A DNA stretch of 64,000 nucleotides from Microlunatus antarcticus (GTDB taxonomy: Bacteria; Actinomycetota; Actinomycetes; Propionibacteriales; Propionibacteriaceae), in the NCBI RefSeq assembly GCF_014193425.1, contig NZ_JACHZG010000001.1, positions 1,922,001 to 1,986,000 of the forward strand. Reading direction: 5' to 3'. Numbering within the stretch: the first letter of the stretch is position 1; each line of letters starts with the position of its first letter. The notes under the pieces are model-generated. The model worked only from the letters and a program-made list of their open reading frames with translations, ran no database searches and was not told the DNA's origin. This document shows, piece by piece, positions 1 through 64,000 of the stretch. Position numbers and translations under genes: made by a program.

Positions 1-35
1 CCGTTCAGGAACGCGGTCAGCTCGGTCGGGCTCAT
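1..35 (-). CDS. 5' end of an unidentified gene (truncated by window edge)
   Basis: Only the first codons are present, reading MSPTELTAFLNG from an ATG at position 35 leftwards. A strong Shine-Dalgarno sequence (AAGGAGG, about 5 nt before the ATG on the minus strand) supports a true start. The gene is divergent from the MarR regulator across a 196-nt gap, so it is a candidate target of that regulator. Too little sequence is present to assign a family. Confidence 0.6.
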   Translation of the reverse strand, partial: MSPTELTAFLN

Positions 36-231
36 ATGGCCTCCTTCTTCCGGTGAGTGCGGCTGATTTCCGACGGGATCGCTGCCCTCATGGACATCGC
101 AGCCCATCTGAGTGCAATGTCACAACTCCGACAAACCTGGCGTTTTCCTGAGAAACGAACTCGATCTGTGTGATTCTGTCTTCAACGACCGTACGAGGTC
201 GGTCCCCGAACACCCGAGGGAAGGAGTCCCG
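36..231. promoter_or_regulatory. Divergent intergenic region between truncated gene and MarR regulator
   Basis: This 196-nt gap must hold the promoters of both divergent genes. It is less GC-rich than the coding DNA around it (for example around 110-190). I see no strong palindrome, only a weak TGTC-N8-GACA repeat near 118-133. Autoregulation by the MarR protein from here would be typical of the family but is inferred. Confidence 0.4.
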
Positions 232-747
232 ATGCTGTATCCCACCGACGAACGAGCCGCTGACCAACGCTCCGTCGACGACCTGCTGCCGACTTCCCCC
301 GACGGCGACGGTCTCGCCGCGCTGGACGCCGACGCGATGGCCGAGGCCGTCCGCAACCTCCGCGCCCTCATCATGGCCGGTGAGCGCTACCGCCTGACGG
401 CGGCCGGCTCCGTCGGTCTCGGCGCGACGGAGAGCTCCGCGATCTCCTACCTCGCGGTGCACGGGGATCGTGGTCAGTCCGAGCTCGCGCGCGACCTCAA
501 TCTCACCAGCAGCGCAGCCACCGCGCTCGTGGACCGGCTCGAGCGGCACGGCGCGGCCCAGCGGGTCCGGCACCCCACCGACCGACGCCGCACGACGATC
601 CGGCTGACCGTCCGCGGGGAGGAGCTGGCCGCCGCGGCCCAGCGTTCGCTGATCGCCAGCCTCGAGCTGGTCGCGTCGGCCGACCTGCCGCTCTTCTCCG
701 GCTGGCTGCGCGTCGTCGCCGCCGACCTGGACGCGCGCACTCGCTGA
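232..747 (+). CDS. MarR family transcriptional regulator
   Basis: A 171-residue protein with a MarR-type winged helix: the recognition segment ELARDLNLTSSAATALVDRL is followed by the wing DRRRTTIRLTVRG. MarR proteins are dimeric repressors released by small phenolic ligands or oxidation. The reading frame is open upstream to 112, but the ATG at 232 has a good ribosome site (GGAAGGAG) and starts just before sequence typical of the family, so I prefer it. It is divergent from the truncated gene at the window edge, which is the likely target. It converges on the next gene with a 9-nt gap. No ligand can be inferred. Confidence 0.88.
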   Translation: MLYPTDERAADQRSVDDLLPTSPDGDGLAALDADAMAEAVRNLRALIMAGERYRLTAAGSVGLGATESSAISYLAVHGDRGQSELARDLNLTSSAATALVDRLERHGAAQRVRHPTDRRRTTIRLTVRGEELAAAAQRSLIASLELVASADLPLFSGWLRVVAADLDARTR

Positions 748-756
748 AGTTCCGGC

Positions 757-1755
757 TCAGCCGGGGCCGGGCAGGGCGACGGTGACGAGGAGCCCGCGGT
801 GGTCGGTGCCGGGCACGGTCACCGCCCGCGCGCTCGTCGTGCGTACGCCGCCGCCGACGTAGACGTGGTCGATGTCGATCAGGGGCGGGACCCGCGTCGA
901 GCCGGCCGGGTAGGTCGGCACCCAACCGGCACCGGCCTCGTCGACCGCCGACGCCCAGCCGTCCTCGACGAGGGCGCGCTGCGTCGGGTGCGAGGCGACG
1001 GCGTTGAAGTCCCCGGCGAGCACCCGGGGGCCGGACGTCGGCAGCGCGGCCCGGAGGTCCTCCTGCTCGCCCAGCCACCCCGTCCCGCCCAGGCGTGGTC
1101 GGCCCGGGTGGACCGCGACGACGGTGAGCGGTGACGCCGTCCCGGGCACGGCGACCGAGCAGACCCGGCTCTGGTTGGCCAGGTCGGCCGAGAGCGGCAC
1201 CGCCCGGGTGACCGGGAACCTCGACAGGACGGCCGTGCCCGCCGCGCCCCCGGAGGGGAGCCGCCCGGCGCAGCGGTGGGGGAGCCGGTCGGTCATCCCG
1301 AGGCCGGCGAGCGCCCGCAGCTGAGGGGCGGTCGCCTCGGTCAGCACGACGACGTCGGCCGTCCGCGCCGCGTCGACGAGGCCCTTCGGGTCCGCCTGGC
1401 CCAGCCGGCTGTTGAGCGCCAGCACGGTGAGCGTCGTCCCGGAGACCGGCGGGGGTCCCGCGACCCAGCGCGGGGCCAGGAGCAGGCCCTGCGCCAGGAC
1501 GGCCAGCCCGCACAGCGCCACGAGCACGACCCCTGCACGTCGGCGCCGGAGGACCAGCGCGACGCCCGCCACCACGAGGGCCAGGAACGCGCCCGGCGCG
1601 GCGAGGTCGGTGAAGGCGGTCGCCATCGCCCAGGTGTCGTCGGCGAGGGGGAGCACCCCGTACGGGACGTAGCGGCTCACGAGCAGCGCGACGGAGGCGA
1701 CGAGCAGCAGCGTCGCCACGACGCCCAGCGCCGTGGAGACCCGGTTCGTGATCAT
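757..1755 (-). CDS. Endonuclease/exonuclease/phosphatase family protein with N-terminal membrane segments
   Basis: A 332-residue protein. The first 100 residues hold about three hydrophobic segments ending in RRRR, so the protein is membrane-anchored. The rest is an EEP (DNase I-like) domain: LNSRLG, the metal-binding Glu in VLTEAT, GDFNAV, and the C-terminal DHRGLLV with the catalytic Asp-His pair. Actinobacterial proteins of this build are common and mostly uncharacterised; phosphodiesterase or phosphatase activity on the outer face of the membrane is likely but the substrate is unknown. I chose ATG 1755 because residues upstream of it do not resemble a signal or membrane segment. Confidence 0.85.
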   Translation of the reverse strand: MITNRVSTALGVVATLLLVASVALLVSRYVPYGVLPLADDTWAMATAFTDLAAPGAFLALVVAGVALVLRRRRAGVVLVALCGLAVLAQGLLLAPRWVAGPPPVSGTTLTVLALNSRLGQADPKGLVDAARTADVVVLTEATAPQLRALAGLGMTDRLPHRCAGRLPSGGAAGTAVLSRFPVTRAVPLSADLANQSRVCSVAVPGTASPLTVVAVHPGRPRLGGTGWLGEQEDLRAALPTSGPRVLAGDFNAVASHPTQRALVEDGWASAVDEAGAGWVPTYPAGSTRVPPLIDIDHVYVGGGVRTTSARAVTVPGTDHRGLLVTVALPGPG

Positions 1756-1834
1756 GGCGACGACGCTAGGAGAGCCCCGAGCCGTCCGCACCGGTCCACG
1801 GTCGCGACCGGGTCAGACCGTGGGCCCGGGCGGC

Positions 1835-2887
1835 TCAGGCCGGCGCGTGGCGCGAGGTCGCGTCCTCGACCTCGCCGACGAGGACCTCGATCACGTCCTC
1901 GAGGAAGAGCACGCCCGTCGTGACGCCGTCGTCGTCGACCGAGCGGACGAGGTGCAGGCCGTCGCGCCGCATGCCCGCCAGCGCGTCCTCGAGGTCGGCG
2001 GAGCGCGTGGTCGCGCGAAGGTGCCGGATGCGCGACCGCGGGATCGGCAGGCGCGAGGCCGGCCCGTCGACGAGGTCGAGCACGTCCTTGAGGTGGACGT
2101 AGCCGACGGGCTCGCCGGCCGCGTCCTGCACGGGGTAGCGGGAGAACCCGCCCTCCTCCACGGCGCGCTGGACGTCGGCCGGGGTCGCCCGAGGCGGGAG
2201 GCAGACGAGCTGGTCGATCCCGACCTCGACGTCGCCGACCTTGGCCTCGGTGAACTCGAAGGTGTTCGACAGGGTGCCCGAGCGGTCGGAGAGCATGCCC
2301 TCCCGTGTCGACTGCTCCACGATGCCGGCCACCTCGTCGAGGGTGAAGGCGCTGGACGCCTCGTCCTTGGGCTCGACGCCGAACAGCCGTACGGCGCCGT
2401 TGGCCAGCGCGTTCAGCGACCAGATGATCGGGCGCAGGACCCGCGACACCATGACCAGCGGCGGGGCGAGCAGCAGCGCCGCCCGGGTGGGCACGGAGAA
2501 GGACAGGTTCTTGGGCACCATCTCCCCGAGCACCACGTGCAGGAACGTGACGAGCAGCAGCGCGACGACGAACGACACCAGGTCGATGGTGTCCTCGGAG
2601 AGGCCGGTCGGGCCGAGCCCCAGCTCGAAGAGGTGGTGGATCGCGGGCTCGGAGACGTTGAGGATGAGCAGCGAGCAGATGGTGATGCCGAGCTGGGAGG
2701 TCGCCAGCATCAGCGTCGCGTGCTCCATCGCCCACAGCGTCGTCTTCGCGGCGCGGCTGCCCCCGTCGGCCAGCGGCTCCACCTGCGAGCGACGGGCGGA
2801 GATGACGGCGAACTCCGCGCCGACGAAGAACGCGTTCGCGGCCAGCAGCACGACGAGCCAGACGAGGCCCGGGACGACGTCGCTCAC
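1835..2887 (-). CDS. CNNM/CorC-type (DUF21-CBS) membrane protein, short form
   Basis: A 350-residue protein with an N-terminal DUF21 membrane domain (about residues 1-190, with hydrophobic helices and the motif GAEFAVISARRSQ) followed by a CBS pair (about 195-340). It lacks the CorC_HlyC domain that normally follows, ending soon after the second CBS domain (LFLEDVIEVLVGEVED). The family, often annotated as hemolysin, contains Mg2+ or Co2+ transporters. The GTG start overlaps the upstream homologue's stop by 4 nt, so the two are translationally coupled and may form a heteromer. Confidence 0.88.
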   Translation of the reverse strand: MSDVVPGLVWLVVLLAANAFFVGAEFAVISARRSQVEPLADGGSRAAKTTLWAMEHATLMLATSQLGITICSLLILNVSEPAIHHLFELGLGPTGLSEDTIDLVSFVVALLLVTFLHVVLGEMVPKNLSFSVPTRAALLLAPPLVMVSRVLRPIIWSLNALANGAVRLFGVEPKDEASSAFTLDEVAGIVEQSTREGMLSDRSGTLSNTFEFTEAKVGDVEVGIDQLVCLPPRATPADVQRAVEEGGFSRYPVQDAAGEPVGYVHLKDVLDLVDGPASRLPIPRSRIRHLRATTRSADLEDALAGMRRDGLHLVRSVDDDGVTTGVLFLEDVIEVLVGEVEDATSRHAPA

Positions 2888-4296
2888 CGCTCCACCTCCG
2901 CCTGCTGCTGGGCCTCGCGCTGCTCGCGGTCGTGCCGGCGCTCCTGCCGCGTCTGGCGACGTTCCGCGTCGGCGGCCTCCTCGGCCAGCTCCTCGGGGTC
3001 GGGCTCCGCCGGGGTGAAGCGGACCCGGTCGACCCGGCTCCCGTCGATCCGCTCGACGCGCAGCGTGCCCGCGTCGATGCCGACCTCGTCGCCCACGTCG
3101 GGCAGTCGGTCGAGCCGGTCGGTGACGAAGCCGCCCACGGTCTCGTACTCCTCGTCCTCGGGGACGGCGACGCCGGTCCGGTCGTGGAGCTCGTCGGGTC
3201 GCAGCGCCGCGTCGAAGGTGAAGGAGTCGCCCTGGCGGACCAGGTCGACCCGGGCCCGGTCGTGCTCGTCGGTGAGCTCGCCGACGAGCTCCTCGACCAG
3301 GTCCTCGAGCGTGACGAGGCCCGCGGTGCCGCCGTACTCGTCGGAGACGACGGCCAGCTGGAAGCTCTGGTGGCGCAGCAGCCCGAGCAGCGTCTCGGTG
3401 GTCATCGACTCCGGCACCCGGGGCGGTTCGACGGCCAGCGAGGAGGCCAGCACGCGGCGCCGGTCCTCCTGGCTGAGCGCGAAGGCCTGCTTGATGTGCA
3501 CGACGCCACGGATGTCGTCCGCGTCCTCCCCGATCACCGGGAACCGGGAGCGCCCGGTCCGGCGGGACAGGTCGAGCACGTCGTCGGCCGTGTCGTCCAG
3601 GCGGAGCTTGTCCATCCGTACGCGCGGGGTCATCACGTCACCGGCGGTCCGGTCGCCGAAGCGGAGCGTCCGGCTGATCAGCGTCGCGTGGTCGGCGTCG
3701 AGGCTGCCCTCGAGGGCGGAGCGGCGGACCAGGGAGCTGAGCTCCTCGGCGCTCCGTGCACCGGACAGCTCCTCCTTCGGCTCGATGCCGAAGCTGCGCA
3801 CGATCGCGTTCGCGGTGTTGTTGAACAGGGCGATCAGCGGCCGGAAGACCATGGTGAAGACCGTCTGGAACGGCAGCACCAGCCGGGCGGTGGGCAGGGG
3901 GAGCGCGAGGGCGAAGTTCTTGGGCACGAGCTCGCCGACCACCATCGAGAACAGGGTCGCCAGCGCGACGCCGACGACGGTCCCGACGGCGGGCACGACG
4001 CCCGGCGGCAGTCCCACGGCCTCGAGCGGGCCGGCGAGCAGGGCGCTGACGGCCGGCTCGAAGGTGAAGCCCGTCAGCAGGGTGGTGAGGGTGATGCCCA
4101 GCTGCGCGCCCGACAGGTGGGTCGAGGTGATCCGCAGGGCGTCGATCGTCGTGTCGAGGCGCTTCTCGCCGTCGTCTCGACGGTTCTCCAGCTCGTGCCG
4201 GTCCAGGTTGACCAGGGCGAACTCGGAGGCGACGAAGAGCCCCGTGCCCACGGTCAAGATCAGGCCGACGCCGACCATCAGCCATTCGAACCACAC
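2884..4296 (-). CDS. CNNM/CorC-type (DUF21-CBS-CorC_HlyC) membrane protein
   Basis: A 470-residue full-length family member. The DUF21 membrane domain comes first (ASEFALVNLDRHELE near residues 25-40), then a CBS pair (about 220-340, including GGTAGLVTLEDLVEELVGE), then a CorC_HlyC domain (about 355-440, including TVGGFVTDRLDRLPDVGDEV). An acidic/arginine-rich tail ends the protein. CNNM proteins move or sense divalent cations, mainly Mg2+. The GTG start gives a first helix right away. It is the upstream member of a coupled two-gene operon. The metal specificity is not readable from sequence. Confidence 0.92.
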   Translation of the reverse strand: MWFEWLMVGVGLILTVGTGLFVASEFALVNLDRHELENRRDDGEKRLDTTIDALRITSTHLSGAQLGITLTTLLTGFTFEPAVSALLAGPLEAVGLPPGVVPAVGTVVGVALATLFSMVVGELVPKNFALALPLPTARLVLPFQTVFTMVFRPLIALFNNTANAIVRSFGIEPKEELSGARSAEELSSLVRRSALEGSLDADHATLISRTLRFGDRTAGDVMTPRVRMDKLRLDDTADDVLDLSRRTGRSRFPVIGEDADDIRGVVHIKQAFALSQEDRRRVLASSLAVEPPRVPESMTTETLLGLLRHQSFQLAVVSDEYGGTAGLVTLEDLVEELVGELTDEHDRARVDLVRQGDSFTFDAALRPDELHDRTGVAVPEDEEYETVGGFVTDRLDRLPDVGDEVGIDAGTLRVERIDGSRVDRVRFTPAEPDPEELAEEAADAERRQTRQERRHDREQREAQQQAEVER

Positions 4297-4369
4297 GGCG
4301 AAGCATCCTGACCTGACACGTCCGGCTCCCGCTCAGGCATGGGGAGTCGTCTCGGCGTGAAGCTCCAGA

Positions 4370-5377
4370 CTACCGACTCGGGTGGACCGACGGGTTGAGC
4401 CGGACGACGCCCACCCCCGAGAGCGATCCCCGGACGGCCGCGTCGGCCAGGTGCTCGAGCTGGTGGAACTCGCCGACGGGGAGCGCGGGGTCGCTGGCGA
4501 CCGTGGCCTCGACGTGCAGGCGGTGGCCCACCCAGCGGACCCGGGTGTCGTCGACGTGGGTCACGCCCGGCACCTCGGCGATCGCGTGCTCGGCCCGGTC
4601 GGTCAGCGACGGGTCGACCCCGTCGAGGAGACGCCGCCCGATGTCCCGGGCGGTGCCGACGAGCAGCACGAAGATCGCGAGGCTGATCAGCAGGCCGACG
4701 ACCGGGTCGGCCAGCGGGAAGCCGAGCCAGACCCCGACGACGCCCACCACGACGGCCAGCGACGTGAACCCGTCGGTGCGGGCGTGGATCCCGTCGGCGA
4801 CGAGGGCCGCCGAGCCGATCTGGCGGCCGACCCGGATGCGGTAGACCGCGACGAGCTCGTTCCCGGCGAAGCCGACGAGCCCGGCAACCAGGACCCAGAC
4901 CAGGTGATCCATCGGCTGAGGGTCGACGAACCGACGCACGGCCTCGACGGCGGCGACCACCGCGGAGAGCGCGATCATGGCCACGACGAACAGCCCCGCC
5001 AGGTCCTCGACGCGGCCGTAGCCGTACGTGTAGCGACGGGTGGCCGCGCGCCGGCTCAGCGCGAACGCCACCCACAGCGGCACCGCAGTCAGCGCGTCGG
5101 AGAAGTTGTGGACCGTGTCCGCCAGCAGCGCGACCGAGCCGCTGAACGCGACGACGACGATCTGCAGGACCGCGGTGACGGCGAGGACCACGAGGCTGGT
5201 CCTGAGCGCCCGGATGCCGGCCGTCGACGCCTCGAGCGCGTCGTCGATGGAGTCCGAGGCGTCGTGGCTGTGCGGCACGAAGAGGTTCTGGAGGAAGCCC
5301 CGGACCCCGGCCGGGTGGGCGTGCCCGTGCGGCTCGTGATCCGCGTGCGGGTGCGGGTGCGGGTGCGGCTCAGTCAT
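4370..5377 (-). CDS. Cation diffusion facilitator (CDF) family metal exporter
   Basis: A 335-residue CDF transporter that expels divalent metal by proton exchange. A His-rich head (HPHPHPHADHEPHGHAH) and a later HSHD can bind metal. Six membrane helices follow. The metal-site motifs HNFSD in helix II and HARTD in helix V give a His-Asp/His-Asp site, typical of zinc transporters, though Co2+ or Ni2+ is possible. The C-terminal cytoplasmic domain has the usual ferredoxin-like pattern (VPGVTHVDDTRVRWVGHRLH). The start codon lies inside the end of the metalloregulator gene (8-nt overlap), which argues for co-regulation by it. The open frame extends far upstream in the wrong frame of the regulator; the ATG at 5377 is the real start. 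Confidence 0.93.
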   Translation of the reverse strand: MTEPHPHPHPHADHEPHGHAHPAGVRGFLQNLFVPHSHDASDSIDDALEASTAGIRALRTSLVVLAVTAVLQIVVVAFSGSVALLADTVHNFSDALTAVPLWVAFALSRRAATRRYTYGYGRVEDLAGLFVVAMIALSAVVAAVEAVRRFVDPQPMDHLVWVLVAGLVGFAGNELVAVYRIRVGRQIGSAALVADGIHARTDGFTSLAVVVGVVGVWLGFPLADPVVGLLISLAIFVLLVGTARDIGRRLLDGVDPSLTDRAEHAIAEVPGVTHVDDTRVRWVGHRLHVEATVASDPALPVGEFHQLEHLADAAVRGSLSGVGVVRLNPSVHPSR

Positions 5378-5738
5378 CGGTCCTCTCGTCCTGGTGGTGG
5401 TGCCGGGGCTGGTCGACCACGCTGTGCTCGGCCTGGAAGAGGGCGTCGGTGACGAGCTGTGCGACGTGCTCGTTGGCGAGGCGGTAGAAGATCCGGTTGC
5501 CGTCGCGGCGCGTGGTGACCAGGCGGCTGAGCCGCATCTTGGCCAGGTGCTGGGAGACCGCGGCGTTGCTCTTGTCGACCACGTCGGCCAGCGTGTTGAC
5601 CGAGAGCTCGCCGCCCCGTAGAGCCAGCACGATCCGGACGCGGGTGGGGTCGGCCAGCATCGAGAACACCTCGACCGCCAGCTCGACGAGCTCGTCGTCG
5701 AGCGGTTCCGCGACTGCCATCCTGCTATCTGCCTGCAT
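5370..5738 (-). CDS. kmtR: ArsR/SmtB family metal-sensing repressor, KmtR-like
   Basis: A 122-residue winged-helix repressor. The segment VEVFSMLADPTRVRIVLAL and the recognition helix NAAVSQHLAKMRL are typical of ArsR proteins. The C-terminal part (NEHVAQLVTDALFQAEH, then HHH) resembles Mycobacterium tuberculosis KmtR, a Ni/Co sensor that controls a CDF exporter; this comparison is from memory. The N-terminus MQADS also matches KmtR's MYADS, which favours the ATG at 5738 over the internal ATG at 5720. No good ribosome site precedes it, so translation may be leaderless. A perfect inverted repeat spans the start codon. The gene overlaps the CDF exporter gene, its expected target. Confidence 0.85.
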   Translation of the reverse strand: MQADSRMAVAEPLDDELVELAVEVFSMLADPTRVRIVLALRGGELSVNTLADVVDKSNAAVSQHLAKMRLSRLVTTRRDGNRIFYRLANEHVAQLVTDALFQAEHSVVDQPRHHHQDERTDD

Positions 5739-5746
5739 ACGCAGAT
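5727..5746. promoter_or_regulatory. Inverted repeat over the start of the KmtR-like gene (candidate operator)
   Basis: ATCTGC and GCAGAT form perfect 6-bp arms around an 8-bp spacer. The spacer contains the ATG start codon of the metalloregulator. Autorepression by the KmtR-like protein here would silence both the regulator and the coupled exporter. Confidence 0.5.
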
Positions 5747-5813
5747 TCTTGCACGCATCGTCTCGAGGTCTGGCCCGGCCGTTCACCGCGCGGACCCGGG
5801 ACGTTCATCCGCG

Positions 5814-6068
5814 GTGCCTACGGTCACGACCGTGCTGCAGATCTTCCGCCTGCCCGACCACGCCGCCGCCTGCGCCGCCGCGCGCAGCCTCCAGCGGGAG
5901 GGTCTGACCACGCGGGCGGGGGTGCGCCACCACCTCGCCTACCTCACCGTCCGCTCCGAGCGTGCCGACGTCGGCGACCTGGTGCGCGGGCTCGCGCCGT
6001 CCGCCGTCCGGGTGAACGTCGAGCACCTGCCGACGCCGCTGGCGCACGACGTCGCCCTGGTGTCCTGA
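5814..6068 (+). CDS. Small hypothetical protein
   Basis: An 84-residue reading frame, GTG start (alternative GTG at 5832), rich in Ala, Arg, Val and His. I recognise no family. It looks like a small alpha/beta domain (VLQIFRLPDHAAACAAARSL, then AYLTVRSERADVGDLVRGL). It sits between the divergent metalloregulator and the end of an SDR gene and fills an otherwise empty 350-nt gap. Its codons show the high third-position GC expected of real genes here. No clear ribosome site. Confidence 0.5.
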   Translation: MPTVTTVLQIFRLPDHAAACAAARSLQREGLTTRAGVRHHLAYLTVRSERADVGDLVRGLAPSAVRVNVEHLPTPLAHDVALVS

Positions 6069-6092
6069 CCGGAGCTCACCCCGGGAACCGGC

Positions 6093-6860
6093 TCACCAGC
6101 AGGTGAAGCCGCCGTCGACGAGCAGGTCGACGCCGGTGCAGAAGGTCGCCGCGTCGCTGAGCAGGAAGACGGCCGGGCCGACGAGCTCGTCGACGCTCGC
6201 CATCCGCCCGAGCGGGGTGTCGGCCTCGAACTGCACGACCTGCTCGGCGACCTCGGGCCGGGTGTTCATCGGGGTGGCGGTGTAGCCGGGGCTGATCGCG
6301 TTCACACGGATGCCCCGCGCGGCCCACTCCATCGCCAGGCTGCGGGTCAGGTGCACGACCCCGGCCTTCGCCGAGTTGTAGTGGGCCTGCAGCAGGCCGC
6401 GGTTGACGATCGAGCCCGACATCGAGGCGATGTTGACGATGGCGCCGCGACCCCGGGGCAGCATCACGCGGGCCTCGGCCTGGCAGGACAGGAACACCCC
6501 GGTGTAGTCGACGTCGACCACCCGCTGCCACTGCCGCAGCGACATCTCCTCCGCCGGTGCGGCATCGGCGATGCCGGCGCTGTTCACGGCGAGCACCAGC
6601 GGCCCGAGGTCGGACTCCGTACGCGCGACCGCGTCGGCCAGGCTCGCGGGGTCGGTCACGTCCCCGGGCACCGCGACCGCCCGACGGCCGGTCTCCTCGA
6701 TCTCGGCGACGACCGCCGCCAGCGCGGGTCCGGCGAGGTCGAAGCAGGCGACGTCGGCGCCGCTCGCGGCGAGCCCGAGGGCGATGCCACGGCCGATGCC
6801 GCTCGCGGCGCCGGTGACCAGGGCCACCCGGTCGTCGAGCCGGAAGTCCGGGAGGGTCAT
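6093..6860 (-). CDS. SDR family NAD(P)-dependent oxidoreductase
   Basis: A 255-residue classical short-chain dehydrogenase. It has the cofactor motif TGAASGIG near the N-terminus, VNSAG (a variant of NNAG), the catalytic Ser in IASMSGS, and the Tyr-Lys pair in HYNSAK. The family end motif GVDLLVDGG is present. A good ribosome site (GAAAGG) precedes the ATG. It is the last gene of an operon with a second SDR and an FGGY kinase, suggesting stepwise oxidation of a polyol or sugar before or after phosphorylation. The exact substrate is unknown. Confidence 0.9.
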   Translation of the reverse strand: MTLPDFRLDDRVALVTGAASGIGRGIALGLAASGADVACFDLAGPALAAVVAEIEETGRRAVAVPGDVTDPASLADAVARTESDLGPLVLAVNSAGIADAAPAEEMSLRQWQRVVDVDYTGVFLSCQAEARVMLPRGRGAIVNIASMSGSIVNRGLLQAHYNSAKAGVVHLTRSLAMEWAARGIRVNAISPGYTATPMNTRPEVAEQVVQFEADTPLGRMASVDELVGPAVFLLSDAATFCTGVDLLVDGGFTCW

Positions 6861-6903
6861 GAGGGCCTTTCGCTGGGGTGGGGGCGGACCGGGCGCGAAC
6901 CGG

Positions 6904-7692
6904 TCAGCTCATGAACATGCCGCCGTCGACGTTGATCGACTGCCCGGTGATGTAGCCGGCCTGGCGCGAGGCCAGGAACAGCAGCAGGTCGGCGACGTCG
7001 TCGCTGGTGCCCGCCCGGCCGAGCGGGATCGCGGCGACCCACTCCGCCATCAGCTCGCCCGGGGCGTAGTCGCCGAGCAGCCGGCCCCACTCCCGGTCGT
7101 TGTAGTCCCACATGTCGGTGTCGACGATGCCGGGGCAGTAGGCGTTGACCGTGATCCCGTCCTTGGCCAGCTCCTTGGCCAGGCTCTGGGTCAGCCCGAC
7201 GACGCCGAACTTGCTGGCCGCGTAGTGCGGCGTGTAGATGAAGCCCTGCCGGGCCTGGCCGGACGCGGCGTTGAGGATCCGACCGCTGGCGCTGCGGCGC
7301 AGCAGGGGCAGCGCGGCCTTCGCGCACAGGAACGCACCGGTCGTGTTCACGCTGAGCACCTGGTTCCAGGCCTCGAGGGTGAGCTCCTCGAAGGTCGAGA
7401 TGGTGATCGTGCCGGCGTTGTTCACCAGCACGTCCACCCGGCCGTGCCGGTCGTCCACGTCGGCGAAGCATGCCGCGACCTGCGCCTCGTCGGTCACGTC
7501 GCAGACGGCCCCGTGCACTGCGCCCGCGCTGCGCCCGTCGAGCTCCGCCGCGACCTCGACGACGCCGGCGTCGCGGTCGAGCAGGACGACCGAGGCGCCC
7601 TCGCCGGCGAACCGCGACGCGATCCCCAGGCCGAGGCCGCGACCCGCGCCGGTGACGACGACGACCTGGTCGACGAAACGGGTGGTGGTCAC
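6904..7692 (-). CDS. SDR family NAD(P)-dependent oxidoreductase (polyol dehydrogenase-like)
   Basis: A 262-residue classical SDR: TGAGRGLG cofactor loop, NNAGT, catalytic Ser in NAASGQA, and the Tyr-Lys pair in HYAASK. The pattern, including the DTDMWDYND region after the active site, resembles SDRs annotated as sorbitol or other polyol dehydrogenases. The GTG start at 7692 overlaps the kinase stop codon by 4 nt (GTGA), so it is translationally coupled to the kinase. The open frame continues far upstream but only as a shadow of the kinase gene. Confidence 0.9.
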   Translation of the reverse strand: MTTTRFVDQVVVVTGAGRGLGLGIASRFAGEGASVVLLDRDAGVVEVAAELDGRSAGAVHGAVCDVTDEAQVAACFADVDDRHGRVDVLVNNAGTITISTFEELTLEAWNQVLSVNTTGAFLCAKAALPLLRRSASGRILNAASGQARQGFIYTPHYAASKFGVVGLTQSLAKELAKDGITVNAYCPGIVDTDMWDYNDREWGRLLGDYAPGELMAEWVAAIPLGRAGTSDDVADLLLFLASRQAGYITGQSINVDGGMFMS

Positions 7693-9167
7693 GGGGTGCC
7701 GTCCTGGGGGTGGGTGCTGCTCAGGGCCGAGGAGACGGCAGCGTGCCACCGGTGCCGCCGCTCGGTGCGCCCGGGGTCGTCGGACCGCGGCGCGTACGCG
7801 GTGCTCGGGCGGGGCAGCGCCTCGAGGTCGGCGAGCGTCCACAGCCCGGCGCCGAGTCCGGCGACGTGGGCCGCACCGAGCGCCGAGAGCTCGGCGACGT
7901 GGGAGGCGGCGACGTGGCGCCCGGAGGTGTCGGCCTGGAGCTGCATCAGGTCGGCGTTGGTCGTGGGACCGCCGTCGGCGAGGATCGTCCCGATCGCGTC
8001 CCCGGCGGCCTCGGCCGCGGCGACGACGTCCTCGATCTGGAAGGCGATCGCCTCCAGCCCGGCACGGGCGAGGTGCTCGAGACGCGTGCCCGCGCTGACA
8101 CCGGTGATGGTCGCCCGGACCTGGTCGTCCCACCAGGGGGCGCCGAGCCCGGTGAAGGCGGGGACCAGCACGACCCCGTCGCTGGTCGGTCCCGCGGCCG
8201 CCGCGACCTCGGCCGGCGTACGGCCGAAGAGCGCACCCAGCCAGGTCAGGGTGGCGCCGCTGGACCGGATGTTGCCCTCGAGGGCGTACGCGGGCTCGTC
8301 CAGCTCCCAGGCGATCGTCCGCGCGACGCCGGTGTCGGCGCTGGCCGGGCGATGCGTGACGGCCATGACCGACGAGCCGGTCCCGTACGTGACCTTGACC
8401 TGCCCGGGCCGCCAGCCGGCGTGGGCGAACAGGGCGGCGTGGCTGTCGCCGAGGACACCGGTGACTCCGACGTCGGGGGACAGCGGCGCCAGGTCCCGGC
8501 ACGCGACGTCGGCTCCGGCAGAGGCGACCACGCGGGGCAGCGCCTCGACGGGCACGTCGAACAGCGCGAGCAGCGTGGGGTCCCAGGTGCGGGTGGTGAT
8601 GTCGAGGAGCTGCGTGCGCGAGGCGTTGCCCGCCTCGATCAGGTGCTCGCCGCCGATGCGCCACAGCAGCCAGGAGTCGACCGTACCCAGGCACAGCTCG
8701 CCCCGTCGGCTCCGGGCACGTTCCGGGTCGAAGACGTCGAGCAGGGCCGAGGCCTTGGAGGCCGAGAACATCGCGTCCAGCGGCAGGCCGGTCAGGGCCC
8801 GCACCCTGTCGGAACGTCCTTCGTCCCGCAGCCGGGCGCAGAGGGCGGCGCCGCGGGTGTCCTGCCAGCCGAGCAGCGGGCCCAGCGGCTCGCCGGTCGC
8901 CCGGTCCCACAGCACCATCGACTCGCGCTGGGTGCTGAGCCCGACGGCGGCGACCCGGGTCGGGTCGACCTCGGACAGGGCGAGGCGGACGGACTCCTGC
9001 ACGGAGCGCCAGATCTCCAGGGCGTCCTGCTCGGCCCAGCCGGGCTGCGGGAAGACCTGCGCGACCGGCACCGAGGCCCGCGCGACCACCCGACCCCCGA
9101 GGTCGACGACGACCGCCTTCGTCGCACTCGTGCCCTGGTCGATCGCCAGCAGCAGTGCGTCGCTCAT
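7689..9167 (-). CDS. FGGY family carbohydrate kinase, glycerol kinase-like
   Basis: A 492-residue sugar/polyol kinase. The N-terminal phosphate loop DQGTSATKAVVVD, PGWAEQDALEIW, and VLWDRATGEP with GWQDTRG resemble glycerol kinase. FTGLGAPWWDD is close to the glycerol kinase signature. Co-transcription with two SDRs is not the usual glpK setting, so the substrate may be another polyol (for example a tetritol or pentitol). First gene of the operon; the ATG at 9167 starts just before the phosphate loop. A candidate promoter and inverted repeat lie upstream. Confidence 0.88.
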   Translation of the reverse strand: MSDALLLAIDQGTSATKAVVVDLGGRVVARASVPVAQVFPQPGWAEQDALEIWRSVQESVRLALSEVDPTRVAAVGLSTQRESMVLWDRATGEPLGPLLGWQDTRGAALCARLRDEGRSDRVRALTGLPLDAMFSASKASALLDVFDPERARSRRGELCLGTVDSWLLWRIGGEHLIEAGNASRTQLLDITTRTWDPTLLALFDVPVEALPRVVASAGADVACRDLAPLSPDVGVTGVLGDSHAALFAHAGWRPGQVKVTYGTGSSVMAVTHRPASADTGVARTIAWELDEPAYALEGNIRSSGATLTWLGALFGRTPAEVAAAAGPTSDGVVLVPAFTGLGAPWWDDQVRATITGVSAGTRLEHLARAGLEAIAFQIEDVVAAAEAAGDAIGTILADGGPTTNADLMQLQADTSGRHVAASHVAELSALGAAHVAGLGAGLWTLADLEALPRPSTAYAPRSDDPGRTERRHRWHAAVSSALSSTHPQDGTP

Positions 9168-9194
9168 CCCGGCAGGCTGCCAACGGGATGAATA

Positions 9195-9219
9195 GATTGT
9201 CAACTCTGCATAAGCAATC
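9195..9219. promoter_or_regulatory. AT-rich inverted repeat and promoter-like sequence upstream of the kinase operon
   Basis: GATTG and CAATC arms 15 bp apart sit in an unusually AT-rich patch about 30-50 nt before the kinase start. On the minus strand TTGCTT, a 17-bp spacer and TATTCA resemble a sigma-A promoter inside the same patch. A regulator bound here would block the kinase-SDR-SDR operon. Confidence 0.4.
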
Positions 9220-9223
9220 AGTA

Positions 9224-9296
9224 GAGAACGCTCCCAGCCCGTCGAAGGGCCACGCAGCAGTCAGCGTTCTCGCCGACCACCACGCGGCCCTTCGAC
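9224..9296 (-). terminator. Two interleaved inverted repeats downstream of the GDPD gene
   Basis: Arms A (9224-9232, GAGAACGCT) and A' (9263-9271, AGCGTTCTC) are perfect 9-bp complements. Arms B (9241-9251, GTCGAAGGGCC) and B' (9286-9296) are perfect 11-bp complements. The order A-B-A'-B' means both stems cannot form as simple nested hairpins; together they would make a pseudoknot. The element starts 20 nt after the stop codon of the minus-strand GDPD gene, so it probably ends that transcript. No U-tract is visible. Confidence 0.5.
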
Positions 9297-9316
9297 TCAG
9301 AGCGTCGGACGAACCC

Positions 9317-11584
9317 CTAGGTCCGGGCCTCCTGCCCGATGTCGGGGTTGTCGGTGAAGAAGTTGTCCATCCCGGCGTCGAGGAACGTCTCGATCTCGCC
9401 GTTCAGGTCGCCCACCTCGGCCGGCACGGTGCTGCTGCGGAACTGCAGCGGCAGGAACTGGTTCTCGCGGCGGAACGTCCAGCCCGTGATCGTGAGCCCG
9501 GCCCGGTGGGCGTCGCGGATCACCGGCGTCGGGGCGAGCAGCCGTCCGTCGGCGTCCCGCGGGATCATCACGTCCTTGCACAGCGCGACCTGGTCGGCGT
9601 AGCGCTTGATCCCCTTCAGGCCCTGCGGGGTCACGAGGTCCGCGTACGTCGTCGTGCGGCCGGCGGCCTTGAGGTCGTACGGGGCGCCGGAGCAGTCGAC
9701 GAGCTGGATCAGCGGCACCTTCGTCTTCTTGGCCAGCGCCTTGAGGTTCCCGGTCTCGAAGCTCTGGATCACGACCGGGGAGCTCTTCTTCGTCCAGCCG
9801 TGGGCCTTGAGCTCGGCCACCACCTTCGCGTCGGTCGGCAGCCCGATCGAGGCGAAGTACGTCGGGTGCTTCGTCTCGGGGGCCACGCCGACCGGCTTGC
9901 CGCTGCAGGTGCGGGAGTGCAGGGCCAGGTCGAAGACCTCGTCGAGCGTGGGGATCGGGTACAGGCCGTCGAAGGCCGTGTTGCCCGGCCGGACCAGCGG
10001 CAGCCGCTCCTTCGCCCGCAGCGTGCGGAGCTCGGCGAGGGTGAAGTCCTCGGTGAACCAGCCGGTCTGGCTGGTGCCGTCGACGACCTTGGTGGTCTTG
10101 CGGTCGGCGAACTCGGGGTGCGTCGACACGTTCGTCGTCTCGGTGATGTTGGGCTCGTGCCGGGCGACGAGCTTGCCGTCCTTGGTGGGGACGACGTCGG
10201 GCTCGATGTAGTCCGCGCACTGCTGGATCGCCAGCTCGTAGCTGGCCAGCGTGTGCTCCGGCCGGTAGCCGCTGGCGCCGCGGTGGCCGACCAGGCGCGC
10301 GGTGGGCGCGTCGGTGCGGACCTTCGGGAGGCCGACGATGATCATCTCGGTGTCGTCCGGCTTGCCCGGGTAGCGGGCCGAGTTGTTCGGGTAGTTGTTG
10401 TCGTTGGCGAAGAGGTAGCGCCCGCCGCTCAGCGGGACCACGGTCTCGGTCGACTGGAACGCGAAGGAGAAGGTCGACCCCACCCCGTACGCGCCCGGCG
10501 ACGCCTTGGTGCCGATCCGCTGCGGGTTGGCGATCTTGAGCAGGTCCAGCAGGAGGCGCTTGCGCGCGAAGCCGTTCTCCGTGCGGTTCAGCTCGACGGT
10601 GTAGACGCGCTTGACGACGGCCTGCGGGCCGTCGAAGTTGTCCCGCTCGAGCACGACGAGCTTGTTCTTGCCCACCAGGTGCGCGTCGCCCACGAAGTCG
10701 GCGTCGGTGTCGGTCTCGTACGCCCACGTCTTCTTCGTGTAGCGGGCCTTCCTGGTGTCGAACTCGTAGACGACGCGACGACGCTGGTCCGCGTCAGCGG
10801 TGAACGCCCCCTCGAGGATCGGGTAGAGGTAGCGCCCGTCCTTGGACCCGGCCATGGCCTCGAAGCCACGGCTGCTGCCGATCGTCGGGGTCTCGCCCGC
10901 GGCCAGGGTCGGGTTGTCCGGCGACTTGCCGTCGACGAAGGGGACCGGGGCCGACAGCAGCATGCCGCTGCGATCGACGTGCAGCAGGAAGGGCCCGAAC
11001 TCCTCGCCGACCCAGAAGGTGCCGTCCGGCTGCTGCACGATCGACTCGATGTCGAAGTCGGCGCCGGTCAGCAGCCGTTCCTTGGTGTCTCCGTTGACGA
11101 TCGGGTACCTGATCTTCTTCTGCGGGTCGCGCAGCGAGATGAACCGCTCGACCTTGATCGCCCCGCTGCCGCCGTCGGACGTCTCGAACGAGGGCTTCAC
11201 GAGGTAGACGCGGAGCAGGAAGTCGGCCGAGTTCGCTTTCGTGCCGAAGCCGTTGTCCGGCATCGCCCAGTAGGTGCCGTTCTTGTTGGCCACGACCCCG
11301 GAGAAGCCCGGGACGACCTGCCCCGGGAACGGGCCGGTACGGCCGTTGACCGCGCCGTTCGGTGTCGCCAGCGCGCCGGAGGCCGGGCCGGGGGCCTGGT
11401 AGTCGGCCGACAGCGTGGCGCGGGCCTCGAGGGTCGGGGTCTTGACCAGCCGGCTCGGGCTGGGGCGGCTCTTCGGCTCGGCAGGTGCGGCCTGCGCCGC
11501 CGGCACCCCACCCGCTCCGGCCAGTCCTGCGGCCAGCAGGGCGGTGGTGACCAGCCCCGCCACTCGGCGTCGTGCTCGGACCAC
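9317..11584 (-). CDS. Secreted phytase-like esterase domain fused to glycerophosphodiester phosphodiesterase
   Basis: A 755-residue exported protein. The signal peptide has RARRR, a hydrophobic core and a probable cleavage site after PAAQA. Residues about 55-420 form a beta-propeller-like domain of the esterase-like activity of phytase type (PDNGFGTKANSADFLLR, VGEEFGPFLLHVD, SSRGFEAMA). Residues about 440-750 are a GDPD domain: HRGASGYRPEHTLASY, metal-binding IEPDVV, and ARHEP. GDPDs split glycerophosphodiesters into glycerol 3-phosphate and an alcohol. The GTG at 11584 has a strong ribosome site (AGAGGAG) and starts the signal peptide, whereas the ATG further upstream does not. Likely role: extracellular phosphate or phospholipid-headgroup scavenging. 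Confidence 0.9.
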   Translation of the reverse strand: MVRARRRVAGLVTTALLAAGLAGAGGVPAAQAAPAEPKSRPSPSRLVKTPTLEARATLSADYQAPGPASGALATPNGAVNGRTGPFPGQVVPGFSGVVANKNGTYWAMPDNGFGTKANSADFLLRVYLVKPSFETSDGGSGAIKVERFISLRDPQKKIRYPIVNGDTKERLLTGADFDIESIVQQPDGTFWVGEEFGPFLLHVDRSGMLLSAPVPFVDGKSPDNPTLAAGETPTIGSSRGFEAMAGSKDGRYLYPILEGAFTADADQRRRVVYEFDTRKARYTKKTWAYETDTDADFVGDAHLVGKNKLVVLERDNFDGPQAVVKRVYTVELNRTENGFARKRLLLDLLKIANPQRIGTKASPGAYGVGSTFSFAFQSTETVVPLSGGRYLFANDNNYPNNSARYPGKPDDTEMIIVGLPKVRTDAPTARLVGHRGASGYRPEHTLASYELAIQQCADYIEPDVVPTKDGKLVARHEPNITETTNVSTHPEFADRKTTKVVDGTSQTGWFTEDFTLAELRTLRAKERLPLVRPGNTAFDGLYPIPTLDEVFDLALHSRTCSGKPVGVAPETKHPTYFASIGLPTDAKVVAELKAHGWTKKSSPVVIQSFETGNLKALAKKTKVPLIQLVDCSGAPYDLKAAGRTTTYADLVTPQGLKGIKRYADQVALCKDVMIPRDADGRLLAPTPVIRDAHRAGLTITGWTFRRENQFLPLQFRSSTVPAEVGDLNGEIETFLDAGMDNFFTDNPDIGQEART

Positions 11585-11744
11585 GGTGCTCCTCTTCGTC
11601 GTCGCCGGGGCCGTCGGAGGTGCGGCCCGCGCTGGCGTCACCAGGATCGAAGCGGCTGGTCCTGTCATCGTTCCCGTCCGGAGAAGAACGGTCGGCCACC
11701 AGTCGGTGAACTCGGGACGTAACTGGCGCGCGACGGGTCCGGGG

Positions 11745-12161
11745 TCAGGCGGCGCGGCGGGGTGCGCTCGCGCGGGAGCGCAGGACGAGGAGCGTGACGA
11801 GGGTGAGCACCGCGATCGCCCAGAGGTTGACCTCCCCGTAGACCCAGCTCTCGTCCGCCGGCAGCAGGGCGGTGAAGACGGCGGCGATCACCACACCCCC
11901 GACGACCCCGACGGCGAGCCCGAGGGCCGCGCCCCGCAGCCGGCCACGCCGTCCAGGGCGACGGGCGAGGGCGGCTCCCGCCAGGGCGAAGGTCACGGCC
12001 AGGGCGACCGCACCGACGTAGAAGAAGCCGTTGACCAGAGGGTCGTCGAAGGCGTCGCGGCCGGCGGCGATCGTCGAGTCCTTCAGCGCGAAGAAGACCG
12101 CCGTCACCACGGCGGCGACCAGGGCGCGGCTCAGCAGGCGACGGCTGGTCACGACGGCCAT
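11745..12161 (-). CDS. Hypothetical four-helix membrane protein
   Basis: A 138-residue protein with about four hydrophobic segments (near residues 10-28, 44-66, 78-100, 108-127) and short basic loops (RRPGRRGRLRG). ATG 12161 is preceded by a good ribosome site (GGGAGG). No family recognised; the build resembles small actinobacterial integral membrane proteins of unknown function. It stands alone between the secreted GDPD gene and the HNH gene, both on the same strand. Confidence 0.75.
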   Translation of the reverse strand: MAVVTSRRLLSRALVAAVVTAVFFALKDSTIAAGRDAFDDPLVNGFFYVGAVALAVTFALAGAALARRPGRRGRLRGAALGLAVGVVGGVVIAAVFTALLPADESWVYGEVNLWAIAVLTLVTLLVLRSRASAPRRAA

Positions 12162-12239
12162 GGGATGTCCTCCCGGAGACGGTGGCCCGAGCCTAGGGCG
12201 ACGGGACCACGACCGGAAGAGCCTTCGCCGCCCTGCTGA

Positions 12240-13703
12240 TCACGCAGCGTCGGGCGCGACGCAGCTCCGGAGATCGGTGCGTGAGCACACGTCCCACAGG
12301 GCGTGCGAGAACGGCGTGCGACCCAGGTTGAGGGTGCCCTGGTTCGTCACGACGAACACGTGCCCGTTCGGCGATCGGAAGACGTACGTCCCCGGGTCGG
12401 GTTGTCGTCGTCGCCACCGGCCGAACGTCACCGCACGGTGGTGGCTGCGGGTCAGGGGACCGAGGTTGTCCACGCTGGTCTGGCCCGGTGGACCACCGCG
12501 GGCGAGGGGCACGTACGGGACGGTGTGGTCGAGGTCGAGGGTCCGACTGGTCGCCTGGCCGAAGGGGAAGACGTCGACCGGGTTGCGCAGGAACAGGGCG
12601 TCGCGCAGCCGGTAGGGGATCTCGTACGCGTCGACCGGCGCGGTCTCGACGGGGTCGACAACGGGTCGCACCGTGACGTGGCAGCCGGTGTCGGTGAGCC
12701 ATTCCCGGGCCTGGTCGAGGGTGAGCGGGTCGCCGTGCTCGGGCCGGACGAGCCCGTCCCCGGCGCGGAGTGCGCCGTCGGTCAGGTGCAGGTGCAGCAC
12801 GACCCGCGGACGCAGCCGGCGCAGGTCGGCCGCCGTCAGTCCGTCGGGGACGGTGAGGTCGAGGGACCGTCCGGGCTCCTCCGCACCGGGCTCGTCGCCC
12901 GGGGTGTCGGTCGCGGACTCCTGCTGGTCCTGCGGGTCGGGGTCGTCGGCGTGGCGGGCGAGGAGCTCGAGGGCGCGGGCGGGTTGGGCGAGCAGACCGA
13001 CCGCCTTCGCCCGCCGCGCGTCGACCAGGTCGAGATCGCCCTCCAGGCGCAGCACCTCGGCCAGCCGGTCCACCGCGGCCATGAACCAGCGCACGTCACC
13101 CGACGCTGCCTTCGCCACGATCGTGCGCAGCCCGTCCTCCCCGGCGTACGACCACACCCCCCGCTCGACCCGCGCCGCCTCCTCCCGCGCCCGACGGGCC
13201 TCGGGGTCCGCCTCCAGCACGGCCGCGGCCAGGAGACGCTGGAAGCGGGGCCAGGCCAGCATCGGCAGGAAGCTGCTCAACGTCTGGTCGACCTCGGCGC
13301 ACGCCTCCCACGACAGCGCGTGCGTCGCCTGCGCCACCGCACGCGCCTGCCACGCGCGCACCACGCCTGTGGTGACCAGCACCCAGAGCCGGGGCAGCCG
13401 GTGACGCAGATCGAGGGCGTCCGCGATCAGCATCCGCGCCGCCACCACGCCCGTCCCGCGCAGCGCGCCGAGCTCGTGCGCGCAGTGCTCCGCCACCTGC
13501 GGGCACCCGTCACCACCCCACGCCCGCGCACGCTGGACCAGCGGCATGTAGTCCTCGGCGCCGGTGTCGAGGTAGTGCACGTCGGCCCACGCCGCGGCGA
13601 GGACGAGCTCCTCGCACTCCGTCTCGCGGAGCAGCGCGTGGGTCGCGGCGATCCGGTCGGCAAGCTGGGAGGCGGTCGCCACCGTCACCGTCGGATCGAA
13701 CAT
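12240..13703 (-). CDS. DUF222 / HNH endonuclease-like protein (13E12 type)
   Basis: A 487-residue protein of the DUF222 family, with the helical N-terminal half typical of the mycobacterial 13E12 repeat proteins (LLRETECEELVLAAAWADVH, and GTGVVAARMLIADALDLRHRL). The C-terminus carries an HNH-like region: LDLDHTVPY, a DNLGPL segment and SHHRAVTF. These genes occur in many copies in actinobacteria; nuclease action is predicted from the fold but biological function is unclear. No ribosome site is visible before the ATG, so the mRNA may be leaderless. An inverted repeat lies directly upstream. Confidence 0.9.
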   Translation of the reverse strand: MFDPTVTVATASQLADRIAATHALLRETECEELVLAAAWADVHYLDTGAEDYMPLVQRARAWGGDGCPQVAEHCAHELGALRGTGVVAARMLIADALDLRHRLPRLWVLVTTGVVRAWQARAVAQATHALSWEACAEVDQTLSSFLPMLAWPRFQRLLAAAVLEADPEARRAREEAARVERGVWSYAGEDGLRTIVAKAASGDVRWFMAAVDRLAEVLRLEGDLDLVDARRAKAVGLLAQPARALELLARHADDPDPQDQQESATDTPGDEPGAEEPGRSLDLTVPDGLTAADLRRLRPRVVLHLHLTDGALRAGDGLVRPEHGDPLTLDQAREWLTDTGCHVTVRPVVDPVETAPVDAYEIPYRLRDALFLRNPVDVFPFGQATSRTLDLDHTVPYVPLARGGPPGQTSVDNLGPLTRSHHRAVTFGRWRRRQPDPGTYVFRSPNGHVFVVTNQGTLNLGRTPFSHALWDVCSRTDLRSCVAPDAA

Positions 13704-13704
13704 A

Positions 13705-13720
13705 CGAACGATTCTGTTCG
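13705..13720. promoter_or_regulatory. Inverted repeat immediately upstream of the DUF222/HNH gene
   Basis: CGAAC and GTTCG arms flank a 6-bp spacer just before the ATG. Arms match the actinobacterial LexA (SOS) half-sites, but the standard spacer is 4 bp, so this is only a near-match. It may instead be part of a leaderless promoter. Confidence 0.3.
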
Positions 13721-13777
13721 CCGGGTCCGACAGTTTCGAGGCCCAGGTGTTGTCCGTCCGGCGTCAGGTGTGGGCGC

Positions 13778-14566
13778 TCAGTCCCAGCCCTCCTGGGGCG
13801 TCCGGCACGAGTCGCGGAACACGTACTGCGACGGCAGCCGGCGCTCGTGGCTCGACCAGTCGATGGCCGGACGCACCGCCGACTCGGGGAGGTAGCCGAG
13901 CCGGTAGACCGCCATCAGCTCGAGGTCGTCGGGCACCGCGAAGAGCTGCGCGAGCCGGTCCCACTGGCCCTCGACCTCCATCGGGAACGACACGAACTGG
14001 ATGCCCATGCCGATCTCGACGGTGGTCAGCCAGACGTTTTCCATCGCCGCGCCCATGCTGAAGACGGAGTAGAAGCCGGACAGCTCGCCGGGCCGGTACT
14101 CCGCACGGTCGAGCATCACTGCCAGCAGCAGCGGGGAGCCGGCGACGAGGCGGCGGTTCTCGGCGCCCAAGGACTGGGGGACGCGCAGCCGGTTCATCAC
14201 CTGCTGGCCGCGGGCCGTGAACACCTGCTTGGTGAACGGCCGCAGCAGCGCGGGCAGCCGGTCGAAGAGCATGCCGCTCCGCTTCTCGGCCATCTCGTCG
14301 GCGGAGAAGCGGAAGTACGGCCGGTAGCGCTCGAAGAACGTGCCGTTGGACATGGCCGTCGTCATGCTCTCGCCGCTGATCTCCGCGACCTGCTCGATGA
14401 TCTTGGGCGAGTCGATGATCACGAAGCGCCACGGCTGGCTGTTGAGCTGCGAGGGCGCGCGGCCCGCGACCTCCATGAGCAGGCGCTGGTGCTCCTCGCT
14501 GACCGGGTCCGGGCGGAACGGGCCGTTCGTGGTCTTGCGGCGCCGGACGACGTCAAGAAACTCCAT
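13778..14566 (-). CDS. Nitroreductase family protein
   Basis: A 262-residue FMN-dependent oxidoreductase of the nitroreductase fold. [17 protein letters not shown] and [18 protein letters not shown] match the FMN-binding N-terminus (RRS and PSxxNxQPW), and the C-terminal half has the dimer-forming [22 protein letters not shown]. It is the last gene of the type III PKS operon and overlaps the preceding small membrane-protein gene by 14 nt, with its own ribosome site (CAGGAG). In this setting it may reduce or oxidise the polyketide product, perhaps taking the place of the FAD oxidoreductase I recall from related clusters. That role is inferred. Confidence 0.88.
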
Positions 14567-14906
14567 GCTGCTGCTCCTGGATGGCTCGGGCGAGGCTGCT
14601 GGCGAAGAAGGGCGCGGCGCTCAGCGCGACGACCGGGTGGCGCCGGGAACGGGCGCTGACCTGCGAGACCACGACGAGGGGCAGCGCGGCCGGCAGCAGC
14701 CGCCAGCCCGCGCGGCTGTCGCTCCACAGCAGCGTGCTGGCGGCCGAGGCGGCGAGGGTGCTGGTGCCGACGTAGAGGGCGTGGTGCACCCAGCGGAACC
14801 GTCGCGTGTCAACGAGGCGGAGGGCGACGGCGGTGCCGAGGCCGACGTTCAGCGCGTACGCGGTGGTGGCGGCCGCGAAGAGCGTGGCCGGGCGCGGGGG
14901 CCTCAC
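14553..14906 (-). CDS. Small membrane protein of the type III PKS operon
   Basis: A 117-residue protein with about three hydrophobic segments and few charges. No family recognised. The GTG start overlaps the methyltransferase stop by 4 nt (GTGA) and its end overlaps the nitroreductase start, so it is firmly embedded in the operon. Possible roles are membrane anchoring of the pathway or handling of a lipid-like product; neither is shown by the sequence. Confidence 0.75.
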
Positions 14907-15610
14907 CCGGCGGACCGGCCGTCCTGCTGGGCGTCGTGCCGCAGCAGCAGCCGGAACGGGCCGAGCGCACGGGCCGACCAGCCCGGGCGCACGTCGGCCA
15001 GCTCGGCGGGCCGATAGCTGCGCCGGATCGAGAGCAGGCCGTCGTCGTGGAGGAACGAGGAGCGGGCCAGCGGCCGGGTGACCACGCCGTACGCCCGGTG
15101 GGCCAGCCGCGACCGGCTCAGGTCGCTGTGGAGCGCGAGGCGGCCGGCCAGCCGTTCGCTGTCGGCCAGCAGCGCCTGCAGCGCGACGGGGTCGAGGTGG
15201 TGCAGCAGGTGGTTGGACACGACGACGTCGTAGCGGCGGCCCTCGGCCACGAGGTCGGCGCTGCTCGCCCGGCGGAACGTGACGTCACCGCTCGGCCGCC
15301 GGTCGACGAAGGCGGCGGCGCGCGGGTCCGGGTCGATGGCGGTGACCGCCAGGTCGAGGCCGTCGCGCCGCGCCCACCGGTCCAGGCAGCGGGCGACGTC
15401 GCCGCCCCCGAAGCCGACGTCGAGCAGGGTCGGGCGCGGGCTCGCGGCCAGCACCGGGCGCAGCGTGGCGATGTAGAGCCGCCGCCAGCCCGACACGAGC
15501 CGGTTCACCACGGCGAACTGGGCGTACGTCCGCTCCAGCCGGGTCAGGTCGCAGGCCGGGTCGTCCATCAGCTCGACCGCGGACGTCTCCCGCCGGGCCA
15601 GGTCGGTCAT
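14903..15610 (-). CDS. Class I SAM-dependent methyltransferase of the type III PKS operon
   Basis: A 235-residue methyltransferase. The SAM-binding motif I is LLDVGFGGGDVARCL, followed by the acidic residue in VTAIDPDP and by VVVSNHLLHHLDP. This is the build seen in methyltransferases that sit next to actinobacterial type III polyketide synthases, which methylate a ring hydroxyl or carbon. The ATG start overlaps the PKS stop codon by 4 nt (ATGA). The open frame reaches far upstream but that part is a shadow of the PKS. Confidence 0.9.
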   Translation of the reverse strand: MTDLARRETSAVELMDDPACDLTRLERTYAQFAVVNRLVSGWRRLYIATLRPVLAASPRPTLLDVGFGGGDVARCLDRWARRDGLDLAVTAIDPDPRAAAFVDRRPSGDVTFRRASSADLVAEGRRYDVVVSNHLLHHLDPVALQALLADSERLAGRLALHSDLSRSRLAHRAYGVVTRPLARSSFLHDDGLLSIRRSYRPAELADVRPGWSARALGPFRLLLRHDAQQDGRSAG

Positions 15611-16740
15611 GCCGCCGGGGTCCGGGTCAGGAGCGCGCTCTCCACCGTCAGCCCGGGGCCGAAGGCGAGGCCCGCGAGCTGCTCCGGCCCGGCTGCGGGC
15701 GCCCGGAGCAGCTCGGCCAGCACGAAGAGGACGGTGGGGCTGGACATGTTCCCGTAGCGGCGCAGGACGTCGCGCGACGGGGCCAGGTCGTCGTCGCTCA
15801 GCCCGAGCGCCGCCTGCACCTGGTCGAGCACGCTGCGCCCACCCGGGTGCACCGCCCAGCGGTCGACCTCGGTGGGGGAGAGCAGACCGAGCAGCGAGGG
15901 CAGGGCGGCGGGCAGCGACGACCCGAGGATGCGCGGGACGTAGCGGCTCAGGACCATGTCGAAGCCGAGGTCGCCGATGGTCCAGGCCATGTGGGCCTCG
16001 CCGTCGTCGCTGAGCGTGGTGCCGAGCGCGTCGAGCGTCACCGTCTCGGAGCCCGCGGCGGGGGCCCGTCCGGTGACCACCGCCGCGGCCGCGCCGTCGG
16101 CGAACAGCGACGAGGACAGGATCGTGTCGAGGTCGTCGCCCACGTGCAGGTGCAGCGAGCACAGCTCGGCGCAGACCACGAGCACGACCGCCTCGGGGTC
16201 GGCGCGGCAGACGGCCTGGGCCAGCCGGAGGGCCGGGAACGCGCCGTAGCAGCCCATGAAGCCCAGGTGGAACCGCTGCGTGGTCACGGGGAGCCCGAGC
16301 TGGCGGACGAGCAGGTAGTCCGGCCCGGGGGCGAAGAAGCCCGTGCAGGACACCGTGACGACGTGGGTGACGTCGTCGGCGACCAGGTCGCTCGCGCCGA
16401 GGGCGTCCTTGGCCGCCGCGAGGAACAGCGGCGGGGCCTCGCGGACGTACGCGGCGTTGCGCGTGCCGGTCGACGGGGCCAGCACGAGGGAGCTGCGGGG
16501 GTCGTAGTGCACGGGATCGGAGCCCGCGTCGACCCCGTGGTCCCTGCCGAGCTCACCCATCACCGTGTGGCGGGTGTCGATGTCCGAGGCGTCGAACGCG
16601 GCACGCAACCGACGGACGCCGAGGCGGCTGAGCCCGGGCTGCGCGGCGAGGACGTCGCGGAACTCGGGCTGGCGCAGCACGGTCACCGGGACGGCGGTCC
16701 CGACCGCCCGCACGAACACCGGTGCAGGTGAAGGGGCCAC
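15607..16740 (-). CDS. Type III polyketide synthase (chalcone synthase-like)
   Basis: A 377-residue condensing enzyme with the thiolase fold. The catalytic triad is visible: Cys164 in GFMGCYGAFPAL, His298 in WAVHPGGRSVLDQ, Asn331 in RYGNMSSPTVLFVL. SCTGFFAPGPDYLL (residues 131-144) is also typical. Type III PKSs extend an acyl-CoA starter with malonyl-CoA and cyclise the product, giving alkylresorcinols, pyrones or tetrahydroxynaphthalene. A long-chain product is plausible next to a membrane protein but the starter cannot be read from sequence. GTG 16740 has a ribosome site (GAAGGA). First gene of a four-gene coupled operon. Confidence 0.94.
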   Translation of the reverse strand: MAPSPAPVFVRAVGTAVPVTVLRQPEFRDVLAAQPGLSRLGVRRLRAAFDASDIDTRHTVMGELGRDHGVDAGSDPVHYDPRSSLVLAPSTGTRNAAYVREAPPLFLAAAKDALGASDLVADDVTHVVTVSCTGFFAPGPDYLLVRQLGLPVTTQRFHLGFMGCYGAFPALRLAQAVCRADPEAVVLVVCAELCSLHLHVGDDLDTILSSSLFADGAAAAVVTGRAPAAGSETVTLDALGTTLSDDGEAHMAWTIGDLGFDMVLSRYVPRILGSSLPAALPSLLGLLSPTEVDRWAVHPGGRSVLDQVQAALGLSDDDLAPSRDVLRRYGNMSSPTVLFVLAELLRAPAAGPEQLAGLAFGPGLTVESALLTRTPAA

Positions 16741-16825
16741 GGGTCCTTCGTACCCGATGGCCCAAAGTCCAGCGCACCGCCGTCACGGGTGGGGCGACCC
16801 GGCGCCTCTGGGATGATCGTCGGCG

Positions 16826-17896
16826 ATGAGCACCCCGCTGCACGACCCGACCTGGCGCGGCTTCGCCAGCGACAACTACGCCGGCGTCCACCCCGAGGTC
16901 CTCGAGGCGCTCGCCGCCGCCAACGGCGGCCACCAGGTCGCGTACGGCGAGGACGCCTACACCGCGCGGCTGCAGGACGTGATGCGCGAGCAGCTCGGCG
17001 CCGAGGTCGAGACGTTCCCGGTCTTCAACGGGACGGGCGCCAACGTCATCGGCCTGACCAGCGTGCTGCCGCGCTGGGGCGCGGTCGTCTGCACCGACAC
17101 CGCCCACATCCACACCGACGAGGCCGGCGCCCCGGAGCGCGTGACCGGGCTCAAGCTGCTCCCCGTCGCCACGCCGGACGGCAAGCTGACCCCCGAGCTG
17201 GTCGAGCGCGAGGCCTGGGGCTGGGGCGACGAGCACCGGGCGCAGCCCCTGGCGGTCAGCCTCACCCAGAGCACCGAGGTCGGCACCGTCTACACCCCCG
17301 ACGAGATCCGCGCCGTCGCCGAGCACGCGCACGCCCACGGGATGGCCGTGCACCTCGACGGCGCACGGATCTGGAACGCGGCCGCCGCGCTCGACCTGCC
17401 GTTCGCCGCCTTCACCAGCGACGTCGGGGTGGACGTGCTCACCTTCGGCGGCACCAAGAACGGGCTGCTCGGCACCGAGGCCGTCGTGGTCCTCGACCCG
17501 GCGCGGGCGACCGGGCTCGTCTACCTCCGCAAGCTGACGATGCAGCTCACGAGCAAGATGCGGTTCGCGTCGGCCCAGCTCCTCGCGCTCTTCGACGACG
17601 ACCTCGGGCTGCGCAGCGCGCGGCACGCGAACGCGATGGCGGCCCGGTTGCGTACGGCGCTCGAGGCCGGCGTCGCCGGCGGCACGCTGCCCGGCCTGAC
17701 CTTCACCCGGCCGACCCAGGCGAACGCGGTCTTCGCCAGCCTCGCGGCGACCGTCGCGGACCGGATCCGGGAACGGGTCCGCTTCTACGACTGGGACCGG
17801 ACGCGTTCGGAGGTGCGCTGGATGGCGGCGTGGGACACGACCGAGGCCGACGTCGACCACTTCGTCGCCGTCATCGGCGAGGAGCTGACGCGCTAG
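16826..17896 (+). CDS. Threonine aldolase family PLP-dependent enzyme
   Basis: A 356-residue fold-type I enzyme. The N-terminal FASDNYAGVHPEV is typical of low-specificity L-threonine aldolases, which cleave threonine or allo-threonine to glycine and acetaldehyde. The PLP-binding Lys211 lies in TFGGTKNG, with the PLP-pyridine Asp in HLDGARIWNAA. It is divergent from the PKS operon across an 85-nt gap. Its 3' end overlaps the 3' end of the convergent NhaA gene by 26 nt. Confidence 0.93.
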   Translation: MSTPLHDPTWRGFASDNYAGVHPEVLEALAAANGGHQVAYGEDAYTARLQDVMREQLGAEVETFPVFNGTGANVIGLTSVLPRWGAVVCTDTAHIHTDEAGAPERVTGLKLLPVATPDGKLTPELVEREAWGWGDEHRAQPLAVSLTQSTEVGTVYTPDEIRAVAEHAHAHGMAVHLDGARIWNAAAALDLPFAAFTSDVGVDVLTFGGTKNGLLGTEAVVVLDPARATGLVYLRKLTMQLTSKMRFASAQLLALFDDDLGLRSARHANAMAARLRTALEAGVAGGTLPGLTFTRPTQANAVFASLAATVADRIRERVRFYDWDRTRSEVRWMAAWDTTEADVDHFVAVIGEELTR

Positions 17897-19850
17897 GAGC
17901 GTCCGCCATCCCGGCGCGTTCCCTGGCCGACGCGACGGCCTGCTGGAGCGAGGCGGCGTCGTACGCGCCGTAGTGGCGGCGGCCGTTCACGAAGAAGGTC
18001 GGGGTGCCCGAGACGCCGCTGCGGTCCGCCGAGTCGATGTCGCTCGCGATCCGGTCGGCGTGCACGTGGCGGTCGAGGTCCTCGGCGAAGCGGTCGACGT
18101 CGAGCCCGAGCCCGCCGGCGTAGCCGAGCAGGTCCGACCGCTTCAGGTGGTCCTGGTGGGTCAGCAGCAGGTCGTGCAGCGGCCAGAACGCACCCTGCTT
18201 GCCGGCCGCCTCCGACGCCTCCGCCGCCAGCTGGGCGTGCGGGTGGACGTCGGTCAGCGGCAGGTGCCGCCAGACGAAGAGCAGGTCGTCGTCGGAGTCG
18301 AGCTCGGCCCGGGCGGCCGGTTCCGCGAGACCGCAGTGGGGGCACTCGAAGTCGCCGTACTCGTAGAGGACCACGCTCGCGTCGCGCCGGCCGCGGTAGT
18401 GGTCGCGGGTGTCGTCGAAGGGCTCGGCGAGGTCCAGCAGGGCCGTCGCGCTGCCGAGCATCGCCCGCGCGCGACGGTCCGGGTCCAGGAGCTTCGAGGT
18501 CTGGAACACGACGGTGGTCACCCCCAGCGCCAGCACGCTGGTGGCGAGGATGCCGAGCTTGGCCTCGGCCAGCTCCGGGCCGTCGAAGGCCAGGGTCGCG
18601 ATGAGCAGCGAGACGGTGAAGGCGACGCCCGCGATCGTGCCGCTCCCGGCGACAGCGAGCCAGCCGACCGGCGGCTTGATGCGGCCGTGGCTGAGGCGGG
18701 TGACCGCCCAGCTCGCCAGCAGCACGCCCGCGGGCTTGCCCACGACGTAGCCGAGGACGATGCCCAGCGTGATCGGGGAGGCCCAGGCGCGGGCGAGCAG
18801 GTCCTCGTCGAGCACGAAGCCGGCGTTGGCCAGCCCGAAGAGCGGGACGATCACGTACGTGGTCGAGGGCACGTAGAAGCGCTGCAGCCGGGCGTTGGGC
18901 GACAGGGTGGCGGTGACGCCGGCGCTGGCGCTGCGGGCGAGCTCGGGCGTCGGCTCCTCCCGGAACGTGCGGAACAGCGCCGTCGCGCCCTCCAGGCCCT
19001 CGCGGGTCGGGGTGTACGCCGAGGCGGTCAGCCCGATGGCCAGGCCGGCGACGACCGGGTCGACGCAGCTGCGGAGCAGGGCGAGCCACAGCACGACGCC
19101 CGCGACGGCGAAGAAGGTGGGTCCGCCGACCCGCGTCCGCGCCGCGAGGAGGATCGCGGCGAAGACGACCACGGCGACGACGAGCGCGGTGACGTCGATC
19201 GACTCGCTGTAGAAGATCGCGATGACCACGAGCGCGACGAGGTCGTCGACGACGAAGACGGTGAGCAGGAACAGCCGGACGCGTTCCGGGACGATCCGGC
19301 CCACGACGGCGACGAGGCCGAGGGAGAGCGCGGTGTCGGTCGACATGGCCGCGCCCCAGCCGTCGGCGCCCGGCCCGCCCCGGTTGACCGCCAGGTAGAT
19401 CAGCACCGGGATCGCCATCGCGAGCAGCCCGGCGACGAGGGGGAGCAGGAACCGCTTGCGGTCACGGAGCTCGCCGAGGTCCAGCTCGCGTCGGGCCTCG
19501 AGCCCGACGACGAGGAAGAACAGGGTCATCAGGGCCTTGTTCACCCACTCCTGCAGGTCCATCGCGATCTCGCGCCCGCCGAGGCGGACGGACAGCTCGG
19601 TGGTCCAGACCCCGGTGTACGAGGCGGGGCTGAGGTTGGCCCAGAGCAGCGCCACGAGGATCGCCGCGACGAGCACGCCGGCGCTGCCCGACTCGCTGAG
19701 CAGCAGGGCGCGCAGGCTGCTCTGACCCCGCCGGAGCCAGGGCGTCTGCGCCTCGTCGGGGCCGGCCGGCTCGGCGGCGCCCTCGACCAGCCCGTCGGCC
19801 GCGGTGTCGGGCTCGTCCGGGACGACGTCGACGCCTGGCGGAGGGTTCAC
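17871..19850 (-). CDS. nhaA: Na+/H+ antiporter NhaA with C-terminal DsbA-like thioredoxin domain
   Basis: A 659-residue fusion. Residues about 40-440 are NhaA: the discontinuous-helix motif STDTALSLG and the adjacent aspartates in VFVVDDLVAL that carry Na+ and H+. Residues about 455-645 are a thioredoxin-fold domain of DsbA type with the redox motif CPHC (in YGDFECPHCG) and the cis-proline loop SGTPTFFVNGRR. NhaA-thioredoxin fusions are known from actinobacteria, but the function of the redox part is not established. The start is probably GTG 19850; no strong ribosome site supports it. The gene converges on threonine aldolase. Confidence 0.92.
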   Translation of the reverse strand: MNPPPGVDVVPDEPDTAADGLVEGAAEPAGPDEAQTPWLRRGQSSLRALLLSESGSAGVLVAAILVALLWANLSPASYTGVWTTELSVRLGGREIAMDLQEWVNKALMTLFFLVVGLEARRELDLGELRDRKRFLLPLVAGLLAMAIPVLIYLAVNRGGPGADGWGAAMSTDTALSLGLVAVVGRIVPERVRLFLLTVFVVDDLVALVVIAIFYSESIDVTALVVAVVVFAAILLAARTRVGGPTFFAVAGVVLWLALLRSCVDPVVAGLAIGLTASAYTPTREGLEGATALFRTFREEPTPELARSASAGVTATLSPNARLQRFYVPSTTYVIVPLFGLANAGFVLDEDLLARAWASPITLGIVLGYVVGKPAGVLLASWAVTRLSHGRIKPPVGWLAVAGSGTIAGVAFTVSLLIATLAFDGPELAEAKLGILATSVLALGVTTVVFQTSKLLDPDRRARAMLGSATALLDLAEPFDDTRDHYRGRRDASVVLYEYGDFECPHCGLAEPAARAELDSDDDLLFVWRHLPLTDVHPHAQLAAEASEAAGKQGAFWPLHDLLLTHQDHLKRSDLLGYAGGLGLDVDRFAEDLDRHVHADRIASDIDSADRSGVSGTPTFFVNGRRHYGAYDAASLQQAVASARERAGMADAPSASAPRR

Positions 19851-19902
19851 GTCGTGAGTGTCGTCAGGTTCGGGGGCCGGTGGCAAGGGCAGGTGGTGGC
19901 GG

Positions 19903-21117
19903 TCACGCGACGACGGCCCGGGGACGCCGGACCACGAGGACCAGCACGAGCGCGGCGACGCAGATGACCCCGATGGCCGGCCAGCCGACGTCGAGGGCGA
20001 CGGCGAGCCCGCCCGAGGTCGCGATGGCCCCCAGCAGCAAGGCGGCGGCACCCTGGACGAGGTAGGCGACGACCAGCACCGAGGACAGCATCCCGGCGCG
20101 GTGGGTGGCGGGGGCGTGCGCGTTCACCAGGGTCAGGCCGCCGAGGAAGTTGAAGCTGTAGCCCGCCCCGCCGAGCACCATGCCGGCGAAGAAGAGCGGC
20201 AGCGAGTGCGCGCTCGCCGAGAGCGTGAGCAGCCCGAGGCCGAGGATCGAGGCGACGGTCCCGGAGCCGATCAGCCACCGCGCCGGCAGCCGGCGCGAGA
20301 CGACGGCCACGACGCCGATGACGATCGCGGAGACCGACAGCAGCGCGCCGGTCACCAGCACGTTGCTCGAGCCGACGAGCTGCCGGGCGATCTGCGCGCC
20401 CATGGCCAGCACGACGGAGCCCAGCGCGTACGCGGCGCTGACCGCCAGCACCGCGGTGGCGAAGGTGCCGCCGAGACCCCGCGGCACGGTCAGCCCGCGG
20501 AGCCGCCACGGGCGTGGGTCCTCGTTCGCCACGTGGCGCGGGAGGAACCAGGCCAGCACGAGGACCCCGGTGACGACGACGGCGAGGACCCAGTAGTCGA
20601 GGTGCAGCGGGTAGGGCGCGTACTGCACGAGCGCCCCGCCGACCAGCGTGGCCAGCGCGAGCCCGGTGGCGGTCGCCGCGGTGGTGATCGAGCTCGCCCG
20701 GGCCACCTGCCCGGGCGGGCTGAAGTCGACCATGGCGGCCGACGCCGGACTCAGCGACAGCCCGACCCCGAGCCCCATGAAGGCCCGGCCCACGAACACC
20801 CACACCACGTTCGGCGCGAGGGCGAAGAGCAGCACGCCGACCAGGACGGCCACCAGGCCCAGGACGATCGAGGCGCGACGGCCGATGTGGTCGGAGAGGT
20901 CCCCGAGCACGATCAGCACGACGACGAGCACGATCGGGTAGACCGCGAAGATCGCGTTCGTGGTGGTCGGGGTGAGGTGCCACTCCGCGGCGTACAAGGG
21001 GTAGCTGACGCTGGGCGCGCCGCTCGTCCACAGCGCGAGGGCGGCGACGGCCGCGGCGGTCCAGAAGCTGGCGCGCCGCCCCAGGGTCGGGCCGGGGCTG
21101 GTCTTCGTACGGGCCAC
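19903..21117 (-). CDS. MFS transporter (drug-efflux type)
   Basis: A 404-residue major facilitator with 12 predicted helices. The cytoplasmic loop 2-3 motif GDLSDHIGRRASIVLG is the standard MFS motif A, and GRAFMGLGVGLSLSPAS matches drug:H+ antiporters of the DHA1 type. It is divergent from an HxlR regulator, with a strong inverted repeat between them. Export of a toxic small molecule sensed by that regulator is the likely role. Confidence 0.9.
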   Translation of the reverse strand: MARTKTSPGPTLGRRASFWTAAAVAALALWTSGAPSVSYPLYAAEWHLTPTTTNAIFAVYPIVLVVVLIVLGDLSDHIGRRASIVLGLVAVLVGVLLFALAPNVVWVFVGRAFMGLGVGLSLSPASAAMVDFSPPGQVARASSITTAATATGLALATLVGGALVQYAPYPLHLDYWVLAVVVTGVLVLAWFLPRHVANEDPRPWRLRGLTVPRGLGGTFATAVLAVSAAYALGSVVLAMGAQIARQLVGSSNVLVTGALLSVSAIVIGVVAVVSRRLPARWLIGSGTVASILGLGLLTLSASAHSLPLFFAGMVLGGAGYSFNFLGGLTLVNAHAPATHRAGMLSSVLVVAYLVQGAAALLLGAIATSGGLAVALDVGWPAIGVICVAALVLVLVVRRPRAVVA

Positions 21118-21160
21118 GTCGATGTCCTGTCGCTGAGCCGCGGTCCGTCAGGGACCGTAG

Positions 21161-21209
21161 CTGGGTTGGAGAGATGAACCTAGCACCTGGATCGGTAGTT
21201 CCAACCCAG
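21161..21209. promoter_or_regulatory. Long-spaced inverted repeat between the MFS and HxlR genes (candidate operator)
   Basis: CTGGGTTGGA (21161-21170) and TCCAACCCAG (21200-21209) are perfect 10-bp complements, 29 nt apart. The right arm ends 15 nt before the HxlR start codon. Two HxlR dimers or one looped complex could shut both divergent promoters. Confidence 0.6.
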
Positions 21210-21224
21210 GGCTACCATCGGGTC

Positions 21225-21674
21225 ATGCCCGCCGCACCCCGGAACGACCACTGCTCGATCGCCCGGAGCCTGGAGGTGCTGGGGGAGAAGTGGACGCTGC
21301 TCGTCGTCCGCGAGGCGTGCTGGGGCCGGACGCGGTTCTCCGACTTCCGCGAGGCGCTCGGGGTGGCCCCCGACGTCCTGACCGATCGGCTGGCCACCCT
21401 CGTCGACGTCGGCGTGCTCGAGCGCCGGCCGTACCGGGTCGACGGCGGGCGGCAGCGCGAGGAGTACGTGCTGACCCCGGCCGGGGAGGACCTGCGCCTC
21501 GTGCTGGGCGCGCTGAGCACCTGGGGCCGGGAGCACCGCCCCGACGCGGAGGCCCGGCCGGCCACGTTCGTGGAGGCGGCGACGGGGGAGTCCGTGAGCC
21601 TGAGCTTCGTCGCGTCCGACGGCCGGCCCCTCTCCCCGGCCGAGGTGACGGCGGTCCGGCCGACCCCGCGCTGA
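21225..21674 (+). CDS. HxlR family transcriptional regulator
   Basis: A 149-residue winged-helix regulator. CSIARSLEVLGEKWTLLVVRE, with its Cys near the N-terminus, RFSDFREALGVAPDVLTDRL and EYVLTPAGEDL are the hallmarks of HxlR proteins. The N-terminal Cys can act as a redox or electrophile sensor in several members. The open frame starts at 21174, but ATG 21225 begins right before the conserved domain and outside the operator. It is divergent from the MFS exporter and probably its repressor. Confidence 0.92.
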   Translation: MPAAPRNDHCSIARSLEVLGEKWTLLVVREACWGRTRFSDFREALGVAPDVLTDRLATLVDVGVLERRPYRVDGGRQREEYVLTPAGEDLRLVLGALSTWGREHRPDAEARPATFVEAATGESVSLSFVASDGRPLSPAEVTAVRPTPR

Positions 21675-21678
21675 GGGC

Positions 21679-22161
21679 TCAGCCCTGCGCGGGTGCGCGG
21701 AGCGGTGCCTCGCGGTAGCCGCGGAGCCAGGTGACGGGGACGAGCAGCGCGTCGCTGGGCAGGGGCGCGCTGCTGCGGGCCGGGTGGCTGCTCCGGCAGG
21801 CCTCGAGCGAGTCCGGTTCGAAGAGGGAGAGCAGGGCGGTCCCGGTGGCCCGGACGACCCAGCGCAGGCCGTCCTCGGTGCGTCCGGTCAGGGCCAGGGT
21901 CAGCGCGGAACCGGCCAGCGACGACACGTCCCCGACCTCGGTGTCGACGGGGACGACGATCTGCCCGCCGGTCTCGGTGTAGCCCACGGACACGCTGGTC
22001 GGACGCGGCCCGGGACCCGACGACAGGACGCCCACGGCGGTGAGGCGCAGGCGGGACCAGCACCAGGCCGGGGTGCCGAGCTCGACGACGGGCGACGGTC
22101 GGACCGGTTCCCTCGACCCGGCCGCCCCGCGTGGGCCGACGCCGTCGGTGTGGAGGCTCAC
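21679..22161 (-). CDS. Hypothetical protein, possibly a split-barrel (PNPOx-like) domain
   Basis: A 160-residue protein starting at GTG 22161 (ribosome site AAAGG). The segment GGQIVVPVDTEVGD..SALTLALTGRTEDGLRWVVRATG recalls pyridoxamine-phosphate-oxidase-like flavin-binding barrels, which often begin with a comparable VxVDT strand and contain a W-x-V core, but the match is weak. It converges on the HxlR gene with a 4-nt gap. Function unassigned. Confidence 0.6.
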   Translation of the reverse strand: MSLHTDGVGPRGAAGSREPVRPSPVVELGTPAWCWSRLRLTAVGVLSSGPGPRPTSVSVGYTETGGQIVVPVDTEVGDVSSLAGSALTLALTGRTEDGLRWVVRATGTALLSLFEPDSLEACRSSHPARSSAPLPSDALLVPVTWLRGYREAPLRAPAQG

Positions 22162-22443
22162 GAGAGGCCTTTCGCTGTCGTCGGGAGGGCGGTCGGTGCA
22201 CGGATGGCCCGGATCGACCGTCTGCCCCGCCCCACCGGCACGAGAGGTTCTGGGTGCGCGCGGCGCACGAGGGTGCGGGTCGGGGTGGTCGTGCAATGAC
22301 GGTGCTCGGGTCCGCGGACCCGGGGGACCGCGGCCTGGAGACCAGGCGGCGTCCCGCACTCCTGCGAGGCTGTGTGACAGCACCCCCAGTTATAGACCAT
22401 CCCCGCAGGCAGTCGCGGCGGAGCGGTCGACGATGCTGGATCC

Positions 22444-22985
22444 TTGAGCCTCGGACTCCAGATCGACCTCACCGGCAGGACGGCCCTCGTCTCGGGGTCG
22501 ACCCAGGGCATCGGGGCGGCCATCGCCGTCGAGCTCGCCCGGGCCGGGGCTGGACGTTCGTCGTCAATAGCCGTGACGAGGACCGGACCACCACGGCGGC
22601 GCAGGCCGTCCGCGACGAGGTCGGCGGCGCTCCTTCGAGGTGAACGTGCTCTCGGCCGTCCGCCTGGTCCGGACCTACCTGCCGGGCATGATCGAGCGCC
22701 GGTGGGGCCGGGTCGTCAGCATCGCCAGCGACTCCGCGATCGTCACGCCGGCCGAGATGATCCACAGTCGAGGACTTCGCGCGCGAGCTCGCCGGTGACC
22801 TCCCGTGGGACGAGGCGGAGCCGAGGTTCATGGCGGAGGACCGCCCGCAGTCGCTGGTCCAACGCCTGATCGAGCCGCCGGAGATCGGCCGGCTCGTCGC
22901 CTACCTCAGCTCCGACCTCGCCTCCGCCACGATCGGGGGTGCCGTCCGCGCCGACGGGGGTTACGTGGACTCGATCCTCCCCTGA
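22444..22985 (+). pseudogene. Degraded SDR family oxidoreductase
   Basis: The start reads LTGRTALVSGSTQGIGAAIA, a normal SDR cofactor loop. The homology then jumps between three frames: frame of 22444, a second frame from about 22549 (WTFVVNSRDEDR), a third from 22634 (FEVNVLSAVRLVRTYLPGMI), and back to the second frame from 22767 (VEDFARELAGDLPW through DGGYVDSILP and a TGA). Sequence between the second and third pieces (NNAG strand) and between EMIH and VEDF (Tyr-x3-Lys) is missing. So there are at least two internal deletions and frameshifts. No catalytic activity is possible. Confidence 0.85.
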
Positions 22986-23017
22986 CGCCTGACCCCTGGC
23001 CCTCGCACCGGGTCGGG

Positions 23018-23057
23018 ACCTCGAGGTGCGGTCGACGTCGAGAGCCAGACCTCGACG
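23018..23057 (+). terminator. Small palindromes after the SDR pseudogene
   Basis: ACCTCGAGGT (23018-23027) is a perfect palindrome, and CGTCGAG/CTCGACG (23036-23057, 8-nt loop) can form a 7-bp hairpin. They lie in the 188-nt gap before the C39-like peptidase gene. They may stop residual transcription from the pseudogene. No U-tract. Confidence 0.3.
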
Positions 23058-23090
23058 CTCAAGTCTCACTCGCCCCTTCAGACCCATCGG

Positions 23091-23119
23091 TTGCGCCTTC
23101 CCTGAGACCTGCTTAAGGT
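23091..23119 (+). promoter_or_regulatory. Candidate promoter of the C39-like peptidase gene
   Basis: TTGCGC (23091-23096), a 17-bp spacer and TAAGGT (23114-23119) fit a housekeeping actinobacterial promoter. It would start transcription about 45 nt before the GTG start codon and its ribosome site GAGAGGG. Confidence 0.45.
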
Positions 23120-23173
23120 CGCCGCACCGACGGGGTCGTCGGCTCAGCTCGGGGCTGACGAGAGGGATCGATC

Positions 23174-24034
23174 GTGCCGGCACGGGTTGACATGCTGCGG
23201 AGAACGACGCGGCTGGGACTGCTCGCCGCGCTGAGCCTGGGGCTGCCGCTGCTCGCAGGTCCGGCGTGGGCGGGCGGCAACGGCAGGTCGGTGCAGGACC
23301 CGCCGCCGGCGTCGCCGTCAGCGTCGGGCGTCGAGCAGTCGCCGGTCGTCGGCGTACCCGTCCTCACCGCCGCGCAGCAGCGCGAGACGGCCCGCAAGGA
23401 CGCCGAGGTGGCCAGGGCCTTCGGGCAGACCGGCCCGAACGCGCGCTCCCTCGCCGCGGTTGACGACGAGCCCGACCTGCCGAGCCACAAGTCGCTCAAG
23501 TCGGTAAAGCAGAAGGCGCAGTCGCGCACCTACTGGTGCGGCCCGGCGACGCTGGCCACGCTCGTCCAGGTCGACGGCACCAAGATCTCCCAGACCACCG
23601 CGGCGAAGCGGCTGAAGACCACCCGCAACGGGACCAACTGGTACAGCGGGGCGGGGAACTACCCGATGGAGAAGGCGCTCGAGCACTACGGCGACGACGT
23701 CGAGTACGCCGCGGCCAACCTCCCGTACAGCCCGAGCAAGTCGGACAAGGAGACGTACAAGAAGCGCCTCGTGACCGACATCGCCGTGCACAAGCAGGGC
23801 ATCGCCGGCAACGCGGTCGAGGTCACCAACGGCCCGCACCTGAACGGCCACCCCAACCGGACCATCTACCACTGGGTCGCGGTCCGCGGCTACGACGACG
23901 ACGGCGAGACCACCCGCTACGCGGACCCGGTCTCCGGCTCGGGCATCTCCTGGCAGGGGCCGGTCGACCGCTACAACGAGATCGACTCCGACAAGATCGT
24001 CACGATCTTCGGGGCCCGTGGCTACATCTGGTAG
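23174..24034 (+). CDS. Secreted papain-like (C39-type) cysteine peptidase
   Basis: A 286-residue exported protein. Signal peptide: basic LRRTTR, a leucine-rich core, cleavage near PAWA-GG. A Pro/Ser-rich linker follows. The peptidase_C39-like domain has Cys122 in TYWCGPAT, His233 in IYHWVAVRGYDDD and Asp251 in RYADPVSG, a complete papain-like triad. Such proteins occur widely in actinobacteria; substrates are unknown. Its GTG start has a fair ribosome site (GAGAGGG); an ATG at 23192 is the alternative. The next gene, a lipoprotein, overlaps its end by 17 nt, suggesting that the two work together outside the cell. Confidence 0.85.
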   Translation: MPARVDMLRRTTRLGLLAALSLGLPLLAGPAWAGGNGRSVQDPPPASPSASGVEQSPVVGVPVLTAAQQRETARKDAEVARAFGQTGPNARSLAAVDDEPDLPSHKSLKSVKQKAQSRTYWCGPATLATLVQVDGTKISQTTAAKRLKTTRNGTNWYSGAGNYPMEKALEHYGDDVEYAAANLPYSPSKSDKETYKKRLVTDIAVHKQGIAGNAVEVTNGPHLNGHPNRTIYHWVAVRGYDDDGETTRYADPVSGSGISWQGPVDRYNEIDSDKIVTIFGARGYIW

Positions 24035-25217
24035 GTCGCGGCCCCTCGTCGTCGGCCTGACCGTCCTGCTGCTGGCCGGGTGCTCGGCACCGACGACGCC
24101 GGCCCGACCCGGCGCCTCCGCGACGGCCCCGGCCACCGCGGCGACCCCCGCGACCTCGCCCGGCCCGACCACCGCCCCGGCGACGGTCAGCGCCGAGGAA
24201 CCGTGCCGCGTCGAGCTGCCCGCGCGGTGGCAGGCGGCCCTCGACGACGGTGTCGTCGACCCGGCGAAGGGCGAGACCCTCACGGTCGCGCTCGGCGCCG
24301 CCGACGGGACGACGTTCCTGGTGTCCACGGTCAAGGGCGAGCAGCACGTCCTGGAGTGGCGCCGGGGCGACGAGCGCGGCGTGGTGCAGGACCTCGGGCT
24401 CGACCACCCGGAGTGGCAGGTGCTCGGCGCGACCTGGGACGGCCGCTACCTGGCCTACCGCGTCGACCAGTCGTACTCGAGCTTCGAGGACTTCTCCCTC
24501 TACGTCTGGGACAGCCGGAGCACCGCCAAGCCGGTGCGCGTCGCGCACGGCGAGCCCGACCGTCACGGCGACCTCATGCAGACGCCGTTCGTCGACCCGG
24601 TCCTGGCCGACGGCTGGCTCTACTGGACCCAGACCCGTGACGCCGACCCGGAGCACACCGTCCTGTCGGGCTACCGCCTGGAGGACGGCCGCACCGTACG
24701 GCTGAGCAAGGGCTACGGCCGGGCGCCCGTCCGTTTCGGCGACGACCTCGTCTGGGCGGACAGCGACGGGCCGGGGAAGACCAGCACGCTGCGGATGCTG
24801 GACCTCGCGACGCACGAGCCCGCCGAGGTGCCGGCCGCGCTGGCGGGCGTGCGCGGCCCGTACTACCTGGCCGGCGACGCCGACACCCTGACCTGGGTCG
24901 GCGGGGCCAAGGGTCGTGAGGTCGACGTCTGGCGGGCCGGCTGGCCGGAGCCGCGGCGGCTCCTCGAGGCGGACGACTCGCCCCAGCTGCCGCGGATCGC
25001 CGGCGACGTGGTCGTCTACGCGGCGGACGACGCGATGTACGCGGCCGACCTGCGTAGCTGGTCCTCCGCGCAGGTCACCCCGACCTACGGCGGCATCTAC
25101 GCCGACGGCGGCCCGGTCGTCACCGTCGGCTTCGCGCCCGCGTCGAAGGACCGCGGCTCGGTGCAGACCCTGCTCGACACCGACGCGGTCGGCCCGCTCG
25201 GGCGCACCGGCTGCTGA
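24018..25217 (+). CDS. Lipoprotein, beta-propeller-like
   Basis: A 399-residue protein with a type II signal peptide (LLLAGC lipobox near residue 22) and a long Thr/Pro/Ala-rich linker. The body has repeated W-x-G and LVWADSDG/YVWDSRS segments like WD40 or TolB propellers (for example LGATWDGRYLAYRVDQ). I can name no specific family. The GTG start lies inside the peptidase gene, so the two are probably translated together and the lipoprotein may bind or localise the peptidase. It ends with a free Cys (RTGC). Confidence 0.75.
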   Translation: MATSGRSRPLVVGLTVLLLAGCSAPTTPARPGASATAPATAATPATSPGPTTAPATVSAEEPCRVELPARWQAALDDGVVDPAKGETLTVALGAADGTTFLVSTVKGEQHVLEWRRGDERGVVQDLGLDHPEWQVLGATWDGRYLAYRVDQSYSSFEDFSLYVWDSRSTAKPVRVAHGEPDRHGDLMQTPFVDPVLADGWLYWTQTRDADPEHTVLSGYRLEDGRTVRLSKGYGRAPVRFGDDLVWADSDGPGKTSTLRMLDLATHEPAEVPAALAGVRGPYYLAGDADTLTWVGGAKGREVDVWRAGWPEPRRLLEADDSPQLPRIAGDVVVYAADDAMYAADLRSWSSAQVTPTYGGIYADGGPVVTVGFAPASKDRGSVQTLLDTDAVGPLGRTGC

Positions 25218-25254
25218 AGCCGGACGAGGACCGGTGCCGCCCGGCGGGCCCGGA

Positions 25255-25968
25255 TCAGACCGTGCCGAGAGCCGGTGCCCGTCGGCGCCGGACGATGTGG
25301 GGGAGCCCACGGCCGACCATCGCGAAGGTCCCGCCGATCCGCCGCGGCCACGACGGGTCGGGGGCGGGGGTGTGGGAGGCCAGGTCCTCGAGGTCGACGT
25401 AATGGGTCCGGACCGGGCCGATGCCCTCGAGGTCCAGCGCGAGCGCGTGGGTGACGAGGCCGTCGGCCTCGGCGCCGCCCGCGTCCAGCAGGTCGTCGGA
25501 GACCAGCAGGTACTCCGGCACCGCGACGGGGTTCTTGAGCAGCCGGTGGACGTGGATCACGTCCACCCCGACGAGCTTCTCGCGTCGACGGATCGTCTGC
25601 GTGGCCACCTCGCCGACGTGCGCGACGAACTTGAGCTTGAGCCCGTTGGTCTGCTTGCAGCTGCCGCAGGGACACATGTTGAGCTCGATGAAGCGGCGCT
25701 CGGTGTGGAAGGCGCGGTGCATGGCGACCGTCGCGTCCGTGGCCGCGGCCAGCGCGGACGCACCGTCGAGGGAGTCCACGTCGCGGGCGAGGAACGCGGC
25801 GTCGCCCTCGATCTCGATCAGCCGGAAGCCCCGGGCCGCGTCGACGATCCGGTCGAGCATGCGGGCCGTCGCCGCCTCGGCGTGCCCGAGCACGCTGCGG
25901 TGGAAGGTCATGTACTCGGTGTAGCCGCCGATGTCGGCGATCAGCAGCAGCGCGCGCCTGGTGGGCAT
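25255..25968 (-). CDS. DUF2652 protein, class III nucleotide cyclase-like
   Basis: A 237-residue soluble protein. LLLIADIGGYTEYM (Asp12) and FRLIEIEGDAAFLA (Asp56) match the two metal-binding strands of class III adenylate/guanylate cyclases, and KFVAHVGEVA..VGVDVIHVHRLLKN has the layout of their GE..G..VNxAARL segment. The usual Asn of that helix is replaced, so cyclase activity is uncertain. A Cys cluster (CPCGSC, residues 99-104) is typical of DUF2652. It is divergent from two genes whose products carry cyclic-nucleotide-binding domains, across a 72-nt gap. ATG 25968 starts just before the domain. Confidence 0.8.
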   Translation of the reverse strand: MPTRRALLLIADIGGYTEYMTFHRSVLGHAEAATARMLDRIVDAARGFRLIEIEGDAAFLARDVDSLDGASALAAATDATVAMHRAFHTERRFIELNMCPCGSCKQTNGLKLKFVAHVGEVATQTIRRREKLVGVDVIHVHRLLKNPVAVPEYLLVSDDLLDAGGAEADGLVTHALALDLEGIGPVRTHYVDLEDLASHTPAPDPSWPRRIGGTFAMVGRGLPHIVRRRRAPALGTV

Positions 25969-26040
25969 CTTGCGGACGCTAGCAGCGCGGGTCGACCAGG
26001 GCCAGACCCCGGAGGGCCCAGCCGTTAGCGTGTGCGCAGC

Positions 26041-27198
26041 ATGACTGCCCCGGCCGCGTTCCCCGACGACCTCGCGGCCCTGCTCGGGCCCGCCGGACCA
26101 CTCGGCCGGCCGCTGCGGGTGCTCGGGCTCTTCGCGCACCCGGACGACGAGGTCTTCTGCATGGGCGGCACCATCGCCCGCGCCTCTGCGGCCGGGGCCG
26201 AGACCGCCGTCGTGTCCCTGACCCGGGGCGACGCCGGGCAGATCCGCGACTCGGCGACGGCCACCCGCCGCACGCTCGGGGCCACCCGGGTCGCCGAGCT
26301 CCACGCGTCCGCGGCGGCGCTCGCCATCGACCACGTCGAGTGCCTCGACCTCGGCGACGGCACCCTGGCCGGCCGGCCCTTCCCCGAGGTGGTCGCGCTG
26401 GTCCGCTCGATCCTGGAACGTCTCGCGCCCGACGTGGTCGTCACGTTCGGCGAGGACGGGGGCTTCGGCCACCCCGACCACATGACGTCCTCGCGCGCCG
26501 TGCTCGCCGCCCGGGCGCAGCTGACGCGCCCGCCCCGGGTGCTCCACGCCCGGTTCCCGGCCCAGGACCGCCTCCTGCTCGACCTGCTCGTCGACTGGCT
26601 GACCTCGGGCGAGGAACGGTTCGCCGGCACCGCGGGCTTCGGGAACGCCCTGCGCCTGTTCGCCGACGGCTCGTCGGTCCTCGGCTTCGCCGCCGACCAC
26701 CTGCAGGTCCAGTGGTTCCCGGCCGGGTCGTACGTGATCGAGCAGGGCGAGCCGTCGAACGAGCTGTTCTGCCTCCTGTCCGGCACCGTCGACATCGTGG
26801 TGGAGGACGCCGCGGGGACGCTCGTCACCAAGGACAGCAGCGGGCCGGGCTCGTTCGTGGGTCAGGACGGTCTGGCGAGCGGCCGCCCGCGCAACGCCCA
26901 CGTGATCGCCCGCGACGACGTGACGTGCTTCGTCCTCGCGCCCCGCGGCCGTGACCTGTCGGCCGGGCGGGGCATCGGGGCGACCGCGACCGTGACCGCA
27001 CCGGAGGCGGGAGGGCGGACGCCCGTCGTGCCCCCCGCGCCGGCGGGCGACGTCACGCTGGACGTCGGCGCCGCCCTCGACCAGAAGATCGCCGCCCTGG
27101 TCGCGCACCGCTCGCAGTACGCGCTGGACCCCGAGCTGCTGCCCCGCCGGGTGCTCGGGCCGCTGCTGGGCACCGAGCACTTCACCGTGGTCGGCTAG
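26041..27198 (+). CDS. PIG-L family deacetylase with an inserted cyclic-nucleotide-binding domain
   Basis: A 385-residue protein. The PIG-L/LmbE metal site is complete: AHPDDE (His33, Asp36) and GHPDH (His144, His147). This family removes acetyl groups from N-acetylglucosaminyl compounds, for example in mycothiol synthesis. The closing PIG-L segment, DVGAALDQKIAALVAHRSQY, is at residues 341-360, but between about 205 and 305 sits a cyclic-nucleotide-binding-like barrel (EQGEPSNELFCLLSGTVDIVVE, then GQDGLASGRPRNAHV). The phosphate-binding cassette has Gln instead of the usual Glu, so ligand binding is uncertain. The insertion could switch the deacetylase. ATG 26041 preferred. Ten nt separate it from the MFS gene. 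Confidence 0.87.
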   Translation: MTAPAAFPDDLAALLGPAGPLGRPLRVLGLFAHPDDEVFCMGGTIARASAAGAETAVVSLTRGDAGQIRDSATATRRTLGATRVAELHASAAALAIDHVECLDLGDGTLAGRPFPEVVALVRSILERLAPDVVVTFGEDGGFGHPDHMTSSRAVLAARAQLTRPPRVLHARFPAQDRLLLDLLVDWLTSGEERFAGTAGFGNALRLFADGSSVLGFAADHLQVQWFPAGSYVIEQGEPSNELFCLLSGTVDIVVEDAAGTLVTKDSSGPGSFVGQDGLASGRPRNAHVIARDDVTCFVLAPRGRDLSAGRGIGATATVTAPEAGGRTPVVPPAPAGDVTLDVGAALDQKIAALVAHRSQYALDPELLPRRVLGPLLGTEHFTVVG

Positions 27199-27207
27199 GG
27201 CGGCGAC

Positions 27208-28890
27208 GTGGGCGCGGCCGGGGTCCTGCGCGAACGGCTCCGCGGCACGCGGCAGGCGCTGCGGCACCGTGACCTGGCCCGGCTCCTGCTCGTCTGGGGC
27301 GTCTGGATCACGGCCGACTGGGCGCTGCTGATCACCGTCTCGCTGCTGGCGCTCGACGCCTCCGGGCCGGCGGCCGTCGGGCTCGTCGGGGCCGTACGCG
27401 TCCTCCCGGCGGCGCTGCTCAGCGCACCCGCGTCGGTGCTGACCGACCGCTGGTCCCGCAGCCGGCTGCTTGCCGCGGTCTACGCCGGCTCGTCCGTCCT
27501 GGCCGGCCTCCTCGTGTGGTGCGCGGTGACGGACGCCGGGCTCCCGGCCCTGCTCGTGGTCGTCGCGGCCGGCTCGGCGCTGTCGGCGGCCGTCCGGCCC
27601 ACGTTGCAGGCGATGGTGCCGACCCTGGTCACCTCACCCACCGACCTGATCGCCGCGAACGCCGGCTTCGCGACGCTCGAGGCGCTGGGCACGGTCGTCG
27701 GGCCGGGGCTCTGCGCGGCCCTGCTCGGGGTGCTGGGCCCCCCGGGCGTGCTCGGCGTGCTGGTGGTGCTCCTCGGCGTGGCCGCGGTCGTCGCCGCGAC
27801 GATCCGGACCCCGTTCGTGCCGGCCCGGCGCGTGCCCGGCTCGACCCGGGACGCGTGGCTGGCACCCCTGCTCGGTTTCCGGGTGCTCGCACGGCCCGGG
27901 CTGCGGCCGGCCGTCTCGCTCTTCCTCGGCCAGACCGTGATGCGCGGGCTCCTGAACGTCTTCGTGGTCCTCGTCGCCACCTCCGTGGTCGGCGGCTCGG
28001 AGTCGCTGGCCGGCCGCCTCTTCATCGCGATGGGCCTGGGCGGGCTGGTCGGCGCCGTCGTGGCGATGGGTCTGGGACCGCGGCGCGGGAGCCGCTGGAT
28101 CGCCCTCGGGATCGTGCTCTGGGGCCTGCCGGTCGTGGCGATCGGGATCTGGCCGCAGGCCGGTCCCGCCTCGGCCTCGCTCGCCCTGCTGGGCTTCGGG
28201 AACGCGCTGCTCGACGTCTCCGGCTACACGCTGGTCAACCGGCTCGTGCCCGACCACCTCGCGGGGCGGGCCTGGGGGGCGTTCAACGCGCTCGCCGCCG
28301 CGGTCGTCGCCCTCGGCTCGCTGCTCGCCCCGCCGCTCGTGGCGGCGCTCGGGCTGGGCGGGGCGATGGTGCTGACCGGCGCCGTGCTCGCGCTGGCCCC
28401 GGTGCTGACCTGGCGGCGGCTCAGCCGCCTCGACGCCCTGGCCGGGGGGCGTACGGAGGACGTCGAGCTGCTGCGCCGGGTGCCGCTCTTCGCCGCCCTG
28501 TCGCTCGTGGGCGTCGAGCGCCTGGCCCGGAGCGCCCAGGTCCGGCGGGTCGACCCCGGGACCGACGTCGTCCGCCAGGGCGAGCCGGCGGCCGAGTTCT
28601 ACGTCCTCGCGTCCGGTGCGGCGGTGGTCGTCCGCGACGGGCGGGAGGTCCGCCGGCTGGGTGCGGGCGAGGCCTTCGGCGAGATCGCCCTCCTGGAGCC
28701 GGGTCCCCGGACGGCCACCGTCACCACGCTGACGCCGGCACGGCTGCTGGTCCTCGACCGCGACGGCTTCGTCGGCGCCGTCACCGGGCACCGGCCCACC
28801 GACGACCTCGCCCGCGCCCGGCTGGCCTCGCTGCACGCCGCCGACGAGGAGCGCGGCCCGGACGCGGTCGAGGAACCTCCGCTCCCGTAG
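27208..28890 (+). CDS. MFS transporter with C-terminal cyclic-nucleotide-binding domain
   Basis: A 560-residue protein. The first 410 residues are a 12-helix major facilitator (GLVGAVRVLPAALLSAPASVLTDRWSRSRLL, MFS loop). Residues about 425-530 are a cyclic-nucleotide-binding domain with a complete phosphate-binding cassette: FGEIALLEPGPRTATV (conserved Gly-Glu and Arg). This suggests transport gated by cAMP or cGMP. Start is GTG 27208, 9 nt after the PIG-L gene. Its substrate is unknown. Architecture resembles family members in actinobacteria but is not common. Confidence 0.87.
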   Translation: MGAAGVLRERLRGTRQALRHRDLARLLLVWGVWITADWALLITVSLLALDASGPAAVGLVGAVRVLPAALLSAPASVLTDRWSRSRLLAAVYAGSSVLAGLLVWCAVTDAGLPALLVVVAAGSALSAAVRPTLQAMVPTLVTSPTDLIAANAGFATLEALGTVVGPGLCAALLGVLGPPGVLGVLVVLLGVAAVVAATIRTPFVPARRVPGSTRDAWLAPLLGFRVLARPGLRPAVSLFLGQTVMRGLLNVFVVLVATSVVGGSESLAGRLFIAMGLGGLVGAVVAMGLGPRRGSRWIALGIVLWGLPVVAIGIWPQAGPASASLALLGFGNALLDVSGYTLVNRLVPDHLAGRAWGAFNALAAAVVALGSLLAPPLVAALGLGGAMVLTGAVLALAPVLTWRRLSRLDALAGGRTEDVELLRRVPLFAALSLVGVERLARSAQVRRVDPGTDVVRQGEPAAEFYVLASGAAVVVRDGREVRRLGAGEAFGEIALLEPGPRTATVTTLTPARLLVLDRDGFVGAVTGHRPTDDLARARLASLHAADEERGPDAVEEPPLP

Positions 28891-28950
28891 CTCCTGCGCT
28901 TCGACGGCCGGTCCGGGACCCGCCGCCCGGAGACGCCCTGGTCCCGGTGA

Positions 28951-28970
28951 TTCGGGACGGAAGTCCCTGT
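28951..28970 (+). promoter_or_regulatory. DosR-type box upstream of the sensor kinase gene
   Basis: TTCGGGAC-GGA-AGTCCCTGT has GGGAC and GTCCC arms with a 4-bp spacer, and matches about 15 of 20 positions of the mycobacterial DosR consensus (TTSGGGACTWWAGTCCCSAA). It lies about 180 nt before the kinase start within a 256-nt gene-free gap. This suggests autoregulation of the DosRS-like pair. Confidence 0.65.
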
Positions 28971-29146
28971 CGCCGCCCCCGGGCAGGGGCGTTCACTGAG
29001 GTGGTCAGCGGAGGACCCGAGGCGCGCACGAGTTGGGGGACTCAGGGGGCGCCGGAGGTCACCGCTGCCGACCGAGGTGGGGAGCAGGACCGAGCCGGGT
29101 GCTGCCCTCCACCGCGGTGACGTGTCGAGGCCCCCGGGAGGCAGAC

Positions 29147-30679
29147 GTGCTGGCCGACCCGGAGGCCCCCGTGGTCGCACTGTCGCAGCGCCGTCTCGAG
29201 CTGCTGATGCAGGCCGACCGCGCCATCCTGAGCGAGCTGTCGATGACGACCGTCCTCCGTCAGATCGCCTCGTCGGCCCGTGACCTCGTCGACGCCCGCT
29301 ACGCCGCCGTGGGCGTGGTCGGGACCGACGGGGAGCCGGCGGAGCTCGTCCACGTGGGGACGCCGGACGACGCGGTCCGCAGGAACGGCGGGCTCGCCGC
29401 CGACCACGGCCTGCTCGGGGTGCCGATCACGGTCCGGGACGCGGTCCACGCCAACCTCTACCTCTCCGAGCCCGCCGGGGGTGGAGGCTTCACCGCGGAG
29501 GACCGTGCCGTGCTCGACGCCCTCGGGGTGACGGCCGGCTTCGCCATCCAGAACAGCTGGCTCTACGAGGACAGCCAGCGCCGCCAGCACTGGGCCGAGG
29601 CGGTGGCCCAGGTCAGCTCGGCCCTGCTGGACCCGTCGCCCGGCGACGACCCGGTCGCCCTCATCGCGGACACGGTCCTGGCGCTGACCCGGGCCGACGT
29701 CGTCTCGGTCGTCGTGCCCGCGTCCGAGCCGGGGACGTTCCGGGTGCAGCTCGCCCGGGGCGTACGGGCGTCCGAGATCGAGGGCATGACCTACCCGGCC
29801 CTGCGCAGCGTCGCCGCCCTCGCGCTGGCCACCGGCAAGGGCGTCCGGATGGGCTCGCAGGAGGTGGAGGAGGGTTTCGTCATCCACCTGCGCTCGATCG
29901 TGGACGTCGGCGCGGTGCTGGGACTGCCCCTCCACGGCTCCGAGGGCTCGCGCGGCGCGCTGGTCGTGGTCCGGCGGCACGGGCGCCCGGCGTTCGACCT
30001 CAGCGACCTCGTGCTGAGCGAGTCGTTCGCCGCGCAGGCGGCCCTGGCCATGGAGCTGGCCCAGGCGCGCGCCGACCAGCAGCAGCTGGTCGTGCTGCAG
30101 GACCGCGAACGCATCGCCCGCGACCTCCACGACCACGTCATCCAGCGGCTGTACGCCCTCGGGCTCACGCTCGAGGGCCTGGCCGGCTCGTCGGACCCGG
30201 TCACCGCGCCCCGGCTCGTCTCGGTCGTCGACGACCTGGACGTGACCGTGCGGCAGATCCGCAACCTGATCTTCCGGCTGCAGGCGTCGGAGACGGTCCG
30301 GACGCTCCGGTCCGCCGTCCTCGAGGTCACCGACGAGGCGACGCCCGGGCTCGGCTTCGACCCCGACGTGAGCTTCGAGGGCCCGGTCGACACGCTCGCC
30401 GACGAGGCGCTCGTCGGTGACGTCGAGGCGGTCTGCCGCGAGGCGCTCAGCAACGTGGTGCGTCACGCCCGGGCGTCGAGCGTGTCCGTCCGGGTGACCG
30501 CCTTCGGCGCCGCGCTCACCGTGGTGGTCTCCGACGACGGGATCGGGCTGGACCGGCTGTCGCGGCGCAGCGGTCTGCACAACCTCGAGCGGCGCGCGCT
30601 CCAGCGCCAGGGGAGCTGTCGCCTCAGCCGGCGGCCGGCGGGCGGGACGGTGCTGCGATGGTCGATCCCGCTGACGTGA
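29147..30679 (+). CDS. GAF-domain sensor histidine kinase (DosS/DevS-like)
   Basis: A 510-residue cytoplasmic kinase: GAF domain 1 (about 30-140), GAF domain 2 (about 150-305), HisKA_3 dimerisation region with phosphoacceptor His328 in RIARDLHDHVIQ, and ATPase motifs (SNVVRHA, SDDGIGL, HNLERRALQ). The LGVPITVRD and NLYLSEPAGGGGFTAEDRAVL stretch of GAF 1 follows DosS closely; His87 lies where DosS has the His before LGVPI, so heme-based O2, CO or NO sensing is possible but not shown. GTG 29147 is preceded by GGGAGG; the frame is open further upstream. The response regulator gene overlaps its end by 22 nt. Confidence 0.9.
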   Translation: MLADPEAPVVALSQRRLELLMQADRAILSELSMTTVLRQIASSARDLVDARYAAVGVVGTDGEPAELVHVGTPDDAVRRNGGLAADHGLLGVPITVRDAVHANLYLSEPAGGGGFTAEDRAVLDALGVTAGFAIQNSWLYEDSQRRQHWAEAVAQVSSALLDPSPGDDPVALIADTVLALTRADVVSVVVPASEPGTFRVQLARGVRASEIEGMTYPALRSVAALALATGKGVRMGSQEVEEGFVIHLRSIVDVGAVLGLPLHGSEGSRGALVVVRRHGRPAFDLSDLVLSESFAAQAALAMELAQARADQQQLVVLQDRERIARDLHDHVIQRLYALGLTLEGLAGSSDPVTAPRLVSVVDDLDVTVRQIRNLIFRLQASETVRTLRSAVLEVTDEATPGLGFDPDVSFEGPVDTLADEALVGDVEAVCREALSNVVRHARASSVSVRVTAFGAALTVVVSDDGIGLDRLSRRSGLHNLERRALQRQGSCRLSRRPAGGTVLRWSIPLT

Positions 30680-31338
30680 CCCGGCCCCCGATCCGGCTGT
30701 TCCTGCTCGACGACCACGAGATCGTCCGGCGGGGGATCACCGAGCTGCTCTCGAGGACCTCCGACATCGAGGTCGTCGGCGAGGCCTCGACGGTCGCGCA
30801 GGCGCTGACGAGGATCCCGGCCTGCCGGCCCGACGTGGCGGTGCTCGACGCCCGCCTGCCGGACGGCAGCGGCATCGACCTGTGCCGCGAGGTGCGGTCG
30901 CGCCACCCTGCGACCCGGTGCCTCGTCCTCACCTCGTACGACGACGACGAGGCGCTCTTCGCCGCGGTGCTGGCGGGGGCGTCGGGCTACCTGCTCAAGC
31001 AGATCCGCGGGTCCTCGCTGACCGACGCGATCCGGGCCGTGGCCGCCGGGCAGTCGCTGATCGACCCGCTCATGACCGGCAAGCTGCTCGAACGACTCCG
31101 GCGCCCGCCGGAGCCCGACAGCCGCATCAGCGGGCTGTCCGAGCGCGAGCTCGAGATCCTCGACCTCATCGCCGAGGGTCTCTCCAACCGGGAGATCGGG
31201 CAGCGGCTGTTCCTGGCCGAGAAGACGGTGAAGAACTACATCTCCAGCCTGCTGTCGAAGCTGAAGCTGCAGCGCCGTACCCAGGCCGCCGTCCTGCGGA
31301 CCGAGGTCCGCCACGACGAGTCGGAGGCACGCGGCTGA
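30658..31338 (+). CDS. NarL/DosR-family response regulator
   Basis: A 226-residue regulator. The receiver domain has phospho-acceptor Asp64 in VLDARLPDG, with the acidic pair DD at 18-19 and Lys in YLLKQ. The LuxR-type helix-turn-helix (LSERELEILDLIAEGLSNREIGQRL, AEKTVKNYISSLLSKL) matches DosR, including EKTVKNY. It would be phosphorylated by the kinase whose gene it overlaps and bind the GGGAC-N4-GTCCC boxes at 28951 and perhaps 31547. Likely signal: low oxygen or NO, by analogy only. Confidence 0.92.
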   Translation: MVDPADVTRPPIRLFLLDDHEIVRRGITELLSRTSDIEVVGEASTVAQALTRIPACRPDVAVLDARLPDGSGIDLCREVRSRHPATRCLVLTSYDDDEALFAAVLAGASGYLLKQIRGSSLTDAIRAVAAGQSLIDPLMTGKLLERLRRPPEPDSRISGLSERELEILDLIAEGLSNREIGQRLFLAEKTVKNYISSLLSKLKLQRRTQAAVLRTEVRHDESEARG

Positions 31339-31588
31339 GCCGGTCCGCCGCCGGGTCTCCGGCGGGACCCCGCCCGGCCGGCGCGCTGGAGGGGGGGTCC
31401 AGATCGCGGCAGACGACCGGGCGGGGCGACATGGCAGCCCCCCCGCCGGGGCCGCGCCGCGAGCAGGCGTACCCGCCGGGGCGGCTCGGCCCCGAGCCAG
31501 CCTCGTCGCACCCCGGGGCCGACCGCGAGCGTCGATGGTCCTCGATCGCGGGACCTTGGTCCCGCGTACGGATCGCCCACCGTCCCTG
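31339..31588. other. 250-nt gene-free gap between convergent genes, with one strong palindrome
   Basis: No reading frame on either strand resembles a protein. The only clear structure is CGCGGGACC-TT-GGTCCCGCG at 31547-31566. The response regulator gene ends on one side and the VOC gene ends on the other, so a terminator function is expected here. Confidence 0.6.
31547..31566. terminator. Perfect 9-bp palindrome: terminator or DosR-type box
   Basis: CGCGGGACC and GGTCCCGCG arms around TT. It lies between the convergent ends of the response regulator and VOC genes, so an intrinsic bidirectional terminator is the simplest reading, though no U-tract follows. The core GGGAC-CTTG-GTCCC also has the spacing of a DosR box, like the one at 28951. 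Confidence 0.45.
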
Positions 31589-31972
31589 TCAGCCCAGCTC
31601 GTTGCTGATCTCGACCAGGTTGCCGTCCGGGTCGCGGATGTACACGCTCCGCAACGGGCCCCGGGCACCCGTCTGCGGGCCCGGTCCCTCGAGGACCGCG
31701 ACCCCGTGGGCGGCGAGCTCGGCCTGCACGACGTCGAGCGGGTCCGAGGTGGTGAAGCAGAGGTCACCCGTCCCGGGTCCGGGACGGGCGGCTTTCGGCT
31801 CGTACTCGTTCCCGGCCTGGTGCAGGTTGATCTTGCTGTCGCCGAAGTGCAGCGCCACGTGGTCGTCCTCGAACACCACGGCCTCCATGCCGAGGACGTC
31901 GACGTAGAAGCGGACCGTCCGCTCGAGATCGACTACGGTCAGCACGAGGTGGTCGAGCTGGTCGATCCGCAC
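31589..31972 (-). CDS. VOC (glyoxalase/bleomycin resistance) family protein
   Basis: A 127-residue vicinal-oxygen-chelate protein: LDHLVLTVVDLERTVRFYVDVLGMEAV (metal-ligand His8), HVALHFGDSKINLH, and the terminal SVYIRDPDGNLVEIS (Glu ligand). It resembles virulence-type VOC proteins (VCA/Rv-like) of unassigned substrate. GTG 31972 has a strong ribosome site (GAGGAGG). It converges on the response regulator. Confidence 0.9.
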   Translation of the reverse strand: MRIDQLDHLVLTVVDLERTVRFYVDVLGMEAVVFEDDHVALHFGDSKINLHQAGNEYEPKAARPGPGTGDLCFTTSDPLDVVQAELAAHGVAVLEGPGPQTGARGPLRSVYIRDPDGNLVEISNELG

Positions 31973-32270
31973 GCTGACCTCCTCGGACCCGAGGAGCCGC
32001 CCGTTCCGGCAACCCCGTCCGGGTCGTACTTGCAGTGCGTCTGGTCACCGTACGACACGTCCCCGTCAGCAGCGGACTGCCGACCCTCCAGGGGCCAGAC
32101 CCGCCCCCGTCGCGACCCTGCGGTTCCGCAGACCCGGTATCTGCGATCGATGACACCGGCGCCGCGGACGAGAAGCGTGAGGGGCATGGCCCACCTTGCC
32201 GCCGACCGCTCCGAAGTACGCCCCGGCCCGACGTCTCTCGTACGGAGCTCGAGCGTGCCTGCCCGCGGCC
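31973..32270. other. 298-nt stretch without a supported gene
   Basis: I see no convincing protein. A minus-strand frame of 82 codons (31939-32187) runs over the VOC start but has no ribosome site and no recognisable family. The stretch probably holds the VOC promoter and remains of the degraded region that follows. Confidence 0.5.
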
Positions 32271-32818
32271 CGCTCGCTGGTGCGCCGTCACCCGCTGGGC
32301 GCCTTCTTCGTGCTGGCGTGCCTGTTCTCCTGGGGCCCTACGGCGCCTGGCTGCTCGGCTGGTCGTCCTTGAGCGGGCCGGCGGGCTTTGCCCCCTTCGT
32401 CGCGGCGGTCGTCGTACTCGCGCTCTCCGAGGGACGCTTGGGCTTGAAGGACCTGGCCGGGGCCGCGATCGTGCTCACCGTCGTGTGGCAGGCGGGTGAG
32501 AACAGCGTGGCGGCGCTCCGCGCTTAGACGTAGCTCTCGGTGCTGCTGGCCGTGATGCTCTTCCTCACCGGCCCCGACCTCGTCGTGATCATGGCCGTGA
32601 GCGCTGTCATCGCAAGCGTCTAGCGCTTCGCCCGGGAGAGCGTCCTCGTCGCGATGCTGCTGCACGCGACCAACAACAGCGTCAGCGGTGAGCTTGCGAG
32701 CCCGCTCTTCACTGGCGCCGACGCGGTGCACCTGCACCTGTCCATGGCCCTCGGCTGGGTCGTCATCGCGCTCGTGCCAGCGGGGCACCGGGCCCGGGAC
32801 CCGGTACGGGAGGAGTGA
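32271..32818 (+). pseudogene. Degraded CPBP-family intramembrane metalloprotease
   Basis: SLVRRHPLGAFFVLACLFSW followed, after a frameshift near 32336, by PYGAWLLGWSSLSGPAGFAPFVAAVVVLALSEGRLGLKDL is a normal CPBP (Abi/CAAX-type) N-terminus. In yet other frames, after in-frame stops at 32525 and 32622, comes SVLVAMLLHATNNSV..LHLSMALGWVVIAL, the family C-terminus. The catalytic EExxxR segment is gone. The gene is clearly dead. The last piece runs up to 9 nt before the LacI stop codon on the other strand. Confidence 0.75.
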
Positions 32819-32827
32819 CCAGAAGGG

Positions 32828-33865
32828 CTAGCCGGACCCGGCAACCGTGCAGCCGCAGGTCTGGCCGACGACCAGGTTGCCCCGCACCCGCAGATGGGTC
32901 TGCGGCGTCAGAGGATCCGCGACGAGCCGCAGCAGCTGGGTGCACCCGGTGGTGGCGAGGTAGACGACGTCCTGGCGCACGGTCGTCAGGGTCGGGATGG
33001 AGTAGGCGGCGGCACGTGTGCCGCCCATCGAGACGACGGCAACGTCTTCCGGGACGCGCACGCCGAGCTCGTGGCAGGCCCACAGGACACCAATGGCCTG
33101 GACGTCGGACGCGACGAAGAGGGCCGTGGGTCGCCGGCCGTGAAGCGTGGCCGGACGCCCGTGGTCGCTCAGGAGGAGTCTGGCGGCTTGGTCACCTCCC
33201 GCTTCGCTCTGGTCGGCGAAGGCGACGAGCTCGTCCCCCGCGTAGACGCCGCGCAGCCGTTGCTGGGCACGCCAGCCCGCCAACCGTCTCGCTTCCGAAC
33301 CAATCCGAGGGGGCCCGACGACGCAAGCGATCAGGTCGTGCCCGTGGTTCTGGAGGTGGTCCACGGCGGCTGCGGCGTCGAGATGGTCCTCGGGCTGGAC
33401 GGAGGAGCACCCGGCCCAGCTACCCGGGTCGTCGAAGACGAGGACCGGCTGCTCGACCTCCTGCAGCGTTGGTCCGACGAGCGTGGTGCCGCCCGAGATG
33501 ATCAACCCGTCCACACGCCGGTCGACGAAGGTCCGGAGCAGCTTCAGCTCGTCTGGCTGGTAGCCATGGGTGTTGGCCGCGAGCATCAGGTAGCCCTGGT
33601 CGTTCAGGTTCTGCTCGACGGCCTCCGCCAGTGCGCCGAAGAAGGGGTTGCCCCGGTTCGGGGTCAGGAACCCGACGGTCCGCGTGCTGCCGGCGCGAAG
33701 CGCGCTGGCGATGGCGTTCGGCCGGTAGCCCAGCTTCTGCACCGCGTCGAGGACCCGGGCGCGGGCCTGGGCCGAGGCCGGACGTGGTCCGTTGTTGAGG
33801 ACGTAGCTGACGACGGCGGGGGAGACACCAGCCTCCCGTGCGACGTCCGACCGGGTCACGACCAC
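32828..33865 (-). CDS. LacI family transcriptional regulator of the ribonucleoside operon
   Basis: A 345-residue repressor. The N-terminal helix-turn-helix TRSDVAREAGVSPAVVSYVL, hinge-helix region RPNAIASALRAGSTRTVGFL and a periplasmic-binding-protein-like sensor domain (LMLAANTHG, DGLIISGGTT, VASDVQAIGVL) are complete. Last gene of the operon, 13 nt after the ribokinase stop. It probably senses a nucleoside or ribose and represses from the palindrome at 39099-39129. A GTG at 33859 is an alternative start. Confidence 0.92.
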   Translation of the reverse strand: MVVTRSDVAREAGVSPAVVSYVLNNGPRPASAQARARVLDAVQKLGYRPNAIASALRAGSTRTVGFLTPNRGNPFFGALAEAVEQNLNDQGYLMLAANTHGYQPDELKLLRTFVDRRVDGLIISGGTTLVGPTLQEVEQPVLVFDDPGSWAGCSSVQPEDHLDAAAAVDHLQNHGHDLIACVVGPPRIGSEARRLAGWRAQQRLRGVYAGDELVAFADQSEAGGDQAARLLLSDHGRPATLHGRRPTALFVASDVQAIGVLWACHELGVRVPEDVAVVSMGGTRAAAYSIPTLTTVRQDVVYLATTGCTQLLRLVADPLTPQTHLRVRGNLVVGQTCGCTVAGSG

Positions 33866-33878
33866 GGACGACCGTACG

Positions 33879-34895
33879 TCACCCCGGAGCGCCGCAGGGA
33901 TGAAGGACGCGCGTCGGTCGATCCACCGGACCGCGCTCGAGCCCGAGGTCCTCGCGGCCGGCGTACGACGACTGGGCTCCGGGACTGGTGATGGCGAACG
34001 TGCCAGCTCGGACGCCCACGGTCACGGCCTCTTCGAGCGTGGCACCCCGGGCGAGCTCGACCGCGACCGCGCCGACGAAGGCGTCGCCGGCCCCCGTGGT
34101 GTCGACGGTGTTCACGCCCTTCTCGGCCGGTGCGTGCCCGGACGACCACGCGTCTGCCCAGCACGCTCCCTCAGCCCCGACGGTGACGACGACCGACCGG
34201 GCGCGGCCGCGCAGCTCGTCGACGGCGCGCGCTGCCTGTGCCGCACCTCCCACCGGACGGCCCAAGAGGCCGCTCGCCTCCGCCTCGTTGAGCACCAACG
34301 GGTCGCAGGCCGCCAACAGGTCGTCTGCGACCGGCTGGAACGGGGCGAGGTTGAAGATCACGCGAGCACCCGAGGCCTCAGCGGCGCGGATGGCGGCGGT
34401 GAAGATCTCCGGCAGGACCTCGGCCTGAGCGATCATCGTCGCTGCTCCGGTCTCGTCTGCGACGCGACCGATGGTGCGGCGGACCCGGTCGGTCGTCAGG
34501 GCGAAGTTGGTGCCGGGAACCACGGTGATGGAGTTCTCGCCCGAGTCGTCGACCGACACCAGGCCGAGGCCGGTCCGACCGCGACTGATGATCTCCACGT
34601 CGGCAGTGTCCACGCCCTCCGAGCGCAGCTGCCGGATGAGCAGGGCGCCGTCGTCGTCGTCGCCCACCGAGGCCACGAGCGTCACGTCGCCGCCAAGCCT
34701 CGCTGCCGCCACCGCCTGGTTCGCGCCCTTGCCCCCGGGCTGCTTGAGCAAACTCGTGGCGAGCACGGTCTCACCCGGGCCGGGCGGGGCCGGCACTCGG
34801 ACGATGTAGTCCTGGTTCGCCGACCCGACGACGATGACCTTCGCGGGGCGTGGCGAAGGCGCGGGACCGACGACGCCGGCTTCAGCGACGGTCAC
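33879..34895 (-). CDS. rbsK: Ribokinase (PfkB family)
   Basis: A 338-residue PfkB-family kinase. VGSANQDYIVRV, the di-Gly motif PGGKGANQAVAAARLGGDV, the anion-hole/catalytic-base motif NTVDTTGAGDAFVGA, and SITVVPGTN match ribokinase, which makes ribose 5-phosphate. The C-terminal GAQSSYAGREDLG is normal. GTG 34895 overlaps the permease stop codon (GTGA). In this operon it phosphorylates the ribose released by the nucleoside hydrolase, feeding the pentose phosphate pathway. Confidence 0.92.
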   Translation of the reverse strand: MTVAEAGVVGPAPSPRPAKVIVVGSANQDYIVRVPAPPGPGETVLATSLLKQPGGKGANQAVAAARLGGDVTLVASVGDDDDGALLIRQLRSEGVDTADVEIISRGRTGLGLVSVDDSGENSITVVPGTNFALTTDRVRRTIGRVADETGAATMIAQAEVLPEIFTAAIRAAEASGARVIFNLAPFQPVADDLLAACDPLVLNEAEASGLLGRPVGGAAQAARAVDELRGRARSVVVTVGAEGACWADAWSSGHAPAEKGVNTVDTTGAGDAFVGAVAVELARGATLEEAVTVGVRAGTFAITSPGAQSSYAGREDLGLERGPVDRPTRVLHPCGAPG

Positions 34896-35791
34896 TTCTC
34901 CCCGCTGGTCAACGACAGCCGACCGAAGAACCTCTGCAGCACGAGCATGCTGATCGCCGGGACCAGCGCCAGCAGCACGGTGCCCGCGAAGTTCTGCCCG
35001 TAGTCGGCGGAGCGTTCGCCGAAGGTGCTGGCCAGGGCGACCGGGGCCAGCTGCAGGCGCGTGTTGCTGATCACCAGCAGCGGCCAGAGGTAGGCGGTCC
35101 ACTGCCCGAGGAAGATCAGCACCGCCGAGTTGGTCAGCGCGGGCCCGCTGATGCGCAGGTAGAGCCCGAAGAGGATCCGTGGCTCCGACGCCCCGTCCAG
35201 CATCGCGGCCTCGCGGTACGAGGCCGGGATGCCGAGGAAGTACTGGCGCAGGTTGAACACCGCGAGCCCGTTGCCGATGCCCGGCAGGATGAGCCCGATG
35301 AGCGTGTTCCCGAGCCCCCACGTGATGAACTGCTGCGACAGCGGGATCGCGATGGCTTCGAAGGGGACCATGAAGCTGATGACGACCAGGGCGAACACGA
35401 TGTTGCGGCCCGGAAAACGGTAGACGGCGAGCGTGTATGCCGCCATCGCCGAGACGAGGAGACCGATCAGCACCGAGGCGATGCAGACGAACGCCGAGTT
35501 GAGCAACGCGCGGGAGAAACCCGAGTCGAGCAGGAGGCGGCTGTAGTTGTCGAGCGTCACCTCCGTGGGCACGAACAGCTGCCAGGTCAGCGGCGACATG
35601 CTCGACAAGATGTCCTCGGTCGGACGGAACGAGCCGACGAGGATCCACAGGGCGGGCAGGATGAAGGCGACCGCCACCAGGACGGCGACGGCGGTGAGCA
35701 CGGCTGTCACCATGGGCCGCGAGCCGACCTGGCGACGCGAGCCGCCGGCGGCCGGGGCGGCGACCGCGACGTCCGGCTGGACGGTGGTCAC
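34892..35791 (-). CDS. ABC transporter permease (MalG-like), nucleoside/sugar importer
   Basis: A 299-residue integral membrane protein with six predicted helices. The EAA loop that contacts the ATPase is YREAAMLDGASEPRILFGLYLR. It pairs with the following-upstream permease (4-nt overlap at 35788-35791) and the substrate-binding protein. No ATPase gene lies in the operon, so the importer must use a shared MsiK-type ATPase elsewhere, common in actinobacteria. Confidence 0.92.
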   Translation of the reverse strand: MTTVQPDVAVAAPAAGGSRRQVGSRPMVTAVLTAVAVLVAVAFILPALWILVGSFRPTEDILSSMSPLTWQLFVPTEVTLDNYSRLLLDSGFSRALLNSAFVCIASVLIGLLVSAMAAYTLAVYRFPGRNIVFALVVISFMVPFEAIAIPLSQQFITWGLGNTLIGLILPGIGNGLAVFNLRQYFLGIPASYREAAMLDGASEPRILFGLYLRISGPALTNSAVLIFLGQWTAYLWPLLVISNTRLQLAPVALASTFGERSADYGQNFAGTVLLALVPAISMLVLQRFFGRLSLTSGEK

Positions 35792-36717
35792 GAGGACTCA
35801 CCCTCCTCACGCAGCAGCCGGAACTGCAGCAGCACGAAGAACAGCATGATCGCCGTGAGCAGGACGACCTGCGCGGCGCCGAGGTTACGGCTGCCGTACG
35901 CGAACGACGTCCGGTAGGCCTCGAACATCAGCAGGGTGGTGCTGCTCTGCGGCCCGCCGCCGGTGAGCAGCTGGACCGGGACGAAGAGCACGAAGTTCGC
36001 GACTGTGTCGGCGACCAGGACGAAGAGCAGCGGCCGACGCAGCATCGGGATCGTGATGCTGAGGAAGGTACGGACCGGGCCCGCTCGGTCGATCTTCGCG
36101 GCGTCATAGAGCTCCTCGGGGATGGCCTGCAGCCCTGACACCAGGAAGAGCATCCAGTAGCCGATGCCGATCCACGAAGCGATCACCATGATGGAGGCGA
36201 GCGCCTGGCCCGGCGAGGTGAAGAACGGCTGCGGATCGCCCCCGAGCGCGCTGATGATCGCGTTGACCGGGCCCTCGGGGTTGAGCGCAGCGCCCCAGGC
36301 GATGCAAGACCCGACGATCGGGATGGTGACCGGGACGAACATGAGCGTCCGCCACAGCCCGACCAGCGGGATCCGCTGGACGAGCAGCACCGCGACGAGC
36401 AGCGCGACGAGGATCTGCGCCGGGTTGATGATCAGGTTGAAGACGATCGTCCGGACGATGGTCGCGTTGAAGCCGGGGTCGGCGAACAGGGAGCGGTAGT
36501 TGGCCAGGCCGGCGTACGTGGCGGGGATGATCCCGCCGGGGAAGGCCTTGTACAGGCTCGAGGTGATCGCGCCCACCGCGGGCACGATGCGCAGGACGAC
36601 CAGTGACACCAGGACCGGCGCCAGGAAGACCGCGCCCCAGAAGAGCTCCTGCCGACGCCCGGCCCGCCGCCGCCGCAGCGGCGCGGGCCGGTCCGCCGTC
36701 GTCCTCGCAACGCTCAC
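35788..36717 (-). CDS. ABC transporter permease (MalF/UgpA-like), nucleoside/sugar importer
   Basis: A 309-residue permease with six helices. The EAA-type loop is PEELYDAAKIDRAGPVRTFLSI. GTG start overlaps the binding-protein stop codon (GTGA), and its own stop overlaps the next permease's start. With that permease it forms the membrane channel of a carbohydrate-type importer. Confidence 0.92.
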   Translation of the reverse strand: MSVARTTADRPAPLRRRRAGRRQELFWGAVFLAPVLVSLVVLRIVPAVGAITSSLYKAFPGGIIPATYAGLANYRSLFADPGFNATIVRTIVFNLIINPAQILVALLVAVLLVQRIPLVGLWRTLMFVPVTIPIVGSCIAWGAALNPEGPVNAIISALGGDPQPFFTSPGQALASIMVIASWIGIGYWMLFLVSGLQAIPEELYDAAKIDRAGPVRTFLSITIPMLRRPLLFVLVADTVANFVLFVPVQLLTGGGPQSSTTLLMFEAYRTSFAYGSRNLGAAQVVLLTAIMLFFVLLQFRLLREEGESS

Positions 36718-38063
36718 TGGTACTTCTGCCAGGCCGTCTTGAGCTGCGCCGTGCTCGCGTCGATCGCGCTCTTCGGGTCAGCGCCGTTCCGGACGTCCGC
36801 GAACATCTGGTTCATGATCGTCTCGAACTCGATGTAGCCGATCGTGGAGATCCGGTTGACCGCCGTGCTGCTGGTCTCGAAGTCGATGATCGTGGCGGCG
36901 TCCTTGCCCTGCGGCGAGCTGAAGACGTCCTTGGCGAAGTAGACCTGCTTGCCCTCGGTGCTGGCCGCGAGCTCGGGAGCCGGGAGGTACTTGATGTACC
37001 CGCCGCCGCCGTCGTCGACCGCCATCCACTTGATGAAGATCGCGGCGGCCTCCTTCTGCTTGCTGAAGGGGTTCATCGCCAACGACCAGGACCCGGTCGG
37101 GGTGGCGGGCTTGCCGCCCTCGAACACCGGCTGCGGTGCGACACCCCAGTCGACCTTGGACTCCTTCAGCTGCGGCAGGAGCCAGGGGCCCTCGACCATG
37201 TAGGCGGCCCGCCCGCCGAGGAAGGCCGGGTCGGTCTGCTCGGAGGTGACCCCCTTGGGCGCGACGCCGTCCGCGAACAGGCTGCCGTACCAGGTGAGCG
37301 CCTTGACCCAGGCGTCCGAGGAGAAGTCGGGCGTCAGGTTGCCGTCGCCGGAGGCGCCCGGCGACCCGCCGAGCTGCACGGGCAGCGGCTCGAGCTGGTA
37401 GTAGCGGTCGAACTGCCCGAAGAGGAAGCCGTACTGGGCGCCGGCGTCCTTGGCCTTCTTCGCGTCGGTGGTCAACTGCTCCCAGGTCATCCGTTGGTCG
37501 ACCGACGCCGACGGCTCGGGCAGACCGGCCTTCTTGAGCAGGTCCTTGTTGTAGTAGAGCAGCTGGGTGGAGTTCGCGATCGGCAGCGCCCAGAGCTTGT
37601 CCTGGTAGACGCCGGCGTCGTACGCGGTCGGGGCGAAGGTGTCCTTGTACTGCGAGAAGGCGCTCGTCAGGTCCTCGGCCTCACCCCGGGCGGCCAGCGC
37701 AGAGATACGTGGCTGGTCGGCCCAGTAGACGTCCGGGCTGCCGTCCTTGTTCGCGACACGGGCGTCGATCGTGCTGGCGAGCGAGTCGAAGGGGATGGTC
37801 TCGAAGTTGACCTTGATGGTCGGGTGGGCCTTCTGGAAGGCGTCGATCACGTCCTGCATCTTGTCGTTCTTGAGGCTCAGGTGGCTGAGCACGTTGATCG
37901 TCGCGGTCGGGTCGCTGACGGGCACCGTCCAACCGCCGGCTGAGGGTGCCGACGACGACGCGTCGGACCCCCCGCAGGCGGTGGCCAGGAGAGCGGTCGT
38001 GCCGAGGGCGGCGACGGCGCCGAGCATGCGCCGTCTCGTGAGGGGGTGATTCGGGTGCGTCAC
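36714..38063 (-). CDS. ABC transporter substrate-binding lipoprotein
   Basis: A 449-residue extracellular binding protein. Signal: TRRRMLGAVAALG with a twin-arginine-like start and a lipobox LLATAC (Cys near residue 30). The fold is that of family 1 sugar-binding proteins (LSHLSLKNDKMQDVIDAFQKAHPTIKVNFETIPF). A ribosome site (GAAGGG) precedes the GTG. By context the ligand is a ribonucleoside or ribose, but this is inferred from the neighbouring nucleoside hydrolase and ribokinase. Confidence 0.92.
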   Translation of the reverse strand: MTHPNHPLTRRRMLGAVAALGTTALLATACGGSDASSSAPSAGGWTVPVSDPTATINVLSHLSLKNDKMQDVIDAFQKAHPTIKVNFETIPFDSLASTIDARVANKDGSPDVYWADQPRISALAARGEAEDLTSAFSQYKDTFAPTAYDAGVYQDKLWALPIANSTQLLYYNKDLLKKAGLPEPSASVDQRMTWEQLTTDAKKAKDAGAQYGFLFGQFDRYYQLEPLPVQLGGSPGASGDGNLTPDFSSDAWVKALTWYGSLFADGVAPKGVTSEQTDPAFLGGRAAYMVEGPWLLPQLKESKVDWGVAPQPVFEGGKPATPTGSWSLAMNPFSKQKEAAAIFIKWMAVDDGGGGYIKYLPAPELAASTEGKQVYFAKDVFSSPQGKDAATIIDFETSSTAVNRISTIGYIEFETIMNQMFADVRNGADPKSAIDASTAQLKTAWQKYQ

Positions 38064-38131
38064 GGCGGGGTTCCCTTCGTTGGGTTCGTTCGTGGACGAG
38101 CGGAGAGGGTCGTACGGGTGGCCGGAGCCGG

Positions 38132-39079
38132 TCAGAGACCGCCGACGAGGGTGAGGAAGTGCTCGGTGAAGGCCGCGGCCTCGACGGACCGAGCCACCCG
38201 GCAGTTGGCGGGCGGGGCTTCGTCGGTGCGCAGCAGGTCGGTGATCATGACCCCGCGGGCCTGGCCGTCGCCCGTGACGATCGAGACGTGCGCGTCGACG
38301 AAGGTGACGAGCTCGGGATGCGTGACGACCGCGACCGCGAGCGGGTCGTGCATGGCGCAGGAGTCGCCGCCGTCGGGTTCGAACCGGCTGATGTGCTCGA
38401 TCCAGCCGAGGGTCGACTCACCGGCGAAGGGCGCGAACGGGGTGTCGGCGGCGCGCATCCGCTCGGCGTCCGCCGTGGTGAGGCGCACCTGGAGCGTGAC
38501 GTCCAGACCGACCCAGCGCAGCGTTGCGCCGGACCGCAGCACGGCCGCCGCCGCCTCCGGGTCGACCCAGACGTTGAACTCCCCGGGCATCTTGCGGTCC
38601 GGCATGGTGCCGAAGAAGACGCCGCCCATGATCACGATCTCGGCCACGTTCTCGGCGAGCCGTGGCTCCAGCAGGATCGCGGCCGCGACATTGGTCAGCG
38701 GCCCGATCGCCACGATGGTGATCTCGCCGGGGTTGGCCATCACGTGCCGGACGATCTCGACCGCCGCGTACCCCTCGGAGGCCGGGCGGGCGCCCGCGCT
38801 GAGAGCGAGGACCTCGTCGGACGGGGTCCGCCTCACCTCGGGGTGGGTGAAGGCCGCCGCGGCGCCCTTGACGATCGGGATGTCGCCGAGGTCGAGCCGG
38901 CGCGCCAGCTCACCCGTGAGGATCGTTGCGCTCTCGACATCGGTGTTGCCGTTGACCGTCGTGATCAGGTCGATCTGGATGTCCGGATCCGCGTGGGCCA
39001 GCGCGAGAGCGAAGCCGTCGTCGATGTCGGACCCGGGGGCGCCCATGGCGAGATCGGTGTCCAGGATGATGCGCTTCAC
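38132..39079 (-). CDS. Ribonucleoside hydrolase
   Basis: A 315-residue nucleoside hydrolase. The Ca2+-binding cluster at the N-terminus is DTDLAMGAPGSDIDDGFALALAHAD, an insertion-carrying form of the usual DTDxGxDDA motif; MHDPLAVAVV (Asp ligand) and FNVWVDPEAAAAVL are also normal. It splits N-ribosyl purines and pyrimidines into base and ribose. The open frame begins further upstream, but GTG 39079 has a good ribosome site (GAGGGAG) and starts at KRIILDTD. First gene of the six-gene operon. Confidence 0.92.
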   Translation of the reverse strand: MKRIILDTDLAMGAPGSDIDDGFALALAHADPDIQIDLITTVNGNTDVESATILTGELARRLDLGDIPIVKGAAAAFTHPEVRRTPSDEVLALSAGARPASEGYAAVEIVRHVMANPGEITIVAIGPLTNVAAAILLEPRLAENVAEIVIMGGVFFGTMPDRKMPGEFNVWVDPEAAAAVLRSGATLRWVGLDVTLQVRLTTADAERMRAADTPFAPFAGESTLGWIEHISRFEPDGGDSCAMHDPLAVAVVTHPELVTFVDAHVSIVTGDGQARGVMITDLLRTDEAPPANCRVARSVEAAAFTEHFLTLVGGL

Positions 39080-39098
39080 TATGTGAACTCCCTCGTTC

Positions 39099-39129
39099 AA
39101 CTCGTGTTGCGCGAGAGTAAACACGAGTT
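39099..39129. promoter_or_regulatory. Palindrome over the nucleoside operon promoter (candidate LacI operator)
   Basis: AACTCGTGTT (39099-39108) and AACACGAGTT (39120-39129) are perfect 10-bp complements, centred 21 bp apart (two helical turns). Together they overlap the candidate -10 region. The LacI-family repressor encoded at the end of the operon is the obvious ligand. Confidence 0.7.
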
Positions 39130-39145
39130 GCGGCCGGGGCCGCAA
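39116..39145 (-). promoter_or_regulatory. Candidate promoter of the nucleoside operon
   Basis: On the minus strand, TTGCGG (39140-39145), an 18-bp spacer and TTTACT (39116-39121) fit a housekeeping promoter. The -10 box lies between the two operator arms, which would explain repression. Confidence 0.5.
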
Positions 39146-39207
39146 GGGGGGTACCAAGACCGTGTCGCGCTCGTGATCTTGTTTGCTGCAGACGATCGAG
39201 CTTGAGC

Positions 39208-39291
39208 ATCAGCGCGAAACGCTGACTCCCGGCACCTCGCTGCAACAGCAGGACGCCGGGAGTCAGCGCTTTCTTGCTCCGAAGCGCTGAT
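39208..39291 (-). terminator. Composite hairpin downstream of the DHA2 transporter gene
   Basis: Inner arms CGCTGACTCCCGGC (39220-39233) and GCCGGGAGTCAGCG (39255-39268) are perfect 14-bp complements, loop 21 nt. Two further stems compete with it: TCAGCG/CGCTGA (39209-39225, loop CGAAA) and TCAGCGCTT/AAGCGCTGA (39263-39290, loop 10 nt). Outermost ATCAGCGC/GCGCTGAT enclose everything. It starts 27 nt after the transporter stop codon. The likely role is transcription termination. Confidence 0.6.
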
Positions 39292-39318
39292 CCGGAGGAG
39301 TAGGGGGCCGGCCGACCG

Positions 39319-40821
39319 TCAGTGAGCGGCGACCGGGACGGGCTCGGCGTGCGCGTCCGTGCGGGCGACGCGGGTGCTCTTGCGGTGGATGATCAGCCCG
39401 CCCGCGAGGGCGACGGCGAAGAGCACGGCGCTGGAGATGGTGAAGGCGACGTGGTAACCGTGCAGGACGGCGTACGCCTGGACGTCCTGGATCCCCGGGT
39501 TGGCGGCGGCGTAGCGGCGCACCGAGCCGGCGTAGATCGTGCTCAGCAGCGCGGTGCCGATGGAGCCGCCGATCTGCTGCATGGTGTTGACGGTCGCCGA
39601 GGCCACGCCCGCGTCCTCCCGCTGGACGCCGGAGGTGCCGGTGGAGATCGCCGAGGAGAAGATCAGGCCCATCCCGAGGCCGATCACGACGAGCCCGGGC
39701 AGCACGACGGTGACGTACGAGCTGTCGAGCTCGGTCCGGGTCAGCAGCAGCAGGCCGATCGAGGCCAACATGCCACCGATGAAGATCAGCAGCTTGGGTC
39801 CGACCCGGGGCAGCAGGGGGCCGCCGATGACGTTCGAGCTGAAGATGATCGACAGCGGCATGGCGACGAAGGCGAGGCCCGTCTTCAGCGCGCTGTAGCC
39901 GAGGCTCAGCTCGAGGTAGTAGGTCAGGAACAGGAAGATCCCGAACATCCCGATCGCCGCGAGGCCGAGGGCCAGCATGGCGCCGCCGCGGTCCCGGTCG
40001 AGGATGATGCGCAGCGGCAGCAGCGGGTGCGCGACCCGCTGCTGGATCAGCACGAAGGCCACGATCAGCGCGGCGCCGACGGCGAGGCTCGCGACCGTGA
40101 CGGGAGCCCCCCAGCCGTTCACCTCGGCGTTCGAGAAGCCGTAGACGACGCCGACGAGGCCGAGGGTGATCGTGAGGATGCCGGGCACGTCGAACGTGGG
40201 ACGCCCGCTGGGCTGCGACTTCGGGAGCAGGACCGCCGCGCCGATGATCGCGACGACGGCGAAGAAGACGTTCACGTAGAGGCACCAGCGCCAGGAGGTG
40301 AACTCGGTCAGCACGCCTCCGAGCAGCAGACCGACGGCCGCACCGGACCCGGCCACCGCACCGAAGACGCCGAACGCCCGGCCCCGCTCGCGCGGGTCGG
40401 TGAACGTCGTCGTGAGCAGCGACAGAGCCGCCGGCGCGAGCAGGGCCCCGAAGGCCCCCTGCAGCGCCCGCGCGCCGACGAGCGTGCCGAACGTGGGGGC
40501 GAGCCCGCCCAGGACCGACGCCAGCGCGAAGCCGGCGAGGCCGATGATGAAGATCTTCTTGCGGCCGAACAGGTCGCCGATCCGGCCACCCAGGAGCAGG
40601 AGCCCGCCGAAGGCGAGCGAGTAGGCCGTGATGATCCACTGGCGGCTGTCGTCGGTGAAGCCGAGGTCGCGCTGCGCGCTCGGCAGCGCGATGTTCACGA
40701 TGGTCGCGTCGAGCACGACCATGAGCTGGGCGATGGCGATGACGCCGAGGGCCAGCCAGCGGTGGTTGCCGCGCTGCCCCTTCTCGGAGGATGCGCGCGA
40801 CGGCGCGATGGTCTGGACCAT
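39319..40821 (-). CDS. MFS transporter, DHA2 (14-helix) drug-efflux type
   Basis: A 500-residue exporter of the EmrB/QacA group. Motif A is GGRIGDLFGRKKIFIIGL. Motif D1 LDATIVNIALPSAQRDLGF is near helix 1, and motif C is in the GAVAGSGAAVGLLLGGVLTEFTSWRW segment. ATG 40821 (ribosome site GGAGAG) is preferred over the longer open frame. Likely pumps toxic cations or antibiotics. No local regulator gene is next to it; the excalibur gene is divergent. Confidence 0.93.
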   Translation of the reverse strand: MVQTIAPSRASSEKGQRGNHRWLALGVIAIAQLMVVLDATIVNIALPSAQRDLGFTDDSRQWIITAYSLAFGGLLLLGGRIGDLFGRKKIFIIGLAGFALASVLGGLAPTFGTLVGARALQGAFGALLAPAALSLLTTTFTDPRERGRAFGVFGAVAGSGAAVGLLLGGVLTEFTSWRWCLYVNVFFAVVAIIGAAVLLPKSQPSGRPTFDVPGILTITLGLVGVVYGFSNAEVNGWGAPVTVASLAVGAALIVAFVLIQQRVAHPLLPLRIILDRDRGGAMLALGLAAIGMFGIFLFLTYYLELSLGYSALKTGLAFVAMPLSIIFSSNVIGGPLLPRVGPKLLIFIGGMLASIGLLLLTRTELDSSYVTVVLPGLVVIGLGMGLIFSSAISTGTSGVQREDAGVASATVNTMQQIGGSIGTALLSTIYAGSVRRYAAANPGIQDVQAYAVLHGYHVAFTISSAVLFAVALAGGLIIHRKSTRVARTDAHAEPVPVAAH

Positions 40822-40973
40822 GGGTGGGCTCTCCAGCAGTAGAGGGGAGCGCACGACCGCGGGCGCCGTACGTCTCCAACCGGGTCCGGCCCGGTTCCAT
40901 TCCGCCGGTTCGCCCTCGTGCAGCACCGCTCGCGGCTTAGGATCTGCCGATCCCGAGCCAAAGGTTTCTCAGA

Positions 40974-41864
40974 ATGACGCTGCGCCGTGCCCTGTCCGGG
41001 CTGTCCCTCCTGGCCCTCGCGGGTGCCGCCGCGCTCGTGCCGGGCACCGCCTCGGCCGCGGCAGCGGCGATCGAGGTGGACGGCGCCCGCGTGCAGTTCG
41101 CCAGCCGGACGACGGCCTCGGCCTCGGTCACCTACACCTGCGGGACGCCTGGCTCGACCGTCTCCGACACCCTCACCGTGATCGTCTTCCAGCCGCTGGC
41201 CGAGCAGGGCTACAAGGCGGCGGCCGACAACGGGGACGAGGGGACGCCCGTGCAGTGCGACGGCGTCGCCCACGCGGCGACGCCGGTGGCGCTGCAGGTG
41301 CGGGAGGGCGTGTTCGCCGACGGCCCCGCCGAGGTCGCGCTGCTCGTCGGCGACGGGCTCGACGAGGACGACATCCTCTACCAGGACGTCGACGTGGTCG
41401 GCGTGCCCGCGCCGGAGGTGACGGTCTCCACGAACGCCTCGCCCGAGCCGGCCCGCAAGGGCAAGAAGATCACCGTCAAGGGCACGGTCGCCCGGGACGA
41501 CAAGCCGGTCAAGGTCAAGGCGACCCTCTACTTCGCCAAGGACGGCGGCGACTTCACCAAGGTCAAGACGGTGAAGAGCGACAAGAAGGGCCGCCTGTCG
41601 ACGACGGTCAAGGCCAGCCAGTCGGGGACGTTCGCGTACGGCTACGGCGGCGTCGTCGACGACGGCGACCACGTCGAGGTGATCCCGGTGGCCAAGACGT
41701 ACAAGAACTGCACGGCCCTGAACAAGGTCTACGAGAACGGCGTCGGCAAGAAGGGCGCGGTGGACAAGGGCGGGTCGGTGGACGACTTCACCGTCGACGA
41801 CGCCACGTACAAGAAGAACAAGAAGAGCGACCGCGACAAGGACGGCATCGCCTGCGAGCGGTAG
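40974..41864 (+). CDS. Secreted protein with C-terminal excalibur calcium-binding domain
   Basis: A 296-residue exported protein. The signal peptide ends near GTASA-AA. The middle (about 30-220) is low in hydrophobic residues and Lys/Asp-rich (TVKGTVARDDKPVKVKATLYF), like a small Ig-type barrel. Residues 237-296 are an excalibur domain: YKNCTALNKVYENGVGKKGA and the calcium loop DRDKDGIACER. Excalibur domains are found on secreted nucleases and cell-wall proteins. Its partner or activity is unknown. Confidence 0.85.
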   Translation: MTLRRALSGLSLLALAGAAALVPGTASAAAAAIEVDGARVQFASRTTASASVTYTCGTPGSTVSDTLTVIVFQPLAEQGYKAAADNGDEGTPVQCDGVAHAATPVALQVREGVFADGPAEVALLVGDGLDEDDILYQDVDVVGVPAPEVTVSTNASPEPARKGKKITVKGTVARDDKPVKVKATLYFAKDGGDFTKVKTVKSDKKGRLSTTVKASQSGTFAYGYGGVVDDGDHVEVIPVAKTYKNCTALNKVYENGVGKKGAVDKGGSVDDFTVDDATYKKNKKSDRDKDGIACER

Positions 41865-41910
41865 GCGGACGACGGGGAGCGGCACCCGCCGGGTCCGTCA
41901 CACTCCACGG

Positions 41911-43142
41911 GTGACTCGTGGTGCGGTGCAGCCGCTCGTACGCCCGCCCCGGCTTCACCTGGGCCGGGCGGGCTCGGCGAGCCGGCTGGAGCTGTTCTTC
42001 GACCTGGCGTACGTGCTGGTCGTCCTCGAGCTGGCGCACAGCCTCTACACCGACCTGTCCTGGCACGGCCTGCTGGTCATGGCCGGCCTCTTCACCGCCA
42101 TCTGGTTCTCGTGGATGGGCTTCACCCTCTACGCCAACCGCTTCGACACCGACGACCTCGTCTTCCGGCTGGCCAAGCTGGGCGCGACGGCGGCCATCGC
42201 GGGCTGCGCGGCCAGCGCGTCCGACGCCGTCGGGAAGTACGCCGTCCCCTTCGCCGTGAGCTACCTCGTCGGGCGGCTGGTCCTGCTCGGCCTCTACGCC
42301 CGCGCCTGGCGGCACGTGGCGCAGGCGCGACCCACCATCAACGTCTACCTGCTCTGCATCGGCGTCAGCACGGTGCTGTGGGCGGTCTCGGTCGCCGTCC
42401 CCGCCCCGGGCCGCTACTGGCTCTGGGCGGTCGCCGTCCTCATCGACGCCGTCGGGCCGGTCCTCGCCACCCTGCGGGACGACCGGCTGCCGCTGCACAT
42501 CGAGCACCTGCCCGAGCGCTTCGGGCTGCTGGTCATCCTCGTGCTCGGGGAGGCGGTGGGCGGCGCCGCGCGCGGGACCCACGACGCCTCCTGGGCCGCC
42601 CCGTCGGTCGCGGTCGGGATCGCGGGTCTGCTGCTGGCCGCGAGCCTGTGGTGGGCCTACTTCGACGTGGCGGCCACCAGCGGCGCGAACAAGCTCGAGG
42701 AGACCGCGGAGGAGGACGGCGAGGAGGACGGCGACGACGACCCGGACCCGACGACGAGCCGCCGGACGCCGACCAGCGCCACGACCTCTTCGTCTTCGGC
42801 CACTTCCCGCTGGCGCTCGGCGTGGTCCTGGTCGGCGTCGGGCTCGAGGGTCTGGCGGTGCACCCGGAGACCCCCGGGCCGTCGGAGTCGGCCTGGCTCC
42901 TGGCCGGCGGGCTCGCCCTCTTCTACGCCGGCAACGCGATGATCGTCGCGGGGACGGCCCGTTCCTGGCGACCCGTCTGGCCGTGGCCGCTGGTCCTGGT
43001 CCCCGTCGTCCTCGCCCTCGGCGCCGCACCGCTGCCGACGTCCCTGCTGCACACCGCGGCCTTCGCGGTCGTGACGATCGTCGCGGCCGTCCACGGGACC
43101 GTCGTGGGCCGCCGCCCGGAGGCGGAGCTCAGCGCCGACTGA
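41911..43142 (+). pseudogene. LtrA-like (low temperature requirement A) membrane protein, frameshifted
   Basis: The first 268 codons from GTG 41911 encode a normal LtrA protein (LELFFDLAYVLVVLELAHSLY, RFGLLVILVLGEAVGG, AASLWWAYFDVA). The match then continues one frame back (DLFVFGHFPLALGVVLVGVGLEG..LTSLLHTAAFAVVTIV) to the TGA at 43140-43142. The switch must lie between about 42700 and 42780, where the acidic repeat GAGGAGGACGGC occurs twice. A one-base loss in this repeat is the simplest explanation. Either a dead gene or a sequencing error. LtrA proteins have no proven biochemical role. Confidence 0.8.
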
Positions 43143-43151
43143 GCGGGGCGG

Positions 43152-44186
43152 TCAGGGGAGGAGGACGACCTTGCCGAGCCGGGTCCGTTCCTCGGCGACC
43201 CGCAGGCCCTCGGCCGCCTCCGTCAGGGGCAGCCGCGCGGCGACCTCCGGGACGAGCACCCCGGCGACGAGCAGGGCGAGGACCGCGTCGAGGTCGGTGC
43301 GCAGGTGCGCCCGGAACCTCCCCGGCCGGGTGCGGTGACCGGCCCAGATGTCGTAGAAGCCGGCGTGCCGGCCGTTGGGCGCGAGGTTCCACAGCGCGAG
43401 GCGGGCCAGCAGCCGCAGGAACGCCCACACCAGGTTCCCCGAGGTGACGGAGGCGATCGAGCTGCTGACCAGCCATCCGCCCGGCGCCAGCAGCCGCCAC
43501 GACCGGAGCAGCGTCGGGCCACCGAGGTTGTCGAAGACGGCGTCGACCCCACCCGGCGCCAGCGCCCGGACCTGCGCGTCCATCGCCGCCGGATCGGAGG
43601 GGTCGACGGGCTCGACGCCGAGCCGGCGCAGCGCGTCGTGGTGGCGGGGGCGGGCCGCGCCGATGACGCGTACGCCGTGGTGCCGCGCCAGCTGGGCGAG
43701 CGTCGTGCCCACGCCCCCGTTCGCGCCGTGCACCAGGACCGTCTGACCGGGCGCCACCTGAGCGGTCCGGTGCAGCATCTGCCAGGCGGTGATCCCGTTG
43801 ACGACGAGGCTCTCGACCTCGCCGGCGTCGAGACCCTCGGGGACGGGCAGCAGGTCCCGGGCGTCCAGGAGGACCCGGCTCGCCCAGCCGCCCGTCTTGG
43901 TCAGGGCGGCCACCCGCTGCCCGACGAGGGCCGGGTCCACGCCGGCGCCGACCGCGGTCACCCGTCCCACGACGTCGTACCCGGGCACGAAGGGGAAGCG
44001 CGGCTGACCGGGGTAGCGGTTGCGCCGCATCGCCTGCTCGGCGAAGGACACCCCCGTCGCCTCGACGTCCACGAGGGCCTCGCCGCGGCCCGGCGCGGCG
44101 AGGTCGCGGGTCCGCACCTGCAACCCGTCCGGCTCCACCACCCCGGGCAGGACGATCTCGACGGTAGGGTCATCAGTTCGGCTCAC
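43152..44186 (-). CDS. Medium-chain dehydrogenase/reductase, quinone oxidoreductase-like
   Basis: A 344-residue MDR protein without the catalytic-zinc cysteine pattern. The catalytic-domain start is VEPDGLQVRTRDLAAPGRGEAL, and the NADPH-binding loop is VLVHGANGGVGTTLAQLARHHGV. It resembles zeta-crystallin-like or synaptic-vesicle VAT-1-like oxidoreductases. Start GTG 44186, without a clear ribosome site. Downstream of the frameshifted LtrA gene on the opposite strand (convergent). Confidence 0.88.
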   Translation of the reverse strand: MSRTDDPTVEIVLPGVVEPDGLQVRTRDLAAPGRGEALVDVEATGVSFAEQAMRRNRYPGQPRFPFVPGYDVVGRVTAVGAGVDPALVGQRVAALTKTGGWASRVLLDARDLLPVPEGLDAGEVESLVVNGITAWQMLHRTAQVAPGQTVLVHGANGGVGTTLAQLARHHGVRVIGAARPRHHDALRRLGVEPVDPSDPAAMDAQVRALAPGGVDAVFDNLGGPTLLRSWRLLAPGGWLVSSSIASVTSGNLVWAFLRLLARLALWNLAPNGRHAGFYDIWAGHRTRPGRFRAHLRTDLDAVLALLVAGVLVPEVAARLPLTEAAEGLRVAEERTRLGKVVLLP

Positions 44187-44249
44187 AGGTGTGACGCTAC
44201 ACCCATTGACTTACAAGTGTTAGCGGTTCTTGTTCGGCGTCCCTATGAG

Positions 44250-44295
44250 AGCGGGGAAGTTCTGACCGGGTAGTCGCGGCCAGAACTTCCCCGCT
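44250..44295 (-). terminator. Perfect 15-bp hairpin after the PepSY gene
   Basis: AGCGGGGAAGTTCTG (44250-44264) and CAGAACTTCCCCGCT (44281-44295) pair perfectly over a 16-nt loop. The stem starts 5 nt after the PepSY protein stop codon, so it is a strong transcription terminator even though no U-tract follows. Confidence 0.8.
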
Positions 44296-44299
44296 GTCG

Positions 44300-45757
44300 T
44301 CAGCGCACGTCCAGCCAGCGCGTCAGGAGCGGCGAGCGCCGGAAGACGAGCTGGTCGAGCAGCACGACCAGGACCAGCGAGGCACCGAACAGCGGCAGCA
44401 GCACCCCCAGGACGACCAGCCCGGCGACGAGCGCCGGCGTCGCGGCCAGCGGCATCCGTCCCCGGGGCGCGCCGATCCGGCCCGCACCCTTCGGCCGCCG
44501 ACGCCACCACATGACCGGGCCGCTGACGCAGAGGAACAGGATCCCCACGCACATCGCCGCCGAGAGCGCCATGTTCACGGGGCCGAGCCGACGACCCTCG
44601 TGCAGCGCGATGCCCTGGCTGACGACCTTGGCGACGCCGGAGTAGTCGGCGTAGCCGTACGTGCCGGCGACCGCGCCGGTGTAGCGGTCGACGTGGACGG
44701 TCCGTTCCTGGCCCGGGTCGTCGAAGGCGTAGCCGATCACCGCGAACGTGCCGTCCGGCGTAGTCGGCAGCAGGGTCGTGTACGGGTGGGCCAGCCCCGC
44801 CTCGTCGGCCACGAGCGCGGCGGTGTCGAGGTTGGCCACCGTCCCCGTGTAGTCGCCGACGTCGGAGGTCGGTCTGGTCGTCTGGCCGAGGCCCCACGGG
44901 ACGTCGCCCGCGTGGCTGTGCGGCAGCGACTCGTCCATCGTGGTGGTCGGCTGCGAGGCGCCGCCGTGGTCGTCGGACCACAGCGAGGTGCCCTGCGTGG
45001 TGGCCAGCTCCTGCACCTTCGCGCCCCAGACGCCGGTCCACGGCAGCCCGGACACGATCAGCCCGAGCAGCGCGACCCCCGCGACCGCACCGACGACGGC
45101 GTGCGTCTGCCGTACGCGGGCGTCGGTCCGGGCCTGGCGTGCGGCCCGTCGCCGTGCGCGCCAGCCGCGGACGAACAGGTAGTAGCCGGTGAGCGACATG
45201 ACGACCGCCCAGCAGGCGCCGAGCTCGATCACCGCGTCCCCGACCCAGCCGGTCATGAGGTTCGCGTGCAGCCGGACGGCCGTGCCCGACAGCGTGGCGT
45301 CGGGGTCGAGCGAGCCGAGCACGTCGAGCCGGTAGGGGTCGACGAAGTAGTCGCGGCTCGACTCGTCCGGCAGCGTGACGGTGATGCGCGTCGGGGACTC
45401 CGTGTCCCGCGGCTCCGTCATCGAGGCGATGTACGCCCCCGTGAGTCCGTCCGCGTCGAGGGCCTCCTCGACGACCTCGCGCTGGTCGTCGAACGCGGCG
45501 GCCGTCACCCCCGGACGGGGGTCGACGTGCAGGAGGTCAGGGTGCAGGGCGGGTTCGAGCTGGAAGCGGAAGAGGTAGATCAGACCCGTGACGGCCAGCA
45601 GGGCGAGGACGGGCACGACGAGGAAGCTGGCGTAGAAGTGCCAGCGCCAGACACCGGCGAAGAGGCGGGTGGGACGGCGCCGACCCGGGGTGTCGGGCGG
45701 ACCGGGCGGTTCGACGGGATCGGACAGGCGCTCGGGGGCGCCGAGGGTGGTGGTCAT
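44300..45757 (-). CDS. PepSY-associated membrane protein (PiuB/iron-reductase type)
   Basis: A 485-residue protein of the PepSY_TM family. WRWHFYASFLVVPVLALLAVTGLIYLF is the diagnostic first helix with a heme-type His; HANLMTGWVGDAVIELGACW, GALHEGRRLG..LSAAMCVGILFLCVSGPVMWW are the other helices. PepSY_TM proteins are thought to be ferric- or flavin-linked reductases or metal-uptake helpers. Ribosome site AGGAG. Transcribed with the upstream membrane-protein gene, 94 nt away. Confidence 0.9.
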   Translation of the reverse strand: MTTTLGAPERLSDPVEPPGPPDTPGRRRPTRLFAGVWRWHFYASFLVVPVLALLAVTGLIYLFRFQLEPALHPDLLHVDPRPGVTAAAFDDQREVVEEALDADGLTGAYIASMTEPRDTESPTRITVTLPDESSRDYFVDPYRLDVLGSLDPDATLSGTAVRLHANLMTGWVGDAVIELGACWAVVMSLTGYYLFVRGWRARRRAARQARTDARVRQTHAVVGAVAGVALLGLIVSGLPWTGVWGAKVQELATTQGTSLWSDDHGGASQPTTTMDESLPHSHAGDVPWGLGQTTRPTSDVGDYTGTVANLDTAALVADEAGLAHPYTTLLPTTPDGTFAVIGYAFDDPGQERTVHVDRYTGAVAGTYGYADYSGVAKVVSQGIALHEGRRLGPVNMALSAAMCVGILFLCVSGPVMWWRRRPKGAGRIGAPRGRMPLAATPALVAGLVVLGVLLPLFGASLVLVVLLDQLVFRRSPLLTRWLDVR

Positions 45758-45851
45758 GGTTCTCCTGGGTCACGACGGGGACGCGACACCGCCGCTCCGC
45801 TCGACGGCCTCGAGGGACCGGGGGAGCGCGGTGCGCGCAGGAAGGACGGGC

Positions 45852-46505
45852 TCAGGAGCAGAGCGGTGGGCCGCGTGGTGACGCGGCGTCGAGCACGAGG
45901 CGACCGGCGAGCAGCACCGGACGGGCCAGGACGGCCAGGGCGCGCGGCCGCCGGCGGGTCGGGCGAGCGGCGACGAGGAGGACGAGGGTGGCGACCGTGC
46001 GCCACCACCAGGCCTCGCCGCGGGCGAGCAGCCACGCGACCGCGAGCGTCGCGGCGGCGTGCGCGCCGACCATGAGCCAGCTCGCGCCCATCGCGTGGCT
46101 CTCGGCGCAGGCCTGCAGGCCGGCCGCGGAACCCGGGTCGAGCGTCGCCGCCGCCCCGTGCGCGGCGTGGCCCGCGTGCGCCCCGGCCGCCGCCGCCGAG
46201 GGCAGGCACATCGCCGCGGTGTCCGCGGCGGAGAAGAGGAGGTGCAGCAGGACCTGCTCGGCCGCGAGCAGGGGCAGCAGGACGGCGAACCGGCACCGGT
46301 CGACGCTGACCAGCGTCGACACCAGCAGGAGCGCGGCCGCGCCGAGGAGGACGCCGACCGGCAGGACGTCCCCGCCGCCGACCAGGTGCGCACCGGTCGC
46401 GAGCAGCAGCGGCACCGCGGACAGCAGGCCCACCCGGCTCAGCCGGGCCGACCCCCGAGCGGGGGTGCGGACGGGCGTCGACCGCGACCCGCTCGACGCC
46501 CCCAT
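45852..46505 (-). CDS. Hypothetical membrane protein with His/Cys-rich loop
   Basis: A 217-residue protein with about five hydrophobic segments. Between helices 3 and 4 lies a His- and Cys-containing loop (MCLPSAAAAGAHAGHAAHGAA.., CAESHAMG) of the sort found in actinobacterial metal-related membrane proteins. The C-terminal ending (RGPPLCS) resembles what I recall from copper-associated operons of actinobacteria. Family not named with certainty. Upstream of the PepSY gene on the same strand. Confidence 0.65.
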   Translation of the reverse strand: MGASSGSRSTPVRTPARGSARLSRVGLLSAVPLLLATGAHLVGGGDVLPVGVLLGAAALLLVSTLVSVDRCRFAVLLPLLAAEQVLLHLLFSAADTAAMCLPSAAAAGAHAGHAAHGAAATLDPGSAAGLQACAESHAMGASWLMVGAHAAATLAVAWLLARGEAWWWRTVATLVLLVAARPTRRRPRALAVLARPVLLAGRLVLDAASPRGPPLCS

Positions 46506-46531
46506 GCGGAGAGCGTAGACAACGTGCCGGG

Positions 46532-47317
46532 TCAGGGGTGACGGAACGTGGTCGTGCAGCCCCCGTCGACCGGGACGATCGCGCCGGTCATGAAGGACGA
46601 CTCGTCGCTGGCCAGGAACACGGCCACGCTGGCGACCTCCTCCGCACCGGCCTGGCGTCCGAGCGGCTGGAGCCCCGCGGCCGCGTTCCGCCGGGCGTTG
46701 GCCGCGGCCGCGCCCTCAGGGCCCAGGCCCGCGCGGTAGCCGCCCATGTCGGTGTCGATGTAGCCCGGCAGGATCGCGTTCACCCGGACCCCGAGCGGAC
46801 CGTAGTCGACGGCGAGCTGGCGGGTCAGGTTCACCACGCCGCCCTTGGTCGCGCAGTAGGCGGCAGCCTGCGGCGCGCCGACCACCCCGTACGTCGAGGC
46901 GATGTTGACGACGCGCCCGCGCCCGGACGCCAGCAGGTGCGGCATCGCGGCGCGCACGCACAGGAACGGTCCCGTCAGGTTGACCGCGACCGTCCGCAGC
47001 CAGTCCTCGACCTCGACCTCGTGCGCGAGACCCGAGCCGCCGGAGATGCCGGCGTCGTTGACCAGCACGTCCAGCCCGCCGTACGCGTCGACCGCCGCCG
47101 CCACGGCCGCCTCGACCTGCGCGGGGTCGGCGACGTCGCAGGCCACGGCCAGCGCCTGACCGCCCGTGGCCTCGATCGTGGCGACCGTCGCGCCGCCGTT
47201 CTTCACGTCGGCGACGACCACCCGCGCGCCCTCGGCCGCCATCGCGACCGCGATCGCCGCACCGATCCCGCCGGCCGCCCCGGTGACGAGCGCGACGCGG
47301 CCCTCGAGCCGCGTCAT
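46532..47317 (-). CDS. SDR family NAD(P)-dependent oxidoreductase
   Basis: A 261-residue classical SDR: TGAAGGIG loop, VNDAGISGG, catalytic Ser in NIASTYG, Tyr-Lys in YCATK. Ends in VPVDGGCTTTFRHP. The start ATG overlaps the upstream peptidase stop codon (ATGA). Last gene of the peptide-import operon; its substrate may be an oxidised product of peptide breakdown, but this is a guess. Confidence 0.9.
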   Translation of the reverse strand: MTRLEGRVALVTGAAGGIGAAIAVAMAAEGARVVVADVKNGGATVATIEATGGQALAVACDVADPAQVEAAVAAAVDAYGGLDVLVNDAGISGGSGLAHEVEVEDWLRTVAVNLTGPFLCVRAAMPHLLASGRGRVVNIASTYGVVGAPQAAAYCATKGGVVNLTRQLAVDYGPLGVRVNAILPGYIDTDMGGYRAGLGPEGAAAANARRNAAAGLQPLGRQAGAEEVASVAVFLASDESSFMTGAIVPVDGGCTTTFRHP

Positions 47318-48138
47318 TCGACGATCGCCCGGGTCAGCTGCACCACGGTGATGAACGTGCGGAACAGCCGGATCGGGTCCTCGTCGGAGAACGTGACGGT
47401 CCGGGTGTCGACCCGGGTCACGCCCTGGACCCACGTGGCCATCTCCGCGAAGTCGCCGTTGAGGAACAGGACCTCGAGCGTCGCGGGCAGCGTGATCGCG
47501 GGGACCTGCGCGTCGCCCAGGCCCGCAATCGCCCGGCCGGCGGCGTCGTGGATGAGCTCCTTGGCCTCCTCCGGGTGCAGGGACTCGGCGGCGAACCGGG
47601 TGACCGAGTGCTTGACCACCGCGGGGACGACGCCGGGCGTGATCCGCGCGGCCTCCTCGGCGGTCGTGTCGTCGCCGGTGATCAGGACGACGGGCACGCC
47701 GTGGCCGAGGGCGACGAGTGAGTTGATCCCGGACTCGCCGACCTCGATGCCGTTCAGCAGGACCCGGGCGATGGCGCGCGGGTTGTAGGTGTGCGACAGC
47801 GTCGACGCCTCGCTGGCCATCGAGCCGTGGTAGCTGACGAAGAACACGGCGTCGAACGAGGCGTCGAGGCCCTGCATCATGTACATCGGCTTGTGGCGCC
47901 CGGAGAGGTAGCGCGCCCGCCCGTGGAGCGCGTCGGGGCGCAGGTTCTGCATCGACGAGTGCGAGTCGTTCACCAGGAACTCGGTGGCCCCGGCGGACAT
48001 GGCGCCGTCGATCGCGGCGTTCACCTCGTCCTGCAGCAGGCCCCGGTAGTACTGGTACTCGGGCTGGGGTGCCAGGCACTGGCTCCAGTCGACCACCCCG
48101 GCGGTGCCCTCCATGTCGGAGGACAAGAAGACCTTCAC
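47314..48138 (-). CDS. M55 family D-aminopeptidase (DppA peptidase type)
   Basis: A 274-residue zinc peptidase of family M55. The metal motif SSDMEGTAGVV opens the protein (Asp and Glu ligands), with VNDSHSSMQNL and FFVSYHGSMASEAS giving further His ligands. The prototype, Bacillus DppA, is a D-Ala-D-Ala aminopeptidase in a dipeptide operon, matching the context here. GTG start overlaps the upstream asparaginase stop (GTGA); ribosome site AGGAG. Confidence 0.92.
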   Translation of the reverse strand: MKVFLSSDMEGTAGVVDWSQCLAPQPEYQYYRGLLQDEVNAAIDGAMSAGATEFLVNDSHSSMQNLRPDALHGRARYLSGRHKPMYMMQGLDASFDAVFFVSYHGSMASEASTLSHTYNPRAIARVLLNGIEVGESGINSLVALGHGVPVVLITGDDTTAEEAARITPGVVPAVVKHSVTRFAAESLHPEEAKELIHDAAGRAIAGLGDAQVPAITLPATLEVLFLNGDFAEMATWVQGVTRVDTRTVTFSDEDPIRLFRTFITVVQLTRAIVE

Positions 48139-49088
48139 AGCACGCTCCTGTCGTGGATCTCGGGTTCGGACGACTCGGTCGTCATGACGGCGTACGTGGC
48201 GCCGGCGGTCCCGGCCGCCCCGCCGTGCCGGCCGTCGGGGGTCAGCGCGAGCACGCGTAGCTCGGCGCGGAAGGCGTCCGGCAGGGTCGCCGCGTCCTCC
48301 AGCGCCTCGCGGCAGGCGGCCACGACGTCCTCGCCACGGCGCAGCCCCTCGACCACGGACCGGGCGGTGCCGGCACGCATGCTCAGCTCGCCGCGGCCGG
48401 TGCACGCGGCACCGCCGCCGCGCAGGTCGCACCAGTTGCCCGCGCCCGGCAGCGCCGAGTCGCCGACCCGGCCCGGGTACTTCCACGGGTAGCCGCTGGT
48501 GGAGACGCCGACGACCATCTCGCCGCTCGCGTCGAGCGCGATGACGTTGATCGTGCCCCAGGGGCCGTCGTGCGGGGCGAAGCGGCGGACCAGGTCCAGC
48601 GCGGCCGCCTTGTACGCACGGTCGCCCTCGGATCCCTCCGCCCGCTCGCCCTCGACGTTGCCCTCGGCCTCGGCGAGCGCCTCGTGGAACAGCCGTCGCG
48701 ACTCGTCGGTCAGCAGGTCGGCGGTGGTGAAGCCGGACTCCGCCGCGAACGTGGCCGCACCCTCGCCGACCAGGACGCAGTGCTGGGGTAGCCGCTCGAG
48801 GACGGCACGCGCGACGGAGACCGGGTTCGGGTAGCCCTGGAGGGCGGCGACGGCACCGAAGGCGCGGCTGGAGCCGACCATCAGCGAGGCGTCGAGCTCG
48901 ACCACGCCGCGGGCGTTCGGCAGGCCGGACGTGCCGACGTAGTGGTCGGCGAGGTTGTCCTCGCACGCCCGCAGTGCCACCTCGACGGCGTCGAGCGCGG
49001 AACCGCCCGCGCGCAGCACGGCGGCGGCGGCGGGCAGGCCGATCTCGCTGCGCTCGGAGCCGATGACCGTCGGGAGGACCGCGCTCAT
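48135..49088 (-). CDS. Isoaspartyl peptidase / glycosylasparaginase family hydrolase
   Basis: A 317-residue N-terminal nucleophile hydrolase. The autoprocessing site is PWGTINVIALD with Thr179 as the predicted nucleophile after cleavage. GRVGDSALPGAGNW and VGTSGLPNARGVVELDAS are typical of the glycosylasparaginase branch. Members split isoaspartyl peptides or asparagine side-chain amides, and the operon partner transporter suggests imported dipeptides. ATG 49088 overlaps the upstream ATPase stop codon. Confidence 0.9.
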   Translation of the reverse strand: MSAVLPTVIGSERSEIGLPAAAAVLRAGGSALDAVEVALRACEDNLADHYVGTSGLPNARGVVELDASLMVGSSRAFGAVAALQGYPNPVSVARAVLERLPQHCVLVGEGAATFAAESGFTTADLLTDESRRLFHEALAEAEGNVEGERAEGSEGDRAYKAAALDLVRRFAPHDGPWGTINVIALDASGEMVVGVSTSGYPWKYPGRVGDSALPGAGNWCDLRGGGAACTGRGELSMRAGTARSVVEGLRRGEDVVAACREALEDAATLPDAFRAELRVLALTPDGRHGGAAGTAGATYAVMTTESSEPEIHDRSVL

Positions 49089-49915
49089 CGCCGGCTCGTC
49101 TCGGGCGCCCGGGCCGGGCCGCCGCCGATGCGGGGGACCGAGGCCAGGAGCAGCCTGGTGTAGTCGTGGGTGGGGTGCTGGAACACCGTGGACGTGTCTC
49201 CCTCTTCGACCACGACGCCGTCGTGCATGACGGCGATCCGGTCGCTGATCTGGCGGACGACCGCCATGTTGTGCGAGACGAAGAGCATCGACAGCCCCAG
49301 CGTCTCCTTCAGGTCGAGCAGCAGGTTGATGATCGTGGCCTGCACGGACACGTCGAGCGCGGACACCGGCTCGTCGGCGATCAGCACCCGAGGCTCGAGC
49401 GCGAGCGCCCGGGCGATCCCGATGCGCTGGCGCTGGCCGCCGGAGAACGAGCGCGGCAGCTGGTCGATCGCGCGGACCGGCAGCCCCACCAGGTCGACGA
49501 GCTCGCGGGCCCGCGTCGCGACCTGGGCGCGCGGGACCACGCGGTGGTACGCGAGGACCTCCCCGAGCGTCTGGCCGACGGTCATCCGGGGGTTGAGCGA
49601 GCTGTACGGGTCCTGGAACACCATCTGCACGAGCCGACGCTGCTCCGGCGTCGGTGCGCCGTGCAGCGGCTGCCCGGCGTAGCGGACGACCCCGGCGGTG
49701 GGGGTGTAGAGCCCGGCCGCGCACCGGCTGAGCGTGGACTTGCCGCACCCGGACTCGCCGACCAGGCCGAGCGTCTCGCCGGCGTGCAGGGTCAGGTCGA
49801 CCCCGTCCACGGCCTTGACCACCGACGGCCCGCGCCCGCTCAGCCGCGACCAGACCCCGCCGCGGCCGTGGAAGTGCTGGACCAGACCCTCGACCGCGAG
49901 CAGCTCCTCGCTCAT
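49085..49915 (-). CDS. dppF: Peptide ABC transporter ATP-binding protein (DppF/OppF type)
   Basis: A 276-residue ATPase: Walker [10 protein letters not shown], signature [16 protein letters not shown], Walker [13 protein letters not shown], switch His in [10 protein letters not shown]. The oligopeptide-type C-terminus ([13 protein letters not shown]) is present. Start ATG 49915 overlaps the upstream ATPase stop (ATGA). Together with the DppD-type subunit it powers a two-permease peptide importer. Confidence 0.93.
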
Positions 49916-50973
49916 CGGTGCACCCTCTCCTCGACGACGCGGAGCTCCTCGGCGACCCCGAGCGCGGCCTCGCCGATCGAGCCGGGCCAGCGCTCCGGCT
50001 CCTCGGCCCGCCAGCAGGCGCTGGTGTGACCGGCCGCGGTCGCGGCGCTCACGTCCATCAGCGGGGGACGTTCCGTCGCGCACCGCTCGACCACGGCCGG
50101 GCAGCGCGGCGCGAAGGCGCAGCCGGTGATCGGCTGCAGCAGGTCGGGCGGGGCGCCCGGGATCGTGAGCAGGCGGTGGACCGGCTCGTCGGGGTCGGGC
50201 ACGGAGCGCAGCAGCGCCGCGGTGTACGGGTGCCGCGGCGCGGAGAGCAGCACGTCGGTCGAGCCGTGCTCGACGACGCGGCCGCCGTACATGACGTTGA
50301 GCTCGGAGCAGGTGCTGCTGACCACGGCGAGGTCGTGCGTGACGAGCACCAGCCCGACGCCCTCCTGCCGCAGCCCGTCGAGGACGCCGAGGACCTGCGC
50401 CTGGATCGTCACGTCGAGCGCCGTGGTCGGCTCGTCCGCCAGGATCAGGCCGGGCTCGGCGGACAGCGCGATGGCGATGCAGATGCGCTGCCGCATGCCA
50501 CCGGACAGCTCGTGGGGGAAGGCGCGGTAGCGCTGCTCGGGGTCGCGGATGCCGACCTGGTCGAGCAGGTCGAGCGCCCGGGCCCGGGCCGCGGAGGCGC
50601 TCATCCCGAGCCGCTGCCGCGGCACCTCCGCGACCTGGTCGCCGATCCGCATCGTCGGGTTCAGGGCGGTGAGCGCGTCCTGGAAGATCATCGCCATCTG
50701 CGACGACACGACCGCCCGGCGCTGCGCGGGCTTCATCGCCGTGACGTCCTGACCCGCGACCACGACGCTGCCGCCGGTGATCTTGGCCGGGACGGGCAGC
50801 AGGTCCATCGCCGCCCGCAGCGTCAGGCTCTTCCCCGAGCCGGACTCGCCGACCAGCCCCACGGCCTGCCCCGCGTACGCGGTGAGCGACACCCCGCGGA
50901 CGGCGTGCAGCGTGCCGTCGGCGAGCGGGATCTCGACGTCGAGGTCGTGCAGCTCCAGCAGCGGCGTGCTCAT
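49912..50973 (-). CDS. dppD: Peptide ABC transporter ATP-binding protein (DppD/OppD type)
   Basis: A 353-residue ATPase: Walker [11 protein letters not shown], signature [16 protein letters not shown], Walker [13 protein letters not shown], switch His in [10 protein letters not shown]. The OppD/DppD C-terminal Cys cluster ([22 protein letters not shown]), which often carries an iron-sulphur cluster, is present. Coupled to the DppC-type permease by ATGA. Confidence 0.93.
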
Positions 50974-51845
50974 CGGCGCCCGCTCCGCTGGACGGTCCCG
51001 TCGGCGACGAGCGCGAGGGCCAGACCCACGAGCACGACGGCGAAGCCGGGTGCCGCGGTCAGGTACCACTTGGTGAACACGAACCCCTGGCCCTCCGCGA
51101 TCATCGAGCCCCAGTCGGGGGTGGGCGGCGGCACGCCGAGCCCGAGGTAGCCGAGCGTGACGATGGCCAGGATCGACAGGACCACGTCGCTCATGGCGAA
51201 GACGAACGCCTGCAGCAGCACGTTGGGCAGCAGGTGGCGCAGCAGGATCCGCCAGGTCGGCAGCCCGCTGGCCCGCGCGGCCAGCGCGTACTCCTGCTCC
51301 TTGGCCACCAGCACCTCGCCGCGGACGATCCGGGCGTACGCGACCCAGCCGACGAGCGTGATCGCCACGTAGATGCTCGTGGTGCCCTGGCCGAGCACGA
51401 AGACCAGCGCGATGATCAGGACGAAGGACGGGAACGCGACGACCATGTCGACCAGCCGCATCAGGACGACGTCGAACCAGCCGCCGAACCAGCCGGCCAG
51501 CAGCCCGAGGGTCGTGCCGATCAGGAACGGGAAGAGCACGGCGAGCGCGCCGACCCGCAGGTCGACCCGGGCGGCGTAGAGCAGCCGGGCGAACACGTCG
51601 CGGCCGAGCTGGTCGGTGCCGAGCAGGTGACCGTTGCCGGGGGCCAGCAGCGAGCTGGTTAGGTCCTGCTGCACCGGGTCCCAGCGGGTGATCAACGGGG
51701 CGGCCACGCCGGCGAGCACGATCAGCGCGAGCAGGGACAGCCCGATCACGAGCGTCGGGTTGAGCCGGAGGGAGCGCGTCCGGGTGCGGGACCGGTCGCG
51801 GAGCCCGGGCAGGCCGGGCGCGCCGGCGAGGGGGGCGGTGGTCAT
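50970..51845 (-). CDS. dppC: Peptide ABC transporter permease (DppC/OppC type)
   Basis: A 291-residue permease with six helices, including HLLGTDQLGRDVFARLLY and the ATPase-contact loop EQEYALAARASGLPTWRILLRHLLPN. Coupled to the DppB-type permease by an ATGA overlap at 51842-51845. Confidence 0.93.
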   Translation of the reverse strand: MTTAPLAGAPGLPGLRDRSRTRTRSLRLNPTLVIGLSLLALIVLAGVAAPLITRWDPVQQDLTSSLLAPGNGHLLGTDQLGRDVFARLLYAARVDLRVGALAVLFPFLIGTTLGLLAGWFGGWFDVVLMRLVDMVVAFPSFVLIIALVFVLGQGTTSIYVAITLVGWVAYARIVRGEVLVAKEQEYALAARASGLPTWRILLRHLLPNVLLQAFVFAMSDVVLSILAIVTLGYLGLGVPPPTPDWGSMIAEGQGFVFTKWYLTAAPGFAVVLVGLALALVADGTVQRSGRR

Positions 51846-52783
51846 GCGAGCTCGATCCGGGGGTCGAGGGCGGCGTGGGCGAGGTCGGTGAGCAGGTTGA
51901 CCGCGACCACCATGAGCGCGAACACCAGCGTCACCCCCTGCACGACGGGGAAGTCGCGGTTGAAGATCGCGTCGAGCATCATCGTGCCGAGCCCGGGCAG
52001 GGCGAAGACCCGCTCGACGACGAGCGTGCTGCCGACGAGGTAGGCGATGTTGACGCCGAGCACCGTGATCGACGAGACGGACGCGTTCCGCAGGGTGTGC
52101 GCGAGGATCACCCGGCGGTGCGACAGCCCCTTGGCCCGCGCGGTCACGACGTAGTCGCTGTCGAGCACGCCGATCATGGACGTCCGCAGGCTCCTGATCA
52201 GGATCGGCGTCATGGCCAGAGCGATGGTGAGCCCGGGCAGCACGATCGAGCTCAGGTGCTGGACCGGGGTCTTGCCGAAGCCCGAGACCGGGAACGCGTG
52301 GACCTTGAGCGCGAGCAGCAGCACGAGCATGATCCCGACCCAGAAGGTCGGCATGCCGAGCCCGAGCAGCGGCACGGCCCGGACGACCTGGTCGGCCGCC
52401 CGGCCGCGGTGCGTCGCCGCGAGCACGGCCAGCGGGATGCTGATCAGCAGCGCCAGCACGGTCGCCGCGACCAGCAGCCAGAGCGTGGCGGGCAGCCGGA
52501 GGCCGACGAGCTCGCTCACGTCCGTGTCGTACAGGATCGAGCGGCCGAGGTCGCCGTGGAGCAGCCGGCCGAGGAACGACAGGTACTGCTGCCACAGCGG
52601 CTGGTCCAGCCCGAAGCGGGCGTGCAGGGCGGCCACGGCCTCGTCGGTCGCGCGGTTGCCGAGCAGCGTCCGCGCCGGGTCGCCCGGCACCAGGTGGATC
52701 ATGAAGAAGACGATCACCGAGATGCCGAGCAGGACCGGGACGGTGCCGACGAGGCGTCGGCCCAGGAACGCGAGGTGCCTCAC
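51842..52783 (-). CDS. dppB: Peptide ABC transporter permease (DppB/OppB type)
   Basis: A 313-residue permease with six helices. VFFMIHLVPGDPARTLLG at the N-terminus and the contact loop LDSDYVVTARAKGLSHRRVILAHTLRNA are typical. GTG start overlaps the binding-protein stop (GTGA). Confidence 0.93.
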   Translation of the reverse strand: MRHLAFLGRRLVGTVPVLLGISVIVFFMIHLVPGDPARTLLGNRATDEAVAALHARFGLDQPLWQQYLSFLGRLLHGDLGRSILYDTDVSELVGLRLPATLWLLVAATVLALLISIPLAVLAATHRGRAADQVVRAVPLLGLGMPTFWVGIMLVLLLALKVHAFPVSGFGKTPVQHLSSIVLPGLTIALAMTPILIRSLRTSMIGVLDSDYVVTARAKGLSHRRVILAHTLRNASVSSITVLGVNIAYLVGSTLVVERVFALPGLGTMMLDAIFNRDFPVVQGVTLVFALMVVAVNLLTDLAHAALDPRIELA

Positions 52784-54330
52784 TGGCCGAGCGTCACGTC
52801 TTCGAGGTGGTAGTTGCCGGTCGGGTAGACCTGGAAACCGCTGACCTTGGTGCTGTAGGCGTAGCTGAAGGGCGAGTAGTAGAGGAAGCCCATGAACGCG
52901 TCGTCGGCCGCCTGCTTCTGGATCGCGCTGTAGAGCACCTGCCGGCCCGCCGTGTCGAAGGTCTGCTCGGCCTTCTTGGTGTCGGCGATGACCTGCGGGT
53001 TGTCGTAGCTGGTGTAGAAGGAGTGGCTGCCGGCGCTCGGGTCGACCGCGAAGGTCACCAGCTCGTCCGGGTCGGCGATGTCCATCGTCCAGTAGCTGTG
53101 GCTGATCTGGTACTTCTGGCTCTGCTGCAGGTCGTGCGCGGCGCTCGGGTCGACGTTCTGGATCTTCATGTCGATGCCGAGCTGCTTGAGTGAGGACTGC
53201 AGCACCTGCGCCAGAGCCTGGTCGGTCGAGTCGCCGGAGGAGGCCAGGAACGTGGTGGTGAAGCCGTTCGGCACCGACGACTGCGCCAGCTCCTCCTTGG
53301 CCTTCGCCATGTCGTAGCTGATGCCCGGGGTCGCGGGGTCGTAGAAGGGGACGTTCGGCATGAGGAACGAGTTCGCCGGGGTCCCGTTGCCGAAGAGCAG
53401 CGTCTTGACCAGGGCCTCACGGTCGATCGCGTACGAGATCGCGCGGCGCACGTGCACGTCGTCGAACGGCTTCTCGTTCTGGTTCATCATCACGTAGTCG
53501 GTCTTGGTGCTCGGGAACAGGTCGACCTTGACGTTCGGCTGGCCCTTGAGCTGCTCGATGCTGGAGAACGGCGGGTTCTCGTTGATCTGGGCCTGGCCGC
53601 CCTGGATCTGCACGTTCCGGGAGTTGTCGTCGGGCACGACCTTCCAGGTCACGCTGTCGATGCTCGGCTTGCCGGCGTCCCAGTAGGTCGGGTTCTTCTT
53701 GAGCTGGAGCTCGGTGCCCTTGTCCCAGTGGTCCCAGACGAAGGGCCCGGTGCCGACCGGCGCCTTGTAGAACTCCTCGGAGGTCTTGCCCCCGTAGTCC
53801 TTGGGCAGGACCGCGTTGTTGAAGTTGGCGAGGTCGGCCAGCAGCGGCGCCCACGGGTACTTGGTCTTGATCACCACGGTGCTCGGGTTGGGCGCGTCGA
53901 CGGACTTGATCGCGACGTCGAGGAACTCCCAGCCGCCCTTGGTGGCGCGGGCCTTGTCCAGGCTGAACTTCACGTCCTCCGACGTCATCGGCGCACCGGT
54001 GCTGAACTTCACGCCCTGCTTGAGGGTGAAGGTCCAGGTCAGCTTGTCGTCGGAGAGCTTGTAGCCCTCGGCCAGCAGCGGCTGCACGTCCTTGCCGTCG
54101 GGGGTGACCTCGTAGAGCGACTCGAACATCTGCTGGAAGACCCAGATCGAGGCGTTGGAGAAGACCATCGTGTTGTCCATCGACACGCTGTCCTGGGCGC
54201 GGACGATCGTCAGGTTCCCGCCGCCCGCGGCGCCCGAGCCGCTGCTCGAGGGGGTGGACCCGTTGTCGGCGCAGGCGGACGCGCCCAGCAGCAGGACGGC
54301 GGTGGCGAGTGCGACGAGTGGCTTGCGCAA
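52780..54330 (-). CDS. dppA: Peptide ABC transporter substrate-binding lipoprotein (family 5)
   Basis: A 516-residue extracellular lipoprotein: lipobox LLGASAC near residue 20, then a family 5 solute-binding protein ([58 protein letters not shown]). TTG start, with ribosome site GGGAG about 6 nt upstream. First gene of an eight-gene operon. The paired hydrolases suggest that it captures isoaspartyl or D-amino-acid peptides. The symbol denotes the binding protein, not the Bacillus peptidase of the same name. Confidence 0.92.
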
Positions 54331-54392
54331 AGGAGTCTCCCGAGACGTGGGGTGGAACGGCGAGGGTGAACATATGCCTGAGATGTCAGCCG

Positions 54393-54409
54393 AACATCAC
54401 GCGGATGTT
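54393..54409. promoter_or_regulatory. Inverted repeat between the peptide operon and the fusion gene (candidate operator)
   Basis: AACATC and GATGTT are perfect 6-bp arms around a 5-bp spacer, in the relatively AT-rich divergent region 54331-54460. The size suits a dimeric GntR-type regulator; the GntR gene at 58164 is a candidate ligand. Confidence 0.45.
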
Positions 54410-54460
54410 ACGGGTTCGTGTCGCCTTGCGGAAGGGCGCACCGGGCCGCATGCTCTCCCC

Positions 54461-56599
54461 GTGCAGACGCTGGTGGTCGGGGCGGGAGCCGTCGGGGGGA
54501 CGATCGCGGCGCAGCTGGTGAGGGCGGGCCACGACGTCCTGCTCTGCGACGCGGACCCCGCGCACGTCGACGCCCTGAACGCGTCCGGGCTCCGGGTCAC
54601 CGGTCCCGCCGACACCGACGACGTCACCGTGCCCGTACGCGCCGTGCTGCCGGCGGACCTCCCCGACCGGGTCGAGCGAGCCCTCGTGGCGGTGAAGTCG
54701 CACCACACCCGGGCCGCCGCCGAGCTGCTGCGCGACCGGCTCGCTCCCGAGGGCTACGTGGTGTCGCTGCAGAACGGGATGACCGCCGACGCGCTCGGTG
54801 ACGTCCTGGGTCCCGAGCGCGTCGTCGTCGGGTTCGTGAACTTCGGCGCCGACCTGATCGCGCCCGGGGTCATCGCGCAGGGCAACGTCGCCACGGTCCG
54901 GGTGGGCGAGCTGGGTGCGCGCCCGGGGCGGATCTCGGACCGCGTGCGGGAGGTGGCGGCGCTCCTGCCCTGGGCGGAGGCGACCGACACCATCGCCGGC
55001 TACCTGTGGAGCAAGGAGGCGTACGGGGCGATGCTCTTCGCCACCTCGGTCTCCGACCTGACCATCGCGGACGCCCTGGGCCGCCCGGCGTACCGGCCGC
55101 TGATGCTGGCCCTGGCCCGCGAGGTGCTCGCGCTGGCCCCGGTCCAGCCGGAGCCGTTCGACGGCTTCGACCCCGCCGACCTGGAGGGCTCGCTCGACCG
55201 GCTCGTGACGTTCAACGCGGCCAGCGGCAAAGCGCGGACCGGGGTGTGGCGCGACCTCGCCGTCCGGCGCCGCAAGACCGAGGTCGACGACCTCGACGCG
55301 GTCGGCGGCGCGCTGGTCCACCAGGTCGCGGAGCTCGTCCGGGCGATCGAGCGCGGGGAGCGCCGCTGCGACGTGGCGAACCTCGACCTGCTCGCCGCGT
55401 ACGAGCGCCTCGACCGGCTCGGCCGGCCGCTGGCCGCGGTGGTGGAGACGCTGCCCGCGCCCGCCCGGGCGGCGGACGGGCCGCTGCTCGGGATGCCGGT
55501 CGCGGTCAAGGACATGATCGACGTCGCCGGGGTCGTGCGGGGCAACGGCAACCCGCGCGCGATGGCGGAGGGTCGCCCGGCGGAGTCCGACGCCCCGGTC
55601 GTGGCCCGGCTGCGTGCCGCGGGGGCCGACGTCTTCGCCACCGCCGCGCTGCTCGAGTACGCCGCCGGCGCGCAGCACCCGGGTCTACCGGAGGTCCGGA
55701 ACCCGGCCGATCCCACGCTCACCGCCGGCGGGTCGAGCGGTGGGTCGGCCGCCCTGGTCGCCGCCGGGGTCTGCCCCGCCGCGCTGGGCACCGACACCGG
55801 CGGGTCGATCCGCGTCCCCGCCTCCTACTGCGGCTGCGTCGGGCTCAAGCCCAGCCACGGGCTGGTCCCGGTCGAGGGCGTCACCCCGCTGGCGCCGTCG
55901 TTCGACCACGTCGGCGTGCTCGCGACCGACGTCGCCACCGCGTCCGCGGTGCTCATGGCGCTGACGGGCGTCGCCCCGGTGCCCGCGCCCGAGCCCGGCG
56001 CCCTGCGCGTCGGTCTGCTGGCGGAGCAGGTGGCGGACCCGCGGGTGCAGCCGGGCACGCGGTCCGCCGTCGAGGCGGCCGTGGAGCGGCTCGTCGCGGC
56101 GGGCGTCCTTGTCGTGGAGGTCGACCCGACCCCGCTGCAGGCGCTGGACGAGGTCTTCGGGCCCGTCATCCTCTACGAGGCCTGGCGCGAGCTCGGTCCG
56201 TTCGCCGCCGACCCGACCTGGTTCGGCCCGGACACCGACCGGCTGATCCGTTCCGGGCGCGACGTGACCGAGAACGCGTACACCTCCGCGCTCGCCCTCC
56301 GTGAGGCGCTGCTGCCCGCCGCCGACGCGCTGCTCCACGGCGTGGACGTGCTCCTCGGGCCGGCGGTGCCGTTCGTCGCGCCGGTCACCACCCCCGTCAT
56401 CGACTCGCCCGAGGGCGAGACGGAAGGACTGTTCTCGATGAGCGCCAACCTGACCGGCCAGCCGGCGGTGGTCCTGCCCTGCGGCACCGACGGGGGACTC
56501 CCCGTGGGTCTGCAGCTGATGGGCCGACGCGGCGGTGACGCCGACCTGATGGCCGCGGCGGCGACCGTCGAGCGCGTGCTGGGCGGGGACGCCGCGTGA
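54461..56599 (+). CDS. Ketopantoate reductase-like / amidase fusion protein
   Basis: One 712-codon frame encoding two enzymes. Residues 1 to about 315 are a ketopantoate reductase-like NADPH domain: [39 protein letters not shown] and [15 protein letters not shown]. Residues about 340-712 are an amidase-signature hydrolase with the complete Lys350-Ser425-Ser449 triad: [35 protein letters not shown]. The 75- and 24-residue spacings equal those of characterised amidases. The amidase lacks the usual ~60 N-terminal residues, replaced by the reductase tail. GTG 54461 preferred; an ATG at 54374 is possible but would include the operator. First gene of a catabolic cluster. Confidence 0.9.
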
Positions 56600-57321
56600 G
56601 CGGGCTGAGCGGTCGTACGGCCCTGGTCACCGGCGCCGCGCACGGCATCGGGGCGGCGATCGCGACGATGCTCGCGGCCGAGGGCGCGCGGGTGCACGCG
56701 GTCGACCTCGAGCCCGACGACGGACCGGCCGGCGTCGAGGCCCTCGACGTCACCGACGCCGACGCGGTCGGGGCGTTCGTCGAGCGGGTCGGCGGCGTCG
56801 ACGTCCTCGTGAACAACGCCGGCGGGGTCCGCGGCCAGACCGGCCGCCCCCTGGAGGACGTCACCGACGACGACTGGCGGGCCGTCGTCGACGCCAACCT
56901 GACCAGCACGTTCGTCTGCACCCGGGCCGCAGTCGCCGGGATGAAGGCCGGGGGGTGGGGGCGCGTCGTCAACATCTCCTCCGGCGCCGGCCGCAGCGTC
57001 AGCCTCACCGGCATCCAGGCGTACGCGACCGCGAAGGCCGGCCAGATCGGCCTCACCCGGCAGACGGCGCACGAGCTGGGCCGCTTCGGCATCACCGTCA
57101 ACTGCGTCGCCCCGGGCTTCGTGCTCTCCAACCCGAGCACGCAGCGGCAGTGGGAGAGCTACGGGCCGGAGGGCCAGGCGGCGCTGGTCGCCGGCATCGC
57201 CGTCCGCCGGCTCGGGACGGGGGAGGACATCGCCAACGCGGTGCGGTTCTTCACCGCCGAGGAGTCGTCCTGGGTGACGGGGCAGACCATCGCCGTCGAC
57301 GGCGGGCACGGGATCTTCTGA
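56596..57321 (+). CDS. SDR family NAD(P)-dependent oxidoreductase
   Basis: A 241-residue classical [11 protein letters not shown] loop, VNNAGG, catalytic Ser in NISSGAG, Tyr-Lys in [15 protein letters not shown] end. GTG start overlaps the fusion-gene stop (GTGA). Its own TGA shares a base with the next ATG. Likely oxidises an alcohol or reduces a ketone made by its operon partners. Confidence 0.9.
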
Positions 57322-58163
57322 TGAGGCTGCGGGTGAACGGGGCCGAGCTCGAGGTCGAGCTCTACGGCGACGAGGGCGCGCCCTTGATCATCGCCCACCA
57401 CGGGGGCGGCGGCATCGGGTCGCTGGCCGAGCCCCGGCGGACGTTCGGGCCGCTCGCCGACCGGTACCGGGTGCTCGTGTTCGACGCCCGCGGCTGCGGG
57501 CGGAGCGAGGCCGTGCCGCCCTACTCGCACGCGCAGTGGGCCGCCGACGTCGACGCCCTGCGGGTCTGGGCCGGCGCCGAGCGCTGCGCGGTGGCGGGCG
57601 GGTCGTACGGCGGGTTCATCGCGATGGAGTACGCCCTCGCCCACCCCGAGCACGTGTCGGCGGTCGTGCTGCGCGACACCTCACCGGACTCCTCGAACCT
57701 GGCGCTCGCGTACGCGAACGCCCGCAGCCAGACCCGGGTGGCCATCGACTGGGACCACTTCGACCGCTACTGGCAGGGCCGGGTCCGCGACGACGCCGAG
57801 CTCAAGGCGCTGTGGGCCGAGCTCATCCCGCTCTACGACCATGATCACGACCCGGTCCGCGACGCCGCGTCGGTGGAGGCCGGGATCTACAGGCACGAGG
57901 CGCACAACTGGTGCTTCCAGCACAACATGCCGTCGTACGACCTCAAGGCGCAGCTCCCCGCGCTGCGTTGCCCGGTCCTCGTCACCGTAGGGCGGCACGA
58001 CTGGGTCACGCCGGTGTCGATGTCGGAGACGATCGCCGACCTGGTGCCGGACGGGCGGCTGGTCGTCTTCGAGGAGTCGGGGCACTCGCCCCAGGTCGAG
58101 CAGCGCGAGCTCTTCCTCGCCACGGTCCGTGGGTTCCTCGACGAGGTCGTGCCCCGGGGCTGA
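57321..58163 (+). CDS. Alpha/beta hydrolase (proline iminopeptidase-like)
   Basis: A 280-residue hydrolase. HHGGGGIGS is the oxyanion region, nucleophile Ser in AGGSYGGF, Asp in VGRHDW, His in ESGHSP. The cap domain resembles proline iminopeptidases. ATG start at 57321 overlaps the SDR stop by 1 nt (TGATG). It abuts the convergent GntR gene without a gap. Confidence 0.9.
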   Translation: MRLRVNGAELEVELYGDEGAPLIIAHHGGGGIGSLAEPRRTFGPLADRYRVLVFDARGCGRSEAVPPYSHAQWAADVDALRVWAGAERCAVAGGSYGGFIAMEYALAHPEHVSAVVLRDTSPDSSNLALAYANARSQTRVAIDWDHFDRYWQGRVRDDAELKALWAELIPLYDHDHDPVRDAASVEAGIYRHEAHNWCFQHNMPSYDLKAQLPALRCPVLVTVGRHDWVTPVSMSETIADLVPDGRLVVFEESGHSPQVEQRELFLATVRGFLDEVVPRG

Positions 58164-58808
58164 CTAGTGCCGGAACGCGTCCTGCAGCAGCCCGCGGGAC
58201 GCGCCGATGTGCTGGCGCATGGCCAGCTCGGCCGCCTCGGGCTCGTGCGAGGCGATCGCGTCGACGAGGTCGGCGTGGGAGAGCATGTCGGACGCCCGCG
58301 GCTCGTGGGTCGTCCAGTAGGAGCGCCAGAAGCGCAGGTTGTGCTGCAGCAGCAGGTCGACCGACTCCTGCAGGATCGCGTTGCCGGTCACGCCGGCCAG
58401 GTGCGCGTGGATCGCGTGGTCGGCGTGCAGGTGCTGCTCGATCTCGTCCGCGGAACGCACCCGGTCCGCCGCGTCGGCCAGCTCCCGGAGCCGCTCGAGC
58501 TGCGTCGGCGTGGCTCGCCGGGCCGTGAGGTGGGCGACCCCGCACTCGATCGCCTCCCGCGCCTCGAACATGCCGAGCACGTCAGCGAGGCCGAGCGGGG
58601 TGACGTACGTGCCCCGCCGCGGCACCACGGTGACGAACCGGTCGGCGGCGAGCCGGGCGACCGCCTCGCGGACCGGCATGCGTCCGAAGCCGGTCTCGCC
58701 CGTCAGCTGCTGCTCGTTGACGACCGCGCCGGGCGGCAGCCGGAGGTCGACCACCATGTCGCGCAGGAGGGCGTAGGCGAGGTCGCTCGCCCGGGGCTCC
58801 TCCTGCAC
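58164..58808 (-). CDS. GntR family (FadR/FCD) transcriptional regulator
   Basis: A 214-residue regulator: winged helix (ASDLAYALLRDMVVDLRLPPGAVVNEQQLTGETGFGRMPVREAVARL) and FCD ligand-binding domain with metal-type residues in EIEQHLHADHAIHAHL. GTG 58808 has an ideal ribosome site (GGAGG, spacing about 6); the GTG at 58814 would be too close to it. Adjacent to and convergent with the catabolic cluster; it probably represses it and maybe the peptide operon. Confidence 0.9.
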   Translation of the reverse strand: MQEEPRASDLAYALLRDMVVDLRLPPGAVVNEQQLTGETGFGRMPVREAVARLAADRFVTVVPRRGTYVTPLGLADVLGMFEAREAIECGVAHLTARRATPTQLERLRELADAADRVRSADEIEQHLHADHAIHAHLAGVTGNAILQESVDLLLQHNLRFWRSYWTTHEPRASDMLSHADLVDAIASHEPEAAELAMRQHIGASRGLLQDAFRH

Positions 58809-58900
58809 GTACACCTCCGGACCGGTCGACTCTGACCGCCGAGCATAGGGCTCGGCAGCGTCAGAACCGTCCGGTCCGGGTGAGAAGAGTGCCTTCCGCG

Positions 58901-59977
58901 TCAGGCGGCGTCGAGGAAGGGGTAGTCGGTGTAGCCCTTCGGGCCGCCGGTGTAGAAGGTGTCCTGGTCGGGCTCGTTCTCCGCGTGCCCGCCCTGCCAG
59001 CGCTCGACCAGGTCGGGGTTGGCGATGACCATGCGGCCGACGGCGACGGTGTCCGCCGCGCCCTGGTCGACGAGGTTCTCGGCGTCCTCGCGGTTCGTGA
59101 CGACCCCGAAGCCGTCGTTGATCATCAGGTGTCCGCCGAAGCGGGCGCGCAGGCCCTGGACGAGCTCGCTCGTCGGGTCGGCGTGCAGGATGCTCAGGTA
59201 GGCCAGGCCCAGGGGGCGCAGCGCGTCGGCGAGCAGCCCGTACGTCGTGGCGACGTCGTCGGCGTCCTCCTCGACGACGCCCTGGACGTTGTGCGACGGC
59301 GAGATGCGGAGGCCGACGCGGCCGGCGCCGATCTCGGCGGCCACCGCGGTGGCGGTCTCGACGACGAGGCGGACGCGGTTCTCCGGCGAGCCGCCGTACT
59401 GGTCGTCGCGCTGGTTGCTGCCCGCGGCCAGGAACTCGTGCAGCAGGTAGCCGTTGGCGCCGTGCAGCTCGACCCCGTCCAGGCCGGCGTCCACGGCGCG
59501 GCGGGCCGCGGCGACGAACGCGTCGCGGGTCTGCTCGACCTCAGCGGTCGTCAGCGCGTGGGGAACGGGGTAGGGCAGCTTGCCCTCGGGGGTGTGGGCC
59601 TCGCCCTCGACCGCGATGGCGCTGGGGGCGACGACACGATCGCAGCCGTTGATGGCGGTGTGCGAGACGCGGCCGCCGTGCATGACCTGCATGAAGAGGT
59701 GGCCGCCGCGGGCGTGGACGGCGTCGGCGACGCGGGCCCAGCCGGCCTGCTGCTCGTCGGTGACGATGCCGGGCTGGCCGGCGTACGAGCGGGACTCGTG
59801 GGTGGGGTAGGTGCCCTCGGTGACGATGAGGCCGGTGCTGGCGCGCTGCGCGTAGTACTCGGCGACGAGCTCGCCGGGGACGCCGTCCGCCCCGGAACGG
59901 CTGCGGGTGAGCGGCGCCATGACGACGCGGTTGGACAGCTGGAGGTCGCCGAGCGCGACGGGGGAGTAGATCTTCAC
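58901..59977 (-). CDS. Old Yellow Enzyme family ene-reductase (NADH:flavin oxidoreductase)
   Basis: A 358-residue FMN enzyme: LSNRVVMAPLTRSRSG, MQVMHGGRVSH, ELHGANGYLLHEFLAAGSNQRDDQYGGSPENR. These reduce activated C=C bonds of electrophiles. The true start is likely GTG 59977 (a TTG at 59992 is possible); neither has a clear ribosome site. It is divergent from the Gfo/Idh gene, with a palindrome between. Confidence 0.9.
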   Translation of the reverse strand: MKIYSPVALGDLQLSNRVVMAPLTRSRSGADGVPGELVAEYYAQRASTGLIVTEGTYPTHESRSYAGQPGIVTDEQQAGWARVADAVHARGGHLFMQVMHGGRVSHTAINGCDRVVAPSAIAVEGEAHTPEGKLPYPVPHALTTAEVEQTRDAFVAAARRAVDAGLDGVELHGANGYLLHEFLAAGSNQRDDQYGGSPENRVRLVVETATAVAAEIGAGRVGLRISPSHNVQGVVEEDADDVATTYGLLADALRPLGLAYLSILHADPTSELVQGLRARFGGHLMINDGFGVVTNREDAENLVDQGAADTVAVGRMVIANPDLVERWQGGHAENEPDQDTFYTGGPKGYTDYPFLDAA

Positions 59978-60001
59978 GAAGAGGTTGAGCAAGCAACCAC
60001 C

Positions 60002-60043
60002 CCGGAACCTTCCGGCATCCGCGAAATGTGTCGAGCACGACAC
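60002..60043. promoter_or_regulatory. Palindromes in the OYE/Gfo-Idh divergent promoter region
   Basis: CCGGAA-CC-TTCCGG (60002-60015) and GTGTCG-AGCA-CGACAC (60028-60043) are perfect inverted repeats. The second is a likely operator of a dimeric repressor for the ene-reductase gene. Confidence 0.5.
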
Positions 60044-60069
60044 TTGTGCGCCCCTTCGACAGGCAAAGG

Positions 60070-60095
60070 GAGCGTTCGGGCGGCTCGAGCGTTCG
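60070..60095. repeat. Direct repeat upstream of the Gfo/Idh gene
   Basis: GAGCGTTCG occurs at 60070-60078 and 60087-60095, 17 bp apart. It may be an activator site or chance. Confidence 0.3.
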
Positions 60096-60110
60096 CGCGA
60101 TCATGAACCC

Positions 60111-61139
60111 ATGCCCGTCACCCTGCCCCGCCCTCGTCTGCTCGACCCCGCCTCGGTCCCGGCGCTGCGGTGGGGCGTGATCGGCACGGGCATCGCGGGA
60201 CCGTTCGTGTCCGCGCTCCACCGGCGGACGACCCAGCGCGCCGTCGCCGTGGTGGCGCGGGATCAGGCGAAGACCGAGGCGTTCGCCCGCGAGCACGGGA
60301 TCGGCACCGTGCACCGGAGCGTGTCGGCGCTGATCGAGGATCCGCAGGTCGACGTCGTCTACGTCGCCACCCCGCACCCGCTGCACCACGCGCAGGCGCT
60401 GGAGGCGGTCGCGGCCGGCAAGCACGTGCTGGTCGAGAAGCCGATCGCCATGTCGGCGGCGGAGGCCCGCGAGATCACCGACGCCGGGCGCGCCGCCGGG
60501 GTGCTGGTGCAGGAGGCGATGTGGACGCGCTACCTGCCGCAGTCCGACGTGATCCGTCAGGTCCTCGCCGACGGCCTGCTGGGCGACGTACGGCTGGTGC
60601 GGGCCGACTTCGGCTTCGTGTTCCCCTTCGACGCCGACCACCGGCTCTGGAACGCTGAGCTCGGCGGCGGGGCCCTCCTCGACGCCGGCGTCTACCCGAT
60701 CTCGTTCGCCTCGTCCGTCCTCGGGCCGCCCGACTCCGTGACCGCCGTCGGCTCGCTGGCGCCGACCGGCGTGGACGAGCGGGCCGACCTCCTGCTGCCG
60801 TCGGGCGGCGCCACCGCGCTGGCGTCGACGTCGCTGGTGGCGCGGCTGCCGGTCACGGCGTCGGTCATGGGTTCGCAGGCCCGGCTGGACGTCTGGAGCC
60901 CGTTCTTCGGCCCGACCGGGCTGACGCTGACGTCGGGCTCGGCCACGGCGGAGGAGACGTCGACCTGGCGCGACCAGACCTTCGACCGGCTCAACGAGGG
61001 CCTGGCCCACCAGGCCGTCCACCTCGCCGCGTACGTGGGCGAGGGCCGCCTGGAGTCGCCCGTGCACCCGCACGCCGAGCTGGTCTCGATCATGGCCACG
61101 ATCGACGAGGCCCGCCGCCAGCTCATCGCGGCGGGGTGA
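60111..61139 (+). CDS. Gfo/Idh/MocA family oxidoreductase
   Basis: A 342-residue NAD(P)-dependent enzyme. Rossmann start WGVIGTGIAGPFVSAL, VYVATPHPLHHAQALEA, conserved EKPIAMS with the catalytic Lys, and a C-terminal sheet domain (GGALLDAGVYPISFAS). These act on sugars, inositols or trans-dihydrodiols. No ribosome site before ATG 60111, so likely leaderless. It precedes the GH13 gene by 92 nt. Confidence 0.9.
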   Translation: MPVTLPRPRLLDPASVPALRWGVIGTGIAGPFVSALHRRTTQRAVAVVARDQAKTEAFAREHGIGTVHRSVSALIEDPQVDVVYVATPHPLHHAQALEAVAAGKHVLVEKPIAMSAAEAREITDAGRAAGVLVQEAMWTRYLPQSDVIRQVLADGLLGDVRLVRADFGFVFPFDADHRLWNAELGGGALLDAGVYPISFASSVLGPPDSVTAVGSLAPTGVDERADLLLPSGGATALASTSLVARLPVTASVMGSQARLDVWSPFFGPTGLTLTSGSATAEETSTWRDQTFDRLNEGLAHQAVHLAAYVGEGRLESPVHPHAELVSIMATIDEARRQLIAAG

Positions 61140-61231
61140 CGCCCCCCGGCACGGGCGCGATGGGGATGTAGTCCACTTGTGCACCGATGTCGGTGCACAG
61201 GTCGCCGAACTCTCGTGACAAGGACGTCCGC

Positions 61232-62914
61232 ATGCCGCTGCCCCCCGACTCCGTCGGCTCCACCCACTTCGCCGAAGGCGCGGCAGCCGCCGACTGGTGG
61301 CGCGACGCCGTCGTCTACCAGGTCTACCCGCGCAGCTTCGCCGACAGCGACGGCGACGGCATCGGCGACCTGGACGGGGTGCGCGAGCACGTCGACCACC
61401 TCGTCGCGCTCGGCGTGGACGCGGTCTGGCTGAGCCCGTTCTACCCGTCGGCGCTCGCCGACGGCGGCTACGACATCGACGACCACCGCGACGTGGCGCC
61501 GGAACTGGGTGACCTGGCCGCGTTCGACGCGATGGTTGCGGCGCTCCACGCGCACCAGATCAAGGTGATCGTCGACATCGTGCCCAACCACACGTCGGAC
61601 CGGCACCGCTGGTTCCAGGCGGCGCTGGCCGCGGGACCGGGGTCCGACGAGCGCGACCGCTACGTCTTCCGGTCGGGGCGCGGGCCCGGTGGCGACCAGC
61701 CGCCGAGCGACTGGGAGTCCGACTTCGGCGGGCCCGCCTGGACGCGCCTTCCCGACGGCTGGTGGTACCTGCACCTCTTCGCCCCCGAGCAGCCCGACCT
61801 CAACTGGGACCGTCGCGACGTCCGCGACGACTTCCTCGCCACCCTCGCCTTCTGGGCCGACCGCGGTGTCGACGGCTTCCGGGTCGACGTCGCCAACCTG
61901 CTGGTGAAGGACCTGACCGAGCCGCTGCCCGACCTCGCCGCGCTGGCGACCGTGGCCGACGGCAATCACGCGTACTCCGACCGCGATGCCGTGCAGGAGG
62001 TGTACGCCGAGTGGCGGACCCTGTTCGACCGCTACGACCCGCCGCGGATGGCCGTCGCCGAGGCGTGGGTGCCGGCCCACCGGCGGGCCCGCTACGCGAG
62101 GCCGGAGAGCCTCGGGCAGGCGTTCAACTTCGACCTGCTCTCCGCGCCCTGGGACGCGCCGACGTGGCGTCGCGTGATCACCGAGAACCTCGACCTCTCG
62201 GCCGAGAGCGGCTCCACCTCGACCTGGGTGCTCTCCAACCACGACGTCATCCGGCACCCGACGCGCTACGGGATCACGGCGGCGGCGGGCCAGCCGAACG
62301 CAATCGGCTACATCCCCGGCTTCGGCGTCGACCCGGACATCACCGTCGACGAGGCGCTCGGGGCCCGGCGCGCCCGGGCGGCCACGCTGCTGATGCTCGC
62401 GCTGCCCGGGTCGGCGTACCTCTACCAGGGCGAGGAGCTCGGCCTCTTCGAGGTCGCCGAGATCGACGCGGGCCAGCGCCAGGACCCGACGTTCTTCCGG
62501 ACGGGCGGGACGCGCCTGGGCCGCGACGGCTGCCGCGTGCCGCTGCCCTGGACCAGCGAGCCGTCGTCGTACGGCTTCAGCCCCGACCCCGCCTCGGCGC
62601 CGCCGCACCTGCCGCAGCCGGCGTGGTTCGCCGACCTGAGCGTGGCCCGCGAGAACGGCGACGACGCCTCGAGCCTCACCCTCTACCGCCGGGCCCTGCG
62701 GCTGCGCCGGGAGCTGACCTCGGGGGAGGGCCTGACGTGGGTCCCGTCGGAGCCGGGCGTCCTTCACGTGGTCAGGGCGGGCGGCTGGCACTGCCTCACC
62801 AACTTCGGACCGGATCCCGTGCCCGTCCCGCCGGGCGAGCTGCTCCTGGCCAGCGGCCCGCTCGTCGACGGGTCCGTCCCGACCGACACCACCGTGTGGG
62901 TGCGGGGTGCCTGA
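61232..62914 (+). CDS. GH13 alpha-glucosidase (alpha-amylase family)
   Basis: A 560-residue cytoplasmic enzyme with the GH13 barrel. YQVYPRSFADSDGDGIGDLDG opens it. The catalytic residues are visible: nucleophile Asp219 in GFRVDVAN, acid/base Glu277 in AVAEAWV, and Asp338 in LSNHDVIRHPTRYG. It resembles actinobacterial alpha-glucosidases acting on oligosaccharides such as maltose or isomaltose. ATG 61232 has a ribosome site (AAGGA); a GTG at 61187 is upstream. No signal peptide. The AGE-family gene overlaps its end by 8 nt. Confidence 0.92.
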   Translation: MPLPPDSVGSTHFAEGAAAADWWRDAVVYQVYPRSFADSDGDGIGDLDGVREHVDHLVALGVDAVWLSPFYPSALADGGYDIDDHRDVAPELGDLAAFDAMVAALHAHQIKVIVDIVPNHTSDRHRWFQAALAAGPGSDERDRYVFRSGRGPGGDQPPSDWESDFGGPAWTRLPDGWWYLHLFAPEQPDLNWDRRDVRDDFLATLAFWADRGVDGFRVDVANLLVKDLTEPLPDLAALATVADGNHAYSDRDAVQEVYAEWRTLFDRYDPPRMAVAEAWVPAHRRARYARPESLGQAFNFDLLSAPWDAPTWRRVITENLDLSAESGSTSTWVLSNHDVIRHPTRYGITAAAGQPNAIGYIPGFGVDPDITVDEALGARRARAATLLMLALPGSAYLYQGEELGLFEVAEIDAGQRQDPTFFRTGGTRLGRDGCRVPLPWTSEPSSYGFSPDPASAPPHLPQPAWFADLSVARENGDDASSLTLYRRALRLRRELTSGEGLTWVPSEPGVLHVVRAGGWHCLTNFGPDPVPVPPGELLLASGPLVDGSVPTDTTVWVRGA

Positions 62915-64000
62915 GGCCCGCGGCTGGTCGCACCCGCCGGCCCACACCGGCTGGCTGGCGGCCCACGAACGCGCGCTGCTGCGCTTCGGTCGTCACGTGG
63001 TCCGCTCCGACGGTCTCGCGCACTGGCTCGACGACGACGGCGCACCCGACCCCGCCCGGACCGGCGACGTCTACGTGGCCGCCCGGATGGCCCACGTCTA
63101 CCTGCTCGGCGGGATGCGGGGCGTCCCCGGCTGCACGCCGCTCGCCGCCCGGCTGCTGGCCGGGCTGGCGACCGCGGCCCGGGACCGGGAGCACGGCGGC
63201 TGGCTGGAGCACGTGCCGGACCCCGCCGCCGGCCCGACCGACCCCGCCGACCCGGCCCCGAATGCGGACAAGCAGGCCTACACGCACGCGTTCGTCGTCC
63301 TGGCCGGCGCCACGGCGACGGTCGCGGGGGAGTCGGGCGGTCCGGCCCTGCTGGCCGACGCGCTGCGGACGACGTACGAGGTGTTCGCCGACCCCGGGAC
63401 GCCGCTCTTCGTCGACAGCGTCTCCGCCGACCTCTCGGTGACCCGTCCCTACCGCGGCCTCAACGCGAACATGCACCTCGTCGAGGCGCTGCTGGCCGCG
63501 GCGGACGCCACCGGCGACCGCGCGCACGCCGAACGTGCCGGGGCGATCTGCGCCTGGGTCGAGGGGCAGGTCCGGACGCACGGCTGGCGCATCCCCGAGC
63601 ACTACGACGAGCGCTGGGTGCCGCAGCTCGAGCACAACCGCGACCACCCGGACGACCCCTTCCGCCCGTACGGGGCGACGATCGGGCACGCCTTCGAGTG
63701 GGCCCGGCTGATGCTGCAGACCGGCCACGCCCTGGGCGAGCCCGACCGCCACTTCGAGACCTCGGCGCGGCTGTTCGACCGGGCCGTCGAGGACGGCTGG
63801 GTCGAGGGGGAGCACCCCGGCTTCGTCTACACCACGGGCTGGGACGGGGTGCCGGTCGTGCCCGACCGGGTCTTCTGGGTGCCGGCGGAGGCGATCGGGG
63901 CCGCCGCCGCGCTGGCTCAGCTGACCGGCGAACCGCGCTACCGCGAGCGGTACGTGGCGTGGTGGGACCACGTGGCCGGGGTGTTCGTCGACGAGGACCG
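62907..64000 (+). CDS. AGE family epimerase/isomerase (3' end cut off by window)
   Basis: The first 364 codons of an N-acylglucosamine-2-epimerase-type (alpha/alpha)6 barrel enzyme. Family motifs: RMAHVYLLGGM, GLNANMHLVEALLAAADATGD (His), HNRDHPDDPFRPYGATIGHAFEWARLM (His), and FWVPAEAIGAAAALAQ. Members include mannose isomerase and cellobiose epimerase. GTG 62907 starts inside the GH13 gene, so the two are coupled. Together they may release and isomerise hexose from an alpha-glucoside. Confidence 0.88.
   Translation, partial: MPEARGWSHPPAHTGWLAAHERALLRFGRHVVRSDGLAHWLDDDGAPDPARTGDVYVAARMAHVYLLGGMRGVPGCTPLAARLLAGLATAARDREHGGWLEHVPDPAAGPTDPADPAPNADKQAYTHAFVVLAGATATVAGESGGPALLADALRTTYEVFADPGTPLFVDSVSADLSVTRPYRGLNANMHLVEALLAAADATGDRAHAERAGAICAWVEGQVRTHGWRIPEHYDERWVPQLEHNRDHPDDPFRPYGATIGHAFEWARLMLQTGHALGEPDRHFETSARLFDRAVEDGWVEGEHPGFVYTTGWDGVPVVPDRVFWVPAEAIGAAAALAQLTGEPRYRERYVAWWDHVAGVFVDED

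Follow-up and report, generated by a model that had tools for sequence, protein, structure and literature searches.

The window analysed here, a stretch of 64,000 nucleotides of Microlunatus antarcticus DNA, carries on its forward strand an open reading frame for a predicted PIG-L deacetylase with an internal cyclic nucleotide-binding (CNB) domain (26041..27198; 385 amino acids), hereafter PIG-L-CNB. The assignment draws on Pfam, an AlphaFold2 model, structural matches and 19 further loci. The frame opens with an ATG at 26041 and stops at 27196-27198, and an upstream GTG at 26032, if used as start, would add three residues. On this 388-residue reading PF02585 (PIG-L) covers 33-160 (E 9.4e-32; 110.7 bits against a curated cut-off of 28.2) and PF00027 covers 227-302 (E 1.5e-14; 54.1 bits against 27.5). 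An earlier note made from the sequence had seen a PIG-L frame with a CNB-like middle at this place and had proposed a search for PF02585 with PF00027 inside it; both domains were found, each above its curated cut-off, which confirms that reading. The barrel it described is present, but not with the extent it gave (residues about 205-305), as the AlphaFold2 model places helices at 179-214 and the barrel itself at 222-299.

All features of the frame lie on the forward strand. The N-terminal part of the PIG-L fold (residues 20-175, strands 1-5; 26098..26565), delimited by Pfam and the model, holds two metal-binding motifs, AHPDD (26134..26148), which is invariant over 22 aligned rows, and HPDH (26470..26481), both present in 19/19 readable CNB-type copies. 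Two modelled helices (residues 179-189 and 198-214; 26575..26682) lead into the barrel, and within this segment W182 and G192 (381-residue numbering) are invariant in six aligned rows. The CNB beta barrel (residues 222-299; 26704..26937) is recognised by PF00027, by the model and by matches to CRP/CAP-type proteins, PKA, PKG and Bd1971. Profile search and motif reading of 20 loci locate its phosphate-binding cassette, GSFVGQDGLASGRPRNA, at 26848..26898, where comparison with relatives shows the codon for Gln275 (26863-26865) at the position of the usual Glu. A disordered and variable linker (residues 304-334; 26950..27042), with pLDDT below 50 and low identity to relatives, returns the chain to the PIG-L fold, whose C-terminal segment (27043..27195) includes HRSQ at 27106-27117 and is defined by alignment, motif spacing, model and structural matches.

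The insert is thus a complete CNB barrel that follows core strand 5 and stands ahead of the last strand and helix before HRSQ. Seven CNB-bearing rows have 207-217 residues from HPDH to the closing [HY]R[ST]Q-type motif, against 84-97 in 15 plain PIG-L rows hand-picked from the fetched loci, and a 22-row alignment places the closing segment of PIG-L-CNB over the C-terminal portion of the plain enzymes. With a mean pLDDT of 81.5 and a pTM of 0.77, the AlphaFold2 model has PIG-L strands at 26-171, the barrel at 222-299, the disordered linker at 304-334 and then a PIG-L strand, helices and strand again at 337-384. The first 22 structures in the list of structural matches are PIG-L proteins with alignments reaching residue 385, and the CNB structures are matched to about 174-311 of the model; MshB-like enzymes are matched on both sides of the insert, and CAP, PKA and PKG on the insert itself. 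The AHPDD and HPDH motifs and the complete PIG-L fold, C-terminal segment included, are present. A C-terminal fusion replacing the end of the PIG-L domain is rejected, given that the closing segment is both present and aligned. The earlier note was right to call this an insertion rather than a tail fusion: alignment, motif spacing and structural matches agree, and in the structure prediction it had suggested the barrel sits inside the PIG-L fold, which resumes with strand and helices after the linker. In three close relatives the barrel is 80-82% identical to the window copy, the PIG-L core 74-79% and the linker 41-54%, all parts outside the linker falling within 74-85%. With an identity comparable to that of the core, the barrel is evidently under the same kind of constraint as the enzyme.

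PIG-L-CNB has a patchy distribution. Full-length matches occur in 5 of 96 genomes (the window's own and 95 relatives) and in 4/20 of the genus, with at least 6/391 genomes of the order, at least 2/394 of the class and at least 2/396 of the phylum; the own genome is included in each count, the samples overlap, and the order, class and phylum figures are lower bounds because full scoring was limited to about four candidates per genome. Of 112 genomes in the family of G1101, which belongs to another order, 12 match at 1e-45, one of these matches being a fragment. A scan of genome contigs gave six loci, three of them full-length, from a Friedmanniella MAG, Microlunatus flavus and an Acidimicrobiaceae MAG, the first two of which repeat the loci of G008 and G017. 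Altogether 20 distinct loci in Actinomycetota, the window included, were examined. The possibility of a chimeric ORF or an assembly error is rejected by the 19 further loci, 18 with all motifs readable and one a broken copy. The latter (L179, G1177; 4761-5470) has PIG-L-CNB spread over two frames, either because the gene is disrupted or through a sequencing error, the assembly being fragmented. The next best phylum-search match after the two full-length ones is a 115-residue PIG-L fragment at a contig end (L044, G361). In a tree of 56 PIG-L rows, nine CNB-type rows from the 20 loci form one group (93/92; 90% of 200 bootstrap trees). Several independent insertions are not supported, as these nine rows lie on one side of one branch, and a single origin is possible.

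Motifs and model together identify PIG-L-CNB as a predicted PIG-L (MshB/LmbE-type) metal-dependent hydrolase with an inserted CNB domain. The narrower label of the earlier note, an N-acetylglucosaminyl-type enzyme, is not established. Models from NCBIfam for BshB, MshB and Mca do match, over the N-terminal region, but all score far under their equivalog cut-offs (MshB 76.7 of 224.35 bits, Mca 53.3 of 277.15, BshB2 81.6 of 195.25, BshB1 62 of 182.5), the genome has separate Mca (461.2 bits) and MshB (279.8 bits) genes that exceed theirs, and PIG-L-fold structural matches include a non-deacetylase, the hydratase GalB. We therefore reject PIG-L-CNB as the genome's MshB or Mca. The presence of these dedicated genes elsewhere makes an ordinary mycothiol step improbable, and the substrate of PIG-L-CNB is probably a different one.

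The gene has two characteristic neighbours. An MFS transporter with a C-terminal CNB domain (27208..28890, forward strand; CNB at about 28543-28773; MFS_1 4.1e-21, PF00027 6.5e-19), here MFS-CNB, starts 9 bases past the PIG-L-CNB stop. On the reverse strand, at 25255..25968, lies a gene for a DUF2652 protein (PF10851, E 3.7e-37) with a class III nucleotide cyclase fold according to profile matches, model and structural matches; it is divergent from PIG-L-CNB, with 72 bases between the start codons. The shared neighbours emerged from blastp of called genes and Pfam and then, at the 20 loci, from a profile search of all frames; the simple gene caller used in the blastp comparison had missed genes such as the window's DUF2652 and MFS-CNB of L067. 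In 15 loci DUF2652 is encoded no more than about 2.1 kb from PIG-L-CNB, and none was found in the fetched stretches of the other five (L174, L175, L179, L069, L038), four of which (L174, L179, L069 and L038) also yielded no other CNB gene. An MFS gene is near in 13/20 loci, its CNB seen in 12; in the remaining one (L036) the contig ends inside the MFS gene. Five loci have a further small CNB ORF (L068 5459-6046, L156 8938-9528, L169 about 7493, L173 about 7424 and L175 about 7427), and in that of L068 (196 aa), the one of the five that was scanned, no other Pfam domain was found.

Gene order around PIG-L-CNB varies. The PIG-L-CNB and DUF2652 genes are divergent in four loci of the window's genus and on the same strand in G075 and G535; among nine loci of the G1101 family with both genes they are convergent in six and on the same strand in three. 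DUF2652 is found in 8 of the 96 genomes, among them all five with PIG-L-CNB, a co-occurrence with a chance probability of about 1e-6 by an arithmetic that treats genomes as independent, which related genomes are not. Across 19 stretches with DUF2652 and no PIG-L-CNB (L096-L114, several cut by contig ends) a CNB gene is near DUF2652 in one only, L111 (G095; 4141-6622). Here MFS-CNB adjoins a Glu-type DUF2652 gene with no PIG-L-CNB gene in the stretch, which indicates that MFS-CNB and DUF2652 can pair on their own. The partner trees disagree in part, with PIG-L-CNB of G1101 grouping with G075 and G535 (100/98) and the DUF2652 proteins of G1101's family with those of the window's genus (85/93), so the module is not simply inherited as one unit. 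Partners may have been exchanged between loci, or the trees may be unsure. PIG-L-CNB, DUF2652 and MFS-CNB form a recurrent, if patchy, gene module.

Other genes border the module in the window. Just downstream lie a GAF histidine kinase and a LuxR response regulator (29033-31338, forward strand); their membership of the module is not supported, as no related called genes were found in seven other loci from six genomes. Further away are a secreted-looking C39-like peptidase (PF13529; 23174-24034, forward strand) and an ORF that by eye resembles a fusion of an NhaA Na+/H+ antiporter with a thioredoxin domain of DsbA-like type (17871-20051, reverse strand).

The DUF2652 protein has the fold of a cyclase homology domain, as indicated by a profile-profile match to class III cyclases, by its model and by structural matches; its profile found only five weak matches among sequences of solved structures, one of them a cyclase (E 0.51). 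The metal-binding aspartates D12 and D56 are invariant in 18 DUF2652 rows and align with the Asp positions of class III cyclases, in an alignment for which the cyclase domain was extracted by motif from 14 of 21 loci tried and seven were dropped. The purine-specifying position is Glu, a guanylyl-type residue, in 15/15 neighbouring DUF2652 proteins (L114, which is too short, was excluded from this count and from the DUF2652 tree). Arg142 is nearly invariant in the 18 rows, as is Ile138, which occupies the position of the transition-state Asn of class III cyclases and makes cyclase activity uncertain. All 18 rows also share a CxCxxC motif, possibly a metal or redox site, which is not known as part of ordinary class III cyclases. 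Section 5 of PMC4886424 describes several established cyclases that lack the transition-state Asn, and the same paper predicted in 2016 that DUF2652 members are adenylyl or guanylyl cyclases, naming CNB genes as likely partners of those in M. tuberculosis. The Modestobacter marinus protein it names may belong to the same DUF2652 subgroup as the module.

The missing Asn also feeds an alternative in which the insert binds a cyclic nucleotide supplied by ordinary class III cyclases, and DUF2652, its catalysis weak or lost, is a partner of cyclase fold that works through contact. Two PF00211 matches elsewhere in the genome and the five PIG-L-CNB loci with no DUF2652 nearby fit such a source. We consider this unlikely, given that a dead scaffold need not keep the two metal-binding aspartates that are invariant in all 18 rows, and that one of the two PF00211 matches (L123) is itself degenerate by eye. 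Catalysis by DUF2652 is the reading we prefer.

Each of the two PF00211 matches has a CNB match no more than about 1.1 kb away, an arrangement consistent with local pairs of cyclase and receptor. At G000:C1:1270374-1272237 (L123, L120) the cyclase domain, in which the metal-binding Asp residues are by eye missing, adjoins a CNB gene, by eye an MscS-type channel with a C-terminal CNB. At G000:C1:2924998-2926408 (L124, L117) a class III cyclase continues into a long fused region that carries, by eye, a P-loop-like motif, and it is divergent from what by eye is a Crp-like regulator with a CNB, another cyclase-receptor pair.

Whether the insert is a receptor depends on its cassette. The consensus of the CNB phosphate-binding cassette is G-E followed by R-[ST]-A. 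Among the 19 readable PIG-L-CNB copies Gly-Glu is present in 16, Gly-Gln in the window copy and two relatives of the same genus; the Arg is kept in 19/19, within PR[NT]A in every case, and the residue after it is Asn in 18 and Thr (RTA) in one. The window copy reads GQ and RNA. These departures, Gln for Glu and Asn for Ser/Thr, together with a model that shows no helix between barrel and linker, raise the question as to whether the insert has lost its affinity for cyclic nucleotides and now has a structural or dimerising role, or is the receptor of another ligand. This is improbable in our judgement. The invariant Arg and the predominance of GE argue against it, as do a barrel as conserved as the enzyme core and the company of a cyclase-fold protein and an MFS-CNB whose cassette has GE and RTA in the six readable of seven copies examined. 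The family thus probably binds cyclic nucleotides through the insert, the window copy less surely so; in the latter the Gln shared with two close relatives could weaken or change ligand binding. A Thr after the cassette Arg is a guide to cGMP in eukaryotic kinases; its use as such a guide was dropped here, as another CNB of the same genome (L118) also has Thr.

A cyclase with a CNB-bearing effector is also the layout of Pycsar. If the module were a Pycsar-like anti-phage system, its class III cyclase would make a cyclic pyrimidine that activates CNB-bearing effectors, and several features are compatible with this: a cyclase-fold gene beside CNB-fused proteins, the patchy distribution of PIG-L-CNB, and PADLOC matches of the CNB parts to the CNB region of TIR-effector models, PycTIR among them. 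MFS-CNB is a membrane protein, as Pycsar effectors can be, and its CNB gives the only PycC match in the module, over positions 27-147 of the 374-position model (E 2.6e-8). However, the matches of both CNB proteins begin in or next to their CNB regions, and in MFS-CNB the effector-model matches are confined to it. DUF2652 matches no PADLOC family at E up to 1, the Pfam lists of the module proteins contain no TIR domain, and the genes around the module gave the impression of being ordinary. The PADLOC models do not support Pycsar membership, which we regard as very improbable.

Our preferred model is that the DUF2652 protein would make a 3',5'-cyclic nucleotide, perhaps cGMP given the Glu at its purine-specifying position, that binds both the PIG-L-CNB insert and MFS-CNB. 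Binding to the insert would move the joining helices and the linker and so open or close the PIG-L active site. The same signal would switch the MFS transporter, bringing the processing and the export of one small molecule under common control. Allosteric control of PIG-L by its insert, which the earlier note had proposed, is plausible, the more so with a cyclase-fold gene and an exporter that has a CNB of its own as neighbours. Gating of deacetylase and exporter by a DUF2652 cyclic nucleotide is the best explanation of the data as a whole, with a probability of roughly 0.5, and it is one for which we infer activity, binding, allostery and substrate. More tentatively, and with the odds somewhat against it, the locus may represent a self-contained module of Actinomycetota in which a distinct guanylyl-cyclase subgroup of DUF2652 directly gates the deacetylase, by way of the CNB domain within its fold, and a matching exporter, post-translationally and without a transcription factor.

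If true, production and export of one metabolite would be switched together after translation. Judging from the titles of matched structures, low-molecular-weight thiols, chitin fragments and antibiotics are among the compounds that PIG-L enzymes produce or process. Direct second-messenger control of such an enzyme was not found in the open-licence PubMed Central papers searched, none of which joins PIG-L, LmbE or MshB with cyclic nucleotides or cNMP, and for these papers the earlier note's statement that it knew of no described example holds. Within the same literature nothing links Geodermatophil with cyclic nucleotide-binding, and the one paper that combines GlcNAc-PI de-N-acetylase with cyclic nucleotides concerns GPI synthesis and cAMP-PKA signalling in Candida. 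The sensor within the deacetylase fold, the adjacent cyclase-like gene and the exporter with a sensor of the same kind suggest a compact signalling module, one as yet undescribed in the literature searched. The module pairs a predicted cyclase family, DUF2652, with two concrete candidate receptors, and with three genes of soil bacteria it makes two questions testable, namely whether DUF2652 proteins have cyclase activity and what responds to the nucleotide they would make.

The components of the module each have known counterparts. MshB, Mca, BshB, diacetylchitobiose deacetylase and LnmX share with PIG-L-CNB the fold, AHPDD, HPDH and the closing segment, and MshB aligns over residues 20-385. 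The solved PIG-L/LmbE relatives listed, at 220-328 residues, are too short to contain both PIG-L and CNB domains, and the segment from HPDH to the closing motif is about 120 residues longer in PIG-L-CNB than in plain PIG-L. The DUF2652 cyclase-like proteins of PMC4886424 belong to the same Pfam family, with no PIG-L partner mentioned in the main text of that paper. While Pycsar shares the arrangement of cyclase and CNB effector, it differs in the PADLOC-recognised cyclase and the TIR domain that are absent here. A CNB domain inside another fold is known from the family 2B encapsulins, for which cNMP-dependent regulation has been proposed (PMC8346489); these are capsid proteins rather than enzymes, and the passages on them in that paper mention no nucleotide cyclase partner. 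CNB domains on enzymes are found in Bd1971, where the domain accompanies EAL and its structures (6hq2, 6hq3, 6hq5, 6hq7) match the insert, and in the mycobacterial Pat acetyltransferase, whose model matches the CNB region of PIG-L-CNB. In both, the CNB domain is N-terminal (residues 4-97 of Bd1971; 15-95 of the 317-position Pat model), whereas in PIG-L-CNB it lies inside the enzyme fold itself.
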